Shown here: piece by piece, positions 1-64,000 of the stretch
Layout of the letters: each line of letters begins with the position of its first letter
How positions within the stretch are numbered: position 1 is the stretch's first letter
Notes under the pieces: model-generated
Database searches by the model: none
What the model was told of the DNA's origin: nothing
Seen by the model: only the letters and a program-made list of their open reading frames with translations
Made by a program: the position numbers and the translations under genes
Assembly: GCA_039680605.1 (NCBI GenBank)
Contig: JBDKTA010000039.1
Span: 1-64,000, forward strand
DNA length: 64,000 bases
Direction of reading: 5' to 3'
From: Planctomycetaceae bacterium
GTDB lineage: Bacteria > Planctomycetota > Phycisphaerae > SM23-33

Positions 1-300
1 CTGATCGGATCCAAAACAAGTGAAAAGACCCTTTGGGGTAGCAGAATGCCGCCATTGCACCGCCATTCCTGCACAAATCGACCGAAAATAATCTGCATAA
101 ATCTATAACTGCGGAAGTTGGGCTAACCCGGAAACCCATGTACTTCCGCTTTTGGGGACCTGGAGAGCCCTCCCGGCCAGCACTCAAATTCATAACTTGT
201 CGTTATACAAAGAGTTATGTAATCGTGCGCCGCGCCCCGTACTCCAATGAGACCTTGAGCTGTCTCGTGTCGCGGGCGTCCGCGGGACCCGTATAGACCT
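1..300. other. Window edge, no gene seen
   Basis: I see no convincing reading frame, RNA gene or repeat here. Short open frames lack a ribosome binding site and plausible composition. It is the region downstream of the PEP-CTERM gene, beyond its terminator. Confidence 0.5.
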
Positions 301-338
301 GACAAAAGCGGGCGGCGGTCATGCGACCGGCCGCCCGC
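301..338 (-). terminator. Rho-independent terminator of the PEP-CTERM gene
   Basis: A GC-rich hairpin has outer arms at 308-316 and 330-338 (9 bp) and an inner 4-bp continuation around an ATGC loop. On the minus strand it is followed by a short T run (TTTTGTC). It lies 30 bp after the stop codon of the minus-strand gene. Confidence 0.6.
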
Positions 339-367
339 TGCGACTGCTGCACTCGTTGCGGTGAGAG

Positions 368-1174
368 TTATTTCCGTTTGCGGCGAATCAGGGCTGCCAG
401 ACCGCCCAGCGCCAGCAGGCTCATTGTCGCCGGCTCGGGGATGTCCATCGAAAGCGTCAGGTCGCTCATCGGATCGAACGCGCCGTCGACGTTAAAGACG
501 CGCACATTGTCGATGGCGCCGTCCCAAGGCGAATAGTTACCGGAAACGCCGCCGACGGTGAGGTCGCCGCCGTTGATGCCGCTGTGTTCGAAAGAGTACT
601 TCGACTCGCCGTTGACGTAAAAGGTGGTCTGGCCGCCGACGGTCACGATCGCCAGGTTATACCAGGCGCCGTCTTCATAGTTGAAACTCGCCAGATCGCC
701 CGTCCCTGCCAGATGAAAGTTGATCGTCTGATCGCTGGGGTTCCAAATCCCCAGCCCGCTGGACCAGAAAGCGTCCCGCCGCTGGCCGTTGTTCGTCAGG
801 CGAACCCACATCTCGATTCCGTGGTCGGCGCCCAGCGAGACGGTGTTGGCGTAATAGTACATCGGGTCGCCCGTGCTCATGGACACCGCCAGAGAACTGG
901 CCGCGCCGGCTCCGGGCGCAACGTACGTTGCAAGAATCGGGTTGGCCGGAACCTCTTCCGGCTTGCTTCCAACGGGCCACCATTCGTCGTAAAGAGTCAG
1001 GCTGTTGCCGTTGCCGGAGCTGTCTACGCCAGTGGCGTTGACGGCGTTTCCTGCCGTCGCGCCGGGGTCGTCCTCGCCCATCAACCACAACGCCTGAGTG
1101 ACGGTGCCCGCCTGTGCCGATGCCGCCAGGGCCAATACGCCTGCAAGAGCCAAAATCAAAGTAGACCGGGTCAT
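368..1174 (-). CDS. PEP-CTERM sorting-domain protein with LamG-like fold
   Basis: This 268-residue exported protein starts with a signal peptide (about residues 1-22, ending near AQAG). The middle (about 30-240) looks like a concanavalin A/LamG-type jelly roll, as in many planctomycete surface proteins; motifs such as VDSSGNGNSL and GAIDNVRVF support that. The C-terminus is a classic PEP-CTERM signal: IPEPATMSLLALGG, a hydrophobic helix, then RRKRK. In this family the signal is thought to be cut by an exosortase at the inner membrane, releasing the protein to the envelope or matrix. A good ribosome site (GAAGGAG) precedes the ATG. It is divergent from the regulator at 1289. The ligand is unknown. 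Confidence 0.85.
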   Translation of the reverse strand: MTRSTLILALAGVLALAASAQAGTVTQALWLMGEDDPGATAGNAVNATGVDSSGNGNSLTLYDEWWPVGSKPEEVPANPILATYVAPGAGAASSLAVSMSTGDPMYYYANTVSLGADHGIEMWVRLTNNGQRRDAFWSSGLGIWNPSDQTINFHLAGTGDLASFNYEDGAWYNLAIVTVGGQTTFYVNGESKYSFEHSGINGGDLTVGGVSGNYSPWDGAIDNVRVFNVDGAFDPMSDLTLSMDIPEPATMSLLALGGLAALIRRKRK

Positions 1175-1288
1175 GTGCTTCTCCTTCGCTTGGAATTAAG
1201 GGGTTCGCTCGCTTAGTGACCCTTCCATTGTATTTGGTTTGCCTTTTTAGTAAAGAATCATATATCGGATGACGATGTATCAATTTTC
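1175..1288. promoter_or_regulatory. Divergent promoter region of PEP-CTERM gene and XylR-like regulator
   Basis: This short AT-richer gap separates two divergently transcribed genes, so both promoters must lie here or overlap the 5' ends. I could not assign -35/-10 boxes with confidence. Autoregulation by the AraC-type protein encoded at 1289 is possible but is inference. Confidence 0.4.
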
Positions 1289-2428
1289 ATGGCCCGAAAC
1301 GTCAAACGCATCCTGCTGGCCGGCAACGACCGCGACGACGTGCGCCGCGGCGTGTGCGATTATGCACAAAAGGCCGGATGGGTGGTGATCCTGGCCGAGG
1401 GGCTCAGGCAGACCCCTTCCGAGGCGGCAGAGCTTTGGTCCGTAGCCGGAATCATCGTCAAGGCCATTCACCGCGACATGCGCTTCTGGGTGCGCTCTCG
1501 CGTCCCGGTCGTCGGACTGGGGCTGCCTTTCAAAAGGGCTGGCGTCGTGGCGGCGGCCGACGATTACGCGATCGGGCGGATGGCGGCAGAGCATCTTCTG
1601 CAGGAACGCTTTGCGCACCTGGCCTACTGCTACGTCGGCGGGTATCTGTGGATTCACCTCCAGCGCGACGGATTTGAAGCGGCTGTGCGGCGGGCGAAGA
1701 AGCAGTTCTATCTGCTCGATTGGTCCGCCAGCGAACCTGCCCGGCGCGGGTACACCTCCCGCGCGTTCTGCCGATGGCTGGGCCAGGAACTCACCGCCCT
1801 GCCCAAGCCCCTGGGGCTGCTGCTGGACAGCGACTGGACTGCCGTCGATGCCCTCGAAGCGTGCATCGAAGCCAACCTGGCGGTGCCTGAGCAGGTGGCG
1901 CTGATCGGGGTGGGCGACTGCCTGGAGATCTGCCAGGCCGCCCCCGTGCCCCTGTCCAGCGTGCGCATTGACGGCTACCAGCAGGGCTACCGCTCGGCCG
2001 AGTTGCTCGATGCTCGCATGTCCGGGCGGCCCATTCCCCGCCGGCACGTGCTGATCCCGCCGCCGGGCATTGCGGTGCGTCAGAGCAGCAATATCATCGC
2101 CGTGCCGCACCTGCCGACGGCGCGGGCGTTGCGATTCATCTGGGACCACCTCGCCGACAGCGCCCTGACCAGCAACGCCGTCGCCGCGGCCGTCGGGCTC
2201 TCGCGCGGCTCATTGGACCTGCATTTCCTCAAGCACCTGGGCAAGACGGTGGCCCAGGAGATCGGCCAGGCTCGTTTGACGCAGGCGAAAATCCTGCTGG
2301 GCGGGACAGACAAGACCCTGGCGCAGATCGCCCGCCAGACAGGTTTCAGTTGCGCCCTGCACCTGCGCCGAACGTTCAACCGCGCCGAAAGCACCCCCCT
2401 GTCGCGCAGACCGCCGCCGACTACATGA
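1289..2428 (+). CDS. XylR-like AraC-family transcriptional regulator
   Basis: The 379-residue protein has two parts. Residues about 5-270 resemble a LacI/periplasmic-binding-protein sensor domain (ADDYAIGRMAAEHLL, PEQVALIGVGD). Residues about 280-370 form an AraC-type double helix-turn-helix (SNAVAAAVGLSRGSL, then KTLAQIARQTGFS). This architecture is that of XylR-type sugar-responsive activators. The inducer is probably a sugar, which is inference. The second HTH core is followed by a short tail that departs from the usual F-K-R-x-x-G-x-x-P ending (FNRAESTPLSRRPP), so the last residues may be altered. It is divergent from the PEP-CTERM gene. Confidence 0.8.
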   Translation: MARNVKRILLAGNDRDDVRRGVCDYAQKAGWVVILAEGLRQTPSEAAELWSVAGIIVKAIHRDMRFWVRSRVPVVGLGLPFKRAGVVAAADDYAIGRMAAEHLLQERFAHLAYCYVGGYLWIHLQRDGFEAAVRRAKKQFYLLDWSASEPARRGYTSRAFCRWLGQELTALPKPLGLLLDSDWTAVDALEACIEANLAVPEQVALIGVGDCLEICQAAPVPLSSVRIDGYQQGYRSAELLDARMSGRPIPRRHVLIPPPGIAVRQSSNIIAVPHLPTARALRFIWDHLADSALTSNAVAAAVGLSRGSLDLHFLKHLGKTVAQEIGQARLTQAKILLGGTDKTLAQIARQTGFSCALHLRRTFNRAESTPLSRRPPPTT

Positions 2429-2530
2429 AGGAACTCCCTGTCCCGTTAAGCCGCCGGGCCTGCTCCTGCGGCAGGCGGCCATAATCGCCCATGGTCCAGT
2501 TCTCCAAGCTCTGATCCGGGCGGTTTGGGC

Positions 2531-2557
2531 CACAGAGACACAGAGCTCACAGAGCCG
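2531..2557. repeat. 9-nt-period degenerate tandem tract
   Basis: Three units of the ACAGAG(N)3 type occur in tandem. The same kind of tract, in either orientation, recurs at 24078, 25336, 25488, 33309 and about 41250. Confidence 0.5.
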
Positions 2558-2592
2558 AGCGAAGTCAAGGGCGGCGGCATCTAATTGGGTGG

Positions 2593-2622
2593 CATGGCGA
2601 CACGCGTTAGCAGGTCGCCATG
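2593..2622. repeat. Palindromic element, CATGGCGAC arms
   Basis: Arms CATGGCGAC (2593-2601) and GTCGCCATG (2614-2622) are perfect inverted repeats, preceded by GGGTGG. The same arms occur between genes at 33252 and inside the E2 gene at 52862 and 53231. Nothing else in the 283-bp gap 2429-2711 looks functional. Confidence 0.75.
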
Positions 2623-2711
2623 GGGTGTTCAGCGCAAGGATCGCAGCAAGCCCCCCTGGAGTGCGGCACCGTTACATTAGGTCGCGAACCATCGTTGAAG
2701 TCGATCAAGTA

Positions 2712-4010
2712 TCATCGTGGCGCCTCTCCGGGTTGTGCTGTGTCGATGGACATCTCGGGTATCCAGTTGATTACCTGTCGCCATAGACCAGCATCTAACT
2801 CCTTAAGACGGCTTGTCAGCCTTTGCGCCTCGCTTTTATTGCCGCGGCCCCATTCGGCAAGTGCCAAATATTGAATTGCAGTCCCGTTCTGGCTGTCGAG
2901 CTCCAGGACCATCCGCAAGGCCTTGGTGGCGCCGGGATAATCCTTCAGGTAATACAAGCTTACTCCAAGATCCGAAAGTACCTCGACGTTCCTGGGCGGG
3001 ACAGCGGCCACATCCTTCAGTAGTTCGGATGCTTCAGATTCTTTGCCCGACCTGAGCAGGACCCCCGCGAGAAAGCACTTCGCCATAGCGTTCTTTGGAT
3101 CGATCAGAATCGCTTCGCGCAGGCAGGTCTCAGCAGTTGCATACTCCTGTTCATGCCGACAGATTCTCCCGGTCCAGATCCAACTGTCCAGAAGAACCTG
3201 CCGGCCGCGGGCGCTTTCCCAGAAGGCTTCCAGATACTGCCTTGGGTGCCTCTTTGCCTTTCCTCTTTCTTCCCCGGAAAAAGTAGCCGCGGCCACAACG
3301 TCCAGTTCAGCCCACCCCTGCGGTCCCTGTCGCTGAATGAAGTTTTTGACCGGGCCAGCCATGGCCAAACCCAAGCCCGGCCCCATCATCCCGCGTGCAT
3401 CCCAAAAGTTTAAGGCAAATCGAATCTGGTCATCGAGATGAAGCAGCCGTTTCGTCCACACCGAAACGTGGCGGAAGTCCTTATGCATGCACAAGGCACA
3501 ACCCAATAGATCGCTTTCGACAACGGTCCTTTTCGGATCTTGGCACACGGCCTGATATTCTTCTCTGAGGGCCGGCAGAACTTCTCGGTAGCCACACCTG
3601 GAGACCATAACGAGAAGATTCACGCGATCCGTCCCCGTGAAGTGGCTGAAATTCGTCCATAGATAGCGGCCTGCGGACTCATTCAGAAAAGGCCAACCCG
3701 GATTCTGATCCCATGGTGTGCTCAGCAGAAGCCTCTGATCCTGCTCGCCCAGTCGGGAGAACTCTTCTTCAAAAGCCCGAAGCCCATCTTCACCTCGCTT
3801 CAGAAGCTCTCTTCGAATAGCAAAATCTTCAACGTCACTGTCACCCTTAGCCAAGGCAAGCGACATCCTCAAATGGTCATTTGCTAATTTCCGGCTATCC
3901 ACTTCTGGAGACGATAAGACAAAGCAACAGATGACGGCAGCAAGTAGAAGTACAGATATCGCCACAAGAAAGATATGCCAGTAGCTACCATGGTTTTTTA
4001 TCATCTGCAA
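2712..4010 (-). CDS. Membrane-anchored TPR protein
   Basis: This 432-residue protein has one N-terminal membrane segment (about residues 11-33, HIFLVAISVLLLAAVICCFVL) and a long extracytoplasmic part. The C-terminal third (about 300-415) contains tetratricopeptide repeats (YATAETCLREAILIDPKNAMAKC and following units). The middle holds no domain I recognise. TPR regions normally mediate protein contacts, so a scaffolding role is likely but unproven. Its codon use looks less GC-biased than its neighbours, which could mean later acquisition. It stands alone between repeat-rich gaps. Confidence 0.75.
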   Translation of the reverse strand: MQMIKNHGSYWHIFLVAISVLLLAAVICCFVLSSPEVDSRKLANDHLRMSLALAKGDSDVEDFAIRRELLKRGEDGLRAFEEEFSRLGEQDQRLLLSTPWDQNPGWPFLNESAGRYLWTNFSHFTGTDRVNLLVMVSRCGYREVLPALREEYQAVCQDPKRTVVESDLLGCALCMHKDFRHVSVWTKRLLHLDDQIRFALNFWDARGMMGPGLGLAMAGPVKNFIQRQGPQGWAELDVVAAATFSGEERGKAKRHPRQYLEAFWESARGRQVLLDSWIWTGRICRHEQEYATAETCLREAILIDPKNAMAKCFLAGVLLRSGKESEASELLKDVAAVPPRNVEVLSDLGVSLYYLKDYPGATKALRMVLELDSQNGTAIQYLALAEWGRGNKSEAQRLTSRLKELDAGLWRQVINWIPEMSIDTAQPGEAPR

Positions 4011-4502
4011 TTCTCAGCACCTTCTGAAGCGCGCCAGATTGTTCGCAATCTCAACCATCCGTCAGAGGCCGCCTTTTATGTCTTCAACATGCCGGCCCTA
4101 TTTGAGACGAACGAGCGGCAGATTTCTTTTGAAAAAGTTGAAAAAATCTCCATTGCGGTTCTTCAGCAGCAGAAAGGCGTTGTCCGAGGTGGTCACAATT
4201 TGTGACCGGCTCCGCTTGGCGGTGGTTTAGCACCCGCCTCGCAGAGGCGGCAGGTTTTAGACGCCACCGGTGGTCGAGAGTCAAAAGCCTTCCGCCTCTG
4301 CGAGGCGGGGAGATTATGAAGACGTTCTCCGGAGGCTCGCGCCTGCGGCTAAATTCTGGAGCCTCTTGGAGGCTCATTTTCGGAGCAAAGGCTGCCAAGC
4401 CGCCGGCGGCTTGGGGTCGCTCTATTTTCGCGGATTTGCCGGCGAGCTTCTGCATAGGATTAAGCAGGCCTCCGGGCCATGTCCTAAAAAGGAAGCCGCG
4501 CG
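4011..4502. other. Hairpin-rich non-coding region upstream of pntAA
   Basis: No gene is supported in this 492-bp stretch. It contains several inverted repeats: two copies of CCGCCTC-N3-GAGGCGG (about 4234-4250 and 4291-4307), a GAGCCTC/GAGGCTC hairpin near 4359-4376, and a perfect 20-bp palindrome at 4395-4414. A ribosome site (AAGGAAG) sits just before pntAA. Confidence 0.55.
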
Positions 4503-5642
4503 ATGAAGATTGCCGTGTTGCGGGAAATCCTGCCGGGGGAGACCCGGGCGGCGGCTGTGCCGGAATCGCTACGGCGACTGGCGCGGGGGGGCACGTCGGT
4601 GGCCGTCGAGGCGGGGCTGGGTCGCGGCTGCGGTATCGCCGATGACAAGTACGCCTCCGCCGGAGCGAGCGTGGCGCCCGACGCCGCGGCGGCCCTGGAC
4701 GGCGCAGAACTCGTCCTGAAAGTGCTGCCGCCGGCGTGGGGCCCCTGCGCCCCGCGCGACGAAGTTGAGTTGCTCCACTCGGGGCAGGTGCTGGTGGGCA
4801 TGCTCGCCCCGGCGGCCAATCCCGAACTCATCGCCGCCCTGGCACAGCGGGGCGTCACGTGCTTCTCGCTGGACGCCATGCCCCGCATCACCCGCGCCCA
4901 GTCGATGGACGTGCTGTCGAGCATGAGCACCGTCGCGGGGTACCAGGCGGTGGTTCTGGCCGCGGCCGCACTGGGCAAAATGATGCCCATGATGATGACC
5001 GCCGCCGGAACCATCAAACCCGCCAACGTGCTGGTGATCGGGGCGGGCGTGGCCGGGCTTCAAGCCGTCGCCACCGCCAGGCGACTGGGCGGCGTGGTCA
5101 AGGCCGTCGACACGCGTCCGGCCGTCAAGGAGCAGATCCTCAGCCTCGGCGCCAAGTTCGTGCCGCTGGAAGTGGCCCACGACGCCGAGGCCGCCGGCGG
5201 ATACGCCGCCGACCTGGGCAGCGAGTACTACCGCAAAGAGCAGGAGATTCTCGCCCCGCACGTGGCCGAGGCCGACATCATCGTCGCCACGGCCATGATC
5301 CCCAATCGCAAGGCGCCGCTGCTGATCACCAAAGACATGCTCGCCTCGATGCGCGGCGGCAGCGTGATTGTGGACCTGGCCGCCTCGGCCGGGGGCAACT
5401 GCGAAGCGACCGAGCCGGGCAAGGACGTGCAGGTCGAAGGCGTCAAGATCCTCGCCCCGCTCAACCTGCCCACGCAGGTGCCCCTCGACGCCAGCCGCAT
5501 GTACGCCTCCAACATCGCCTCGTTCGTCGCCGAGCTGGTCAAGGACGACCAGGTCAACGTGGATATGGAAAATGAAGTGATCGCCGACACCCTTGTCACG
5601 CGCGACGGGCAGGTGGTCGAACACCGAAAGGGCACGCCATGA
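4503..5642 (+). CDS. pntAA: Proton-translocating NAD(P) transhydrogenase, alpha subunit part 1
   Basis: This 379-residue soluble NAD(H)-binding domain I belongs to the proton-pumping transhydrogenase, which couples hydride transfer between NADH and NADP+ to proton movement. The family pattern is clear: an alanine-dehydrogenase/PNT N-terminal domain, the Rossmann segment VLVIGAGVAGLQAVATARRLG (about 178-198), and DLAASAGGNCEAT (about 295). The alpha chain is split here: the membrane part is encoded separately at 5639, as in Rhodospirillum and many other bacteria. Its stop overlaps the next start as ATGA, so translation is coupled. A good AAGGAAG ribosome site precedes the ATG. Confidence 0.95.
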   Translation: MKIAVLREILPGETRAAAVPESLRRLARGGTSVAVEAGLGRGCGIADDKYASAGASVAPDAAAALDGAELVLKVLPPAWGPCAPRDEVELLHSGQVLVGMLAPAANPELIAALAQRGVTCFSLDAMPRITRAQSMDVLSSMSTVAGYQAVVLAAAALGKMMPMMMTAAGTIKPANVLVIGAGVAGLQAVATARRLGGVVKAVDTRPAVKEQILSLGAKFVPLEVAHDAEAAGGYAADLGSEYYRKEQEILAPHVAEADIIVATAMIPNRKAPLLITKDMLASMRGGSVIVDLAASAGGNCEATEPGKDVQVEGVKILAPLNLPTQVPLDASRMYASNIASFVAELVKDDQVNVDMENEVIADTLVTRDGQVVEHRKGTP

Positions 5643-5967
5643 TTGGCCAACTACTCACACTGGCCGCCGCCGAGATGACGCTCACGATGGCCGTCATCGT
5701 CTTCGTGCTGGCCATGTTCGTCGGCCTCGAGATCATCACCAAGGTCCCCACCATGCTGCACACGCCGCTGATGAGCGGGTCTAACGCCATCAGCGGCATC
5801 ACGATCGTCGGGGCCCTGGGCGCCGCGGCGGTGCTCAAGGGCGGCGGGCATGAGATCCTTGCCGCCACGGCCGGCACGCTGGCCGTCACGGCCGCCATGA
5901 TCAACGTGGTCGGCGGGTACCTGGTGACGCACCGCATGCTGGGCATGTTCAAGAAAGGCCCCAAGCC

Positions 5968-5971
<4 letters not shown>
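5639..5971 (+). CDS. pntAB: NAD(P) transhydrogenase, alpha subunit part 2 (membrane)
   Basis: This 110-residue protein has three predicted membrane helices, matching the membrane domain of the alpha chain in organisms with split PntA. The conserved segment GLEIITKVPTMLHTPLMSG (about 31-49) is typical of the family. It overlaps both neighbours by 4 bp (ATGA), which indicates tight translational coupling and fixed subunit ratios. Confidence 0.95.
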
Positions 5972-7368
<1,397 letters not shown>

Positions 7369-7373
7369 TCGAA

Positions 7374-7472
7374 GGGTGCCGTGGCGCGCAGGGCCGAAGG
7401 CCCGAAGAGCCACGATCCCCGAACCTTGGGGCAGTCGTGGCTGTCGGGCTTCGCCCTCCCGCCACGGCACCC
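7374..7472. repeat. 99-nt cloverleaf-shaped palindromic element
   Basis: A perfect 13-bp closing stem (7374-7386 with 7460-7472) encloses three smaller hairpins at 7391-7403, 7409-7441 and 7446-7456. The outer arm GGGTGCCGTGGCG is close to that of the elements at 62334 and 53584, so it belongs to the same interspersed family. It begins 5 bp after the pntB stop. Confidence 0.7.
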
Positions 7473-7495
7473 GGCACTTCCATCGCGTGCGGCCC

Positions 7496-7612
7496 TATGG
7501 AGTGCGGCAGCAGCAGCTGCCGCTTTGGATGTTTTTTGGCACAAGCAGTGCCCAACCTTCCGCACCATCCCAACAACAACCAAAGCGGCAGCTAAGGCTG
7601 CCGCACTCCATA
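7496..7612. repeat. Inverted doublet of GCGGCAGC palindromes
   Basis: Two inverted copies (7496-7529 and 7580-7612) share a 16-bp outer stem and a 14-bp inner stem; each copy is itself a palindrome. The same doublet occurs at 52329-52415, and a single copy lies inside a coding region at 60552-60586. Confidence 0.75.
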
Positions 7613-7636
7613 GTTCTGCCCGCATAAGATTCTTTC

Positions 7637-8563
7637 ATGCCCGAGCCAACAAGATATGTCGTCACCGGCGCCTTCGGTTTCCTGGGGCGCCATATCGCCC
7701 GGCGGTTGATCGAGCGCGGCGACCAGGTGCTGAGCCTGAACGGCCGACGGCCCGATATCGGCGACGACCGGCGCATCGCCGTGGCGCGGCTGGACTTCGC
7801 CTCGCCGGACAAGCTGGTCGAGTCCCTGCGCGGCGCGGCCGTGCTCTTCAACACGTATTGGATCCGCTACCCGATGCACGGCCTGACGTTCGAGCAGGCG
7901 GTGGAGAACTCCCGCGTCCTGATCGCCGCGGCGCGTGAGGCGGCGGTGCCGCGCGTCGTCCACATCAGCATTACCAACCCCTCAGCCGATTCGCCGCTGG
8001 GGTATTTTCGCGGCAAGGCGCGGGTCGAGGAGTCGCTGAAAGACTCGGGCCTCTCGCACGCGATCCTGCGCCCGGCGGCGCTCTTCGGCGACGAAGGCAT
8101 CCTCATCAACAACATCGCCTGGGCCCTGCGGCGCCTGCCCGTCTTCGCCCTCTTCGGACGCGGCCGGTACCGCCTGCAGCCGATCTTTGTTGAGGACCTG
8201 GCGGAGTTGGCGATCGAGCAGGCCGCCCGAACGGAGAACGTCACCCTCGACGCGATTGGCCCCGAGACGTTCACCTATCGCCAGCTTGTCAAAGCCATCG
8301 CCCGGGCCATCGGGGTGCATCGGTTCATCGTGCCGGCCCCGCCGCCGGTGGCGCTGGCGATGGTGCAGGCGATGGGCTGGATCCTGGGCGACCCGATCGT
8401 CACGCCCGAGGAAATGCGCGGCCTTATGGACGGCCTGCTGGCCACCGATTCGCCGCCGGCGGCGTCCACGCGATTGAGCGACTGGATGAGAGACCACGCC
8501 GCCGACCTCGGCCGAAGCTACATGAGCGAGCGCGCCCGGCGAAGGGGCCTGGTCTACGATTGA
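7637..8563 (+). CDS. NAD-dependent epimerase/dehydratase family protein
   Basis: This 308-residue extended short-chain dehydrogenase has the nucleotide-binding motif TGAFGFLGRHIARRL (about 11-25) near its start. The rest resembles atypical SDRs of the NmrA/NDUFA9-like group (FRGKARVEESLKDSGLSHAILRPAALFGDEG), which often bind NAD(P) without a strong catalytic Tyr-x3-Lys. The substrate is unknown. Its 3' end overlaps the end of the convergent two-TM gene of the retron by 10 bp. Confidence 0.8.
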   Translation: MPEPTRYVVTGAFGFLGRHIARRLIERGDQVLSLNGRRPDIGDDRRIAVARLDFASPDKLVESLRGAAVLFNTYWIRYPMHGLTFEQAVENSRVLIAAAREAAVPRVVHISITNPSADSPLGYFRGKARVEESLKDSGLSHAILRPAALFGDEGILINNIAWALRRLPVFALFGRGRYRLQPIFVEDLAELAIEQAARTENVTLDAIGPETFTYRQLVKAIARAIGVHRFIVPAPPPVALAMVQAMGWILGDPIVTPEEMRGLMDGLLATDSPPAASTRLSDWMRDHAADLGRSYMSERARRRGLVYD

Positions 8564-8880
8564 GGTGAAGGCGCATTATCTTCGTGGTGTGAGGTTCTGG
8601 GCTTGAGGGCCCAGAAACATTTCACGACTAACGTGGCCAGGATCAGAATTGCCAACCCGGCATCAAATGTCACAACGGCAGCCCGCCCACCCGCAGAGTA
8701 GAGCGACCTGTAGATAAATCGCCAGAATGATTGCTGATTCTGTGGGTTGGCCAGTTCCGACTCGAAACAGGTCGCATGGCTGGTCGCAGACCACAGGGAC
8801 CCAGCTGCACCGGCCAGCAGTAATAAAGAAAACATCCAGTTCCGCAATCTGCTAATTGGCTTGGCAGGCCCTTGAGTCAT
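8554..8880 (-). CDS. Small two-TM protein, candidate retron effector
   Basis: This 108-residue protein has two hydrophobic segments (about 15-33 and 67-88) joined by a loop, with a short charged tail. I do not recognise a family. Its start codon overlaps the stop of the reverse transcriptase gene (ATGA, 8877-8880), so it is almost certainly made from the same transcript by translational coupling. Known defence retrons encode an RT, a structured RNA and an effector, and in some (for example Ec48) the effector is a two-TM membrane protein. By position and topology this protein fits that role. The assignment to a toxic membrane effector is inference. Confidence 0.65.
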   Translation of the reverse strand: MTQGPAKPISRLRNWMFSLLLLAGAAGSLWSATSHATCFESELANPQNQQSFWRFIYRSLYSAGGRAAVVTFDAGLAILILATLVVKCFWALKPRTSHHEDNAPSPQS

Positions 8881-9872
8881 TGCGGCACGCTTGGCGGCAC
8901 GGACTGCACCTTGATCATGTGCTGCAAAGCGTCCCAGCCGGCTAACTGCGCAGCCGTCAGCGAGGCCTCTTTTCCTGTCATGAGATGATGCCGCACCGCG
9001 CGCAGCCGCCTTCGGGTGGCGCGCGGGAGATTGGCCTTGTCATTAACGACGATGCCCGTGACGCACTGGGCCATGTGGCGCCGGCGCACGCTGCGCTTGC
9101 GGCGGTGGTGCGTGCGATAGCCAAAGCCGCTCAGCACCAGTTGCGCCGCCGAGACCAGCATGTTCACGCGGGCCGCGTCCGCCGGTTCGCTGAACGAAAA
9201 GGCCATGTCGTCGGCGTAGCGCGTGTACGTGGCGCCCATCTTCGCGGCCAGGGCACTCAGCCGCGCGTCGAGGCGGTAGTTGAGGAGGTTGCTCAGGCAC
9301 GGACTGGTGGGCGCGCCCTGCGGCAGAGCGCCTTGATGGGTGCAGATCCGCGTCAGGAGGGCGGCGGACGAATCGTCGTAGCCGATGAACCTGAAGTATT
9401 CCTCCACGCGCCGGGCAGTGGTCGAGGGGAAGAAGTCGCGGATGTCCAGCCGCACCAGTACGCTGTGCCCCACGTGAGGCAGGGCATTAGTGACAATAGA
9501 CCGCCCGCGGCGGAACCCGTTAACCGCCGGGTGCGCCTTGAGCCCTCCAAGCACCTTGCGCAGGATGTCACGCTGAAGCGCCTTCAGGCCCGGCTGCGGG
9601 GCGTGGATGGTCCGGCGGCCGCCGCTGCGCTTGGCGATGGAGAAAGTCTCGTACTCCACCGCGATCTGTGAGAGGGCGTTGCTGTCGCGGCCGAGCCGAA
9701 GTGCCAGGTCGGCCAGGAAGAATTTCGGCGGACGCCGCCGGCTGCGCTTGGGCGGGGAGGGGGCGGCCGCAGCGCTGCCGCGTCCGACAGGACCGTCAGG
9801 CGCCCCGGCGGCGCGATACGGATTGGCCTCGCTGCTGCCCAGCAGTCCGCGGATGATCTGCCACAGTCCCAT
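8877..9872 (-). CDS. Retron-type reverse transcriptase
   Basis: The 331-residue protein carries the ordered RT motifs and both retron hallmarks. NALPH (129-133) is the retron NAxxH motif. LDIRDFF (142-148) carries the first metal-binding Asp, LPQGAPTSP is at 183-191, the catalytic YADD is at 219-222, and VTG (271-273) is the second retron hallmark. Residues 1-50 form a Pro/Ala/Arg-rich extension before the RT fold. No maturase or endonuclease domain is present, so a group II intron protein is unlikely. A structured RNA lies immediately upstream on the same strand, and a two-TM gene overlaps the 3' end. In retrons the RT copies part of the upstream RNA into branched msDNA. The ribosome site AAGGGA precedes the ATG. 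Confidence 0.88.
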   Translation of the reverse strand: MGLWQIIRGLLGSSEANPYRAAGAPDGPVGRGSAAAAPSPPKRSRRRPPKFFLADLALRLGRDSNALSQIAVEYETFSIAKRSGGRRTIHAPQPGLKALQRDILRKVLGGLKAHPAVNGFRRGRSIVTNALPHVGHSVLVRLDIRDFFPSTTARRVEEYFRFIGYDDSSAALLTRICTHQGALPQGAPTSPCLSNLLNYRLDARLSALAAKMGATYTRYADDMAFSFSEPADAARVNMLVSAAQLVLSGFGYRTHHRRKRSVRRRHMAQCVTGIVVNDKANLPRATRRRLRAVRHHLMTGKEASLTAAQLAGWDALQHMIKVQSVPPSVPQ

Positions 9873-9882
9873 GGTCGCTTCC

Positions 9883-10054
9883 CTTGGTGCAACATGTGCA
9901 GGCGCCCGGCTGGGGATCGTCCGGTCCCCAGCCGGCGCCCGCGGCTGTCTTGCTTCACCGTGCGACGGTGAAACTCCTGCTGAAGGTCTTGTTACCGCGA
10001 CCCGGCTGACGAAACATCAGCCTTCGCTCTGCATTTGAGCTTTGCCAAGACAGT
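9883..10054 (-). ncRNA. Putative retron msr-msd RNA
   Basis: The region between a promoter and the RT start folds, in minus-strand order, as follows. A candidate a1 segment is CTTGGCAA (10049-10042), followed by AGC, whose G at 10040 fits the branching guanosine. A 6-bp hairpin lies at 10022-10004 with loop TGTTTCG, a loop also present in an msr hairpin of retron Ec86 as I recall it. A 7-bp hairpin follows at 9972-9954, then a 15-bp stem with one bulge at 9939-9901, which suits an msd. A candidate a2 lies at 9892-9883 (TTG, a 2-nt bulge, CCAAG) and pairs with a1. The boundaries are approximate. Confidence 0.7.
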
Positions 10055-10060
10055 ATGAGT

Positions 10061-10089
10061 TTTATAGTCGCCGCCGGCGCCCGCTGCAA
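10061..10089 (-). promoter_or_regulatory. Sigma70-like promoter of the retron RNA
   Basis: On the minus strand TTGCAG (10089-10084) and TATAAA (10066-10061) are separated by exactly 17 bp. A start about 7 nt downstream (near 10054) falls at the 5' edge of the predicted msr-msd RNA. Confidence 0.7.
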
Positions 10090-10131
10090 TCGGTCAGAAA
10101 AAAATCTGAGATGCGCCCGAGGCGCTACGCC

Positions 10132-10143
10132 TAGAATGTTCTA
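10132..10143. promoter_or_regulatory. Possible operator palindrome upstream of the encapsulin operon
   Basis: TAGAA-TG-TTCTA is a perfect inverted repeat in the shared region between the retron promoter and the encapsulin operon. I cannot name the regulator. Confidence 0.3.
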
Positions 10144-10291
10144 ACTGTAGCGGATTGGGTTTAGAAATGGCGCAGGCCCTTGTGCCCGATGGGATAACGC
10201 AATATCCTATGACAGGCCGAGAGAGCAAGTTTTGAGCCTGGGGCAATGCGATTCCGCCGCAGGATAGACGATCGTTACTACGAAAGGAGAC

Positions 10292-10651
10292 ATGATGCCT
10301 ATTCCGCTTCACGTCCCGCCGGAGTCGTTGACGCCGGAACTGCTGGACATCCACCGCGCCATCGAGAGCTTCAATGAAGAGTTTGAAGCCGTCGCGTGGT
10401 ACTCGCAACGGGCGGCCGTCGCGACCGATCCGGCGCTCAAAGCCGTTCTCGAGCACAATCGCGACGAGGAACTCGAGCACGCCTCGATGCTGCTGGAGTG
10501 GCTGCGGCGAAACTTCCCTCAACTCGCCGAGCCGCTTCGGACCTACCTGTTCACGACGCTGCCGATCACCGAAGTCGAAGAAGCCCAAACCCAAGGCTCC
10601 GCCCCCGCCGCCGGCGCGGCTGCGAGCCTCAACATCGGATCCATGAAGTAA
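10292..10651 (+). CDS. Encapsulated ferritin-like cargo protein
   Basis: This 119-residue protein matches encapsulated ferritins, which oxidise Fe(II) inside an encapsulin shell. The half-ferritin core is about residues 18-85, with the metal-ligand-rich segments EEFEAVAWYSQRA and HNRDEELEHASMLLEW. Such proteins assemble into decamers of paired helices. The C-terminus, after a flexible Ala/Pro linker, is SLNIGSMK, a typical encapsulin targeting peptide of the S-L-x-I/V-G-S-L/M type. It is followed 13 bp later by the shell gene, forming a two-gene operon. Iron storage under oxidative stress is the likely role, known from the family. Confidence 0.92.
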   Translation: MMPIPLHVPPESLTPELLDIHRAIESFNEEFEAVAWYSQRAAVATDPALKAVLEHNRDEELEHASMLLEWLRRNFPQLAEPLRTYLFTTLPITEVEEAQTQGSAPAAGAAASLNIGSMK

Positions 10652-10664
10652 AGGAGAACTATCC

Positions 10665-11471
10665 GTGGCAAGCATACTCAAGCGCGAATTCGCCCCCATC
10701 AGCGACCTGGCCTGGAACTGGATCGACTCCGAGGCCCAGCGCACCCTCAAGCAGAACCTCGCCGCCCGCAAGGTCGTCGACTTCTCCGGACCGCACGGAT
10801 GGGAGCTGGCGGCTATCAATCTCGGTCGGCTCGAAAACGTCAAGAAAGACAACGTGCCCTGGGGCATCCGCCAGGTGCAGCCGCTGGTCGAGACGCGGAT
10901 TCCCTTCACGCTCGCGCAGTTCGAGCTGGACAACCTGACCCGCGGCGCCAAGGACGTCGACAACCAGCCCATCATCGACGCCGTTGAAAAGGCCGCCCGC
11001 TTTGAAGACACCGCCGTCTTCACCGGCTTCGACGCCGGCGCGATCAAGGGCATCGTCAAAACCGCCGCCCACGACGCCATCGCCCTGGGCGAACCGGCCG
11101 CCATGGCCTCGGCGGTAGGGCAGGCCGTCAAGACGCTCATCACCGCCGACGTCGGCGGACCCTACACCCTGGTGCTGGGGCAGGATGAATACTTTGCCCT
11201 GCTCGCCGCGGCCAGCAAGGCCCCCGTCCCGCCGTACGAGACGGTCAAGCAGATCCTCCAGGGCGAGATCGTGATGTCGCGAGTGCTCAAGGGCGGGCTG
11301 GTCGTCTCCAAGCGCGGCGGCGATTTCGAGCTGACCGTCGGCGCCGATTACGCCATCGGCTACAGCCAGCACGACAGCAAGAACGTCGAGCTGTTCATCA
11401 CCGAGTCGTTCACGTTCCGCGTGATCGACCCGCGTGCGGCCGTCGTCCTCAAGACCGCCAGCACCAAATAG
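10665..11471 (+). CDS. Encapsulin shell protein (family 1)
   Basis: This 268-residue protein is close to the Thermotoga-type encapsulin, an HK97-fold shell protein. Conserved landmarks are LKREFAPISDLAW near the start, RKVVDFSGPHGWE (about 35-47), GPYTLVLGQDEYF (about 165-177), VVSKRGGDFELTVGADYAIGY and the end segment ITESFTFRVIDPRAAVVL. The start is GTG with an AAGGAG site at the right distance. It forms the compartment for the ferritin encoded just upstream. A strong terminator follows the gene. Confidence 0.95.
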   Translation: MASILKREFAPISDLAWNWIDSEAQRTLKQNLAARKVVDFSGPHGWELAAINLGRLENVKKDNVPWGIRQVQPLVETRIPFTLAQFELDNLTRGAKDVDNQPIIDAVEKAARFEDTAVFTGFDAGAIKGIVKTAAHDAIALGEPAAMASAVGQAVKTLITADVGGPYTLVLGQDEYFALLAAASKAPVPPYETVKQILQGEIVMSRVLKGGLVVSKRGGDFELTVGADYAIGYSQHDSKNVELFITESFTFRVIDPRAAVVLKTASTK

Positions 11472-11497
11472 CTGACATCGAACGCATCCACGAAAAG

Positions 11498-11530
11498 CGC
11501 GGCGGGCAACCCCCGCCGCGTTTTTCTTTT
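11498..11530 (+). terminator. Rho-independent terminator of the encapsulin operon
   Basis: A perfect 9-bp GC stem (11498-11506 with 11512-11520) is followed by TTTTTCTTTT. It ends the ferritin-shell operon. Confidence 0.9.
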
Positions 11531-11562
11531 GTTACAATGCTCGTTCTTTCAGGAGTACGTTC

Positions 11563-12306
11563 ATGGCCGGTGAGTTTCGCAGCGACGACTGGAACACGTA
11601 CAAGATGGTCTACCACGAGCCGCACCGGGCGGTCGAGCCGGCGGAAAAGGAGATCGCCGTCGTCGCCGCCGCCCTCGAGGCCCTGTGCGAAGCGCACATC
11701 CTCCCGCACGCGCGATACGACCACGAGAAGTTCCTCGCCCACCGCCGCAGCGTGGCGGAGAACTTCGAGATCCCCTGGACGGCCATCACGCCCCGCATGC
11801 AGCGGCTGCTCTACGCCATCAACGCGATCATCCAGCCCCAGAACATGATCGCGGCGGGCGTTTTTTGCGGCAACACGTTCATCTCAAACGCCGGCGCGGG
11901 CGTTGGCCCCGGGGCGTGCTACCAGGCCCGGGCGCTGATCGGGGTGGAGATCAAGCCCGACGAAGCCGCCCGCGCCGAACGCAACGTGCGCAAGATCGAC
12001 CCGACGGGCACGGCCCGCGTGATCGCGGCGGACGCCGTGGACGTCGCGGCGAACTTCGACGAGCCCGTCGGCGTGCTGTACCTCGATGCCGACGGCGACA
12101 AGGACCGCGGCAAGGGGATTTACCTGGAGATCCTGCGGGCCTGCTACGACCGCCTGCCCGCCGGCGCGGTCGTGCTGGCGCACAACAGCGTCAACGCCGC
12201 CCCGCGCCTCGGGCAGTACCTGGCCTTCGTGCGCAGCAGCGACAACTTCCGATCGAGCGTGAATGTGATCTTCGACGGCGAAGGCCTGGAAGTGTCCGCC
12301 AGGTAG
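11563..12306 (+). CDS. Class I methyltransferase-like protein
   Basis: This 247-residue protein has a Rossmann-like core resembling O-methyltransferases: MIAAGVFCGNTFISNAGAG takes the place of motif I (about 98-116), GVEIKPDEAARAERNVRKID (about 127-146) is a motif II-like acidic turn, and GVLYLDADGDKDRGKGIYLEIL (about 170-191) contains the DADG segment. The glycine-rich SAM loop is not canonical (GVFCGN), so SAM binding is probable but not proven. Residues 1-90 form a helical extension. I cannot name a substrate. Confidence 0.55.
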   Translation: MAGEFRSDDWNTYKMVYHEPHRAVEPAEKEIAVVAAALEALCEAHILPHARYDHEKFLAHRRSVAENFEIPWTAITPRMQRLLYAINAIIQPQNMIAAGVFCGNTFISNAGAGVGPGACYQARALIGVEIKPDEAARAERNVRKIDPTGTARVIAADAVDVAANFDEPVGVLYLDADGDKDRGKGIYLEILRACYDRLPAGAVVLAHNSVNAAPRLGQYLAFVRSSDNFRSSVNVIFDGEGLEVSAR

Positions 12307-12417
12307 CGACGGAGGCTCGGGGAGGCTCGGAGGGAATCGTACTGCAAATGCAGTGGCCCGCCCGATCGCGCGGCGCGTTTCACTTCGTACACTGGGATAG
12401 AGGAAAGGGGACCAACC

Positions 12418-12645
12418 ATGAAGACATGCCTGATCATCGTCACTGCAATGGTGTTTGTTGCCGCGGCGGCTTTGACATCCGGGTGCTCCGTCAACGTCGA
12501 ACGCACAACAGGCTATACGCCCTCGCCGTCTAGCTACGAAGCCGAACAAGCGGCCGACCGCACCGCTGAGTATCGCCACCAGAGCGTCGAGCCCGACGTC
12601 TCGCACGATACGACGGTCGAAGGAACACCCGCACCGGACCGCTGA
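12418..12645 (+). CDS. Small lipoprotein
   Basis: This 75-residue protein has a lipoprotein signal peptide: MKTC start, hydrophobic stretch and lipobox LTSGC with Cys23. The mature part is short, polar and low in complexity, rich in Ser, Thr, Glu and Pro. It has no known domain. An AGGAAAGGGG ribosome site precedes the ATG. Confidence 0.7.
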   Translation: MKTCLIIVTAMVFVAAAALTSGCSVNVERTTGYTPSPSSYEAEQAADRTAEYRHQSVEPDVSHDTTVEGTPAPDR

Positions 12646-12649
12646 GCCG

Positions 12650-14161
12650 TCATGGACCCGCCGGGCGCGACGAACTGCCTCGCGGCCGCCATCGCTCGTC
12701 TGCGCTCGTGACCGGCGAAGGACCCGGACCGGCTCGATAGAACGCCACGCGCGTCAGAGCCCACCGATCCGTCAAGGAGGCCGGGCAGCTCAATCGAATG
12801 CCGCCGGCCGTCACGGGCTTGAAGAAGACGATGCGCTTGTGCCCGACGGTCGAGAGCCGGGCCAGTTCCTTCCAGGTCTTGCCGTCAAAATATTCGACGA
12901 CCAACTCGCTGATATTCTGCCCGCGATGCAGCTCTTCGCTGACGACCATATGGTCGAACGTTTCGGGCGGGTTGAGCATGTGCGTGAATACAGAGACGCG
13001 CCCTCGCGGGCCTGTGACAAGGACGGGCGTGCTGAATCGCCGGCGGATCTCGTCGCCGAACTGCTTGGCGCGATTCATGACTTCGTCGGTCATCAGCCCG
13101 CGCGGGTCGGGGGCGAAGTTGGGCAGAAAGTTCGCCCCGCGCCCGACGGAGGCGTAGTACTTCTTGATCATCAACTCGACGGGGCAGACGCTCGGGCCGT
13201 TCCAGAACCAATGCCCGCTGAATTCGGTGTTGGTCTCCCACACGCGGTAATAGCGCCCCCAGGGCGTGCCCGCCAGGCTTGTCGGGCGCTCGAACGCCGT
13301 GCCGTCCACCGTGTCGACGGCGTTCCAGAGCGTCTCGGGCGCCACGCCGGTGTGGCCGTTTTGGATCCACGTGTCGACGCCGAAGATCAGGCACTGCGGC
13401 TGCAGGTGCCGCACGAGGGCGTCGATCTTGCGGTAGAGCTCGCTGCCGCGGTGGTGGTCGAACCAGAGGTAATCGATCGGTCCGTAGTTCGTCAGCAGCT
13501 CGGTGATCTGCTGGGCCTGCACGCGCTCGTACGCGGCGGGGTCGTCTTTGAACACGCGGCGGCTGAAGGCGTCGTGCGAGGGCGTGTGGTAGAGCCCGAC
13601 CTTCATGCCGGCGCGGCGGCAGGCGTCGGTGAACTCGCGCACCACGTCGCCCCGCCCGCCGCGCCACGAGCTGGCCTTGACGCTGTAGTCATGGCTGGCC
13701 GTGGGCCAGGTGCAGAACCCGCCCTCGTGGCGGGCGGTATAGACGACGTAGCGGGCGCCCATCGCCTTGGCGCACTGCATCCACTGGTCGCAGTTCAGCT
13801 CCGTCGGATTGAACAGATCGGGCGACTTCTTGCCGTCGCCGCTGGACTGGCCGGTGTAGGTGTCCAGGCCGAAATGAACGAACAGCCCCATCTCCAGGTC
13901 CTGAAACGCCAACTGCTCCGGCGCCGGACGCGCGGGGTTGGCGCGGCGGGTGGACGCCGTCGCCGGCTGCGTCATCGGTCCGGGGCTGTAGTCGGTCAGA
14001 TCGGCCAGGGCGGGTTCCTCCTGGGGCTCCGACGGCCCGGAGACGTACCCGGGAGGAAGGCTGTGCGTGCTGGCAACAATCAGCAGGGCCCCTGCCGCGA
14101 TAAGCGCCACCGCGCTGATTGCCACGATACTAATGATGAGTCTACGCGATGCCTTGCTCAC
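12650..14161 (-). CDS. GH29-type alpha-L-fucosidase
   Basis: This 503-residue protein carries a GH29 catalytic barrel. MGLFVHFGLDTYTG (about 90), GARYVVYTARHEGGFCTWPT (about 127-146), and DYLWFDHHRG (about 230-239), which contains the expected nucleophile Asp in the WFD motif, are diagnostic. Residues 8-31 form a membrane or signal segment, so the enzyme is exported or anchored outward. After the barrel, about 400-480 resembles a C-terminal beta-sandwich. It releases terminal fucose from glycans; algal or host polysaccharide is a reasonable guess. It is transcribed away from the flavodoxin gene. Confidence 0.85.
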   Translation of the reverse strand: MSKASRRLIISIVAISAVALIAAGALLIVASTHSLPPGYVSGPSEPQEEPALADLTDYSPGPMTQPATASTRRANPARPAPEQLAFQDLEMGLFVHFGLDTYTGQSSGDGKKSPDLFNPTELNCDQWMQCAKAMGARYVVYTARHEGGFCTWPTASHDYSVKASSWRGGRGDVVREFTDACRRAGMKVGLYHTPSHDAFSRRVFKDDPAAYERVQAQQITELLTNYGPIDYLWFDHHRGSELYRKIDALVRHLQPQCLIFGVDTWIQNGHTGVAPETLWNAVDTVDGTAFERPTSLAGTPWGRYYRVWETNTEFSGHWFWNGPSVCPVELMIKKYYASVGRGANFLPNFAPDPRGLMTDEVMNRAKQFGDEIRRRFSTPVLVTGPRGRVSVFTHMLNPPETFDHMVVSEELHRGQNISELVVEYFDGKTWKELARLSTVGHKRIVFFKPVTAGGIRLSCPASLTDRWALTRVAFYRAGPGPSPVTSADERWRPRGSSSRPAGP

Positions 14162-14299
14162 TGGCGATGCTTCCTTTCGCCTCCCTGGCGCTGCCAGTTT
14201 AACCCCTGCGCCGACCCGGCGGCGGGAGATTCCGTTGGACCGCCCGCCCGTTGAGGGCTACGATTTATGGGTGCCCACTCGGGCAAAGGCAGGTGCGCG

Positions 14300-14770
14300 A
14301 TGAAGACTCTCGTGGTGTATTACTCTCGAACGGGCCTGACGGGCAAGGCCGCCCAGGATATCCAGCAGGCCCTGTCAGCCGACATCGAGGAGATCGCCGA
14401 CGGCGTCAATCACAACGGGGCCTCGGGATGGATCCTCGCCGGGCGCGACGCGGCCACCAAACGTCTCACGCCGATCGGGCCGTTCCAGCACAAGGCCGAC
14501 GAGTACGACCTGGTCGTCATCGGCACCCCGGTCTGGGCCTTCACCATGGCCAGCCCCGTGCGGACGTGGCTGACCGAGCATGGCCGCGAGTGCAGGAAAG
14601 TCGCCTTCCTGGCCACAATGGGCGGCAGCGGCGACAAACGCACCTACGATCACATGGCCGGGCTGTGCGGGCAGGCCCCCGTGGCCACGCTGAGCCTGAT
14701 CGACAAAGAGATCCGCAAGAATCTGCACGGCGAAAAGGTCGCCATCTTCGTCAAGATGCTCATAGCTTGA
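14300..14770 (+). CDS. Flavodoxin family protein
   Basis: From the internal ATG at 14300 the protein is 156 residues and begins MKTLVVYYSRTGLTGKAAQDI, the FMN phosphate-binding loop of flavodoxin-like proteins (YSRTGLTG). VVIGTPVWAFTMASPVRTWL and AFLATMGGSGDKRTYDHM correspond to the second and third flavin-binding regions. Short single-domain flavodoxins carry electrons at low potential. A longer frame starts 11 codons earlier, but the motif normally sits at the extreme N-terminus, so I prefer the later start. Confidence 0.85.
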   Translation: MKTLVVYYSRTGLTGKAAQDIQQALSADIEEIADGVNHNGASGWILAGRDAATKRLTPIGPFQHKADEYDLVVIGTPVWAFTMASPVRTWLTEHGRECRKVAFLATMGGSGDKRTYDHMAGLCGQAPVATLSLIDKEIRKNLHGEKVAIFVKMLIA

Positions 14771-14907
14771 TGGGCGGGTATGTGGGGCAGGATCATAGTA
14801 ATTAATCGACCCAACGGCCTTTATGCAGTTGTTGCGATATCTGATGATCGCATCATCAAACTACGTGAACATATGGGAAGCTTCTTATACACAGTAGATT
14901 ACGAACT

Positions 14908-15630
14908 CTATCGCTGTGCTTGCTGTGCCGGAACGCGGTAGTGCCCCGTCAGCGGAAACGTGAACAAGCCGTCCTCTTCCCTGGCGCCGCTTCCGATGTT
15001 GTGAATGACCAGGGCAATGCCGCGCGGGTTCTTCCTGTCGCTGACGATCATGATGTGGGGGCGGTTGGGAGGAACCGTGCAGGTGACGATATCGCCCGGA
15101 AGATAATCCCCCGCCGCTGCCGTCACGGCCAGCGACCATCCCTTCCTCTGGAAATACCGCTGCACGTTGGGCACGCGCCGATGATCGATGTTGGGATCCG
15201 GCCTGGACAGCCCCCACGTGTTGGGATAGCTGGCGAAGGAAGATTTCATGTCCTCATGCACCCTCACCTGCAGGTCCATCCCCAGGCCGTCGCGGAAGGC
15301 CCGTATCACAACGTCCGTGCATACTCCCCGGTCGATAGGGACATCGCCCAGTGGGTAGCCCAGACGGGCGTACGCGGGGTCATAGATGGTGGTTTTCCCC
15401 ACTTGGGACCGCGCGGCAGCCACCACCGGCGGCGAAGGCGTATTCGGCGTCTCTGCGGCCGACGCTTGACCAGAACCGCCCGGCGGCGAGCTTGCCGGGC
15501 GAGTTTCGCCGGCAGGCCTGGCCGAACGGCTGCAACCGGCCAAGAGACAACACCAGCAGACCACTGCCAGTGCCTGCATCGCGATGTGGGACCGATAGTG
15601 CTCCAAAGCCTTGTCCAGCTCTCGCGGCAT
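14908..15630 (-). CDS. DUF1287 lipoprotein
   Basis: The mature domain (about 75-235) matches the DUF1287 family: YDPAYARLGYPLGDVPIDRGVCTDVVIRAFR, then DMKSSFASYP, DPNIDHRRVPNVQRYFQRKG, and VIHNIGSGAREEDGLF. The conserved Cys-Thr-Asp and His residues recall NlpC/P60-like cysteine peptidases, so cell-wall hydrolysis is possible. I chose the ATG at 15630 because it has a GAGGGA ribosome site, clears the gltX stop by 8 bp and leaves a lipobox LLAGC at about residue 33. The longer frame would intrude into gltX. It is co-directional with gltX. Confidence 0.8.
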   Translation of the reverse strand: MPRELDKALEHYRSHIAMQALAVVCWCCLLAGCSRSARPAGETRPASSPPGGSGQASAAETPNTPSPPVVAAARSQVGKTTIYDPAYARLGYPLGDVPIDRGVCTDVVIRAFRDGLGMDLQVRVHEDMKSSFASYPNTWGLSRPDPNIDHRRVPNVQRYFQRKGWSLAVTAAAGDYLPGDIVTCTVPPNRPHIMIVSDRKNPRGIALVIHNIGSGAREEDGLFTFPLTGHYRVPAQQAQR

Positions 15631-15638
15631 GGAGTCCC

Positions 15639-17093
15639 TCAGGGTTTCGGTAGGCAGCGGTCGATTCGCGCCAAGGTCTTTTCCCGGCCCAGGAATAGCA
15701 GGGTGTCGACGATCTGGGGGCTGATCGTGCTGCCGGTGACGGCCACGCGCAGCGGTTGGGCCACTTTGCCCATGCCCTGGCCGGTGCGCTGGCAGAAGTC
15801 TTCCAGCCACTTGTGGATGCCATCGGCGGTCCAGTCGATCTTCGCCAGCTCCGGACGGACCTGCGCCAGGACGGCGTAGCCGGCGTTATCGCCTTTCTGC
15901 AGCACCTTGGCCACGGCGGCGGGATCGTACTCGAAGGCGTCGTCGCCCCCGAAGAGCACGCCGGACTTGGTCACGATGTCGCCGAAGGTTCGCATGCCCT
16001 TGTTGGCCTCGAGCACGCGGGCCAACAGGTCATCGTCGGCCGCGGGGATCGGCACTTCCGGGTTGAGCGAGAGGAAGTCCTTGAAGCCGGCCAGCAACCG
16101 CTCGGGGCTGGCCGCGGCCATGTCGATCGTTGAAAACGCCAGGAGTTTTTCGCGGTCGAACTTGGCGTTGGTCTTGCCCATGCGCGACACGTCGAAGAGC
16201 GTGATCAGCTCGTCCAGCGTGAAACGCTCGATGTTCTCGCCGGGGTTCCAGCCCAGCAGGGCGATGAAGTTCACCAGCGTCCCGGGCAGGTATCCGGCCT
16301 TGCGGAAGGAATGCACCTCGACGTCGCCGTCGCGTTTGGAGAGCTTGCGTCCGGCCATGTCCATGATCAGCGGCAGGTGGCAGTACCGCGGTTCGGCAAA
16401 GCCCAGCGCCGAGCGCAGCAGCACGTGGCGCCAGGTCTGCCCCAGGAACTCCTGTCCGCGCATGATGTACGTGATGCCCATCAGCGCATCGTCGATCACG
16501 TTGGCCAGGTGATACGTGGGGTACCCGTCATCCTTGAGGATGACGAAATCGTCCTGCTGGTCTGCCGGCATGGTCACGTCGCCGAAGGCCTCGTCGTGAA
16601 TCGTCACGTCCTTGCCCGGGCAGACCAGGCGGATGACGACGGGCTTACCCGCCGCCCGCGCCGCGGCCGTCTCGGCGGCGGTGGGAAAGCTCGCCGGGCG
16701 CGGGTAGGAGAAGTTGACCTTGGCGGCCTCGGCGGTTTTGCGCATGGCTTCGAGCTCTTCGGCGGTGTCGAAGGCGTAGTAGGCCTTGCCCGCGTCGATG
16801 AGCTTCTGGGCGTAGTCGCGATAGATCTCCAGCCGCTCGGACTGGCGGTACGGCGCGGCAGGCCCGCCGACATCGATGCCTTCGTCCCACTCGATGCCCA
16901 GCCATCGCAGGTCGTCGACGATCTTGGCGACGGCCGACTCCTCATGCCGCGCGCGGTCGGTGTCTTCGATGCGCAGCAGGAACGTGCCGCCGCTCTTGCG
17001 GGCCATAGCGAAGTTGAACAGTGCGGTGCGCGCCCCGCCGACGTGGAGATAGCCTGTGGGCGAGGGCGCAAAGCGTGTCTTGATAGTATCCAT
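15639..17093 (-). CDS. gltX: Glutamyl-tRNA synthetase
   Basis: This 484-residue class I synthetase charges tRNA with glutamate. The HIGH-type motif is APSPTGYLHVGGARTALFN (about 8-26), and the KMSKS-type motif is KLSKRDGDVEVHSFR (about 245). The length and the C-terminal anticodon-binding helical domain match bacterial GltX. The presence of glnS at 18153 means Gln-tRNA is probably made directly. Confidence 0.96.
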   Translation of the reverse strand: MDTIKTRFAPSPTGYLHVGGARTALFNFAMARKSGGTFLLRIEDTDRARHEESAVAKIVDDLRWLGIEWDEGIDVGGPAAPYRQSERLEIYRDYAQKLIDAGKAYYAFDTAEELEAMRKTAEAAKVNFSYPRPASFPTAAETAAARAAGKPVVIRLVCPGKDVTIHDEAFGDVTMPADQQDDFVILKDDGYPTYHLANVIDDALMGITYIMRGQEFLGQTWRHVLLRSALGFAEPRYCHLPLIMDMAGRKLSKRDGDVEVHSFRKAGYLPGTLVNFIALLGWNPGENIERFTLDELITLFDVSRMGKTNAKFDREKLLAFSTIDMAAASPERLLAGFKDFLSLNPEVPIPAADDDLLARVLEANKGMRTFGDIVTKSGVLFGGDDAFEYDPAAVAKVLQKGDNAGYAVLAQVRPELAKIDWTADGIHKWLEDFCQRTGQGMGKVAQPLRVAVTGSTISPQIVDTLLFLGREKTLARIDRCLPKP

Positions 17094-17113
17094 CAGCAGT
17101 TCATCCTACTAAA

Positions 17114-17962
17114 TCAGTCATTCAGCGGGGCAAGACCAGACGGAAGAGGCGGGGGCGCGTCGGGGGCCGCCGACAGCGTCGGAAGGGCCTCGATCTGTGC
17201 CAGGGCGGTCTGCCACTGGCGGAAGCGCTGGATATGCTCCAGTTTCATCGTGCCGCTCAAGGTTCGCGGGCCCAGTCGAAGCGCGACGGACTCTTTACCA
17301 TTCTCTTGCGACAATTCCTCCAGGGCAATCTGTTCGGACACGGCGACGATGATCTCGCGGTCCAAGCTGATGCGCGCCGCCAACGCGCCGTCGGGCAAGA
17401 GGCTCACCCGCCAGATCTTCGGCCCGGCCGACACGATCTGGATCACATTGCAGTTGGAGAGGGAGCCCTTTTTGCCCAGGAACTTCAGGCTGTCTTTCAG
17501 CCAGGCAATCATTTCAGGAGGCAGCGCAGAGGCCTTGGCGCCGCCGACGCGCGCGTACATGCGCGCCAACTTCGCGCCCCAGATGAACTGCATGAGACCA
17601 AAGATGACCCAGAAGATCTTTCCCCCGCCGAGCTTCTCGCCCGCGGCAGCTTCTGCGGCAGTCAAGGCGATATTGGACAGACCGACCGCCGCGATCAGCA
17701 TCCCTCCGACGAGCAGGCCGATACGCGGCTGGTGAATGCAGAACCAGATGCCGCTGGCGAGCATGACCAGGCCCAGGACCCCGGTGCCGATCCAGATCAG
17801 CCTCAACGGCGGCGGCGTGTTGGCGTCGCCCAATGACGTCAACGACAGCGTCGCCAGTCCTCCAAAAAGGATCAGGCCGATCCTCAGCGATTGCAGGGCG
17901 TGTTGTGTGGCGGCCAACTTGGCGGCGCTGCGAAGCTGTTCCAGATTGTCTTTGATATACAT
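17114..17962 (-). CDS. Membrane protein of unknown function
   Basis: From the ATG at 17962 (MYIKDNLEQL) this protein is 282 residues long and has four hydrophobic segments (about 27-48, 56-77, 85-105 and 118-138). A soluble C-terminal half (about 150-282) follows that looks like a small globular domain rich in beta strands. I do not recognise a family. A start 11 codons earlier is possible but begins with a Cys-containing segment lacking a clear ribosome site. Confidence 0.65.
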   Translation of the reverse strand: MYIKDNLEQLRSAAKLAATQHALQSLRIGLILFGGLATLSLTSLGDANTPPPLRLIWIGTGVLGLVMLASGIWFCIHQPRIGLLVGGMLIAAVGLSNIALTAAEAAAGEKLGGGKIFWVIFGLMQFIWGAKLARMYARVGGAKASALPPEMIAWLKDSLKFLGKKGSLSNCNVIQIVSAGPKIWRVSLLPDGALAARISLDREIIVAVSEQIALEELSQENGKESVALRLGPRTLSGTMKLEHIQRFRQWQTALAQIEALPTLSAAPDAPPPLPSGLAPLND

Positions 17963-18081
17963 GGCGGCCTCATTACGGCAGAAAGCGCCGGTCATGGTAT
18001 CGTATCCTGAAAGGATTGGGCATTGCTGATTTCGGATTTCTGATCAGCAGGCACAGGCGGATGGCAGAGATCCCCGCTCCT

Positions 18082-18114
18082 AATCCGCAATCCGCAATCC
18101 CAAATCGGCAATCG
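18082..18114. repeat. 7-nt-period degenerate tandem tract (AATCCGC type)
   Basis: Units AATCCGC, AATCCGC, AATCCCA, AATCGGC and a partial AATCG follow one another exactly every 7 nt, just upstream of glnS. A similar tract in the opposite orientation lies at 20951. Confidence 0.6.
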
Positions 18115-18152
18115 TTTTCATCCAGCAGCTTCCCTGCTATGATAATTCACCT

Positions 18153-19844
18153 ATGACTACCAACGAGAACGCTGCACCGCTGGATTTCATCCGCCAGATC
18201 GTTACCGACGACCTGAAGACCGACAAGTGGGGCGGGCGGGTGATCACCCGCTTTCCGCCTGAGCCCAACGGGTACCTGCACATCGGGCACGCCAAGAGCA
18301 TCTGCCTGAACTTCGGCGTGGCGGCCGAGTTCGGCGGGCGCTGCCACCTGCGCTTCGACGACACCAACCCCGTCAAGGAAGAGCAGGAGTACATCGACTC
18401 GATTATCGCAGACGTCAAGTGGCTCGGCTGGGACTGGGGCGAGCACCTGTACTACGCCAGCGACTACTTCGAGCAGATGTACGACTGCGCCGTGCAACTG
18501 ATCAAGAAGGGCAAGGCCTACGTCGACGACCAGACGGCCGACGAGATCCGCCAGACGCGCGGCACGCTGACGCAGCCGGGCAAAAACAGCCCGTTCCGAG
18601 GCCGCAGCGTCGAGGAGAACCTCGACCTCTTCACGCGCATGCGGGCCGGCGAGTTCGCCGACGGCAAGCGCGTGCTGCGGGCGAAGATCGACATGGCCAG
18701 CCCCAACCTGAACCTGCGCGACCCGGTGATGTACCGCATCCTTCACGCCAGCCACCCCCACGCCGGCGACAAGTGGTGCATCTATCCGATGTACGACTGG
18801 GCGCATGGGATCGAGGACTCCATCGAGCGCATCACGCACTCGATCTGCACGCTGGAGTTCGAGAACCACCGCCCGCTGTACGACTGGTTCCTGGACGAGC
18901 TGGGCGTGTACCATCCCCAGCAGATCGAGTTCGCGCGGCTGAACCTGACGTACACCGTCATGTCCAAGCGCCTGCTGCTGCGCCTGGTGAAGGAAGGGCA
19001 CGTGTCGGGCTGGGACGACCCGCGCATGCCCACCATCAGCGGCATGCGGCGGCGCGGGTACTCGTCGGCAGCGATCCGAAACTTCGCCAAGGTCATCGGC
19101 GTGGCCAAGTACAACACCACCGTCGACTTCGCCCTGCTCGAGCACTGCCTGCGCGAAGACCTCAACAAGACCTCCCCGCGCGTGATGGCCGTCCTGCACC
19201 CGGTCAAGGTCATCATCGACAATTATCCCGCCGACCAGAGCGAAGAGCTCGACGCGGTGAACAATCCCGAAGACGCCGCCGCCGGATCGCGAAAGGTGCC
19301 CTTCGGCCGCGAGCTGTACATCGAGGCCGACGACTTCATGGAGACCCCGCCGCACAAGTTCCACCGCCTCTCGCCGGGGCGCGAGGTGCGCCTGCGATAC
19401 GCGTACTTTGTCACATGCACCAGCGTCGAGAAAGACGCCGCCGGCAACGTCACGGCCGTCCATTGCACGTACGACCCCGCCACGCGCGGCGGCGACAGCC
19501 CTGACGGCCGCAAGGTCAAGGGAACCATCCACTGGGTTTCCGCCGCCCATGCCGTTAAGGCCCAGGTGCGCCTGTACGACCACCTCTTCAGCAAGGCCGA
19601 CCCCGCCGATGTGCCCGAGGGACACGACTTCACCGAGAACATGAGCCCCAACTCCCTGACGGTGCTGGAGGAGTGTTTCGTCGAGCCGTCGCTGGCTGCC
19701 GCAGCGCCGCTGGAGCGGTTCCAGTTCGAGCGGTTGGGCTACTTCTGCGTCGACGCCGACAGCGCCGCCGGCAAGCTGGTCTTCAACCGCACCGTGACGC
19801 TCAAGGACACCTGGAGCAAGATCCAGCAGAAGGAAGGCGCCTGA
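18153..19844 (+). CDS. glnS: Glutaminyl-tRNA synthetase
   Basis: This 563-residue class I synthetase has [21 protein letters not shown] (about 33-53) as the HIGH region and [11 protein letters not shown] (about 270) as the KMSKS region. The middle contains the GlnRS-type acceptor-binding insertion ([21 protein letters not shown]), and the C-terminus has the double beta-barrel anticodon domain ending DTWSKI. It attaches glutamine directly to its tRNA. Confidence 0.97.
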
Positions 19845-19845
19845 A

Positions 19846-20565
19846 ATGGAACCCACGCTTCCGGCGGAGCAATGGTACTGCAATATCATGGGTCACCAGG
19901 GCGGGCCTTACACGCTGGAGACCCTGCGGGCGATGATCGCCCAGGGGCGGCTGGACAGGTCGCACTTCGTCTGGCGGGTGGGGATGGAGCAGTGGGCCTG
20001 CGCCGGCACCGTCACCGAGCTGTTCCCTGAGGGCGGGCCGCCGCCGCTGCCGTATCCGGCGTATCGTCCGGGCCCGCCGGTGGGAATCTGGCGCAAGGGG
20101 CGAACCCTCATCGTCCACCGCAACGCCCAACTGCCCCAGCGCTGCATGAAGACCAACAGCCCCGAGGCCGTCATGGTCGGGCGGACCTTCATCTGGTACA
20201 ACCGCTGGCTGCTGTTGACGCTTTTGGCGGGGCTTCTGGTCGGGGCCATCGTCGTGGCGATCCTGCAGAAGAAGGCATCGCTGGCGATTGGCCTGACGCG
20301 CAAGTTTGTCCTCCGCCGGCGACTGGCCATCGCCGCCGGCTGGCTGAGCCTCGTGCCGCTGATCGGCGGACCGGTATTGGCCGGGATCAAAGAGAACGGC
20401 TTCTATGCCTTGGGCGGGCTGGTCGCGTTTCTGGCCTGCGTCATATATGCAGCCGCGGCGTCGCCGATCGTCAGGCCCGTCCGGATCGACGACTACTACG
20501 TGCATCTCAAGGGCTGCTGCGATGAATACCTGGCGACCTTTCCGGAGGCGCCGGCGGGTTTGTGA
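19846..20565 (+). CDS. GYF_2-domain membrane protein
   Basis: The 239-residue protein begins with a GYF_2-like domain (about 7-62): WYCNIMGHQGGPYTLETLRAMIAQGRLDRSHFVWRVGMEQW. This domain, frequent in planctomycetes, is believed to bind peptides. Three hydrophobic segments follow (about 122-143, 163-182 and 187-207). Its ATG is one base after the glnS stop with an AAGGAAG site, so the two genes share a transcript. Function is unknown. Confidence 0.7.
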   Translation: MEPTLPAEQWYCNIMGHQGGPYTLETLRAMIAQGRLDRSHFVWRVGMEQWACAGTVTELFPEGGPPPLPYPAYRPGPPVGIWRKGRTLIVHRNAQLPQRCMKTNSPEAVMVGRTFIWYNRWLLLTLLAGLLVGAIVVAILQKKASLAIGLTRKFVLRRRLAIAAGWLSLVPLIGGPVLAGIKENGFYALGGLVAFLACVIYAAAASPIVRPVRIDDYYVHLKGCCDEYLATFPEAPAGL

Positions 20566-20732
20566 CATCCCGCGTCGCGGGGGGCGGTTTTGAGATTTTT
20601 CGCTGATTTGCCACCGTTATTCAATCCGCTCCTCTGCCGGACCGATGGAGATAGAGGCGTAATTGTCCCGTGTCTTCGAGGCATGGGTTGCGGCGCCCTG
20701 GAGCGAAATCAGTGAGACCCGGTGGAGATCAG

Positions 20733-20948
20733 ATGCTTGTCCTCGACGCCATCATTGTGCGCGACGGCAGCGAAGGATACCTCGCGCGGTGCCCCTCGAT
20801 GCGGTTGTGCAAGGGCAGCGGAGCGACCACCGAACAAGCCCTCCACAGCCTCAAACAGTCCATCCTGAAAGTGCTGGCCGGAACCTTCAGCATGGACGAA
20901 TCGACCATCTCCTTCCGCGTCAGCGAACCCCAGTCCCACCAAGCGTGA
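20733..20948 (+). CDS. HicB-like small protein
   Basis: From the ATG at 20733 (GGAG site upstream) this protein has 71 residues with the HicB-type fold: MLVLDAIIVRDGSEGYLARCPSM followed by TTEQALHSLKQSIL. HicB antitoxins share this partial RNase H-like core. No HicA toxin is visible beside it, and no DNA-binding tail is present, so it may be an orphan domain, not a working antitoxin. Confidence 0.6.
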   Translation: MLVLDAIIVRDGSEGYLARCPSMRLCKGSGATTEQALHSLKQSILKVLAGTFSMDESTISFRVSEPQSHQA

Positions 20949-20950
20949 TT

Positions 20951-20985
20951 CGATTGTGGATTCGGGATTGCGGATTTCGGATTGT
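20951..20985. repeat. 7-nt-period degenerate tandem tract (GGATTGC type)
   Basis: Five units (CGATTGT, GGATTCG, GGATTGC, GGATTTC, GGATTGT) are in exact 7-nt register immediately after the HicB-like gene. Confidence 0.6.
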
Positions 20986-21007
20986 GCGCAAGACCGACAC
21001 GATGGAT

Positions 21008-21508
21008 TCAACGCCGATCGGCCAGCCCGCGCACCAAGGCGACTATTCCGATCACGAACAGGATCGGCGGATAGAAGAAGATGTATCCGGCCATCCATCC
21101 CACGACGAACCAGACAACGGCCCCGACCATCATGGCCAGCCCGCCCCAGACGCCCTTGTCGATCCCGCGCTGCCCTGAGCCCCAGCGGATGGCGGCGCGA
21201 TCTTCCTTCTCGCGCTGTGCGCGGGCCTCCTGCTGCATGCGCAGGCGATCGAGATCCGACTGCGGTTGAGCGGGTGAAACCTGCTGCACGGGAATTACCG
21301 CGGGTCGACGCGGCGCAGGCGCGGCCGCCGGAGGCGGTGCAGCGGCGCCGACGCGCGGCATCGCATAGGGATTCGATTGGGCCGCCTTGGCCGCCGCCGC
21401 AGGCACGAGCACGCGCGTCCTGCACTCGGGACATTCGTCAAACTTGCCAGCCATGGTGTCCGGCGATTCCAACGTACTCTTGCACGACGTGCATCTATAC
21501 AAAATCAT
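21008..21508 (-). CDS. Zinc-ribbon membrane protein
   Basis: The protein begins MILYRCTSCKSTLESPDTMAGKFDECPECRTRV, a four-cysteine zinc ribbon (CxxC...CxxC) at the N-terminus. A Pro/Ala-rich linker and a charged helix (about 75-110) follow, then two membrane segments near the C-terminus (about 124-163). Such GYF/zinc-ribbon plus TM designs are common in planctomycetes. I chose the ATG at 21508 because the family starts directly with the ribbon; a frame 18 codons longer exists. Function is unknown. Confidence 0.65.
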   Translation of the reverse strand: MILYRCTSCKSTLESPDTMAGKFDECPECRTRVLVPAAAAKAAQSNPYAMPRVGAAAPPPAAAPAPRRPAVIPVQQVSPAQPQSDLDRLRMQQEARAQREKEDRAAIRWGSGQRGIDKGVWGGLAMMVGAVVWFVVGWMAGYIFFYPPILFVIGIVALVRGLADRR

Positions 21509-21623
21509 GTTTTGGCCCCAGAAGAAGTAGACCCTGATCTGCCGGTAATTTATAACCCGCACCCGCTACTGGATAGAAGAATATTGCATATTTATGCATT
21601 TCTCCCCGCCTTCCCCTGCGACC

Positions 21624-21935
21624 TCAGCGGGTACTTTCATCGCATCTGACTTGTTCACGGCAGTGGACCATCACTTCCTTGGGGATCAGCTTCAGTGCCA
21701 GCATCACCAACGCCGGCACGATCAGCACGTCGTCCAGGTGGCCGATCACCGGAATGAAGTCGGGGATCAGGTCGATCGGGCTGGCCGCATACGCCAGCGC
21801 CGCCCACAACAGCCACCGCGCCGCCCGCGGCGTGCGCGGGTGCTTCATCGCCAGGCGATAGACTGCCAGCTCGCGCATGAGCGTGCGGGCGGCCGTCCGA
21901 ACGCGATTCACCTTCTTGATGGGTTGGGCGCTCAC
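21624..21935 (-). CDS. DUF1232 (YkvA-like) protein
   Basis: This 103-residue protein contains the DUF1232 signature AALAYAASPIDLIPDFIPVIGHLDDVLIV (about 49-77), which forms an amphipathic or membrane-associated region. The family occurs widely near membrane and stress genes, but its activity is not known. It is single and lies between tandem-repeat tracts. Confidence 0.8.
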   Translation of the reverse strand: MSAQPIKKVNRVRTAARTLMRELAVYRLAMKHPRTPRAARWLLWAALAYAASPIDLIPDFIPVIGHLDDVLIVPALVMLALKLIPKEVMVHCREQVRCDESTR

Positions 21936-21976
21936 GCCTGCATTCTAGCGGAGAGCCCCGGAGCCCGCCGCCTCTG

Positions 21977-22062
21977 TATTCCATTATTCCAACATTCCAT
22001 TCTTCCCGTTTTTTGCTGGTCTTTCGCCAGTCAACCCGTTAACGAGTTAACCAGTTAACCGG
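21977..22062. repeat. Two 8-nt-period tandem tracts (TATTCCA and GTTAAC types)
   Basis: At 21977-22008 units like TATTCCAT recur; at 22034-22062 the units are GTTAACNN. Both sit in the short gap before the GH63-like gene and end at its ribosome site. Confidence 0.5.
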
Positions 22063-22070
22063 AGATCACA

Positions 22071-23909
22071 ATGCCTCGGACGCTCTCGCCGCAGTTTAAG
22101 ACATTTACCGCCGACCTGGCGCGCGGGTGGAACACCTGGAACACGCGCAGCGTCACCTCGCACGTGCTGATGCCCTCGGGCCTGGCGATCAACCTCGGCC
22201 TCAAGGAGATCGACGAGGCCCAGCACCTCGACGAGATCCTCATCGGCCGACAGGGCGCCCTCGAGGAGCAGGTGACGGTGGGGCCGCGGACGTATGACGG
22301 CCGCTACACCGAACTGAAACTCGACTGGCGCGGCGTCACGCTGACGATCCAGACGGCGTTGGACGGCCAGGACTGGGTGGCGCTGGCCCGCGCGAGCACC
22401 ACGCAGGCCAACGCACCGCTGTTGATCGCCAACGCCGGCGTGATGTTCAATCGCCCCGGCTGCGCCTCGCGCGAGGGCGAAACCCTTCGCCTGCAGGCAG
22501 GCGATCTGGAGGTCCGCGTCCATGCCACCGCCCCGCACGTGGACGACCCGTACACCAGATGCACCGGCCCGTACCTGGCCCTGAAGCTCGACGCGCCGGT
22601 GGGGCTCTCGACAGGCCGCCCCCGCACGCTGGCCGAAATCGAGGCGGTCATCGCCGGCGCCCGCGCCGCGCAACTCAAGAGCTTTGAAAAGTGGGGCGAA
22701 CTGGCCGCGCAGTACGAGGCCATGCAGAGCATCCTGGCCTGGAACACCATCTACGATCCGCAGACCGACCGCGTCAGCACGCAGGTCAGCCGCCTGTGGA
22801 ACACCTGGTGCTGGGGCGGGTGGATCCTGTTCGAGTGGGACACGTACTTCGCCGCGGCGATGGCCGGGGTCGACAACGAGGCGCTGGCCTGCGCCAACGC
22901 CATCGCCATCACGCAGGAAGTCACCGAGAACGGCTTTGTGCCCAACGCCGCCGCCGGGCGCGGGTATGTCTGCCGCGACCACTCCGAGCCCCCCGTGGGC
23001 GCCATTACCGTGCGCGACCTGTACGCCCGCTGGGGCAACCGATGGCTGCTGGAGGAAACATACCCGGGCCTGCTGTCGTGGAACCGCTGGTGGGCCGCCA
23101 AGCGCGACACCGACGGATATCTGTGCCTGGGCTCGACGCCCTTTGAGCCCGTGCTCAATATCCCCCTCGAGACCGGCAACGTCGGAAAGGCCGCCGGGGC
23201 GATCCTCGAAAGCGGCCTGGACACCTCCCCCATGTACGACGACGTGCCCTACGACGAGCAGCGTCACCAGCTCAAGCTTGCCGACGCCGGTCTCATGGGC
23301 CTCTACGTGGCCGACTGCGACGCCCTGGCCGAGATCGCCCGGGCGATGGGCCGAACCGACGACGCCGCCGAACTGCGCACCCGAGGCGAAAAGTACCGCC
23401 TCAAGCTCCAGGACCTCTGGGACGACCAGCGCGGCCTGTTCTACAATCTCCGCCTGGACACGCGCGAGTTCTCTCGCCGCATCTCGCCGACGAACTTTTA
23501 CCCGCTGCTGGCCCGGGCGGCCTCGCCCGAACAGGCCGACCGCATGATCAACGAGCACTTCTACAACCCCACCGAGTTCTGGGGAACGTGGATCCTGCCC
23601 TCGATCTCGCGCGACGACGCGCGATACAAGGAGCAGCACCACTGGCGCGGCCGCATCTGGGCGCCGATGAACTGGCTGGTCTACCTGGGCTTGCGGAACT
23701 ACGACACCCCCGCCGCCCGCCGCGCCCGGGCCGACCTGGTCGAGCGTTCAACCGCACTGCTGATGAAAGAGTGGAACGAAAAGCGCCACGTACACGAGAA
23801 CTACAACGCCAACACCGGCGAAGGCTGCGACCACTACATGTCCGATCGCTTCTACCACTGGGGCGCCCTGCTGGCCCTGATGGCCCTGAAGGAAAGTGGC
23901 CGAACGTAG
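22071..23909 (+). CDS. GH63/mannosylglycerate-hydrolase-like glycoside hydrolase
   Basis: This 612-residue protein lacks a signal peptide. The N-terminal part (about 1-200) is a beta-rich domain. From about 230 on it is an (alpha/alpha)6 barrel of the trehalase/GH63 type: GGWILFEWDTYFAAAMAGVDN, TENGFVPNAAAGRGYVCRDHSEPPVGAI, NAGLMGLYVAD-like segments, and WRGRIWAPMNWLVYLGL near the end. Catalytic acids likely lie in the WDTYF and late Glu-containing regions, by comparison with MGH-type enzymes. It probably hydrolyses a cytoplasmic alpha-glycoside. Confidence 0.75.
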   Translation: MPRTLSPQFKTFTADLARGWNTWNTRSVTSHVLMPSGLAINLGLKEIDEAQHLDEILIGRQGALEEQVTVGPRTYDGRYTELKLDWRGVTLTIQTALDGQDWVALARASTTQANAPLLIANAGVMFNRPGCASREGETLRLQAGDLEVRVHATAPHVDDPYTRCTGPYLALKLDAPVGLSTGRPRTLAEIEAVIAGARAAQLKSFEKWGELAAQYEAMQSILAWNTIYDPQTDRVSTQVSRLWNTWCWGGWILFEWDTYFAAAMAGVDNEALACANAIAITQEVTENGFVPNAAAGRGYVCRDHSEPPVGAITVRDLYARWGNRWLLEETYPGLLSWNRWWAAKRDTDGYLCLGSTPFEPVLNIPLETGNVGKAAGAILESGLDTSPMYDDVPYDEQRHQLKLADAGLMGLYVADCDALAEIARAMGRTDDAAELRTRGEKYRLKLQDLWDDQRGLFYNLRLDTREFSRRISPTNFYPLLARAASPEQADRMINEHFYNPTEFWGTWILPSISRDDARYKEQHHWRGRIWAPMNWLVYLGLRNYDTPAARRARADLVERSTALLMKEWNEKRHVHENYNANTGEGCDHYMSDRFYHWGALLALMALKESGRT

Positions 23910-24034
23910 ACCCAATAGACGTGTCCCGTCGACCGGCTAAAATAAAGTATGGTTTTATTCTAGCCGATGGAACGGTGCCATGACGTACTGCATTCAATCC
24001 CCGTTGGAAGTGTGCTCAACGGGGCCTTCGGAAC

Positions 24035-24060
24035 CGCGTCGAGCAAGCTCGGTCGCTAAC
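24035..24060. repeat. Palindromic element with GAGC-AA-GCTC core
   Basis: On the minus strand this reads GTTAGCGACCGAGCTTGCTC and onward, matching the element at 40140-40163. One stem base pair is swapped (C-G for G-C), which preserves pairing. Confidence 0.6.
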
Positions 24061-24077
24061 AATCTTCTTCCAATATT

Positions 24078-24104
24078 TCCTCAGCGTCCTCAGCGACCTC
24101 AGCG
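24078..24104. repeat. 9-nt-period tandem tract (CCTCAGCG type)
   Basis: Three units (TCCTCAGCG twice, ACCTCAGCG once) lie just before the 3' end of the URO-D gene. Confidence 0.55.
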
Positions 24105-24131
24105 GCTAACACCTAATCACAATCGCCGTAA

Positions 24132-25235
24132 TCACGCGCCCCAGAGGCGGCCTTCGTCGACCATCGCCAGGTAGTTCTCGACGGGGATGTAGTTGGCCAC
24201 GCTGTTGCCGCTGCCCAGGCAGTAGCCGCCGCCTTGTTGGCAGATGTCCAGCGTCTCCCGCACGCGCTGGCGGATAGCCGCCTCGCCGGCGCGGCAGAGA
24301 AAGTCCACGTCGATCCCGCCAATCATCGCCGTCCGGCGGCCGTACGTGTGCTTCACCTGCCGCACGTCCTCGATGGTGTCCTCGAAGCTGTGCTTGGCGT
24401 CGATCTTCACGTCGTCGATCAGGTCGTCGATGATCGAGCTGAGGTTGCCGCAGGCGTGGAGCAGGTACGGTCGCCCGGCGGCGTGGGCCATCGCGGCCAG
24501 TTCCTTGTGCCCGGGCAGCCAGAACTCGCGGACGTCGTCGGGACCGATGAGCGGCTGGGTCTTGAAGCCCATGTCGTCGCTGGCGAAGGCGATCTTCACG
24601 CGGTCGAACTGCAGCACCTGCCGCGTCACGCTGCGGAAGATGTCGCGCAGCTTCTGCTCGATGGCCGCGACCAGGTCGCGCTTGTCGTAGAGGGCGTAGC
24701 AGAGCGACTCGTAGCCCAGCAGCCACGTCTGATACTCGGCAAAGTGACCGCCGACCATGCCGGTGATGCACATGTCGTCGGGCAGGTTCTTCTGACACCA
24801 CTCCAGCTCGGCGGTGGCCCCGGGCACGTTGGGGTCCGGCCAGGGGAACTTCTCGAAGTCTTCCCACGTGGCGATGGGCCCGCGGTGCTCGTCGAGATAG
24901 CCGCGCCCGTTGGCGTGCGGGCGGTCTGCCGTGTCCTGCGTGAGCTGCCAGTTCAGCGCCGGTCCGGCGTACGCCAGGCCGACGTTGACGTAGTCGAAGC
25001 CCAGGAAGCGGTGGAAGTTGATATGGCGCCAGCGGCCGAAGTCGGCGTGGTCGCGAGCGATGTTCTTGGGCGCCAGGTCGAAGCGGTCGACGATGGCCGT
25101 CTCGATCTCGCCGTCGTGAAACAGTTCCATGTGGTGGGCGCGTCGCGGCGTGCCTTTGCGAGCAAGATTGTCGACCAGCGCCGGCCAGTCGGGCTTGGAC
25201 GGCATCGCCAGGCCGCGGTACGTCTGCGTCTGCAT
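24132..25235 (-). CDS. Uroporphyrinogen decarboxylase-family protein
   Basis: This 367-residue protein belongs to the URO-D-like superfamily, which includes corrinoid methyltransferases (MtaA/CmuA) as well as haem-pathway HemE. Supporting segments are EDFEKFPWPDPNVPGATAELEW (about 129-150), IAFASDDMGFKTQPLIGPDDVREFWLPGHKELAAMAHAAGRPYLLHACGNLSSIIDDLI (about 216-274) and AMIGGIDVDFLCRAGE (about 310). The conserved His-x-Cys-Gly of the methyltransferase branch is present (LHACGN). It lacks the N-terminal substrate motif of true HemE, so a methyl-transfer or demethylation role is more likely. Neighbouring genes do not define a pathway. Confidence 0.75.
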   Translation of the reverse strand: MQTQTYRGLAMPSKPDWPALVDNLARKGTPRRAHHMELFHDGEIETAIVDRFDLAPKNIARDHADFGRWRHINFHRFLGFDYVNVGLAYAGPALNWQLTQDTADRPHANGRGYLDEHRGPIATWEDFEKFPWPDPNVPGATAELEWCQKNLPDDMCITGMVGGHFAEYQTWLLGYESLCYALYDKRDLVAAIEQKLRDIFRSVTRQVLQFDRVKIAFASDDMGFKTQPLIGPDDVREFWLPGHKELAAMAHAAGRPYLLHACGNLSSIIDDLIDDVKIDAKHSFEDTIEDVRQVKHTYGRRTAMIGGIDVDFLCRAGEAAIRQRVRETLDICQQGGGYCLGSGNSVANYIPVENYLAMVDEGRLWGA

Positions 25236-25335
25236 GAGGCGGTTCCTTTCGAAGGGATCGTGGGACAGCAGAAGGAACTTCTAACGCAAGGCCGGCGGGT
25301 ATTCAAGGATCAGCGGGCGGGAAAAAGCGGATTCA

Positions 25336-25514
25336 CCGCAGAGATCGCAGAGGACGCAGAGCGGAAGAGGGGCTAAGAACAGAGAAGACATGGCAGGTTC
25401 TCTTCTCGTTTTCTCTGTGCCTCTGTGGTCGGTTTTTCAGATAAGCGAACGCTTGACGGCAAGAGTTGAGCTTCCCTCACATCAGAAGAACTCTGCGAAC
25501 TCTGCGATCTCTGC
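25336..25514. repeat. 9-nt-period tandem tracts flanking a gap
   Basis: CGCAGAG-type units lie at 25336-25362, and their complement (CTCTGC type) at 25488-25514, so the two tracts face each other as an inverted pair about 125 bp apart. No gene is visible between them. Confidence 0.55.
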
Positions 25515-25525
25515 GGTGAAAAGGC

Positions 25526-25684
25526 TCAGCTTCGGCCCTTGAGGCCGCGGCAGCGGGGGCAGATGCGGTTGGCGCGGCTGTTGGACTCGAAGCTCTTGTC
25601 GCATCGCAGGCACGTGCGGGTCTTGGCGTCGGCGGTGTCGATCGGTGCTTTCGCGTGTTTGTTCTTGTGTCCTGTCACACCCAT
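25526..25684 (-). CDS. 52-residue zinc-ribbon protein
   Basis: This small basic protein starts MGVTGHKNKHAKAPIDTADA and contains two CxxC pairs (CLRCDK at about 25-30 and CPRC at about 42-45) separated by 13 residues, then ends GLKGRS. The spacing fits a treble-clef or zinc-ribbon finger. The high Lys/Arg content suggests nucleic-acid or ribosome binding. It reads cleanly from ATG to stop with GC-rich third positions, so I believe it is real although short. Confidence 0.6.
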   Translation of the reverse strand: MGVTGHKNKHAKAPIDTADAKTRTCLRCDKSFESNSRANRICPRCRGLKGRS

Positions 25685-25953
25685 GATGGTCTTTCGCCCA
25701 GTCGGGCCCGGCGGTACGTGTCGCAGGCGAGAGGGCTGTCAGCCGAACCGCCCGCCTGGTCTTGAGCAACTGCCGATTATGTCAGGAGCGTCAGGCGGAG
25801 TTAGTGGCGGGAACAACGTTCTTGCCGATGACTGCGGGTGACGGACCGAACAGGGGCATTGTACCATAACGGTCTCGGCGATGCGGCACAATGAAGCTTA
25901 TTTTGTGATGACCGAAGATTGTTGTCTGGCGGCATAGATGTTAGATTCCAGCC

Positions 25954-26574
25954 ATGCGCATTAAGCGGAACACAAGCGATCAAGGCGTTTTCAACGAGCA
26001 TGCCGTTCTTCCATTCAATCTCAGGAACGAGGATTTCCGGCTGGCGATGCAGGATGTTTATGATTTCTTCCACGACGTGAACACGTTGTTGGTGAACAGG
26101 GGATTGGATCGCCTGGACGACATGCTCCGTCCTTCAATCATGTCAGGGCTCCTGTCGGACATGCTGACGGCCAGCCTGGCCAAGCATTCGCGCAGCCTGG
26201 TTCAGAACGCGTACTTCAACGGGCATCCGGACCTGGTGGTCAAGGGCGTCTATGCCAACAACGCCGTCAAAGCGGGCACGGAAGGCGTCGAGATCAAGAC
26301 CAGTAGAAAACGCGGCGGGGCTGTCGACACCCATGGCGCTCGTGACCAGTGGATGTGCGTCTTTGTCTACGAAATAGATTCTCTGACCGAACCCGCCACC
26401 CGGCGCAAGCCCATGAGCTTCACCGAAGTTTATCTCTCAAAGGTGACGGTGACCGATTTTCGCAGTAACGCGCGCGGCCCGTTAGGAACGCGCACGTCGA
26501 CACTTGATCGCGACGGGGTGAAGAAGCTCCGACAGAATTGGGTCTATCTGCTTACGCCGGTCAGCGAAGTCTAG
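25954..26574 (+). CDS. Type II restriction endonuclease (PD-(D/E)XK)
   Basis: This 206-residue protein has a PD-(D/E)XK nuclease pattern: HPDLVVKG places Asp93, and 20 residues later EIKTSRKRGGAVDTHGARDQW gives Glu113-x-Lys115. The N-terminal half is helical (FFHDVNTLLVNRGLDRLDDMLRPSIMSGLLSDML). It is convergent with a DNA methyltransferase gene, overlapping it by 14 bp at the 3' ends, which strongly suggests a restriction-modification pair. The cleavage site cannot be read from sequence. GC content is lower than in neighbours, as expected for a transferred module. Confidence 0.75.
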   Translation: MRIKRNTSDQGVFNEHAVLPFNLRNEDFRLAMQDVYDFFHDVNTLLVNRGLDRLDDMLRPSIMSGLLSDMLTASLAKHSRSLVQNAYFNGHPDLVVKGVYANNAVKAGTEGVEIKTSRKRGGAVDTHGARDQWMCVFVYEIDSLTEPATRRKPMSFTEVYLSKVTVTDFRSNARGPLGTRTSTLDRDGVKKLRQNWVYLLTPVSEV

Positions 26575-27757
26575 ACAAAGCCGGCACCGCAGTTTTGGCC
26601 ATTTCAATATAGCTCTCGTCCATTTCCACGCCAATAGCGCTATAGCCCACTGCTTCAGCGGCGGCGAGAGTGGAACCGGATCCCGCGAAGGGGTCGAGCA
26701 CCGTTCCTTCCTGCAACGGCAGGACCGCCCGCACGATCTGTCGCAAGAACGCCTGGGGCTTCAAGCTGGGGTGGGGCGCGATGGCCCTTTCGCCGCGGCG
26801 CGTCGGACATGAGGCGATGACGTCAGCAAATGGTTTGCCTTCATCGGGACGGCGAAACCCGCCCGTTTTCCATCGGCGAAGATTGTCCTGCACTCGCCCC
26901 TCGAGAGGTTTGCGGAAGACAACCCAGGGTTCATACATGGAGCGCGGCATCACGCTGACATGCGGAAACTCCAGGTGCGCGTTCTTTGGGCGGTCGCCTC
27001 CTCGCATGGTCATTACCAGACGGATGATCTCACCCCGCCGTTCCAGGCCGGCGCTGGCCAATGCGGCGGAGAGAAGATGTGAAAGCAGCGGATTGGTGGC
27101 CACCACCACGTGGGCGCCTGGGACGAGAACCGGCATCAGCAGCCGCGCCCATTGGGAGAAGAATACCACCAGTGCGTCCAGATCGTCTTGACGGAGCGTC
27201 GTGAACCGAGGCAGGGGGGACCGCTGGTGTCCGTCAAACGACGGCGGTATGCGCCACACGCCGCCCTGACCGGAGCGGAGCTTCTGCTGCTCCTTCTGCG
27301 AATACTCTACCAGTCCATAGGGCGGATCCGTCACGACAGCCTCAATGCTCTGTGCATCGCGCGAGGCCAGCCAGTCGAAACAATTGCCATGGTGCAGACG
27401 GACACGTCCAAACTCCAAGGCTGCCGCCATGGGCGCACCAGTTGGCGCGGAGATTTTGGCGGCAGGAGGTCTCAGGCAATACGTTCCCGGCTTGATGCGA
27501 TCGAACAAGGTGGCGGTATTGAGATTCAGATAGCTTCGCACGGACGAACCGGCAACCTCTTCCCCCAGCCTTCGGTTCACGGCAGTATGTATTTCCGCCA
27601 GTGAAGCCTCACCACAGTGCTGAGCGAGATAATCAACGATGGCATCGCGGATTTGGCCGGGCATTATTCTTCGGCTGATCATGAAAGGATCATAGACGTC
27701 CAGACGTCGCACTGCAAACAAAAAACGAACTTTTCTTGATGGAAGGGCTCTTTTCAT
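26561..27757 (-). CDS. Beta-class DNA adenine/cytosine-N4 methyltransferase
   Basis: The catalytic motif DPPYG (144-148) comes before the SAM-binding motif DPFAGSGST (355-363), the order of beta-class amino-methyltransferases such as HinfI and CcrM; DPPY favours N6-adenine. The N-terminal region (about 33-95) looks like a winged-helix (HARE-HTH-type) domain, IRDAIVDYLAQHCGEASLAEIHTAVNRRLG, which may help recognition. The start at 27757 has a strong purine-rich ribosome site, but part of it lies in a hairpin; internal ATGs at 27682 and 27664 are alternatives. It protects the host from the nuclease encoded at 25954. Confidence 0.82.
   Translation of the reverse strand: MKRALPSRKVRFLFAVRRLDVYDPFMISRRIMPGQIRDAIVDYLAQHCGEASLAEIHTAVNRRLGEEVAGSSVRSYLNLNTATLFDRIKPGTYCLRPPAAKISAPTGAPMAAALEFGRVRLHHGNCFDWLASRDAQSIEAVVTDPPYGLVEYSQKEQQKLRSGQGGVWRIPPSFDGHQRSPLPRFTTLRQDDLDALVVFFSQWARLLMPVLVPGAHVVVATNPLLSHLLSAALASAGLERRGEIIRLVMTMRGGDRPKNAHLEFPHVSVMPRSMYEPWVVFRKPLEGRVQDNLRRWKTGGFRRPDEGKPFADVIASCPTRRGERAIAPHPSLKPQAFLRQIVRAVLPLQEGTVLDPFAGSGSTLAAAEAVGYSAIGVEMDESYIEMAKTAVPALSRLR
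27695..27708. repeat. Two GACGTC palindromes 2 bp apart
   Basis: GACGTC-CA-GACGTC lies inside the 5' end of the methyltransferase frame, 13 bp upstream of an alternative ATG. It could be an operator or a target site. Confidence 0.35.
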
Positions 27758-27762
27758 TCTCT

Positions 27763-27792
27763 CCCCTGCCGGCGCCGGCGCGCCGGCAGGGG
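27763..27792 (-). promoter_or_regulatory. 12-bp hairpin covering the methyltransferase ribosome site
   Basis: Perfect arms 27763-27774 and 27781-27792 enclose a 6-nt loop. On the minus strand the 3' arm contains the AGGGG part of the ribosome site for the start at 27757. No T run follows, so this is unlikely to be a simple terminator. Confidence 0.45.
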
Positions 27793-27813
27793 GTGTTCTT
27801 GCAACCGGTGCGG

Positions 27814-28026
27814 TTACTCCTCGGTATCGTCCCAGTCCGTGCTGCTGCGGCTGCTCTTGCTGCTCTTCTTTGAGCCCACGCCGGCCTTCTCAACTTCTTC
27901 GAAGTCCGTTCCGCCGCAGGGGCATTCGGGAATCTCTTGTCCCTGGTCGATGTGCATCATGGTGTCGCAATCGGAGCAAATGCAATCGACGTCCTTCTTG
28001 GTTGTATCGCCCGCATGCATGGTCAT
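27814..28026 (-). CDS. Acidic zinc-ribbon protein
   Basis: From the ATG at 28026, with a clear GGGAGGG ribosome site, this protein has 70 residues. Cysteines cluster as CICSDC and CPCGG (about 15-20 and 35-39), suggesting a zinc site. The tail is a low-complexity Ser/Lys run ending in acidic residues (TDWDDTEE). The function is unknown. A longer frame starts 15 codons upstream but lacks a good ribosome site. Confidence 0.6.
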   Translation of the reverse strand: MTMHAGDTTKKDVDCICSDCDTMMHIDQGQEIPECPCGGTDFEEVEKAGVGSKKSSKSSRSSTDWDDTEE

Positions 28027-28142
28027 TGTCGTCCCTCCCGTTGTTGAAGTTTCGGATCCCGATCCGGCCACGAAGGTATTATAGTCGCCGCCGCATTGCG
28101 GAATCGCCGCCTGGCGACTAACGTTCTGTCGGGAGTACTCGT

Positions 28143-29207
28143 ATGCTGAGAATCGCCATTATCGGGACCGGCGGCATGGCCCACACGCATGCCGCGGCTT
28201 TCAAAGCGATCGAGGGCGTGGCGGTGACGGCCTGCTGCGACGTCGACCGCCCGCGGGCCGAGGCGTTCGCGGCCCGGCACGACATCGCCGCGGTCTACAG
28301 CGATCACCGGGAGATGCTCGATCGCGAAACCCTCGACGGAGTGTCCAATGTCACGCCCGACTCCCAGCACGCGGCGGTCTCTCTGGCAGTGATCGAGCGG
28401 GGCGTGAATATCCTGTGCGAAAAACCGCTGGCAACGTCCCTGGAGGACGCGCGCCGGATGACGCTGGCGGCCGCCGCCCGGGGCGTCGTCAACATGGTCA
28501 ACTTCAGTTACCGCAACTCGTGCGGTCTGCAGGCGGCGGCGGCTGCGGTCAAGTCCGGGGTCATCGGCTCGCTTCGCCACATCGAGTCGAGCTACCTGCA
28601 GAGTTGGCTGGCGCAGAGCGCCTGGGGCGACTGGCGCGTCTCCCCAGGATTGACGTGGCGGCTCTCGAGCGCCCACGGCAGCGCCGGGGTGCTGGGCGAC
28701 CTGGGCTGTCATATCTACGACCTGACGAGCCTGCTGGCGGGGCAGGATATCGTCGAGATCTTCTGCCGCCTGGCGACTTTCGACAAGGGCGTCGAGGGCA
28801 ACCGCCTGGGCGAGTACGTGCTCGATGCCAACGACAGCTTCGTGGCCAACATCGCTTTGGCCGGCGGGGCGGTCGGAACGGTACACTCCAGCCGCTGGGC
28901 CTGCGGGCACCACAACAGCCTGCGATGCCGCCTCTACGGCGACGCCGGGGCGATCGAAGTGGATCTTGACGGCGGCTACGATCATTACAGGATCTGCCGC
29001 GGCAAAACCGCCCTGGAGTCCGCGACGTGGGACGTGGTCTCGTGCGACCCGACGCCCAGCAACTATCAACGGTTCATCCAATCGATCCGCACCGGCGTCA
29101 ACGACCCCAGCGACTTCGCCAACGGCGCCAGGGTGCAGGCCTGCCTGCACTGGAGCATGGAGTCTGACCGGCTTGGCAGGCCCGTGAAGATCGTTGGCGG
29201 TTCATGA
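28143..29207 (+). CDS. Gfo/Idh/MocA-family oxidoreductase
   Basis: This 354-residue NAD(P)-dependent oxidoreductase begins with the Rossmann motif IAIIGTGGMAHTHAAAF (about 4-20), followed by NILCEKPLATSLEDARRM (about 91-108), the family's EKP motif with the catalytic-region lysine. The C-terminal alpha/beta substrate domain contains GDLGCHIYDLTSLL (about 186-199). Members act on sugars or inositols. The substrate is not known, but glycan-active genes nearby fit a sugar. Confidence 0.88.
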   Translation: MLRIAIIGTGGMAHTHAAAFKAIEGVAVTACCDVDRPRAEAFAARHDIAAVYSDHREMLDRETLDGVSNVTPDSQHAAVSLAVIERGVNILCEKPLATSLEDARRMTLAAAARGVVNMVNFSYRNSCGLQAAAAAVKSGVIGSLRHIESSYLQSWLAQSAWGDWRVSPGLTWRLSSAHGSAGVLGDLGCHIYDLTSLLAGQDIVEIFCRLATFDKGVEGNRLGEYVLDANDSFVANIALAGGAVGTVHSSRWACGHHNSLRCRLYGDAGAIEVDLDGGYDHYRICRGKTALESATWDVVSCDPTPSNYQRFIQSIRTGVNDPSDFANGARVQACLHWSMESDRLGRPVKIVGGS

Positions 29208-29266
29208 GGCGGTGACGGGCGCCATGGCCTTGGTATAATGCCCGCAACCGGAAGGAGACCCAGACC

Positions 29267-30889
29267 ATGTGCGCGACACGAACATTCTGCATACTGGCCG
29301 CGGCGGGGTTCCTCTGGGCCCCGGCGGCGACGGGGGCCGACGAGCCCTTCAAAACCACGCCCGTTCAGGCGCAGTGGCAGTACAGCATGGACGGCGGCAA
29401 GACGTTCTCGCCCCAGGCCCCGACGATCACCTGGAAGCGCACGGCCGACGAGAAAGACGCCGTCGTGGCCACGGCGACGTTCGAGATTGCCGACCCCGCC
29501 GCGCTGGGCGTGGTGCGCCTGCGCGTCGGGGATGTTGACGGCGCCTTCGCCGTGACCGACGCCGAGACCATCGACCGCTACAACGTCGGGGCCAAGCCCA
29601 ACCTGACGAAAATGAAGCTCGTCCTTAACGGCGCCGCCATCGACTCGGGCCTGGCGCCCAATACGCTGTACCGCTGCGTGCCCATCGACGCGCAACTGCT
29701 CAAGAAAGGCGCCAACACCCTGACCGTCTCGGGCGTGTACTGGTTCCAGTTGGCCGATCCCATGGCTTGCCCGCTGCGCCTGGAAGCGGTGTCGGCCAAC
29801 ACGCCCGTGCTCGACCGCCTGCCGGTCCTGGGCGCCATCGGCGAGGACTATTTCACGCTGGCCGCCCGTGCGGTTGTGCCCGCCGCCTTCACGATCACCG
29901 TCAAGCCCCTTGCCGGGGCGCCCGGCGTGCCGATCCAGCACACCGTCGAGCGGGCCATGCAGATGAAGGCCCGCGTGCCGCTGCCCAGGGGCGTCCGAAG
30001 CTTCGAGTATTCCATGAGCGTCCGCGCGGGCGCCGCCGAGAAGACTTACGGGCCTTACCAGGTCCGCATGCCGACCTTCGGCGAGGGACTGCGTTTCGCC
30101 GTGCTGGGCAACACAGCCGTCTACCAGGGCAACTCCCAACGGCTTAAGAAGGTGCTGGAGAAGATTCTGGAGGTTCACCCCGACCTGCTGATCCACACCG
30201 GCAAGTACGTCGACAGCTCGCCGTGGGACTTCATGTGGACCCACCAGTTCTTTGGGGTGCATCCCGAGACGCTGGCCCGCATCCCGCTGTTTCCGATGTG
30301 CGGCCTGCGCGAAATGTCGTCGCCGATGTCCTTCAGCCGCCAGTTCTACTTTCCGCCCGATGATAGCGACTTTGCCCGCTGGACGACGGTGGTCGGGCCG
30401 GTGCGATTCGTGGCCGTCGAGTCCTGGTGGATGTCGCAGGACAAGAGTGGGGAGGGCCTGAAGTGGCTGGACAAGGTGCTCTCCGAGGCCAAGGAGCCGT
30501 ACGTGGTGGTGCTCAATGCGCAGGTGTCGCACTGCTCGGGGCCCAACGCCGGACGAAGCGTGCGCCCGATCATCGCCTACACGGCCAAGAACATCGACCC
30601 GCTGCTGGTGAAATACAAGGCCAGCATCGCCATCGGCGGCTACCACACGCACTACGAACGTTCGGAGCCGCCTGCCGGCGCGGGCGTGCCGACGATCATG
30701 ACCTGTTTTGCCGGCGGCAGCGGCAAACCGCTGCACCAGATCTACGTCGACCAGAACAAGGCCTCCCGCGCCACTTACCGCGGCGACCACTTCGTGCTCT
30801 TCGAGGTCCGCAAGGACAAGCTGGTCATGCAGACGATGGACATCGAGGGCAAGGTCGTCGACAAGTTGGAGCTTGCTCCGAGGAATTAA
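29267..30889 (+). CDS. Secreted degenerate calcineurin-like phosphoesterase
   Basis: This 540-residue exported protein has a signal peptide of about 24 residues (ending ATGA). A beta-rich N-terminal domain (about 30-260) precedes a metallophosphoesterase-like region (about 275-500), the layout of purple acid phosphatases. The usual metal-binding blocks are all altered: the first Asp block reads AVLGNTA, GD reads HTGKYVD, GNHE reads CGLREM, and GHxH reads GGYHTHYERS, with only some histidines kept. It is probably a binding protein or an enzyme with a changed centre. It has a good GGAAGGAG site. Confidence 0.65.
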   Translation: MCATRTFCILAAAGFLWAPAATGADEPFKTTPVQAQWQYSMDGGKTFSPQAPTITWKRTADEKDAVVATATFEIADPAALGVVRLRVGDVDGAFAVTDAETIDRYNVGAKPNLTKMKLVLNGAAIDSGLAPNTLYRCVPIDAQLLKKGANTLTVSGVYWFQLADPMACPLRLEAVSANTPVLDRLPVLGAIGEDYFTLAARAVVPAAFTITVKPLAGAPGVPIQHTVERAMQMKARVPLPRGVRSFEYSMSVRAGAAEKTYGPYQVRMPTFGEGLRFAVLGNTAVYQGNSQRLKKVLEKILEVHPDLLIHTGKYVDSSPWDFMWTHQFFGVHPETLARIPLFPMCGLREMSSPMSFSRQFYFPPDDSDFARWTTVVGPVRFVAVESWWMSQDKSGEGLKWLDKVLSEAKEPYVVVLNAQVSHCSGPNAGRSVRPIIAYTAKNIDPLLVKYKASIAIGGYHTHYERSEPPAGAGVPTIMTCFAGGSGKPLHQIYVDQNKASRATYRGDHFVLFEVRKDKLVMQTMDIEGKVVDKLELAPRN

Positions 30890-30899
30890 CCCAGTAGCA

Positions 30900-30944
30900 C
30901 GGGCGTCTCGCCCGTGAGTAGCATGGCCGTCTGGGCCATGCCTG
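30900..30944. repeat. AGTAGCAYGGGC-type palindromic pair
   Basis: Two small hairpins follow each other: CACGGGCG-TCT-CGCCCGTG, then a CATGGCC/GGCCATG stem, each introduced by AGTAGCA. Related copies lie at 33135-33240 and 42572-42595. Confidence 0.65.
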
Positions 30945-30971
30945 GGCAATTTGCACCAGGAGATGGATCGT

Positions 30972-33137
30972 ATGAACAATCCGTTTCAGGATGCCTTGCA
31001 CCTCTGGCACATGAACGATGTACGCCCTGCCGCGGGCGGCCTCTCACTTGAGCCGCATGGCGAGGTCGAGCTGGGCGTGGAGCTCTCCGGTCAGGAGCGC
31101 GCCGAGTCGCTGGCCCGCGGCGGCGACGGCCGGGCGGCGCGCCTGCGCGGCGGATCATTGTCGCTGGCAGGCGAGGCGCCGCTGCAGCTTGGCAAATCCG
31201 CCTTTGCCGTGGCGATTCGCATGAAGGATGTGGACGGGACCTGGCTGCATCCGATCCTGGGCAGCGACGGCGGCGACGGGGCAGTGAGCCTGTCGCTGCG
31301 GGCCCTTGACGGCCGAACGATGCCCATGAGCGACCGCAACCTCTTCGGCGTGCGCAGCACGATCTACGCCTGGATGTTCAAGCCGGGCCTGCCTCGCTCG
31401 ATCGACGGCTGTCAGTCGCTGCTGGAGGTTGTCTGGGGCGCCGACGAGGTCAACGCTCCGCGGCGCGACATCCAGTTGCGGTTTCCCGAGCGAGACTATC
31501 CGCTGCTGGAGGACATCCAGAACGCCGTGATGAAGATCTGCTGCCCGGTGCAGAGGATCGGCGCGAGAGACTGGCACGACATCGTGGTGTGCTTTACCGG
31601 GCCCAAGCTGCTGTTGTATGTCGATGGCGTGCTGGTGGACGAGGAGTACCCCATCGGCGCCACGCGAGACAGCACGCAGCCGTTCCGGATCGGCGCCGGC
31701 CTGGCGGGGCAGAACATCCTGGTCGATCACGTGGCCGTGTGGGACCGGGCGCTATCGGCCGACGAGGTGGCGGCGATCTCCGGCGGTCCGCAGACGGTCT
31801 CGCAGCGCGAACTGGAGATCCTGGGCCCGCCGGCAAAGAGCATGCAGTATTTTCGCCCGCGCGGGCACAACAGCAAGGCCGGCGACTGCATCCCCTTCTG
31901 GCACGACGGCACGTTCCACCTGTTCTATCTGATCCTGCGCCGCAACATGCACAGCAAGTGGGACGGCGGCCACGGCGGGCTGGAGATCTGGCAGGCGACG
32001 ACAACGGACCTCAAGACCTGGACGCACCATCCGGTGACGATCCCCATCAGCGAGCAGTGGGAGGCCTGGAACGGCACCGGCGGCGTGGCGGTGCATGAGG
32101 GCGTGTACCACTGGTACTATCCCTGCCCGTGCTACGACAAGAAGTGGCCCCATCACGGTATCCAGCTCGCCACCAGCACTGATGGAATCCACTTCACCAA
32201 GCAGCAGCCTCACCCGTTCCTGGGCGGCGGCGACTGCGAGGTCTATGCCGATGCGGCAGGCACATATCACCTCATCCGCTACGGCGAGCGGACAGACAAA
32301 ACCATCCGCCTCGACCGCCTGACCTCGACGGACCTGCGCACCTGGACGCCGGCGGCAGAGCCGTTCATCGAGACCGACGCGCGTTACTGCATCGAGATGT
32401 GCCCCAACCTCTTCAAGATGGGCGACTGGTACTACTTCATGGGCGGGCTGAACTGGTGGCGCAGCCGCGGGGAGTTTGGCCCGTGGGAGGAGCACCACCC
32501 GCGGAGCTTGGACAACATGAGCGTGCCCAAGGTCGCCCGCTTCGGCGAGGGGCGCTACATCTACGCCGGCTTCCTCGACGATGGCGGCTGGGGCGGCAAC
32601 CTGATCCTGCGCGAGCTGGTGCAGAACAGCGAGGGCATTCTCGGCGTGACGTTCGTCCCCGAGCTGATCCCGCCCTGCGGCGACGACCTTCCTGTGCAGC
32701 CCGCGCTGACGCTCAAGGCCGCCGATCAGCGCGCCGAGGCCGTCATCCCCAACATCGCCGGCGGTGCGCGCATCACGATGAAGATCGCGCCGCAACCGGG
32801 GATCAAAAAGTTCGGCCTGCGCCTGCGAGGCGGGGCTCAAGCCGACGACGGCTGCGAGTTGTCCTTTGATCCCATCAATCGCACGGCAATCTATTCAGCC
32901 ATCGTCGACAGCGCCGGCACGAACTGGGGCACGCCGGGCATCCATGAAGTGGCCGGTCTCGACAAGCCCTTCGAGGTCGACATCATCTGCCGCAACGACA
33001 TCATCGACGCGGAGCTGACGCGATTTCGCACTGTCACCACGCGGTTCTGGAATCCATCAGCCGACCGCGTGCGGCTCTTCGCCGAAGGCGGCGAGGTGAC
33101 CTTCAGCGACATCCGCATTCGACCGCTGCTGCAGTAG
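30972..33137 (+). CDS. LamG plus GH32/GH43-like beta-propeller protein
   Basis: From the ATG at 30972, with AGGAG 9 bp upstream, this protein has 721 residues and no signal peptide. Residues about 1-275 form a LamG/concanavalin-like domain (LYVDGVLVDEEYPIGATRD, DHVAVWDRALSADEVAAI). Residues about 290-560 look like a five-bladed propeller of the GH32/43 clan: DCIPFWHDGTFHLFYLI, TTDLKTWTHHPV, ECP-like EMCPNLFKMGDWYYFMGG, and DNMSVPKVARFGEGRYIYAGF. A C-terminal beta-sandwich completes the GH32-like layout. The canonical WMNDPNG start is replaced, so activity on fructans is not assured. A longer TTG start is possible. The stop codon lies in a palindromic repeat. Confidence 0.7.
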   Translation: MNNPFQDALHLWHMNDVRPAAGGLSLEPHGEVELGVELSGQERAESLARGGDGRAARLRGGSLSLAGEAPLQLGKSAFAVAIRMKDVDGTWLHPILGSDGGDGAVSLSLRALDGRTMPMSDRNLFGVRSTIYAWMFKPGLPRSIDGCQSLLEVVWGADEVNAPRRDIQLRFPERDYPLLEDIQNAVMKICCPVQRIGARDWHDIVVCFTGPKLLLYVDGVLVDEEYPIGATRDSTQPFRIGAGLAGQNILVDHVAVWDRALSADEVAAISGGPQTVSQRELEILGPPAKSMQYFRPRGHNSKAGDCIPFWHDGTFHLFYLILRRNMHSKWDGGHGGLEIWQATTTDLKTWTHHPVTIPISEQWEAWNGTGGVAVHEGVYHWYYPCPCYDKKWPHHGIQLATSTDGIHFTKQQPHPFLGGGDCEVYADAAGTYHLIRYGERTDKTIRLDRLTSTDLRTWTPAAEPFIETDARYCIEMCPNLFKMGDWYYFMGGLNWWRSRGEFGPWEEHHPRSLDNMSVPKVARFGEGRYIYAGFLDDGGWGGNLILRELVQNSEGILGVTFVPELIPPCGDDLPVQPALTLKAADQRAEAVIPNIAGGARITMKIAPQPGIKKFGLRLRGGAQADDGCELSFDPINRTAIYSAIVDSAGTNWGTPGIHEVAGLDKPFEVDIICRNDIIDAELTRFRTVTTRFWNPSADRVRLFAEGGEVTFSDIRIRPLLQ

Positions 33138-33240
33138 CATGGGCATCTTGCCCATGAGTAGCACGGGCGTCCCGCCCGTGCAAATTGCCGGGGACATGGC
33201 CGGGACGGCCATGCTACTCACGGGCGAGACGCCCGTGCTA
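33135..33240. repeat. Cluster of AGTAGCAYGGGC palindromes
   Basis: Four small hairpins (CATGGGC/GCCCATG, CACGGGCG/CGCCCGTG in both orientations, CATGGCC/GGCCATG) form an inverted composite. The first copy contributes the TAG stop of the preceding gene. The 409-bp gap to 33546 otherwise holds the palindrome at 33252 and a 9-nt tract. Confidence 0.7.
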
Positions 33241-33251
33241 CGAAGAACGGC

Positions 33252-33285
33252 CATGGCGACCCGCTGAACAACGCGTGTCGCCATG
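33252..33285. repeat. Palindromic element, CATGGCGAC arms
   Basis: Arms CATGGCGAC (33252-33260) and GTCGCCATG (33277-33285) flank CCGCTGAACAACGCGT. The coding copies in E2 (52862 and 53231) are almost identical but 33 nt long; this one is 34 nt. Confidence 0.75.
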
Positions 33286-33308
33286 CCGCCCGGCCCCGGG
33301 GTTTCTTC

Positions 33309-33335
33309 TCTCTGCGTTCTCTGTGATCTCTGTGG
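33309..33335. repeat. 9-nt-period tandem tract (TCTCTGCGT type)
   Basis: Three units, TCTCTGCGT, TCTCTGTGA and TCTCTGTGG, lie in the gap before the ACP gene. Confidence 0.5.
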
Positions 33336-33546
33336 CAAAGTCTTTGGAGCCCTCAGATCGACGCCCTGATGAAGGTGCAGAAGATGTGGGAGCGGTTCCA
33401 CGCCTGATCGGGCGGCGCGTTTTCTCGCGCCGATGGGGTTGACATCGCCGGGCGGAACTTCTATACATAGCCAATTCCTGGGCGGGCGGCAATGTCGCTG
33501 CGCCTGTGGTTTGACATAGAACCGGCACTTTAGGAGATACCGGCCG

Positions 33547-33924
33547 ATGAACCAGGCAGAAGTTTTCGAAAAAGTGAAGGCGACGCTGGTCGATGCGTTG
33601 GGCGTCGAAGAAGATGAAGTTACGCCCGAGGCCACGCTGACCGAAGATCTCGGCGCCGAGTCCATCGACTTCCTCGACATCGTGTTCCGCATCGAGAAGG
33701 CTTTCAGCATCACCATCCCCCGCGGCGAGCTGTTCCCCGACAACGTGCTCAACAATCCCGACTTCGTGCAGGACGGCAAGCTGACCACCAGCGGTCTGCA
33801 GCGGCTCAAAGACCGCATGCCGCACGCCGACTTCACGGATTTTGAGAAGGATCCCGACATCAACAACATGTCAAAGCTGTTCCGCGTACAGACGATCGTT
33901 AACTACGTCATGACGAAAGTTTAG
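33547..33924 (+). CDS. Acyl carrier protein-like protein
   Basis: The first 80 residues match acyl carrier proteins, with Ser39 in GAESIDFLDIVFRIE as the expected phosphopantetheine site (usual motif DSLD). The protein is longer than ordinary ACP (125 versus about 80 residues), with extra segments FPDNVLNNPDFVQDGKLT and a C-terminal helix. This longer form occurs in planctomycetes and some other ACPs beside ketosynthase pairs. An AGGAGATACC ribosome site is present. It precedes two ketosynthase genes and probably carries their acyl chain. Confidence 0.85.
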   Translation: MNQAEVFEKVKATLVDALGVEEDEVTPEATLTEDLGAESIDFLDIVFRIEKAFSITIPRGELFPDNVLNNPDFVQDGKLTTSGLQRLKDRMPHADFTDFEKDPDINNMSKLFRVQTIVNYVMTKV

Positions 33925-34129
33925 GTCACTCAGCATCCGCCGACGAGGGGTGCTGCCCCGGCGGCGAGCGGGCGGGGCACGTCGGTGAGGGGGCGGCTTG
34001 CGTATCGGGCCGCCCGTTGTGGTCGCGAGGATTGCATGCGGGTTTCCCACCTTGATCGCCGTTGCGGAGGTTCAGCGCCGCCGGCCACCGCGGCGCCTGT
34101 AGGCATCTGCGCCGGGCGGGGGCGGCCCC

Positions 34130-35443
34130 ATGGCTGAGCGGCGCGTCGTCATCACGGGGCTTGGTCCGGTGGCGCCCTCGGGCATCGGCATTGAGGCGTT
34201 TTGGTCGGCGGCCTTGGCGGGGCGTCGGTGCGTCCGCCGCGTCGAAGACTTCGACCCGTCCAACTTCCCCACGCAGATCTGCGGTCCGCTGACCGACTTC
34301 TCCGCACGCGACTTCGTGCCCAAGGACTACCGCAAGGCCGTCAAGGTCATGGCCCGCGACATCCAGATTGCCGTCGCCTGCGCGGACCTGGCGATCCGCG
34401 ACGCCGGTCTGAGCACGCCTTCGGCGCCGGGGCCCGGCCATGCGCCCGACCCGGCGCGGTTCGGCTGCAATATCGGCTCGGGTCTGATGTGCGCCGACAT
34501 GAACGAGCTGGGCTCAGCACTGGTCAGCAGCCTGCGCGACGGGCGGTTCGACTTCCACGCCTGGGGCAGCGGGCAGATGGAAAACCTCGCCCCGCTGTGG
34601 CTGCTCAAGTACCTGCCCAACATGTGCGCCTGCCACACGACGATCCTGCACCAGTGCAAAGGCCCCAGCAATACCATCGCCTGCGGCGACGCCAGCGGGC
34701 ACTTGGCCGTCGCCGAGGCGGCGAGCTGGATCCGCCGCGGCGCCGCCGACGTCGTCGTCGCCGGGGCAACCGAAAGCAAGCTCAACCCCATGGGTCTGCT
34801 GCGCCAGACGCTCCTGGGCCGCACGTGCGTCTCGCGCAACGACGACCCCGCCGGCGCCTGCTGCCCCTTCGACGCCGCGCACTCCGGAACGGTCATCGGA
34901 GAGGGCGGCGGGCTGATCATTCTCGAAGAACTCAAGCACGCCCGAGCCCGCAAGGCGCGCATCTACGCCGAGGTCGTCGGCTGGGCCGCCGCGTCCGACC
35001 CGGCCGCCGTCGACCTGCGACGCCCCACCTGCGGCAATGTTGCCGCCGCGCTGCGCCGAGCGCTGGCCAAAGCCGCCCTGGCCCCCGACCAGATCGACCT
35101 GGCGTTGCCCCACGGCACTGCCGTGCCCGCCGAGGACGACGCCGAGACCGCCGCCTGGTCCGTCGCCCTTACTGGACGCGCCGCACCCTTGGCCGCCTGC
35201 ACCGCCACCGGCGCCCTGGGCAGCCTCTTCGCCGGCGCCAGCGGAATCAGCACCATCGCCGCGGCGATGGCGTTGCACACGCAGACCATCCCGCCGACGG
35301 TCAACTTCACCGCCCCTGCCGCCCCGAGCTCGCTGACCTTCCAGCCCACCGCCGCCTGGACGCCCCTGCGCGCTGCCGCCTGCGCCTCGTTCACCGTCGG
35401 CGGACAATCCGCCGCCTGCGTCCTCAAGAGGTATCCCGCATGA
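34130..35443 (+). CDS. Ketosynthase homologue lacking the second active-site His
   Basis: This 437-residue thiolase-fold protein resembles beta-ketoacyl-ACP synthases. The Cys (CHTTILHQCKGPSNTIACGDASG, Cys185) and the first His (ALPHGTAVP, His328) are kept. The second His motif, normally GHxxGAAG, reads TGALGSLFAGASG, so the His is gone. In type II polyketide systems one partner of a KS pair (chain length factor) is inactive, though that partner usually loses the Cys. It overlaps the next gene by ATGA, suggesting a heterodimer with it. Confidence 0.75.
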   Translation: MAERRVVITGLGPVAPSGIGIEAFWSAALAGRRCVRRVEDFDPSNFPTQICGPLTDFSARDFVPKDYRKAVKVMARDIQIAVACADLAIRDAGLSTPSAPGPGHAPDPARFGCNIGSGLMCADMNELGSALVSSLRDGRFDFHAWGSGQMENLAPLWLLKYLPNMCACHTTILHQCKGPSNTIACGDASGHLAVAEAASWIRRGAADVVVAGATESKLNPMGLLRQTLLGRTCVSRNDDPAGACCPFDAAHSGTVIGEGGGLIILEELKHARARKARIYAEVVGWAAASDPAAVDLRRPTCGNVAAALRRALAKAALAPDQIDLALPHGTAVPAEDDAETAAWSVALTGRAAPLAACTATGALGSLFAGASGISTIAAAMALHTQTIPPTVNFTAPAAPSSLTFQPTAAWTPLRAAACASFTVGGQSAACVLKRYPA

Positions 35444-36723
35444 AGCGACGCGTGGTCATCACCGGCATGGGCACCGTCAACCCCCTGGCGCATACCGTTG
35501 AGGAAACCTGGGCCGCCCTGCTGGCCGGGCAGAGCGGCTTTGGCCCGATTACAACCTTCGACGCCGCCACCTTTCCCTCGCGATTCGCCGCGATGGTCAA
35601 AGACTATCATCTCGAGGACCACGTCCCCGACGCTGCCCGACATGCCACCGCCGGCCGCCACACCCATTTTGCCATCGGCGCCGCCGTGCAGGCCTGGCAG
35701 GCTGCCGGCCTCGCCCAGCGCGACACGCTCGACCGCGACGCGCTGGGGCTGTACCTGGGCAGCGGCGAGGGGCGGCTGGACTTCGACAACTTCATGAGCT
35801 GCATCACCGACTCCTGGCGCGGCGGCGCGGTGGACACGGCCGTCTGGGCTACCCTCGCCTTCGAGCGGATGGAGCTCTACCGCGAGGTCGAGCAGGAAGC
35901 CAACATGGTCCTGGCGCACCTGGCCAACCGCTTCGGCGTCGCCGGACCGGCGTACAACGTCCTGACCGCCTGTGCCGCCAGCACGCAGGCCATCGGCGAA
36001 GCCGCCAGCCAGATCCGCGCCGGCGAGATCGACGCGGCCATCACCGGCGGGGCTCACAGCATGGTCCACACGATGGCCATCACGGGCTTCACGCGCCTGA
36101 CCGCGCTGTCGCGCCGCAACGACGAGATGGAAACCGCCAGCCGCCCCTTCGACCTGACGCGCGACGGGTTCGTCATCGGCGAGGGCGCCACCATCATGAT
36201 CCTCGAGGAATACCGAGCCGCCAAAAAACGCGGGGCCCCAATGCTTGCTGAGATCGTCGGCTACGGCAGCAGCGCCGACGCCTACCGCATCACCGACCAG
36301 GACCCCGAGGGCGCCGGCGCCGCCGCGGCCATGACCGCCGCCCTGGCCGACGCGGGCCTCTCGCCCAAGCAGATCAATTACATCAACGCCCACGGCACGG
36401 GCACCAAGCAGAACGACATTGTCGAGACCCGGGCCGTCAAAGCCGCCTTCGGCCGCCACGCGCCGAAGATCCCCGTCTCGTCCGTCAAGAGCCAGCTCGG
36501 CCACCTGATCGGCGCCGCCGGCGCCACCGAGCTATTAACCTGCGTACTAGCCCTGCGCGACGGCACTATCCCGCCGACCGCCCACCTGACCACCCCCGAC
36601 CCCGACTGCGACCTGGACTACGTCCCCAACACGCCAAGAAAAGCCAAGCTCAAATACGTCATGAGCAACTCAATGGGCTTCGGCGGCCAAAACAACTCCC
36701 TGATCATCGCCCCGGTGAAATAG
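35440..36723 (+). CDS. Beta-ketoacyl-ACP synthase II-type (FabF-like)
   Basis: This 427-residue protein starts at the ATG of the ATGA overlap. The full triad is visible: Cys in NVLTACAASTQAIGEA, His in NAHGTGTKQND, and His in SSVKSQLGHLIGAAGATELL. It elongates acyl-ACP chains by condensation with malonyl-ACP. Together with the ACP at 33547 and the altered KS at 34130 it forms a three-gene set for an unusual acyl or polyketide-like product, or a lineage-specific fatty acid system. A frame that continues from the preceding gene in a shifted register is not real. Confidence 0.9.
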   Translation: MKRRVVITGMGTVNPLAHTVEETWAALLAGQSGFGPITTFDAATFPSRFAAMVKDYHLEDHVPDAARHATAGRHTHFAIGAAVQAWQAAGLAQRDTLDRDALGLYLGSGEGRLDFDNFMSCITDSWRGGAVDTAVWATLAFERMELYREVEQEANMVLAHLANRFGVAGPAYNVLTACAASTQAIGEAASQIRAGEIDAAITGGAHSMVHTMAITGFTRLTALSRRNDEMETASRPFDLTRDGFVIGEGATIMILEEYRAAKKRGAPMLAEIVGYGSSADAYRITDQDPEGAGAAAAMTAALADAGLSPKQINYINAHGTGTKQNDIVETRAVKAAFGRHAPKIPVSSVKSQLGHLIGAAGATELLTCVLALRDGTIPPTAHLTTPDPDCDLDYVPNTPRKAKLKYVMSNSMGFGGQNNSLIIAPVK

Positions 36724-36724
36724 C

Positions 36725-36820
36725 TGTCAGCTATCAGCTTGCAGTTATCAGCCAGACAATGCGATTAGCCGTTTTGCTGGTCCCCAGGCTACTGGCTACC
36801 GGCTACGGGTTACTGGCTAT
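36725..36820. repeat. Two 7-nt-period tandem tracts (TATCAGC and TGGCTAC types)
   Basis: Units TGTCAGC, TATCAGC, TTGCAGT, TATCAGC lie at 36725-36752. Units AGGCTAC, TGGCTAC, CGGCTAC, GGGTTAC, TGGCTAT lie at 36786-36820. Both show exact 7-nt spacing. Confidence 0.6.
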
Positions 36821-37199
36821 CTCGTTTCTGCCGCGTCCAGGCAAACAACGCTCCCGCCAGGGTGACCGCGATCGCGTAGATCCCTACAAGGCCATCAGCA
36901 TACCGGCCCCAAAGGATGCACGGGGCAGGCACAACGGCGGCAAGCACAGCCGTCAGCCCGCAAGCCCATAACCCCCAGGCCGTCGACGACACCTTCAACA
37001 ATTTTGGAATAGACACGGCAAGTAAAGCGGCCGCCAGTATCCCCTGCAGCGAAACCCCCGCAAACCACGTCAAGCGAAGGTTGGTATTGAAGTTGGGATT
37101 CTCGATGGAGTTGAAGAGATTGGGAACAAACGCGGCCCCAATGCTCACCAGCCCGGCAAGAACCCCAATCCCGATCGCGAACATAATTCGTTTTCCCAT
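36810..37199 (-). CDS. Small multi-TM membrane protein
   Basis: From the ATG at 37199 this protein has 129 residues and four hydrophobic segments: MFAIGIGVLAGLVSIGAAF, LTWFAGVSLQGILAAALLAV, WGLWACGLTAVLAAVVPAP and GLVGIYAIAVTLAGALFAW. It ends in a basic tail (TRQKRDSQ). No family is recognised. An earlier in-frame start would overlap the neighbouring remnant and adds unlikely sequence. Its 3' end enters the repeat tract at 36786-36820. Confidence 0.6.
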   Translation of the reverse strand: MGKRIMFAIGIGVLAGLVSIGAAFVPNLFNSIENPNFNTNLRLTWFAGVSLQGILAAALLAVSIPKLLKVSSTAWGLWACGLTAVLAAVVPAPCILWGRYADGLVGIYAIAVTLAGALFAWTRQKRDSQ

Positions 37200-37302
37200 G
37201 CCATGGATTCTACCGCCAACGCCTGTTAAACGCGATGTGCGAGGCAAAAAGGACTGGGCTGCTACAGGTCTTGCCGTGGAAAGGGATAACCTTGAATGAT
37301 TT

Positions 37303-37677
37303 TCAAATTGCGGAAAATCCCACTCGGAGCAGATACTCAAACGTGGGATCATAGTATGCAGCATTGCGCGTGGGGTCGTCACCATGGCCTTCTGGGACCA
37401 CAATCACCATACCTTGCCGCGCTCTTGTCAGCAGCACGCGATAGGCATTCTTGAGGTACATCTGCCGCTCGGCTTTGCGGATGTGGTTCCAGCGGTCGCC
37501 GCAGAATGACCAGTGCTGCCAGCCATCATCCGTGTACCGGAAATCTGCGTCCCAAGTGAGGCAGGCCCAATCCAGTTCGAGGCCCTGCACGTCAAACTCG
37601 GTGGCCACGTCTTCAAGGTAGTACGATGATCGCACATCCGCAATCGGATCGGAATAGTAATGCCTTTTCATTGGCAA
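37303..37677 (-). pseudogene. C-terminal remnant of a DUF2075-type helicase
   Basis: The 124-residue frame matches only the end of DUF2075/UvrD-like ATPases: DVRSSYYLEDVATEFDVQGLELDWACLTWDAD followed by YLKNAYRVLLTRARQGMVIVVPEG, which includes the helicase motif VI (VLLTRARQG). The Walker A and B parts that should lie several hundred residues upstream are absent; the region beyond 37677 belongs to other sequence. Such helicases commonly sit in defence loci, so this may be the scar of a lost system. Confidence 0.7.
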
Positions 37678-37805
37678 GGAAGATTATGCCAGGTAGAGGA
37701 CCGAAGGGCAATTGGTTGTGCCGTCGTATCATCAGTGGTAGTCTTCCACCCCAGAAGTCATTCCCCTGAACAACTGGGTGATGCTTCAGGAACAAGGAGA
37801 ACTAC

Positions 37806-38591
37806 GTGGCCGTCAAGAAACCAAAACGCGACCTGCCATTCGATCAGCCGCTGCTGCCTCAGGCGGGACAGTCAACTCGCGAGAAGCGCGACAAGATCCT
37901 GGGTGAAAAGGTCGATCTTTGGGTGGCCATGTTTGCGGCTGCCCTCATGATGATCATGGTCGCCTGGATGTTAGTATTGAGCAAATCGGTTGTGCAAGGG
38001 GCCCTGTCTGTTACCGGGGTCGCAGTTGCGCTGATTGGAGTTTGCATCATAAAGATCGGCCGTGGGATGCGCGAGGCACGTAGTTACAGCCTCGGGGCAA
38101 AGGGCGAGGTCTATGTCAGCCAATGCCTGGACAAACTCAAGGCCAATGGCTGGCGGCTGTTCGAAGACGTGCCCAATGAAAAGGGCAACGTCGATCACGT
38201 ACTGGTTGGTCCTGGCGGCATTTTTACTATCGAGACCAAGACGCATTCGCGCAAGGATGGCAAGAAGGTCGAAGTGACGTTTGACGGGCAAAAGGTGGCG
38301 ATTAACGGCTTTGAGACTGACGAGCCAATCAGGCAGGCCTTCGCCGAGGCCGGGTTCATCAAGAACCTCGTCGGCGCGACAAAGGCAGACGTGCAGCCAG
38401 TGCTGATCTACGTCGGGGCGATTATCAACTATCGCGGTGACAAACAACTCTGGGTCATGCACGAGAACAAATTCCTGTCTTGGATGGAAACGCAGCGAAA
38501 GAAGCTCGATCCCGCCCAGGTGTCGCAGGCCTGTACCGCGTTGGATGGATACATCCAAGGCCAAGCCCGGGCGAAGTTGGCACAACAGTAA
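37806..38591 (+). CDS. NERD-domain membrane protein
   Basis: The 261-residue protein has two membrane segments near the N-terminus (about 40-80: LWVAMFAAALMMIMVAWMLVL, GALSVTGVAVALIGVCII). A nuclease-related domain follows (about 95-230): SLGAKGEVYVSQCLDKL, VDHVLVGPGGIFTIETKTHSRKDG. The Asp...Glu-x-Lys pattern (D in VDHVLV, ETK) matches the PD-(D/E)XK-like core of NERD. The start is GTG after an AAGGAGA site. Nuclease activity is plausible but not proven for the family. It sits next to a helicase remnant. Confidence 0.8.
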   Translation: MAVKKPKRDLPFDQPLLPQAGQSTREKRDKILGEKVDLWVAMFAAALMMIMVAWMLVLSKSVVQGALSVTGVAVALIGVCIIKIGRGMREARSYSLGAKGEVYVSQCLDKLKANGWRLFEDVPNEKGNVDHVLVGPGGIFTIETKTHSRKDGKKVEVTFDGQKVAINGFETDEPIRQAFAEAGFIKNLVGATKADVQPVLIYVGAIINYRGDKQLWVMHENKFLSWMETQRKKLDPAQVSQACTALDGYIQGQARAKLAQQ

Positions 38592-38729
38592 TCCGTGAGC
38601 GGTATCCAGCAAACACTGACCATTGTCAGGCATCATAATTGCTCCAGGCACCCGGGGTTGGCCCTGACAGGGCCCGTGGCTACGGGGGCGGCGGGGTGAT
38701 ATACTCGCGGGAGAAGGAATATTTCCCGA

Positions 38730-39278
38730 GTGCTTAGACTCAGTGACAATCCTCCGATGGTTCATCCGGCCGAGGCGCTGGTGGCGGCGATGCCGGGGCG
38801 ATGGCGCGTGGGGCATACCAAGGCCCGCTTCGAGAAAGCCTTTGCCTGGGACCTGCTCCGCCGCGACATCGCATACTTTCTGCCGCTGCTGACGCGCGTG
38901 CGGGTCAGCGGCGGAAAGAAGCGCCGCGTGCTCATGCCGGTCTTCCCCTCGTACGTCTTCTTCTGCGGCGGCGATGACGCCCGACTGGCCGCCCTGACGA
39001 CCAACCGACTCTGCCAGGTGATCGAGGTCGCTGACCAGCGGCAGATCGTCGCCGAGCTGGCGGCTGTCCAGCAGGCCCTGGCCGGGGAGGCGGAACTCGA
39101 TCCGTATCCGTTTGCGGCCGCCGGACGCCGCTGTCGCGTGACGGCCGGTCCGTTCCAGGGTCTTGAAGGCATTGTGGCCTCGCGGGCCAACGTGACGCGG
39201 CTGGTGCTGCAAGTGAGCATTCTCGGTCAGGGCGCGGCGATGGAGATCGACGCCGACCTGCTTGAGCCGGTGGACTGA
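38730..39278 (+). CDS. NusG-paralogue transcription antiterminator
   Basis: This 182-residue protein matches specialised NusG paralogues (RfaH/UpxY/LoaP group). An NGN domain is at about 20-115 (WRVGHTKARFEKAFAWDLLRRDIAYFLPLLTRVR, LMPVFPSYVFFCGG), and a KOW domain at about 125-180 (GRRCRVTAGPFQGLEGIVASRANVTRLVLQVSILGQGAAMEIDADLLE). The start is GTG at 38730; ATG at 38757 is an alternative. Such proteins let RNA polymerase read through a specific long operon. The ebo cluster starts 14 bp after it, the natural target. Confidence 0.85.
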   Translation: MLRLSDNPPMVHPAEALVAAMPGRWRVGHTKARFEKAFAWDLLRRDIAYFLPLLTRVRVSGGKKRRVLMPVFPSYVFFCGGDDARLAALTTNRLCQVIEVADQRQIVAELAAVQQALAGEAELDPYPFAAAGRRCRVTAGPFQGLEGIVASRANVTRLVLQVSILGQGAAMEIDADLLEPVD

Positions 39279-39292
39279 ATCGAAGGTAGACC

Positions 39293-40129
39293 ATGATCAT
39301 CATCGAACCGCACATTCACATGTACTCGCGCACCACCGACGATTACCAGGCGATGCACGCCTCGGGCATTCGCGCATGCGTGGAGCCTTCGTTCTGGCTG
39401 GGCGCCAACCGCCGTTACGCGGGCACGTTCCTCGATTACTTCCAGCTCATCCTGGACTTCGAGACCGTGCGGGCGCGGCGGTTCGGGATCGACCACTTCG
39501 CGGCGATCTCCGTCAACCCGAAAGAGGCCGAAGACACCGGCCTCGTGCGCGAGGTGCTGGCCGGGATGGACCCGTACCTCGATCACGCGCGCTGCGTGGC
39601 CATCGGCGAGATCGGCTTCAACAACATCACGCCCAACGAGGAGGCGGCGTTTGTGGCGCAGCTCGAGATCGCCATGAAGCGCTCGCTGCCGGTGATCGTG
39701 CATACGCCGCACGTGGACAAGCTTCGCGGGACGCGCCGCATCGCCGAGATCATCAAAAGCTGCGGCGTTGACCAGGCCCGCGTGATCATCGACCACAACA
39801 CCGAGGAGACCATGCCCGTCTCGACCGCCACCGACTGCTGGTGCGGCATGACGGTCTACCCGTACTCCAAGCTCACCCCGCAGCGCGTCTCGGCGATGAT
39901 CCGCCAGTACGGTTCCGATCGCGTGATCGTCAACGGGTCGGCCGACTGGGGCGTCAGCGACCCGCTGAGCCTGGTCAAGGTGGTGAGCTTCATGCAGACC
40001 GACGGCCACGACGCGGCGGCGATCGAACGCCTGGTCTTCGCCAACGCGATGGCGTTCTACTCCCACAGCCCGAACTGGAAACCGGATTTTTCAATCCCCC
40101 CGGTAGACCCCTCCGTGTTCCAGCGATAG
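39293..40129 (+). CDS. eboB: TatD-family hydrolase, EboB-like
   Basis: This 278-residue metal-dependent hydrolase has EPHIHMYSRTTDDY (about 5-18) with the first metal histidines, GEIGFNN (about 104), VIVHTPHVDKLRG (about 137) and VIIDHNTEETM (about 164), the metal and catalytic segments of a TatD/amidohydrolase barrel. It heads a gene set (UbiA-like transferase, phosphatase-like, dehydroquinate-synthase-like, TIM barrel) that matches the ebo cluster, known to help move natural-product precursors to the periplasm in cyanobacteria. The exact reaction is unknown. Confidence 0.75.
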   Translation: MIIIEPHIHMYSRTTDDYQAMHASGIRACVEPSFWLGANRRYAGTFLDYFQLILDFETVRARRFGIDHFAAISVNPKEAEDTGLVREVLAGMDPYLDHARCVAIGEIGFNNITPNEEAAFVAQLEIAMKRSLPVIVHTPHVDKLRGTRRIAEIIKSCGVDQARVIIDHNTEETMPVSTATDCWCGMTVYPYSKLTPQRVSAMIRQYGSDRVIVNGSADWGVSDPLSLVKVVSFMQTDGHDAAAIERLVFANAMAFYSHSPNWKPDFSIPPVDPSVFQR

Positions 40130-40139
40130 GATTCGATTG

Positions 40140-40208
40140 TTAGCGACGGAGCTTGCTCCGCGCGTTTCACGGTGCCATGGCGGCTGCGAAACGGCTGCCA
40201 TAGCACCC
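40140..40208. repeat. Two adjacent palindromic elements between eboB and eboC
   Basis: CGGAGC-TT-GCTCCG (40147-40160) covaries with the element at 24035. It is followed by a GGTGCCATGGCGGC hairpin (40171-40208), the family also found at 62334 and 7374. Confidence 0.65.
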
Positions 40209-40219
40209 AGACGCTCCTC

Positions 40220-41203
40220 ATGAATGATACGTTGCAACAATCCCGCCTGAAGTCCTGGCTGCAGTTGGTTCGCCTTCCGAACCTGCTGACGGTTCCGGGC
40301 GATCCCTTGGTGGGGTTTCTGCTGGCCAGCGCGGGCGGGGCAGCCCCGCGGGCGGCATCGGGCTGGGCGGGGCTCTTTCAGGGCGTCCTGATCGATCAGC
40401 CCTGGGCTCGCGCGGCGTTGATGGTGGCCGCGGCGCTGCTGTTCTACATGCGCGGGCTGATTACCAATGATCTGGCCGACTTTGCCGAGGACAAGCGCGA
40501 CCGCCCCGATCGCCCGCTGCCCAGCGGGGCTGTCAACGTCCGCTCGGCCGCCCTGGCCGCCAGCGCCCTGGGCCTGGGCGGGATGGTCCTGGCCACGCTT
40601 TGCGGCGCCGCCGGATGCGCCATAGGCATCCTGCTGGTGCTGTCGATGGCCTCGTACAACACGTTCGTCAAGCGCCACCCGGTGGCCGGTCCGCTGAACA
40701 TGGGTCTGTGCCGTTCGCTGAGCCTGCTGCTGGGCGCGGCCGCCGCCGGGTGGGGCATCGGCATGCTGCCGGTGGTGACAGCCGCGGCGGTGCTGGGACT
40801 GTACATTGCCACGACGACGGCCATCGCCGCCGGCGAGACGACGCAGCGCGACCTGGGCCACAAGCGCTGGGGTCCGCCGGTGGTGCTGCTGCTGGGCTTT
40901 CCGGCGTTGGCGCACTCGACGACGTGGATGTCGACGAGTCTTCAGTTCGCCGCCATGGGCGTGACGGCCATCGCCGCCTTCTACGCCGTCTGGTGGTCGC
41001 TGTTGCTGGCGGGCAAGCCCCACCCGGTGATCGTGCAGATGATCGTCGGCAAGCTCATCGCCGGGCTGATGCTCATCCAGGCAGGCATGGCCGTGATGGC
41101 CATTACTGACAAAACCTCCTACGCCCCCTGGATCCTCATCGGCGTGCTGCTCGTCGGGCGACTCCTGTCCCCTGCTCTGCGCCGGCGGTTCTACTCCAGT
41201 TAA
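40220..41203 (+). CDS. eboC: UbiA-like prenyltransferase, EboC-like
   Basis: From the ATG at 40220 this integral membrane protein has 327 residues and about nine helices. The first aspartate-rich motif is NDLADFAEDKRDRPDRPLPSGAV (about 84-106), a canonical NDxxDxxxD of UbiA prenyltransferases, which attach isoprenoid chains to aromatic acceptors. The second Asp motif is weak (ETTQRDLGHKRWG). In ebo clusters EboC is required for export of the product. The earlier in-frame ATG at 40172 lies inside a repeat and is unlikely. Confidence 0.82.
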   Translation: MNDTLQQSRLKSWLQLVRLPNLLTVPGDPLVGFLLASAGGAAPRAASGWAGLFQGVLIDQPWARAALMVAAALLFYMRGLITNDLADFAEDKRDRPDRPLPSGAVNVRSAALAASALGLGGMVLATLCGAAGCAIGILLVLSMASYNTFVKRHPVAGPLNMGLCRSLSLLLGAAAAGWGIGMLPVVTAAAVLGLYIATTTAIAAGETTQRDLGHKRWGPPVVLLLGFPALAHSTTWMSTSLQFAAMGVTAIAAFYAVWWSLLLAGKPHPVIVQMIVGKLIAGLMLIQAGMAVMAITDKTSYAPWILIGVLLVGRLLSPALRRRFYSS

Positions 41204-41249
41204 GCATCCCGCCGCTTGCGGCTTAGCAGTCTTCCGCTTTCTTTTCTTC

Positions 41250-41276
41250 TCTGCGCCCTTGGCGATTTCTGCGGTG
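41250..41276. repeat. 9-nt-period degenerate tract (TTCTCTGCG type)
   Basis: Three imperfect units with TCTGCG cores lie between eboC and eboF. Confidence 0.4.
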
Positions 41277-41295
41277 AGATGGATAATAGAGAGTT

Positions 41296-42573
41296 ATGTC
41301 CGACAAGCTCTTGGTCATCCAGGTTGCCGCTTTGTCTGAAGATGTGGCTCGGCAGTTGCCTGCCCTGCCGCTGACGTGGGCGGCGATGGACTCGGTCCTG
41401 CCGGCGGTGACGTGTACGGCCCAGGCGACGTTCCGCACTGCCTCGCTGCCGGCGCAGCACGGAATGATCGCCAACGGGATCTTCCACCGCACGCTACGCC
41501 GGGCGATGTTCTGGGAGCAATCCAGCGCCCTGGTCAGCGGGCGGCGCATCTGGGAAAACTTCAGCCTCGCCGGCAAACGCACGGCGATGCTCTTCTGGCA
41601 GCAGAGCCTGGGCGAGTGTATCGACGTGGTCCTCTCGCCTGCGCCGATTCACAAACATCACGGGCGCATGATCCAGGATTGCTACAGCCAGCCGCCGTCG
41701 CTCTATGGACGCCTGAAGGACAAGCTCGGTCCGTTCAAGCTGCAGGACTACTGGGGCCCGGCGGCCTCGGCCCGCGCGGGCGACTGGATCGCCGCGGCCA
41801 CCATCGAGGTGCTGCAAGGCGCCGTCGGGGCGATCGATTTGTGCATGACCTACCTGCCGACGCTGGACTACGACCTGCAGCGCTGGGGACCCTCGCACGA
41901 ACGAAGCGCCAAAGCCGTCGAACTGCTGGGCGTGCAACTGAGGCAACTGCTCGCCGCAGCACAGAGACTGGGCTACCGGGTGCTGGTCTTCGGCGACTAC
42001 GCCATCGCCGAAGTCACCGTCGCCGCTGTGCATCCCAACGCCGCCCTGCTGGCGGCGGGCCTGATGGCCGCCCGCAACGTGCGCGGAATGCTCTACCCGG
42101 ATCTGCACACCAGCCGCGCCTTCGCCGTGGTCGACCACGAAGTCGCCCACGTGTACGTGCGGTTCCCCGACGACATTACGGCCGCCGCCGAGACGCTGGG
42201 GAAACTTCCCGGCGTGGCGGCGGTTCTACAAGGACCGCAGTTGGAGGCCGCGGGGCTCAATCATCCCAACAGCGGCGAGCTGGTGCTGCTGGCGCAGGAA
42301 GGCGCCTGGTTCGCCTACCCCTGGTGGACGCACCCTCGCGAGGCGCCCGACTACGCCACGCATGTGGATATTCACAACAAGCCCGGATTCGACCCCTGCG
42401 AGTTGTTCCTGTCGCTGTGGCCGCCGGGCGTGAGCACTGACGCGCGGAAGGTTCGCGGCACGCACGGGCTGATCGGTCCGGGGCGCAGAGTCGCCTGGGC
42501 AAGCACCGCCGAGCTCGGCAAGCCCTCGAACCTGGTCGAACTGTCGCAGGCGGTTGAACGGTACCTGAAGTAG
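41296..42573 (+). CDS. eboF: Alkaline phosphatase-superfamily protein, EboF-like
   Basis: This 425-residue protein resembles nucleotide pyrophosphatases/phosphodiesterases of the alkaline phosphatase superfamily. VTCTAQATFRTASLPAQHGMIANGIFHR (about 36-63) contains the Thr-containing nucleophile loop, and AQHGMIANG matches the typical HG...NG. Later metal motifs appear as VFGDYAIAEV (about 233) and GTHGLIGPG (about 388). The order with eboB, C, D and E supports EboF. The TAG stop is part of a palindromic repeat. Confidence 0.75.
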   Translation: MSDKLLVIQVAALSEDVARQLPALPLTWAAMDSVLPAVTCTAQATFRTASLPAQHGMIANGIFHRTLRRAMFWEQSSALVSGRRIWENFSLAGKRTAMLFWQQSLGECIDVVLSPAPIHKHHGRMIQDCYSQPPSLYGRLKDKLGPFKLQDYWGPAASARAGDWIAAATIEVLQGAVGAIDLCMTYLPTLDYDLQRWGPSHERSAKAVELLGVQLRQLLAAAQRLGYRVLVFGDYAIAEVTVAAVHPNAALLAAGLMAARNVRGMLYPDLHTSRAFAVVDHEVAHVYVRFPDDITAAAETLGKLPGVAAVLQGPQLEAAGLNHPNSGELVLLAQEGAWFAYPWWTHPREAPDYATHVDIHNKPGFDPCELFLSLWPPGVSTDARKVRGTHGLIGPGRRVAWASTAELGKPSNLVELSQAVERYLK

Positions 42574-42595
42574 CATGGGCGTCTCGTCCATGCTC
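42572..42595. repeat. AGTAGCATGGGC palindromic element at a stop codon
   Basis: The element begins with the stop codon of eboF (TAG), followed by CATGGGCG and a diverged right arm CGTCCATG. A second inverted partner lies at about 42602-42624. Confidence 0.55.
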
Positions 42596-42735
42596 CCCGG
42601 ATGCACGGACGAGACGCTGCACATTCTTTGCGAAGGATCGCACCGAGTTTGTGCAGTACCGGCGTCGCAGTGGCGATGTGCGGGGCTGGAATATGCTATC
42701 TTTGAGGTTGGCCCGCCGGTTGCATCGAAAGAGCT

Positions 42736-43971
42736 ATGACTGAACAACATCAAAATGCCGCGTCATCCGCCGCCGGCCCCCAAGGGCACGTGTTCCACCA
42801 GCGCTTCAGCGTGTCGTTTGACTACCCCGTGTACTTCACGCGCGGGATTTTTGTGCCGGAAAACGCCCTGCTGATCGACGTGCTCGAACGCCTGGGAGAA
42901 AAGCGCCTGCACCGCGCAGCCGTCTTCATCGACGCGGGCCTGGCTGCGGCCCAGCCGCAATTGACTGCCGGCGTCGTGGAGTACTTCCACGCCCACTGCG
43001 GCAGGGCGGAACTGGCGTTGCCGCCGCAGCTTGTCAGCGGCGGCGAAGGCGCCAAGCAGAGCTGGGACCTGGTGCGGTCGGTGATGTCCGTCCTGGGCAA
43101 CGCCCACCTCGATCGCCAGAGCTTCGTGATCGCTATCGGCGGCGGGGCGGTGCTGGACATGGTGGGCTTCGCCGCCTCGCTGGTGCATCGCGGCCTGCGC
43201 CTCGTGCGCCTGCCCAGCACGACGCTGGCCCAGAACGACGCGGGCGTGGGCGTCAAGACCGGCATGAACGAGCACGGGGCCAAGAACTTCGTCGGCACGT
43301 TTGCCCCGCCCTTTGCCGTGATCAACGACTTCGGCCTGCTGGCCACGCTGACCGACCGCGACTGGAGGGCGGGCCTGGCCGAGGCGTTCAAGGTCGCCCT
43401 CATCAAGGATCGCTCGCTGCTGAAACTACTGGTCGCCAAGGCCGCCGCCCTGGCCGACCGCGACGCTGCGGCCATGGAAGACGTCATCCGCCGGACCGCC
43501 ATTCTGCACCTGGAGCACATCCGCGACGGCGGCGACGCGTTCGAGACCGGCTCGGCGCGCCCGCTGGATTTCGGCCACTGGGCCGCCCATAAGATCGAGA
43601 CGATGACCGGCTACGCCGTCGGGCACGGACAAGCGGTGGCCATCGGCATCGCCATCGACATGCACTGTGCGATGTCGCGGGGGCTGATCACGCAAGGCGA
43701 GTTCGACAGCGTGATGGCGGCTATGATTGCCTGCGGCTTGCCGGTCTGGGACCCCTGCCTGGCCCGCCGCAGCGACGCGGGCGAGTTGGAGATTCTCGAA
43801 GGCCTGCGCCAGTTCCAGGAGCACCTGGGCGGCGCGCTGACGATCACGCTGCCAGACGGCCTGGGCCGCAAGTGCCAGGTGCATCACATGGACGCCGCAC
43901 AGATCGAAAACGCTCTGGCGTGGCTTTCGCGGCGCACCAAAGAGATCACAAATGAGTCAAAGAAGATTTAG
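42736..43971 (+). CDS. eboD: 3-dehydroquinate synthase-like protein, EboD-like
   Basis: This 411-residue protein has the sugar-phosphate-cyclase fold: FVIAIGGGAVLDMVGFAASLVHRG (about 131-154) with the NAD-binding GGG, and RLPSTTLAQNDAGVGVKTGMNEHGAKNFVGTF (about 160-191). The metal-binding Glu and His are in GLAEAFKVALIKD and GHWAAHKIE...GHGQAVAIGI. It is the EboD type, longer than AroB (about 360), so the role is likely in the ebo product pathway, not in shikimate synthesis. It lies 12 bp from eboE. Confidence 0.85.
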   Translation: MTEQHQNAASSAAGPQGHVFHQRFSVSFDYPVYFTRGIFVPENALLIDVLERLGEKRLHRAAVFIDAGLAAAQPQLTAGVVEYFHAHCGRAELALPPQLVSGGEGAKQSWDLVRSVMSVLGNAHLDRQSFVIAIGGGAVLDMVGFAASLVHRGLRLVRLPSTTLAQNDAGVGVKTGMNEHGAKNFVGTFAPPFAVINDFGLLATLTDRDWRAGLAEAFKVALIKDRSLLKLLVAKAAALADRDAAAMEDVIRRTAILHLEHIRDGGDAFETGSARPLDFGHWAAHKIETMTGYAVGHGQAVAIGIAIDMHCAMSRGLITQGEFDSVMAAMIACGLPVWDPCLARRSDAGELEILEGLRQFQEHLGGALTITLPDGLGRKCQVHHMDAAQIENALAWLSRRTKEITNESKKI

Positions 43972-43983
43972 CCAACACAAGAA

Positions 43984-45174
43984 ATGCTTATCCGCTCAAA
44001 ACCTCCGCTGCATCTGACTTACTGCCTCAACGTTCATCCTGGTGAGACGTGGGCGGAGAATTTGACGTCTATCGCCACCAGCGCCATCGCCGTGCGCGAC
44101 CGCCTGGGTTGGACGGAGCCTTTCGGACTGGGGTTGCGGCTCAGCGCGCGGGCGGCGGGGGAGTTGCTTGAGGGAGATCGCCTTGGCGAGTTCCGCCGTT
44201 TTCTGGGCGACAACGGCCTTTATGTGTTCACCATCAACGGCTTTCCATACGGGCAGTTTCACAAGACCGCCGTCAAGCAGGACGTCTACCGCCCGGACTG
44301 GCGGCAGGAGTCGCGCCTGACGTACACGCTGCAACTGGCTGACATCCTGGCGGGCTTGCTGGGCGAGGGCGTGACCGGCAGCATTTCCACGGTGCCCGGA
44401 TCGTACAAGAGCTGGATCTCCGGCGCGTCGCAGGTGCAGACGATGGTCGCGAACCTTGCGGCCGCCGCGATGCACCTGGACGAACTTCGCGCCCGCACGG
44501 GGCGCGAGATCTGCCTGGCGCTGGAGCCCGAGCCGGATTGTTATATCGAGACCACCGACGAGGCCATCGCCTTCTTTGCCGGGCCGATGAAGGAAACCGG
44601 CGCCGCCTGGCTCGAAGCCGGCGGGCGCGACGAACGCTCCGCCGCCGAGATCCTCGCCCGCCACGTCGGGCTATGCTTCGACACCTCGCACATGGCCGTC
44701 GAGTTCGAGGATATCGGTCAGAGCCTCGATGCCCTGACGGCCGCCGGCGTTCGCGTGGCGAAGATCCACCTCAGTTCCGCCCTGTCGGCAGGGCCGGGCG
44801 TGGACGCCCCGGCGGCGCTGGCGGCATTCGACGAGCGAGTCTATCTCCACCAGGTCAAGGTCCGCGCCGCCTCGGGCGCCGTCTTGTCCTACAACGATCT
44901 GCCCGACGCCCTGGACAGCGCTGACCCGTCCGCCCAGTGGCGCGTGCATTTCCACGTGCCCCTGTTCTTCAGCGGGCGAGGCGACCTTGAGCCGACCACC
45001 GCCCAGCTCATCGAGGCCCTGCCCCGCCGCATCGCCGCCGGGACCACCGAGCATCTGGAGATCGAGACCTATACCTTCGGCGTCCTGCCGCCCGACCTGG
45101 CCGCCCCCGACCTGCCCGCCGCCCTGGCGCGCGAATACGAGTGGGTTTTCAACCACCTCCTCCCCCGGCCATAA
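43984..45174 (+). CDS. eboE: Xylose-isomerase-like TIM barrel protein, EboE
   Basis: This 396-residue protein matches metabolite-traffic protein EboE. YCLNVHPGETWAENL is near the start, NGFPYGQFHKTAVKQDVYRPDWR is at about 80-102, LALEPEPDCYIETTDEAI at about 179-196 and VGLCFDTSHMAVEFED at about 228-243. It has an AP-endonuclease/xylose isomerase barrel with metal ligands in the EPEP and DTSH segments. Its exact activity is not known. It ends one base before the convergent dnaE. Confidence 0.85.
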   Translation: MLIRSKPPLHLTYCLNVHPGETWAENLTSIATSAIAVRDRLGWTEPFGLGLRLSARAAGELLEGDRLGEFRRFLGDNGLYVFTINGFPYGQFHKTAVKQDVYRPDWRQESRLTYTLQLADILAGLLGEGVTGSISTVPGSYKSWISGASQVQTMVANLAAAAMHLDELRARTGREICLALEPEPDCYIETTDEAIAFFAGPMKETGAAWLEAGGRDERSAAEILARHVGLCFDTSHMAVEFEDIGQSLDALTAAGVRVAKIHLSSALSAGPGVDAPAALAAFDERVYLHQVKVRAASGAVLSYNDLPDALDSADPSAQWRVHFHVPLFFSGRGDLEPTTAQLIEALPRRIAAGTTEHLEIETYTFGVLPPDLAAPDLPAALAREYEWVFNHLLPRP

Positions 45175-48100
45175 CTAATTGAACCGCGTGACGGCGGCGC
45201 TGGCGGGGGCATTGGGTTTTCCGTTGCCGTTGCCCAGGGACAGTTGCTTGGGGGCGGTGCGGTAGAATTGCTTTTTGCCGTTGCCGTTTTCTTTGCGGGG
45301 CTTGGGGGTCAGGACGAGATAGCTCTGGTCGCCCAGCAGTTCAACCAGCGCGTCGACAAGTTTTCGCGATGGGGCGACGGCGTAGTCTTTGCCCAGGCGC
45401 ATCTTGGCGACAACGCCGCTGTGCTCGACGGGGTGCAGTTCCAGGTAGACCGACCCGCCGCCGCGATGGGCGCTAAGCAGCGCCTTGAGGCGAGGCAGGA
45501 TCGGCCCTGAAGCCGGCGCCGGCTGCGCCGCTTGCGGCGCGGCGTCCGTCAGTTCCGGTGCGGCGCCCGGCGGGAGGCGCAGGGTGATCGACCCGGTCAG
45601 CTCTTCCAGCGCCTTGTCGATAGGGATGACGTTGTCGACGATGATGTTCGGACGTTCGCGGCGGCGGTCGACCGTCCCGACGATGAAGACCATGCGTTCG
45701 ACTTCCAGTTCGTCCTTGAACTTCTCGTACGATTCCGAGAAGACCACCGCGTCGGCTTTGCCGGTCAGGTCCTCGATCGTCAGCATCGCCATCTTCTTGC
45801 CCGCCGAGCGCCCGGTCTTGGTGACGGTCGCCCGCACGGAGGCGATCATGCACCCGATGGTGACCTGCGCCCCCGCCGCCAGGGCGTCAAGATTCGAGAG
45901 CTTCGTATCCTTGGGATAGCTCAAGGCCTCGAGCTCGCGGGCGTAGTGGATCAGCGGATGGCTGGTGACGTAGAAGCCGAGCGTCTCCTTCTCGGCCGCC
46001 AGGAGCTGTGCCTCTGACCAGGGTTCGACGTTGGGGAATTTGGCCGGCGCGTCGGCGTCGGCGGCCAAGCCCATCCCGCCCAGCAGGCTCATCTGCCCGC
46101 TCTTTCGGTCGGCGGCGGCTTCCTGCCCCATGGCGATGGCCTGTTCGACGACGGCGATCATGGCCGCCCGGCTGGCGCCGTGGGCGTCGAAGGCGCCGCA
46201 CTTGATCAGCGCCTCGATGACGGAGCGGTTGACGGCATGCAGGTCGGTCTCGCGGCAGAAGTGGAACAGATCGCGGAAGGTCTTGGCGCGGCAGCGGGCT
46301 TCGAGGATCGAATGCACGGCCTTTTCGCCGACGCCCTTGACGGCAGCGAGGCCGAAGCGCACGCGGTCGCCGTCGACGGTAAAGTCGCTGGCGCAGGTGT
46401 TGATGTCGGGCGGGGCGACGCTGATGCCCATGCGCTGCGCCTCGGTCATGTACTGCACGACCTTGTCGGTGTCGCCGCACTCGAAGGTCAGCAGCGCGGC
46501 CATGAACTCGCGCGGGTGGTAGACCTTGAAGTACGCCGTCTGGTACGCCACGATCGCGTAGCGCGTCGAGTGGGCCTTGTTGAAACCGTACCCGGCGAAC
46601 TTGAGAATCAGCTCGAAGAGTTCCTGCGCCTCAGACTCGCTGATGCCGTTTTCCTTCGCGCCGGTCAAAAAGTTTGGCCGCTCCTCCTCGATGACCTTGG
46701 CCTTTTTCTTGCTGATAGCCTTGATGAGCGTCAGGGCGCGGTTGAGCGGCAGCTTGCCCAGGCGGTTGAGCACCTGCATGACCTGCTCCTGGTAGCACAT
46801 GATGCCGTACGTTTCGGCCAGCATCTCGTCGACCAGCGGGTGCACGCTGGGCACTTGCTCGCGCCCGAGCTTGCGGTGGCAGTAGCTGGGGATCAGCTCC
46901 ATCGGCCCGGGACGGTACATGGCGTTGGCGGCGATGAGGTCCTCGATGCGAGACGGCTGCATCTGCATCAGGACGCCCTTCATGCCGTCGGATTCAAACT
47001 GGAACACGCCGTCGGTTCGCCCTGCGCGGAAGAGCTCGTAGACTTTATCGTCGTCGAGGGGCAGGGCTTCGGGGTCGTGATCGACGCCGGTGCTCGCCGC
47101 CACCAGCTCGCGGGCGCGCTGGATCACCGTCAGCGTGCGCAGGCCCAGGAAGTCCATCTTCATCAGGCCGATCTTGTCGCAGGTGGGCCCGTCCCACTGC
47201 GTGATGGCGTCTTCGGAGCTGGACTGGCGGTACAGCGGCACGAGCGTCTCGAGGGGCTGCTGGGCGACGACCACGCCCGCGGCATGCACGCCGGCGTGGC
47301 GGGCGAGGCCTTCGAGCCGCTTGCCGTGCTCGATCATGTCGTGGATGCGGCTGTCGGTGTCGTAGAGCTTCTTGAGGTCCGGCTCGCTCTCGAGGGCGCT
47401 GTCGAGCGTGACGTGCAGCGCGTCGGGCACCTTCTTGGTGATGACGTCCACCTCGGCCACGCTCATGCCCATCACGCGCCCGACGTCCTTGAGGACCGCG
47501 CGGGCCTTGAGCGTCCCGTAGGTGATGATCTGCGCGACGTGGCCGTACTTCTCGCGCACGTATTGAATGATCCGCCCGCGCCCTTCCTGGCAGATGTCGA
47601 TGTCGATATCGGGCGCCTCTTTGCGCTGCGGGTCGGTGAACCGCTCGAACAGCAGGCCGTAGCGGATCGGGTCGACGTCGGCCACCCCCAGCGAATACCC
47701 CAGCAAGGTCGCCACGCCGCTGCCGCGAGGGGCGGCGGGAATGCGGTTGGAACGGGCGAACTGCACGAAGTCGTTGACGATCAGGAAATACGAACTGTAC
47801 CCCTTGTCGGCGATGACCTGCAGCTCCCACTTGAGCCGCTGGACATAGTTGGCGGGAATGTCCCTGCCGGCGAAGCGCCCGGCCAGGCCTTTCCACGCCA
47901 GGTCCGCCAGGTAGGCGTCGGGCGTGACGCCCGCGGGCGTGGGGAACGCCGGCAGGTGCGGGTCGTGGTGCAGCTCGACGTTGCACATCTCGGCGATGGC
48001 CAGCGTCGCGTCGGCGGCCTCGGGCCAGTTCGCCAGCGCCTGGCGCATCTCGGCGGGGCTCTTGAGATACATCTCGGGCGTGTAGACGACGGTGGTGTCT

Positions 48101-48798
48101 TCGCCCAGGAGCTTGCCCGTCGAGACGCAGCAGAGCACCTCGTGCGAGGGCTTGTCGCCGCGCGTCAGGAAGTGTACGTCGTTGGTGCCGACCGTGCGCA
48201 CGCCCAGGTCGGCCGCCAGGGCCGCCAGCATCGGGTTGACGCGATCCTGCTCGGCCAGGCCCTGCTTCTGCAGTTCGATGAAGAACCGCTCGGGCCCGAA
48301 GATGTCGCGGTACTCGCCGGCGATCGCCCGGGCCTTGTCGGTGTTGCCGTCCATCAGCGCCGAGGGCACCTCGCCGCCCAGGCAGGCCGTGGTGCAGATG
48401 AGCCCGTCGTTGAATTCCGCCAGCAGCTCGCGGTCGATGCGCGGCTTGTAGTAGAAGCCTTCCATGTACGCGCGGCTGGAGAGCTTGATGAGGTTCTTCC
48501 AGCCGCCCTCGTTCATGGCCAGCAGGATCATGTGGTAGGCGGCGTTCTTCTGGTTGCGCATCGACTTGTCGCTGCGCGTGGTGGGCGAGATGTACGCTTC
48601 CATGCCCAGGATGGGCTTGATGCCCGCCTGGCGGGCGTGGTTGTAGAACTCGATAGCCCCAAACAGGTTGCCGTGGTCCGTGATCGCCAGGGCGCCCATG
48701 CCCGTTTCTTTGGCGCGGCGCAGCAGATCGTCAATGCGATTGGCCCCGTCGAGCAGGGAGTAATGCGTGTGCGTGTGAAGGTGTACGAATCCGTCCAT
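45175..48798 (-). CDS. dnaE: DNA polymerase III alpha subunit
   Basis: From the ATG at 48798 this protein has 1207 residues and begins [21 protein letters not shown], the PHP domain start. The upstream extension of the open frame is not conserved sequence. The catalytic aspartates are in [12 protein letters not shown] (about 390) and [13 protein letters not shown] (about 550). [23 protein letters not shown] is in the finger region, and an OB fold ([46 protein letters not shown]) near 990-1040. It is the replicative polymerase of the DnaE1 type. Confidence 0.96.
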
Positions 48799-48893
48799 GG
48801 CGTTGACTTCCGTGCCGCCCACTATAGCACCCCCGCCCGATCGGTTCAAAGAGATAGGACAAAACCTCGACCCGCCAAGGGTCCAGGCGATAC

Positions 48894-48921
48894 CGATCAC
48901 CGATTACTGATTACCAATTAC
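48894..48921. repeat. 7-nt-period tandem tract (TGATTAC type)
   Basis: Units CGATCAC, CGATTAC, TGATTAC, CAATTAC show exact 7-nt spacing, between dnaE and the E1 gene. Confidence 0.55.
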
Positions 48922-48927
48922 GGTTTC

Positions 48928-51399
<2,472 letters not shown>

Positions 51400-51427
51400 C
51401 GGTTTACTCCTGGAGCCTCGCCGGGCG

Positions 51428-52204
51428 CTACGGCTGCGAGGCGGTTTCGGGGCAGGTAATCTCTATGTTTCGCGACGCGAGGAACTCGCGCCAGGGTTGG
51501 TCGGGCATTGTTTCGGTGACGACGCGGCTGACGGCGTCCCAGTCGACGATCTTGTACAGCGAAGGCGCGGCGAACTTGCTCGAGTCGGCCAGCAGGATCG
51601 TCTGCCGCGCGTTGCGCACGGCCAGGCGGTACAGGGCGGCCGAGTCGATGTCGCCGGCAGTGAGACCGAAGTCCATCCCCAACCCGTCGGCGCCGATCAT
51701 CGCCACGTATCCGCGAAGCTGCTCGAGAGCGGCGGTGGCCATTGGCCCGATGGTGTCCATGCGGGCCGGGCGGTACTGCCCGCCCAGCAAGATCACGCTG
51801 ATAGCCGGCGAGTCAAGCACCTCGGCCAGGCGCACCGAGTTGAGGATGATGGACAGCCCGCGTTTGCCCCGCAGAAACGCTGCCGTGGCGAAGCACGTCG
51901 TGCCGCTGTCGAGAAAGAGCTGGTCGCCGTCGGGGATCAGCCCCGCGGCCAGGCTGCCGATGACCTGCTTGGCGTAGGTGTTGCGGGCGGCCTTGGAGCG
52001 GAACGAGAAGTCCATCTTGCGGGCCAGGCTGGCCCCGCCGTAGGTCAGGGAAAGATCGCCCGAGTCGGCCAATGCACGCAAATCCCGCCGGACAGTGGCC
52101 GACGAAACGGCCAGCGCGTCGGTCAGATCCTTCACGCTAACATGCCCTTTCTCATAGGCTTGAGAGAGTATGCTGTCGCGTCTTTGTTGGGATGATGCGT
52201 TCAT
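51428..52204 (-). CDS. DeoR-family transcriptional regulator
   Basis: This 258-residue repressor-type protein has an N-terminal winged HTH (about 6-55: [50 protein letters not shown]), typical DeoR residues through YGG. A sugar-phosphate-sensing domain follows (about 75-250: [51 protein letters not shown]). It is 28 bp upstream of E1 and divergent from E2, so it may control both halves of the complex in response to a sugar phosphate. This is inference. Confidence 0.88.
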
Positions 52205-52447
52205 CTTTTAAGGACTGCGCGGCTCTTGTCGCAGTCTATGGCTCAAGTTAATCATAATTATGCACACAGATCAACATAAAAGTGCAAACTTTTTGCTTGA
52301 TGTTGAACATTTCATCCAGTATCCTTTTATGGAGTGCGGCAGCCTTAGCTGCCGCGTTGGAAGTTTTTCGCAAGCCGGAAGAATCCAAAGCGGCAGCTAT
52401 GGCTGCCGCACTCCAAGAGGCCGTGCCCTGTATACTGAGGTGCATAG
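52205..52447. promoter_or_regulatory. Divergent control region for the E1 and E2 operons
   Basis: This 243-bp gap lies between the DeoR-E1 and E2-E3 transcription units. It contains an AT-rich part (52230-52325), suited to promoters, and the palindromic doublet at 52329-52415. Confidence 0.5.
52329..52415. repeat. Inverted doublet of GCGGCAGC palindromes
   Basis: Copies at 52329-52360 and 52384-52415 form outer and inner stems like those at 7496-7612. The spacer is shorter. Confidence 0.75.
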
Positions 52448-54553
52448 ATGCTGACATTGCGGATACCGCAGCGTTCCAAGACCGTTGAGGAAGTAACCGT
52501 GGGCCGATGGTCCAAGGCCGAGGGCGGCAAGCTCAAGAAGGGCGAAACGATCGTCGAGATCGAGGCCCCCGACGCGATCTATCAGATCGCCGCCGCCGCC
52601 GACTGCCGGTTGCTCAAGGTGCTGGCCGGCGAAGGCACGGTCGTGGCCGTTGGCGAGCCGGTGGCCCTGCTGGGCCAGCCTGGCGAGGACACCGCCAAAG
52701 CGCTGGCCGAGATCGCCGCCCAAGCCGCCGCGGCTGCCCCCGCCAAGACGGTCAAGCTCGCCGTGGCGGCAGCCCGTGTGGATACATCCCCGCCGGCGCC
52801 GGCGGGTGCCACGCACAACTCCGTTGTGCGTGTCCCTGAATCCGCGGCGACCGCTGCCCCTCATGGCGACCCGCAGACAACGCGTGTCGCCATGCCACCC
52901 GTATCGGCCGGTTCGCCTGTCGTGCCCGTGCTCATGCCCCAGGCCGGGCAGAGCATGGAAGAGGGAACCATCGTCGCCTGGCGCGTCAAGGAAGGCGACC
53001 AGATCAAAGCCGGCGACATTATCTTCGATGTCGAGACCGACAAGGCCACCATCGAAGTTGAAGCCGTCGACGCCGGGCGCGTCGCCCGAATCGTCGTGCC
53101 CGAGGGGCAGACCGTCGAAGTGAAAGTGCCCGTGGCGTATCTGGCGGACAGTGCGGGCGCTGTCGATGCGTTCCTGCGCGGCGAGGCTGCCCCCGCGGCG
53201 GGTGTCCCCGAAGCTCCGACCGCCGCACCCCATGGCGACCCGCAAACAACGCGTGTCGCCATGCCACCCAGTGAACTGCCGGCCGGCGTGACACCCATCC
53301 TCATGCCCCAGGCCGGGCAGAGCATGGAAGAAGGCACCATCGTCGCCTGGCGCGTGAAAGAAGGCGACCGCGTCAAGGTTGGCGATATCATCTTCGATGT
53401 CGAGACCGACAAGGCCACCATCGAAGTCGAAGCCGTTGACGCCGGGCGCGTCGCCCGCATCGTCGCCCAGGAAGGCGAAACGCTCGAAGTGAAAGTGCCC
53501 GTGGCGTACATGGCCGAGGACGACGCGGCGGTCGATGCATTTCTGCGCAGCGGCGCCGCCCAAGGCGCCACACTCGCCGCGCAGGGTGCCACGCTCAACT
53601 CCGTTGAGCGTGTCCCCGAAGCAGCGCCGGGGACTGCCCAGGGCCTCAGGGACACGCACACCGGAGGTGTGCGTGGCACCCTCTCAGGTGACGGTCGGGT
53701 CAAGGCCTCGCCCGCGGCGCGCAAAGCCGCCGCCGAGCGAGGAATCGATCTGTCCGCCGTGCCTGCCGGCAGTGGACCGGGTGGGCGAATCCTTTCGACC
53801 GATGTGGCCATCGCCCCGACTGGCGCGGCTGCGCCCGCTGCGGGCAAAGTCCCGGCCAAGCCTGCCTTGGGCGAGCCCAAACGTACGAAGATGTCCGGCA
53901 TGCGAAAGGCCATCGCGAAAAATCTACAGGCCTCCAAGCAGACCATCCCGCATTTCTACATCAAGCAGACGGTGCGGGCCGACGCCCTGCTGGCCAAGTA
54001 CAAACAGCTCAAAGCCGCCGGCGAGTTCAAGTGTACGATCAATGACTTTGTAGTCGCGGCCGTGGCCAAGGCTGTCGCCGAGAAGCCCAGCTTCCGCAGC
54101 CAGGTTGACGGGACCGATCTGCTGGAATATCCCAACGCCAACGTCGGCATGGCCGTGGGCGTCGAGGGCGGGCTGGTGGTGCCGGTCATCGCTTCGGCAG
54201 ACAAGCTGAGCTTCCGCGACCTGGCTGCCCAGACGCGGCGCATCGTCGAGCAGGCCCGCAGCGGCAAGATCGAGAACATGGGCCAAGGCGCCATCACCAT
54301 CACCAACCTGGGCATGTTCGGCATCACGGAGTTCTCCGCGATCATCAACCCGCCCGAGGCCGCCATCCTGGCCGTCGGGGCGGCGCACGAAGAAGCGGTC
54401 GTCGAGAACGGCCAGGTCAAGGCCGCCCATGTGATGACGATGATCCTCAGTGTGGACCATCGCGTGATCGACGGCGTGATGGCGGCGGAGTTTGTAAACA
54501 GGCTTAGGGAACTGCTGCAAGACCCCGAAGGCTTGTTAAATCCTAAACTCTAA
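52448..54553 (+). CDS. E2 dihydrolipoamide acyltransferase with two lipoyl and one degenerate lipoyl domain
   Basis: This 701-residue E2 core forms the centre of the pyruvate-dehydrogenase-type complex. Domains: degenerate lipoyl-like (1-80), lipoyl 1 (about 158-237, Lys199 in ETDKA), lipoyl 2 (about 282-360, Lys322), peripheral-subunit-binding domain (about 416-455, VKASPAARKAAAERGIDL), catalytic domain (about 475-701) with the active-site histidine in SVDHRVIDGV. In the first domain the lipoyl Lys is replaced (EAPDA). The linkers at 120-151, 250-274 and 380-412 are encoded by palindromic repeats. The last four codons and stop lie in a heptamer tract. Confidence 0.93.
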   Translation: MLTLRIPQRSKTVEEVTVGRWSKAEGGKLKKGETIVEIEAPDAIYQIAAAADCRLLKVLAGEGTVVAVGEPVALLGQPGEDTAKALAEIAAQAAAAAPAKTVKLAVAAARVDTSPPAPAGATHNSVVRVPESAATAAPHGDPQTTRVAMPPVSAGSPVVPVLMPQAGQSMEEGTIVAWRVKEGDQIKAGDIIFDVETDKATIEVEAVDAGRVARIVVPEGQTVEVKVPVAYLADSAGAVDAFLRGEAAPAAGVPEAPTAAPHGDPQTTRVAMPPSELPAGVTPILMPQAGQSMEEGTIVAWRVKEGDRVKVGDIIFDVETDKATIEVEAVDAGRVARIVAQEGETLEVKVPVAYMAEDDAAVDAFLRSGAAQGATLAAQGATLNSVERVPEAAPGTAQGLRDTHTGGVRGTLSGDGRVKASPAARKAAAERGIDLSAVPAGSGPGGRILSTDVAIAPTGAAAPAAGKVPAKPALGEPKRTKMSGMRKAIAKNLQASKQTIPHFYIKQTVRADALLAKYKQLKAAGEFKCTINDFVVAAVAKAVAEKPSFRSQVDGTDLLEYPNANVGMAVGVEGGLVVPVIASADKLSFRDLAAQTRRIVEQARSGKIENMGQGAITITNLGMFGITEFSAIINPPEAAILAVGAAHEEAVVENGQVKAAHVMTMILSVDHRVIDGVMAAEFVNRLRELLQDPEGLLNPKL
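52804..52900. repeat. Palindromic composite element inside E2 (linker 1)
   Basis: It contains hairpin CACGCACAA/TTGTGCGTG (52810-52832), then TGTCCCTGA, then the CATGGCGAC/GTCGCCATG hairpin (52862-52894) and CCACCC. It encodes GATHNSVVRVPES and HGDPQTTRVAMPP. Confidence 0.8.
53199..53269. repeat. Palindromic element inside E2 (linker 2)
   Basis: GGGTGTCCCCGAAGC precedes the CATGGCGAC/GTCGCCATG hairpin (53231-53263). It encodes a second identical HGDPQTTRVAMPP. Confidence 0.8.
53584..53681. repeat. Palindromic composite element inside E2 (linker 3)
   Basis: A perfect 11-bp closing stem (53584-53594 with 53671-53681) encloses hairpins at 53590-53612 and 53653-53675. It encodes GATLNSVERVPEA and RDTHTGGVRGT. 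Confidence 0.8.
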
Positions 54554-54571
54554 TTTCTAAATTCTAAATAA
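54537..54571. repeat. 7-nt-period tandem tract (TAAATCC type)
   Basis: Five units (TAAATCC, TAAACTC, TAATTTC, TAAATTC, TAAATAA) start within E2 and supply its last codons (N-P-K-L) and stop. Confidence 0.65.
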
Positions 54572-54633
54572 GACCAAATGACCAAAAATCAAAATACAAA
54601 AAGGGATTGGGAGCTGTAGCTGGAGCGATCGCT

Positions 54634-55005
54634 ATGTCAGAAATCCAGCCCAGAAGACAATACGATCTGGAGGCAAGGACGCTTGCCTTTGCCAGAGGCG
54701 TGCGGCAATTTGTTGCCCGATTGTGCAAAACGCAGGCGAACATTGAGGATGGCGGCCAACTCATCCGCTCCTCGGGCTCAGTCGGGGCTAACTATATTGA
54801 AGCAAACGAGGCTTTGAGCAAGAAAGACTTTGCGATGAGAGCCAAGATTTGTCGCAAGGAGGCAAAGGAGAGCCGGTACTGGCTGGACATAATCGATACA
54901 GGCAAAGACGGTGCGTTGGAGACCGACCGGAAACGATGGCGGCAAGAAGCCGATGAACTCACCAAAATCTTTGGCGCCATCGTCGAGAAGACTAAGCCAT
55001 CGTAA
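54634..55005 (+). CDS. Four-helix bundle (23S rRNA intervening-sequence type) protein
   Basis: From the ATG at 54634 this protein has 123 residues: LEARTLAFARGVRQFVARLCKT, GGQLIRSSGSVGANYIEANEALSKKDFAMRAKICRKEAKESRYWLDII. The RSSGSVGANYIEA and KEAKESRYWL signatures define the S23/IVS-type four-helix bundle family, small proteins of unclear role that often sit alone in variable regions. It interrupts the E2-E3 operon and is flanked by inverted heptamer tracts, so it looks inserted. Confidence 0.85.
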   Translation: MSEIQPRRQYDLEARTLAFARGVRQFVARLCKTQANIEDGGQLIRSSGSVGANYIEANEALSKKDFAMRAKICRKEAKESRYWLDIIDTGKDGALETDRKRWRQEADELTKIFGAIVEKTKPS

Positions 55006-55054
55006 GGCCGCTGCGGGCGAATTTTGAGCTTTTGAATTTGTCGTTTGGGTTTTA

Positions 55055-55089
55055 TTTAGGATTTAGAGTTTAGGATTTAGGATTTGAGG
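55055..55089. repeat. 7-nt-period tandem tract (TTTAGGA type)
   Basis: Units TTTAGGA, TTTAGAG, TTTAGGA, TTTAGGA, TTTGAGG are the reverse complement of the tract at 54537 and lie just before lpdA. Confidence 0.65.
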
Positions 55090-55096
55090 TTCCACA

Positions 55097-56512
55097 ATGG
55101 CAAACAAGTATGACGTAGTCGTGATCGGTTCCGGTCCCGGCGGGTATGTTGCGGCACTCAAGGCCGGCGCGATGGGCGCTTCCACCGCAATTATTGAAGA
55201 GGCGCCGAATCTTGGCGGGACATGCCTGAACTTCGGGTGCATTCCGTCCAAGGCGCTGCTGGCGTCGGCTGAGCTGCTGCATCACATTGAGCACGCCGGC
55301 GAGTTAGGCGTGAACGTTTCGGGGCCGATCAGCTTCGACTGGTCGAAGATCCAGGCACGCAAGGACAAGATCCTCAAGGGCCTGCGCGGCGGCATCGAAA
55401 CGCTCTTCGCCTCGCGCGGGGTCCAGATCGTCAAGGGCCACGGCTCGCTGGCCGGTAAAGGACAAGTGCTGGTTACCGACGGCGGCAGCAAGACCACGCT
55501 GGCGGCGGGCAACGTGATTCTGGCTGTCGGATCAGCGCCACGGCGGATCCCGGGTTGGCCGACGGATCCCGAGCTGGTCTGCACCAGCGACGAGGCCCTG
55601 CACTGGACGACGTTGCCCAAGCGGCTGCTGATCGTCGGTGGCGGCGTCATCGGCTGCGAGTTCGCCTGCATGATGCGCGAGTACGGCGTGGCCGTGACGG
55701 TCGTCGAGATGATGCCTAACCTGCTGCCGGAGATGGACGCGCAGCTCGGCCGGGCGATCGAAAAGATCTTCACCCGCCGCGGCATCGCGTGCATCACGGG
55801 CGTCAAGGTCGAGAACCTAACGGGCACCGCGGGCAATCTTACCGCGACGATCACCGGCGGCCTGAGCGTGCAGGTGGACAAGGTGCTGGTCGCGACGGGT
55901 CGGCGGCCCAAGACCGAGAACCTCGGCCTCGAGAGCGTGGGCATCGAGACCGACCGCGGATTCATCCGCGTGGACGACCGCATGGCCACGTCGGCCAAGG
56001 GCGTGTACTGCATCGGCGACGCCAACGGGCGTTGCCTGCTGGCGCACGCGGCCAGCGCGCACGGCGTGGTGGCGGTTGAAAATGCGCTGGGACACAAGAG
56101 TACGATCACGCCGGCGATTCCCTGGGCGGTGTACACGTTCCCGGAGATTGCGGGCGTGGGGATGACAGCCAGGCAGGCGCGGCGCGACGGCGTGCCGGTC
56201 TCGGTCGGGCTGTTCCCGCTCAACGTGCTGGGCAAGGCCCAGGCCGTCAACGACACCGAGGGCTTTGTCAAAGTCATCCGCGGTCGCGACGACGGCAAGC
56301 TGCTGGGCGTTCACGCCCTGGGGCACAACGTGACGGAAGTGATCGGGGCGGCCGGCGCCATGATCGGCACCGGCGCCAGTGTCAAGGATCTCGCCGAGAC
56401 GGTCTTCGCTCACCCGAGCATCAGCGAGAGCTTGCGGGAATCGGCGGAAGATGCGTTGGGCATGGCGCTGCACCTGCCGGCGCGAAAAATGGTTCAGATT
56501 GTGGCGGAGTAA
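55097..56512 (+). CDS. lpdA: Dihydrolipoamide dehydrogenase (E3)
   Basis: This 471-residue flavoprotein reoxidises the lipoyl groups of E2, passing electrons to NAD+. The FAD-binding GSGPGGYVAALKAGAMG (about 11-27), the redox disulfide GGTCLNFGCIPSK (about 38-50), the NAD-binding GGGVIGCEFA (about 184-193) and the C-terminal catalytic histidine in ETVFAHPSISES (about 438) are all present. It follows E2 with only the small helical-bundle gene in between. Confidence 0.96.
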   Translation: MANKYDVVVIGSGPGGYVAALKAGAMGASTAIIEEAPNLGGTCLNFGCIPSKALLASAELLHHIEHAGELGVNVSGPISFDWSKIQARKDKILKGLRGGIETLFASRGVQIVKGHGSLAGKGQVLVTDGGSKTTLAAGNVILAVGSAPRRIPGWPTDPELVCTSDEALHWTTLPKRLLIVGGGVIGCEFACMMREYGVAVTVVEMMPNLLPEMDAQLGRAIEKIFTRRGIACITGVKVENLTGTAGNLTATITGGLSVQVDKVLVATGRRPKTENLGLESVGIETDRGFIRVDDRMATSAKGVYCIGDANGRCLLAHAASAHGVVAVENALGHKSTITPAIPWAVYTFPEIAGVGMTARQARRDGVPVSVGLFPLNVLGKAQAVNDTEGFVKVIRGRDDGKLLGVHALGHNVTEVIGAAGAMIGTGASVKDLAETVFAHPSISESLRESAEDALGMALHLPARKMVQIVAE

Positions 56513-56521
56513 AACAAGCAC

Positions 56522-56668
56522 TAAATCCTAAACCCTAAATTCTAAACAAAAACAAAATCCAAAATACAAATGATCGAAACGAGCACGCGCGGGGATGGCT
56601 CTTGTACCTTAGTATTTTGAGCATTGAGATTTGTTTAGCATTTAGAAATTAGAATTTAGGATTTCAAG
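56522..56668. repeat. Inverted pair of 7-nt-period tandem tracts
   Basis: TAAATCC-type units at 56522-56549 and TTTAGAA-type units at 56634-56668 are inverted relative to each other, with about 85 bp between them, upstream of the PHP-like gene. Confidence 0.6.
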
Positions 56669-56681
56669 AAATGGAGCCGCT

Positions 56682-57962
56682 ATGTCGGACACGCTGGCGA
56701 CGATAAGAGGCCTGGGCACAGTCCAACAATTGCAGCAGGCAGCGTCCAAAGGACTCGCTCCTGCGGCGGCGCCCAAGAGCAACTCGCACATCCACCTGCC
56801 GCCGAACTTCTCGGCGTTCAAGGACGTCGAGCAGGCAGTCTCGCTGGCGACCGCTCAGGACGTGCGAGTGCTGGGGCTGAGCAACTACTACGACTACCGC
56901 GTCTACTGCGACTTCGTGGCAGCCTGCCGGCGGGCGAACATCTTCCCGACGTTCGGCCTGGAGATCATCGCCTTGGACGAGCCGATGGCGGCTGCGGGCA
57001 TCAAGGTCAACGATCCGGGCAACCCGGGGCGGTTCTACATCTGCGGCAAGGGCATCACGAAGTTCGACCCGATGGACCCGGTCGCCGGCGACATCATCAA
57101 CACCATCCGCCGCAACGACGCCCAGCGGATGCGCGAGATGATCGGCAAGATCGCGGCGATCTTCGCCCGCGCCGGCGTGGACCTGCACCTGGGCGAGCAG
57201 GATGTCATCGCCATGGTCGTGCAGCGCCACGGCTGTGCCGCCGACGCGGTCACGCTGCAGGAGCGCCACGTCTGCCAGGCATTCCAGGAGGCGTTCTTCG
57301 CCCACACGCAGGCCCACGAGCGAGCGGCGCTGCTGGAGAAGATCTTCGGCGCCGCGTGCAAGGCCAAACCCGACGACGCTGTCGGCGTCCAGGGCGAAAT
57401 CCGTACGCACCTGATGAAGGCCGGCAAACCCGCCTTCGTCACCGAGACCTTCGTCAGCTTCGCCGAGGCGTACCGCCTGATCCTGGCCCTGGGCGGCATC
57501 CCGTGCTACCCGACGCTGGCCGACGGGGCCAACCCGATATGCCAGTACGAGCAGCCCGTCGAGACGCTGATCCAGAACTGCCGCGACCGCAATATCCACA
57601 TGGCAGAGCTGATCCCGATTCGCAACGAGCCCGACGTCTTCGCCCGCTATGTGACAGCCTACCGCAAGGCGGGCATCCCGGTCGTCGCCGGCACCGAGCA
57701 CAACACGCTGGACCTGATCGGCATGTGGCCGACGTGCAAGGGCGGCAAGGCCATGCCTGCCGAAGTCCTCGACATCCTCTGGGAAGGCACCTGCGTGATG
57801 GCGGGGCATCAATTTCTGGCCTCGCACGGCCGGGCAGGATATGTTGACGCCGCCGGCAAACCCAACGCCGGTTACGCCGACGCTGAGGCACGCATCACGG
57901 CGTTCGCTTCGCTGGGTGCGGCTGTCATCGAACTGTATTTCCGGTCCGGCACGGGCCGATGA
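56682..57962 (+). CDS. PHP-domain-like protein of unknown function
   Basis: The 426-residue protein has a PHP-like metal motif near residue 36 (NSHIHLPPNF), GLSNYYDYRVYCDFVAACRRANIFPTFGLEII (about 66-97), which recalls the second PHP block, and VVAGTEHNTLDLIGM (about 334) as a late His-containing motif. A polymerase or histidinol phosphatase role is excluded by the lack of other domains. It is followed by an SDR gene whose ATG at 57959 overlaps its stop, or starts at 57977. A sugar-related role is suggested only by the neighbours. Confidence 0.6.
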   Translation: MSDTLATIRGLGTVQQLQQAASKGLAPAAAPKSNSHIHLPPNFSAFKDVEQAVSLATAQDVRVLGLSNYYDYRVYCDFVAACRRANIFPTFGLEIIALDEPMAAAGIKVNDPGNPGRFYICGKGITKFDPMDPVAGDIINTIRRNDAQRMREMIGKIAAIFARAGVDLHLGEQDVIAMVVQRHGCAADAVTLQERHVCQAFQEAFFAHTQAHERAALLEKIFGAACKAKPDDAVGVQGEIRTHLMKAGKPAFVTETFVSFAEAYRLILALGGIPCYPTLADGANPICQYEQPVETLIQNCRDRNIHMAELIPIRNEPDVFARYVTAYRKAGIPVVAGTEHNTLDLIGMWPTCKGGKAMPAEVLDILWEGTCVMAGHQFLASHGRAGYVDAAGKPNAGYADAEARITAFASLGAAVIELYFRSGTGR

Positions 57963-57976
57963 GGAGCAGCGCTGCG

Positions 57977-59065
57977 ATGGACAAGACCGAACTGATCAAC
58001 GTGATCGCCCCGGCGATGCGGGCGCTGGCCGCACAGGACAACCGCCTCAAGCTGGTGCGATTCGACGAGACCGCCACCACGCACGGCGGCATCGCGTTTG
58101 ACCCGCCCGCCGGCGGCGACGCCGCGGCGATCATCGCGGCGCTTTCGGGCGTTATGACCACCCACGGAAAGAAGATCACCGCCGTGGCCGTCGACGGCTT
58201 GGGCATGTTCAGCGTCTACGATCATCCTGCCGGCGGGGCTGGGCGCGTGGCGGGCAAAGTCGCCCTGGTGACCGGGGCGGCGCAGGGCTTCGGTCTGGAG
58301 ATCGCGCAGAACCTGGCCGAGCAGGGCGCGTGCGTCGTGCTCGGCGACATCAACGCCGCCGGCGCCCAGAAGGCCGCTGCGGATTTGATCTCCAAGCACG
58401 GGGCACAGTGCGCGATGGGCCTGGCGATCAACGTCACCGACGGCGCCTCCGTCGCCGCGGCGATTCACCAGGTCGTCCGGACCTTCGGCGGGCTGGACAT
58501 CCTGGTCTCCAACGCCGGCGTCCTCAAGGCCGGCTCCGTCAAGACCCAGAGCGAAAAGGATTTCGATTTCGTCACGGCCGTCAACTACAAGGGCTTCTTC
58601 CTGTGCGTTCAAAAGGTAGCGCCCGTGCTGGCGGTTCAGCACCAGGCTCGGCCGGGGTACACCAGCGACATCATCCAGATCAATTCCAAGAGCGGGCTGG
58701 AAGGCTCCAACCGCAACGGGGCTTACGCCGGCAGCAAGTTCGGCGGGCTGGGGCTGACGCAGTCGTACGCGATGGAACTGGTGACCGACGGGATCAAAGT
58801 CAACGCGATCTGCCCGGGCAATTTCCTCGACGGTCCGCTGTGGTCGGACCCGGATAACGGCCTCTTCGTGCAGTACCTCCGCACGGGCAAGGTGCCCGGG
58901 GCCAAGAGCATCGCCGACGTGCGGAAGTTCTACGAAGGCAAGGTGCCCATGGGGCGCGGCTGCACCACCGGCGACGTGATGACGGCGGTGTACTATCTGA
59001 TCGATCAGCAATATGAAACCGGCCAGGCCCTGCCCGTCACGGGCGGGCAGGTCATGCTCAAGTAA
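57977..59065 (+). CDS. SDR dehydrogenase with N-terminal extension
   Basis: From the ATG at 57977 (GAGGAG upstream) this protein has 362 residues. An extension of about 90 residues precedes a standard SDR domain: VALVTGAAQGFGLEIAQNLAEQG (about 95-117), ILVSNAGVL, the catalytic Ser in INSKSG, and YAGSK as the Tyr-x3-Lys. The domain resembles sorbitol-6-phosphate dehydrogenases and the C-terminal half of rhamnulose-phosphate aldolase/dehydrogenase fusions. The extension could be the remnant of such a fused aldolase. An ATG 6 codons earlier overlaps the previous stop. Confidence 0.8.
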   Translation: MDKTELINVIAPAMRALAAQDNRLKLVRFDETATTHGGIAFDPPAGGDAAAIIAALSGVMTTHGKKITAVAVDGLGMFSVYDHPAGGAGRVAGKVALVTGAAQGFGLEIAQNLAEQGACVVLGDINAAGAQKAAADLISKHGAQCAMGLAINVTDGASVAAAIHQVVRTFGGLDILVSNAGVLKAGSVKTQSEKDFDFVTAVNYKGFFLCVQKVAPVLAVQHQARPGYTSDIIQINSKSGLEGSNRNGAYAGSKFGGLGLTQSYAMELVTDGIKVNAICPGNFLDGPLWSDPDNGLFVQYLRTGKVPGAKSIADVRKFYEGKVPMGRGCTTGDVMTAVYYLIDQQYETGQALPVTGGQVMLK

Positions 59066-59073
59066 GCGGGCCT

Positions 59074-60270
59074 ATGCAACGATTGGCTGTCATGGTGATC
59101 GCAGTGTCGCTGGCGGCGGCCGCTTTGTTCGCCGCGGGCGACGCCGTCGCGCCGGTCAACCGGCAGGCCAATCCATACGCGCAGTGGCGCCGCGGGCCCG
59201 TCGCGCCAGCCGCTGCCAACAACTACTTTCCCATCGCTGTCTGGTTGCAGCAGCCCAAGAACGCCGCCAAGTTCAAAGCCGCAGGCATCAACCTATACAT
59301 CGGCCTGTGGAAGGGCCCGACGGACAAGCAGCTCGCCGAGCTGACAGGCGCGGGCATGCCGGTCATCTGCGACCAGAACGCCGTGGGGCTCAAGCACGTC
59401 AATGATCCGATCATCGTCGGGTGGATGCACGGCGACGAGCCCGACAATGCCCAGGCGCTCCCCGGCGGCAAGGGGTACGGCCCGCCGATCAGGCCCGAGA
59501 AGGTGCGGGCGGACTATCAGCGCATGATCAAGGCCGACCCCACGCGGCCGGTGCTGCTGAATCTCGGCCAGGGCGTCGCGTACGACGACTACATCGGCCG
59601 CGGCGTCCGCCGTGGGCGAATGGAGGATTATCCCCAGTACGTCCGCGGCTGCGACATCGTCTCGTTCGACATCTACCCGGCTGTGCATGACAAGCCGGCT
59701 ATCGCCGGAAAGCTCGAGATGGTGCCCAGGGGCGTCGACCGCCTGCGGACCTGGGGCGGCGACGGCAAGGTCGTCTGGAACTGCATCGAGTGTACGCGCA
59801 TCAGCAACACGCGCGTCAAGCCCACGCCCGCGCAGGTCCGCAGCGAAGTCTGGATGTCCATCATCCACGGCAGCCGCGGGCTGATCTATTTCGTCCACCA
59901 GTTCAAGCCCACGTTCATCGAGGCCGGGCTGCTGGCCGACGCGGAGATGCTCGCGGCCGTGACGAAGATCAACGCCCGCATCGCCGCCCTGGCGCCGGTG
60001 CTCAACAGCCCCAGCGTCGAGAAGCTCGTGACGGTCACGTCGTCGGACGCGGCCGTGCCTATCGACATCATGGTCAAGAAACTCGGCAAGCGCGTGTACG
60101 TGCTGGCCGCGGCCATGCGAGGGCGCGAGACGACCGGGGCGTTCAGAATCGAAGGCCTCGGCGCCGCCAGGGCGACGGTGCTGGATGAAGAGCGCACCGT
60201 CAATGTCACTGGCGGCGGTTTTTCTGACGAGTTCAAAGGCTACCAAGTGCATCTGTATGAGATAGAATGA
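59074..60270 (+). CDS. Secreted TIM-barrel protein, glycoside-hydrolase-like
   Basis: This 398-residue protein has a signal peptide (about 1-21, ending FAAG). The body suggests a (beta/alpha)8 barrel: NNYFPIAVWLQQPKNAAKFKAAGINLYIGLWKG, PIIVGWMHGDEPDNAQ (about 109-124, with a possible acid in HGDEPD), DIVSFDIYPAVHD, WNCIECT and SRGLIYFVHQFKP. This pattern is seen in GH-like proteins of the DUF4832/beta-galactosidase superfamily. The catalytic residues and substrate are not certain. It starts 8 bp after the SDR gene, in the same operon. Confidence 0.6.
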   Translation: MQRLAVMVIAVSLAAAALFAAGDAVAPVNRQANPYAQWRRGPVAPAAANNYFPIAVWLQQPKNAAKFKAAGINLYIGLWKGPTDKQLAELTGAGMPVICDQNAVGLKHVNDPIIVGWMHGDEPDNAQALPGGKGYGPPIRPEKVRADYQRMIKADPTRPVLLNLGQGVAYDDYIGRGVRRGRMEDYPQYVRGCDIVSFDIYPAVHDKPAIAGKLEMVPRGVDRLRTWGGDGKVVWNCIECTRISNTRVKPTPAQVRSEVWMSIIHGSRGLIYFVHQFKPTFIEAGLLADAEMLAAVTKINARIAALAPVLNSPSVEKLVTVTSSDAAVPIDIMVKKLGKRVYVLAAAMRGRETTGAFRIEGLGAARATVLDEERTVNVTGGGFSDEFKGYQVHLYEIE

Positions 60271-60271
60271 C

Positions 60272-60295
60272 GCGTCGCGCACTGCTGTGCGCGAC
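60272..60295. repeat. 10-bp hairpin after the TIM-barrel gene
   Basis: CGTCGCGCAC-TGCT-GTGCGCGACG forms a perfect stem right after the stop codon. No T run follows; it may be a transcript end stabiliser or another interspersed palindrome. Confidence 0.5.
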
Positions 60296-60326
60296 GGTGC
60301 AATCATTAACGACGGAAGGAATCAGC

Positions 60327-62297
60327 ATGGCACGCTCTAAAGCCAAGGCCAAGGCAAAAGAACCGGCAAAGAAGGCTGCAACGACGACCACCCGCAAACC
60401 CACTCGGAAGAAGGTGGGCACGAAGAAGGGCATTGGATCGGCCGCAACCAAGAAGGCGGTTCACGCGTCCGTCAAAGCCAAAGCCCGCGTGGTCAAGACG
60501 GGCAAGAAGAAAGCGGTTAAGGCTGTGAAGAAGGCGCCCGCCCGCACAACTTCCAAAGCGGCAGCTAAGGCTGCCGCACTCCATAAGAAGCCTGCCGCAC
60601 GCAAGAAGGCCGCCGCGGCAAAGATTCCATCCCTGCAGCACGCGGTGCAGCTCATCGGGCCCGACAAGCTGACGCTCAACGCCTCCAAGGCGGTGCATGA
60701 GGTCGGGCCCTACGGCGTGCTGGCCCGCGTCGAGTCGGTGGGGCTGTGCTTCAGCGACCTCAAGCTGCTCAAGCAGTTCGACCAGCATCCGCGAAAGAGC
60801 GGGATCGTCGCCGGGATAGACCAGGCTGCTCTGCCGGCGATGCCCAGCTACGTTCCCGGCGATAAGCCCACCGTCCCCGGCCACGAGGCCACGTGCGTGA
60901 TCGTGGCGGTCGGACCCAAGGTCAAGCGCCACAAGGTCGGCGAGCGCTGCCTCGTTCAGACCGACTACCGCTGGCTCAAGACCGACAAGTCCAACGCGGC
61001 GTTCGGGTACAACTTCGAAGGCGCCCTGCAGCAGTACGTGCTGATGGACGAGCGCGTGATCCTCGATCCCCAGAGCGGCCAACGCATGCTTATCCCCGTC
61101 GACCGCCAGCGCAGCGCCTCGGCGATCTGCCTGGTCGAGCCGTGGGCGTGCGTTGAAGATTCCTACGTCACCCCCGAGCGCCGCGGGATGATGGCCGGCG
61201 GCAAGCTGCTGGTGGTCGCCGAGGCCGGCTACAAGATCCAGGGCATCGCCGAAAGCCTCAATGCGGATGGCAAACCGGCAGTCGTGCTGGCCAAGCTCGC
61301 GCAGGGCGATCAGCTCGCGGATCTGCGGGCGGCCGTGGGCATGACCGTCGTCGATATCGAGTATCCCAAGACGCTCGAACCGGGCGTGTGGAACGATATC
61401 GTGTACTTCGGCACCGACCCGGCCGTCATCGAACTGCTCAACGACAAGCTCGCCCCCGGCGGGATCATGAACATTGTGACGGCCGGCAAGACCATTGGCC
61501 GGGCGGTCGAGATCAGCGTCGGTCGCGTGCATTACGGCATGTGCCGCTGGGTGGGCACCGCCGGCGCCAATGCGGCTGACGGATACAAGATGATCCCGGC
61601 CGACGGCGAGGTGCGCGACAACGACAGCGTGATCGTGATCGGCGCCGGCGGGCCGATGGGTCAGATGCACGTGATCCGCGACGTCTGCTCGGGCAAGAAG
61701 AACCTCTCGGTCGTCGGGACCGACTTCGACGACGCCCGCCTGGCGACGCTCGAGGCCAAGGTCGCCCCGCTGGCCGCGGCTAACGGTGTGACGCTGAAAA
61801 TGATCAACCCCAACAAGCAGGGCAACACGGGGACCCACAGCTACCACGCCATCATGGCCCCCGTACCGGCGCTGGTCTCTGCGGCGATAGCCTCCAGCAC
61901 ACAAGGGGCGCTGATCAACATCTTCGCGGGCATCGCCGCGACGGTGAAGCATCCCATCGACCTCGACGCGATCGTCAGCAAGAGCATCTTCATGTTCGGC
62001 ACCAGCGGTTCGACCATCCGCGACATGATGATCGTACTGGAGAAGGTGCAGGCCGGCACCCTCGACACCAACGCCTCCGTCGACGCTGTCAGCGGAATGG
62101 CCGGGGCTATCGACGGCATTGCGGCTGTCGAAAACCGCACGCTGGCCGGAAAGATCATCGTCTATCCGGAACTGGTGGACCTGCCCCTAACGCCCCTGAG
62201 CGAACTGAAGAACAAACTGCCCGCCGTGGCCGCCAAGCTCGACCCGCACGGCCAGTGGACCAAGGCGGCTGAAGAAACGCTGCTGAAGCAGCGGTAA
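60327..62297 (+). CDS. SorE-like dehydrogenase with histone-like Lys/Ala tail
   Basis: From the ATG at 60327 (GGAAGGA upstream) this protein has 656 residues. Residues 1-100 are a Lys/Ala/Arg-rich, low-complexity tail like bacterial H1/Hc1-type histones. The rest is a medium-chain dehydrogenase: VGLCFSDLKLLKQF, PTVPGHEATCVIVAVGPKVKRHKVGERC, VIVIGAGGPMGQMHVIRDV. The order of motifs fits L-sorbose-1-phosphate reductase (SorE)-type enzymes. Zinc ligands appear in CFSD and GHE. Residues 76-87 are encoded by a palindromic element (60552-60586). Confidence 0.78.
   Translation: MARSKAKAKAKEPAKKAATTTTRKPTRKKVGTKKGIGSAATKKAVHASVKAKARVVKTGKKKAVKAVKKAPARTTSKAAAKAAALHKKPAARKKAAAAKIPSLQHAVQLIGPDKLTLNASKAVHEVGPYGVLARVESVGLCFSDLKLLKQFDQHPRKSGIVAGIDQAALPAMPSYVPGDKPTVPGHEATCVIVAVGPKVKRHKVGERCLVQTDYRWLKTDKSNAAFGYNFEGALQQYVLMDERVILDPQSGQRMLIPVDRQRSASAICLVEPWACVEDSYVTPERRGMMAGGKLLVVAEAGYKIQGIAESLNADGKPAVVLAKLAQGDQLADLRAAVGMTVVDIEYPKTLEPGVWNDIVYFGTDPAVIELLNDKLAPGGIMNIVTAGKTIGRAVEISVGRVHYGMCRWVGTAGANAADGYKMIPADGEVRDNDSVIVIGAGGPMGQMHVIRDVCSGKKNLSVVGTDFDDARLATLEAKVAPLAAANGVTLKMINPNKQGNTGTHSYHAIMAPVPALVSAAIASSTQGALINIFAGIAATVKHPIDLDAIVSKSIFMFGTSGSTIRDMMIVLEKVQAGTLDTNASVDAVSGMAGAIDGIAAVENRTLAGKIIVYPELVDLPLTPLSELKNKLPAVAAKLDPHGQWTKAAEETLLKQR
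60552..60586. repeat. GCGGCAGC palindrome inside a coding region
   Basis: GCGGCAGC (60558-60565) and GCTGCCGC (60570-60577) with flanks TTCCAAA and ACTCCATA match one arm of the intergenic doublets at 7580-7612 and 52384-52415. Encoded residues: SKAAAKAAALHKK. Confidence 0.8.
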
Positions 62298-62333
62298 TCG
62301 ATGTCGCTAGCCAGGAGCCTGGAAGAGAACGCC

Positions 62334-62422
62334 GGGTGCCATGGCGGCCGTTCTTCAGCCGCCATGCTTGCGCACCAAAGCTTCAGGGACATGGCGGCTG
62401 GACAACGGCCGCCATGGCACCC
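62334..62422. repeat. Composite palindromic element upstream of lipB
   Basis: A perfect 15-bp outer stem (62334-62348 with 62408-62422) and inner arms (62358-62366 with 62390-62398) allow either two hairpins or one long stem. It ends 14 bp before the lipB start codon. Confidence 0.8.
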
Positions 62423-62435
62423 CAAGGGCGAAACA

Positions 62436-63140
62436 ATGCCTTCGCTTTCCGTCATCGATCTAGGCCGCGTCTCGTATTCTGACGCTTTGGCGCTGCAGAT
62501 GCGACTGGTCGAACAGATCAAATCTCGCGGCGACGACTGCGCCGAGGGCTATCTCATCCTCGTCGAGCACGACCCGCCTGTTATCACGCTGGGCAAGGCC
62601 GCCAAGCCGCAGAATGTCGTGGCGGACGAGGCGACCCTCGCGGGCGCGGGTATTGAGGTGCATCACGTCACCCGCGGCGGCGACGTGACGTATCACGGCC
62701 CGGGGCAGATCGTTGGTTACCCGATCATCAACCTGCGGGCATTGGACTCCGACGTGCGCGCGTACGTCGCGCGCCTGGAAGAAACGCTCATCCGCCTGCT
62801 GGGTCGCTTCGGCATCGAAGCGTTTCGCCGCAAGGGTCTCACGGGCGTGTGGGCGTTGGGACAGTCACCACTTTCTCGCGAAAAGCCGCGAGAAACTGGT
62901 GACAGTCCCTGTAAGATCGCCGCCATCGGCGTGGCGGTTTCGCGATGGGTTACGTACCACGGCTTCGCTCTAAATGTGGATCCCAACCTCGCGCACTTTG
63001 ATCTGATTGTCCCCTGCGGCATTGCCGATGCCGAGGTGACCAGCATGGCTGCAGTCCTCGGCCAGCCGATAACCACCGCCGAGGTGAAACCCGTTTTGAT
63101 AGAATGCTTCCAGGAAGTGTTCTGCGAGCTCCAACGATGA
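62436..63140 (+). CDS. lipB: Octanoyl-ACP:protein octanoyltransferase
   Basis: From the ATG at 62436 this protein has 234 residues and transfers octanoate from ACP to the lipoyl domains of E2 and related proteins. Conserved segments: [23 protein letters not shown] (about 76-98), [22 protein letters not shown] (catalytic Lys, about 160) and [13 protein letters not shown] (catalytic Cys, about 193). Between GVW and KIAAIG, where E. coli has 3-4 residues, there is an insertion of about 17 residues ([18 protein letters not shown]) encoded by a 52-bp palindrome. The later start clears a repeat element. It is coupled to lipA by ATGA. Confidence 0.93.
62858..62909. repeat. 52-bp palindrome inside lipB
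   Basis: Arms 62858-62880 and 62887-62909 match at 21 of 23 positions around a 6-nt loop. It begins GGGACAGTCACC and ends GGTGACAGTCCC. It reads in frame through lipB. Confidence 0.9.
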
Positions 63141-64000
63141 CTGACAATGCCCCGACTCGTCGCCTGCCGCCGTGGCTCACGCGCCGCCTCGGGCCTTCGC
63201 GCCAGGCCGACCAGGTTGCCGCCCTGCTGGCTGACCTGCATCTGGTCACCGTCTGCGACGGCGCGCACTGCCCCAACCGCCACGAATGCTACAGCCGCCG
63301 CACGGCCACCTTCATGATCCTGGGCGAAACCTGCACCCGCAACTGCCGCTTCTGCGCGGTGTCTCCCTGCGCCGGCGCAGCGCCGCTGCCGCCGCGCGAG
63401 GACGAGCCCGCGGCCGTGGCCGAGGCGTGCAAACGCCTGGCGCTGCGCCATGTGGTGATCACCTCCGTCACGCGCGACGATCTGGCCGACGGCGGAGCCG
63501 GCCACTTCGCCCAGACGATCGCGGCTGTTCGCGGTGCGGTTCCTCATGCGATCATCGAAGTGCTCGTGCCGGATTTTCATGGGGACCACGCGGCCATCGA
63601 AACCGTGCTGGCCGCCGCTGGGCACGTGTTTAATCACAATGTCGAAACCGTCGACCGCCTGTACGCGACCGTTCGCCCGCAGGCCAATTACCACCGCAGC
63701 CTGGGCGTACTGGCGCACGCCAAGAGCCGCGGCGCGACGACCAAGAGCGGCCTGATGGTCGGCCTGGGCGAGACGCCCGGCCAGGTCGAGCAGGTGCTGC
63801 GCGACCTGCGCGCCGCCGGCTGCGACATCGTCACCATCGGCCAGTATCTCGCCCCGTCGAAGCATCACCTGCCGGTGGTGCGATACGTCGAGCCCGCCGA
63901 GTTCGCGGCGTATGAAGAGGCCGCCAAGGCAGTGGGTTTCGCCGCCGTGGCTGCAGGGCCTTTCGTCCGCAGCAGCTACCAAGCCGAAGATGTTTTCAAC
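63137..64000 (+). CDS. lipA: Lipoyl synthase (cut by the window end)
   Basis: The first 288 residues are present; the gene continues past 64000. This radical SAM enzyme inserts sulfur into octanoyl groups to make lipoate. The auxiliary cluster motif [12 protein letters not shown] and the radical SAM motif CTRNCRFC are complete. [39 protein letters not shown] and [10 protein letters not shown] follow in the usual order. The ATG overlaps the lipB stop (ATGA), so both are co-translated. Together they modify the E2 encoded at 52448. Confidence 0.96.

Follow-up and report, generated by a model that had tools for sequence, protein, structure and literature searches.

Three of the four flexible linkers in the pyruvate dehydrogenase subunit dihydrolipoamide acetyltransferase (E2) of an uncultured planctomycete bacterium are to a large part encoded by hairpin elements that lie in frame here and otherwise mostly between genes. 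How did such elements come to form part of an enzyme? We addressed this question in the window, a stretch of 64,000 nucleotides (positions 1 to 64,000 of contig JBDKTA010000039.1), and in the draft genome of 72 contigs to which it belongs. In our estimate, there is a probability of roughly 85% that the linker segments are REP/REPIN elements of the kind served by REP-associated tyrosine transposases (RAYTs), inserted in frame into E2.

Results

Pfam and NCBIfam assign three lipoyl domains, one E3-binding domain and one catalytic domain to E2. Five hairpins (52810-52832, 52862-52894, 53231-53263, 53590-53612 and 53653-53675) are distributed over three of its linkers. As single strands they fold with z scores from −4.1 to −5.2, and linker 3 folds into a single 98-nt hairpin with a z score of −7.45. 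A sequence-only reading of the window had described all three E2 linkers as built from palindromic elements. Three linkers do carry hairpins, but E2 has a fourth, which joins the E3-binding domain to the catalytic domain and is free of elements, so that three of four are affected. The limits given for the linkers in that reading are near the limits of three REPIN-like doublets. The gene is organized as follows.

52448..54553, plus strand: E2 gene, dihydrolipoamide acetyltransferase, 701 aa (Pfam and NCBIfam)
52804..52839, plus strand: linker 1, element A with GGGTGC foot, hairpin and TCCCTGA flank; encodes GATHNSVVRVPE; exact copy of the genome-wide 36-nt element
52862..52900, minus strand: linker 1, element C; CATGGCGAC hairpin, foot GGGTGG (minus strand); encodes HGDPQTTRVAMPP
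52925..53192, plus strand: repeat unit of lipoyl domain 2, most likely copied with element C; 83% identical to 53294-53561 over 268 nt
53200..53210, plus strand: linker 2, footprint of element A (GGGTGTCCCCG), 24-nt hairpin gone (comparison of linkers 1-3)
53231..53269, minus strand: linker 2, second copy of element C; 92% identical to the 52862-52900 region over 53 nt
53294..53561, plus strand: repeat unit of lipoyl domain 3
53584..53619, plus strand: linker 3, element A, both arms carrying paired changes (CACGCTCAAC / GTTGAGCGTG)
53646..53681, minus strand: linker 3, inverted element A, again with both arms carrying paired changes; REPIN-like doublet with the 53584..53619 copy

Between E2 and E3, a small gene occupies 54607-55005; its product presumably resembles a four-helix-bundle protein of the 23S rRNA intervening-sequence kind.

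E2 has more palindromes than expected by chance: six with arms of at least 9 were observed, whereas 300 synonymous-codon shuffles gave 0.43 on average and no more than 3 in any case. Five of the six are the linker elements. The 47 related E2 genes contain zero to two palindromes each, none of them a linker-type element. This comparison, similar to a check suggested by the sequence-only reading, found the linker elements absent and supports its proposal that interspersed elements had entered the linkers in frame. Residues 97-156, 246-278 and 369-416, which comprise the element-bearing linkers, have pLDDT values below 50 in an AlphaFold2 model that is poor overall (mean pLDDT 62.7, eight sequences) and was used for linker disorder only. 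The low values are consistent with tolerated insertion in flexible parts of the predicted protein.

Each of linkers 1-3 represents an inverted hairpin pair of a REPIN-like type, in which the GGGTG(C/G) feet face outward; one hairpin is gone from linker 2. In linker 1 (52804-52900), the A hairpin (GGGTGC foot, CACGCACAAC-TCC-GTTGTGCGTG) is followed by the C hairpin CATGGCGAC...GTCGCCATG with its GGGTGG foot on the opposite strand, while linker 3 (53584-53681) consists of two inverted A hairpins, feet outward. Linker 2 (53200-53269) contains the C hairpin and retains the bare A footprint GGGT/GTCCCCG, in which precisely 24 nt, equivalent to eight codons, are absent in comparison with linker 1. 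This was the only excision footprint found in a 1.0-Mb sample of the genome and not a general feature there. Both hairpins of linker 3 (53590-53612 and 53653-53675) deviate from the consensus on both arms yet keep their pairing, and so do copies adjacent to the RAYT described below. Such paired changes suggest hairpin-templated repair or the spread of variant families.

Linkers 1 and 2 share the identical peptide HGDPQTTRVAMPP, confirming an earlier statement on two 13-residue segments, and their coding copies show four synonymous changes in 17 codons and none that is non-synonymous. Between the lipoyl domains beside them, 86 codons contain 19 synonymous and 14 non-synonymous changes. Since the per-codon synonymous divergence is equal in element C (0.24, 4/17) and the lipoyl domain (0.22, 19/86), both were most likely copied together as one piece. 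The two identical segments would then most likely go back to one insertion that was duplicated along with the lipoyl domain. In a tree calculated without the L164 and L071 E2 sequences, which contain runs of unknown residues, lipoyl domains 2 and 3 of this E2 are each other's closest relatives (support 93/91), a grouping within one gene that is also seen in several other genomes. Equal divergence and closest relationship agree with duplication of the element with its domain, as had been proposed. Related E2 proteins have the same three-lipoyl layout without elements; thus, entry of the elements into E2 probably preceded the most recent copying event of the lineage.

A genome-wide count of the palindromes and their reading frames had been recommended. 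The 5.23-Mb draft genome contains about 95 copies of family A (CACGCACA palindrome) and 146 copies of family C (CATGGCGAC palindrome); reversed A and C patterns, searched in the same genome as a control, gave zero matches. Sampled and aligned A copies adhere to a strict GGGTGC-hairpin-TCCC(T/C)GA form, their flanks are otherwise unrelated, and they lack a constant CGTC. The sister family B (CATGGCGGC) has the foot and inner flank of A, and A-A as well as B-B inverted doublets recur in the genome. Some family B matches in genes (e.g. L088, L098:14175) were set aside as chance hits from relaxed matching. The sample of about 1.0 Mb, although approximately 85% of it falls in predicted genes, has 56 of its 67 A copies in intergenic positions and nine within genes; as the sample consists of stretches picked around known copies, densities per Mb are biased. 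The A core was present in two of 150 class-level genomes, this one included, and the other one has a single copy. Within the window, the CACGCACA palindrome is confined to E2. Elements of the other families lie between its genes.

2588..2622, plus strand: intergenic element C, 30-nt hairpin, GGGTGG foot
33252..33291, minus strand: intergenic element C, 34-nt form
40171..40206, plus strand: intergenic sister element B (CATGGCGGC)
62334..62422, no strand assigned: intergenic B-B inverted doublet with outward GGGTGC feet

The same palindromes as in E2 had been reported at five sites between genes. All five (2593, 7374, 33252, 40171 and 62334) are intergenic in the gene models, and those at 2593 and 33252 carry an E2 palindrome, but the other three do not. 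Sites 40171 and 62334 are of the CATGGCGGC sister type, and an inverted repeat of greater length is present at 7374; all three share with the E2 elements only the GGTGCC/GGGTGCC foot and, at 62334, also the inner flank.

Another family, D (GCATGGGCG), has 221 exact copies, GTAG- or GTGG-footed by inspection, and is patchy across the class with exact copies in eight of 150 genomes searched. GTAG-footed members (AGTAGCA[CT]GGGCGTC...) are intergenic at 30893-30940, 33133-33180 and 42569-42592. Tandem D units give rise to in-frame repeated EHGRDAHATQQ peptides within or at the end of long frames (L084:2-784, L118:4589-6901, L094:5135-7462), which in L084 come after a PD-(D/E)XK nuclease domain. 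A further repeat, GCGGCAGC...GCTGCCGC with TATGGAGTGCGGCAG ends, occurs at 7496-7536, 7573-7612, 52328-52368, 52378-52417 and 60546-60585, with one copy inside the predicted gene 60327-62297.

The genome has 15 Y1_Tnp matches. The window's own contig encodes an intact RAYT of 192 residues (C39:119328-119903, equivalent to L075:11329-11904) that matches NF047646 with 111 bits against a cut-off of 80 and contains HVH and YIHNNPV motifs. It has inverted A doublets on both sides, two per side. For families B and C, no RAYT of their own was located. At C4:19439, family D flanks a candidate for a second RAYT, which is a weak profile hit within another long frame and was not counted. At loci of RAYT homologues in other genomes, eight of 11 have hairpins that share a GGTG(C/G) foot and differ in their stems, compared with 0 of 56 controls, and in two of these genomes the local hairpin itself is repeated many times. 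A constant foot with a varying stem would be expected if the enzyme reads foot plus hairpin. The RAYT of this contig and its homologues L170-L178 represent a group within this class whose flanking hairpins combine an invariant GGGTG(C/G) foot with stems specific to each genome.

In-frame copies are not restricted to E2. A B-B doublet provides about 26 extra residues in Fmt (L098:3331-4344), with none at that site in 19 relatives, and HypF (L086:17915-19999) has about 27 extra residues versus three in the solved homologue 3vth. Compared with solved homologues, approximately 10, 16 and 21 extra residues are found at the element in a GH43 enzyme (L081:12102-13718), a PFL-like protein (L090:4313-6523) and a Lar-like protein (L091:3381-4751), respectively. 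Additional copies reside in GH95, GH38, GH88 and FAD enzymes. Eight of the nine in-gene A copies in the 1.0-Mb sample are in one reading frame, which is symmetric, reading GATHNSVVRVP forward and RDTHNGVVRGT reversed. As the element contains a stop in one forward frame, numbers are small and copies not all independent, this amounts to a trend only.

The 33-nt form of C was found exclusively in E2, with two copies. Another 15 places have the 34-nt form, and a one-base adjustment could account for this difference. This part of an earlier distinction between 33-nt coding and 30- or 34-nt intergenic copies holds, but the multiple of three does not hold as a rule for coding copies: 29-nt copies lie in frame in the GH43 and PFL-like genes, and doublets within genes, measured from foot to foot (85, 85, 95 and 96), are not preferentially multiples of three in length. 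What counts for the frame is the net inserted length, which is measurable only given an empty site. No empty site or target site was seen at the DNA level; the closest E2 matches, which come from other genera and are 54-60% identical, are too distant.

Discussion

How the elements may have reached E2 can be pictured as follows. The mobile unit would be a hairpin with GGGTG(C/G) as the foot at its base, and a doublet would consist of two inverted units with outward feet. A RAYT, presumably the one on this contig, would recognise foot and hairpin in single-stranded DNA, cut, and join a copy elsewhere. Most copies would survive between genes, and those within genes would persist only if the frame is kept, the peptide is soluble and the site is a linker or loop, the encoded peptides probably being neutral passengers. 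In E2, linker insertions would have been followed by duplication or conversion of element C and the lipoyl piece as one, and subsequently linker 2 would have lost one hairpin.

One might argue that a function in the mRNA or protein maintains the E2 hairpins, e.g. slowing translation between domains or setting linker length. Their position between domains, the exactly conserved arms of both C copies and the paired, hairpin-preserving changes in both A copies of linker 3 speak for such a role. However, paired changes are also present in non-genic copies beside the RAYT, one hairpin was lost from linker 2, relatives manage without hairpins and similar inserts are spread across unrelated enzymes, so we regard a function of this kind as improbable. 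Lower still is the chance that protein segments came first and that recombination scattered them, leaving intergenic copies as debris of E2 or other linker genes. In several genes, some copies do share a frame and read as open peptides. Yet the intergenic copies are not the E2 fragments that the sequence-only reading had held to count against itself: most copies lie between genes without lipoyl or linker sequence nearby, have a strict foot-hairpin form with boundaries of their own, and flank a RAYT. In the sampled copies, the sequence on either side of intergenic elements matched no gene.

Misjoining of repeats during assembly deserves mention in a draft genome whose elements are repetitive, but the E2 frame is unbroken across five elements with conserved domains on either side, as is the case in several other enzymes, and elements of 36-98 nt are shorter than one read. 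An artefact is thus no more credible than scattered debris. Finally, ordinary low-complexity linkers could have become palindromic at the DNA level by codon bias or selection on the peptide, given that E2 linkers are usually Ala/Pro-rich and variable and that GC-rich DNA yields some palindromes. Synonymous shuffles fall well short of the observed palindrome number, and copies of the same 36-nt element between genes throughout the genome already refute this explanation, to which we attach practically no weight.

In-frame insertion of RAYT-type elements, the reading we favour, has precedents. REPs reside within genes of several species from several phyla and, among GTAG repeats, are most numerous in Opitutus terrae; intragenic inserts amount to 20-30 residues, and flexible linkers and loops were already proposed as tolerated sites (Di Nocera et al. 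2013, PMC3733652). Like these GTAG- or CGTC-tagged REPs, the elements described here are short dispersed palindromes occurring singly and as inverted dimers, some of them in frame in unrelated genes, with inserts of about 20-30 residues in likely linkers or loops and RAYTs nearby. Unlike them, they reside in a planctomycete, the foot of families A and B is GTGC, and one gene carries several doublets, one of which was most likely copied along with a protein domain. Inverted foot-plus-hairpin doublets, a single RAYT flanked by them and patchy, genome-specific stems also resemble REPINs and RAYTs (Bertels and Rainey 2011, PMC3116915; TnpA-REP classes, PMC6006769), whereas the GTGC guide foot of A and B and the notable count of copies inside genes do not. 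The guide of RAYT/REP systems is described as GT[AG]G, and in-frame REPs inside RAYT genes have been reported (PMC6006769). With GTGG, family C fits this rule; A and B, with GTGC, fall outside, and A still flanks a RAYT. The group of RAYTs with a GGGTG(C/G) foot is possibly a guide variant of the rule.

Rickettsia palindromic elements had been put forward as a precedent. They have in common with the present elements the in-frame insertion of palindromes into unrelated conserved proteins, here E2, Fmt, HypF, GH43, PFL-like and Lar-like. Their tag, however, is CGTC, and CGTC repeats were found without a dedicated transposase (PMC3733652), whereas the present elements carry GTG(C/G) as their tag and, in the case of family A, flank a RAYT. 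The RAYT/REP (REPIN) system is a better home because a transposase flanked by the same elements lies on the contig and in-frame REPs were published in 2013. As such REPs in genes are known, E2 is a striking new case, neither a new principle nor a new class.

A more tentative idea, which we rather doubt, is that in this lineage a RAYT system guided by GTGC continually supplies new peptides for linkers and loops. The same soluble core (THN-S/G-VVR) in either orientation would make one-frame insertions tolerable whatever their direction, and the elements might join in duplicating whole domains.

In summary, the entry of RAYT-type palindromes into coding sequence is frequent in a genome of 5.2 Mb, affects core enzymes and is not limited to reduced intracellular genomes. 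The coding copies are tied to a transposase flanked by the same elements. With a RAYT group whose GTG(C/G) foot is constant while the stem changes between genomes, recognition of foot and hairpin becomes separately testable.
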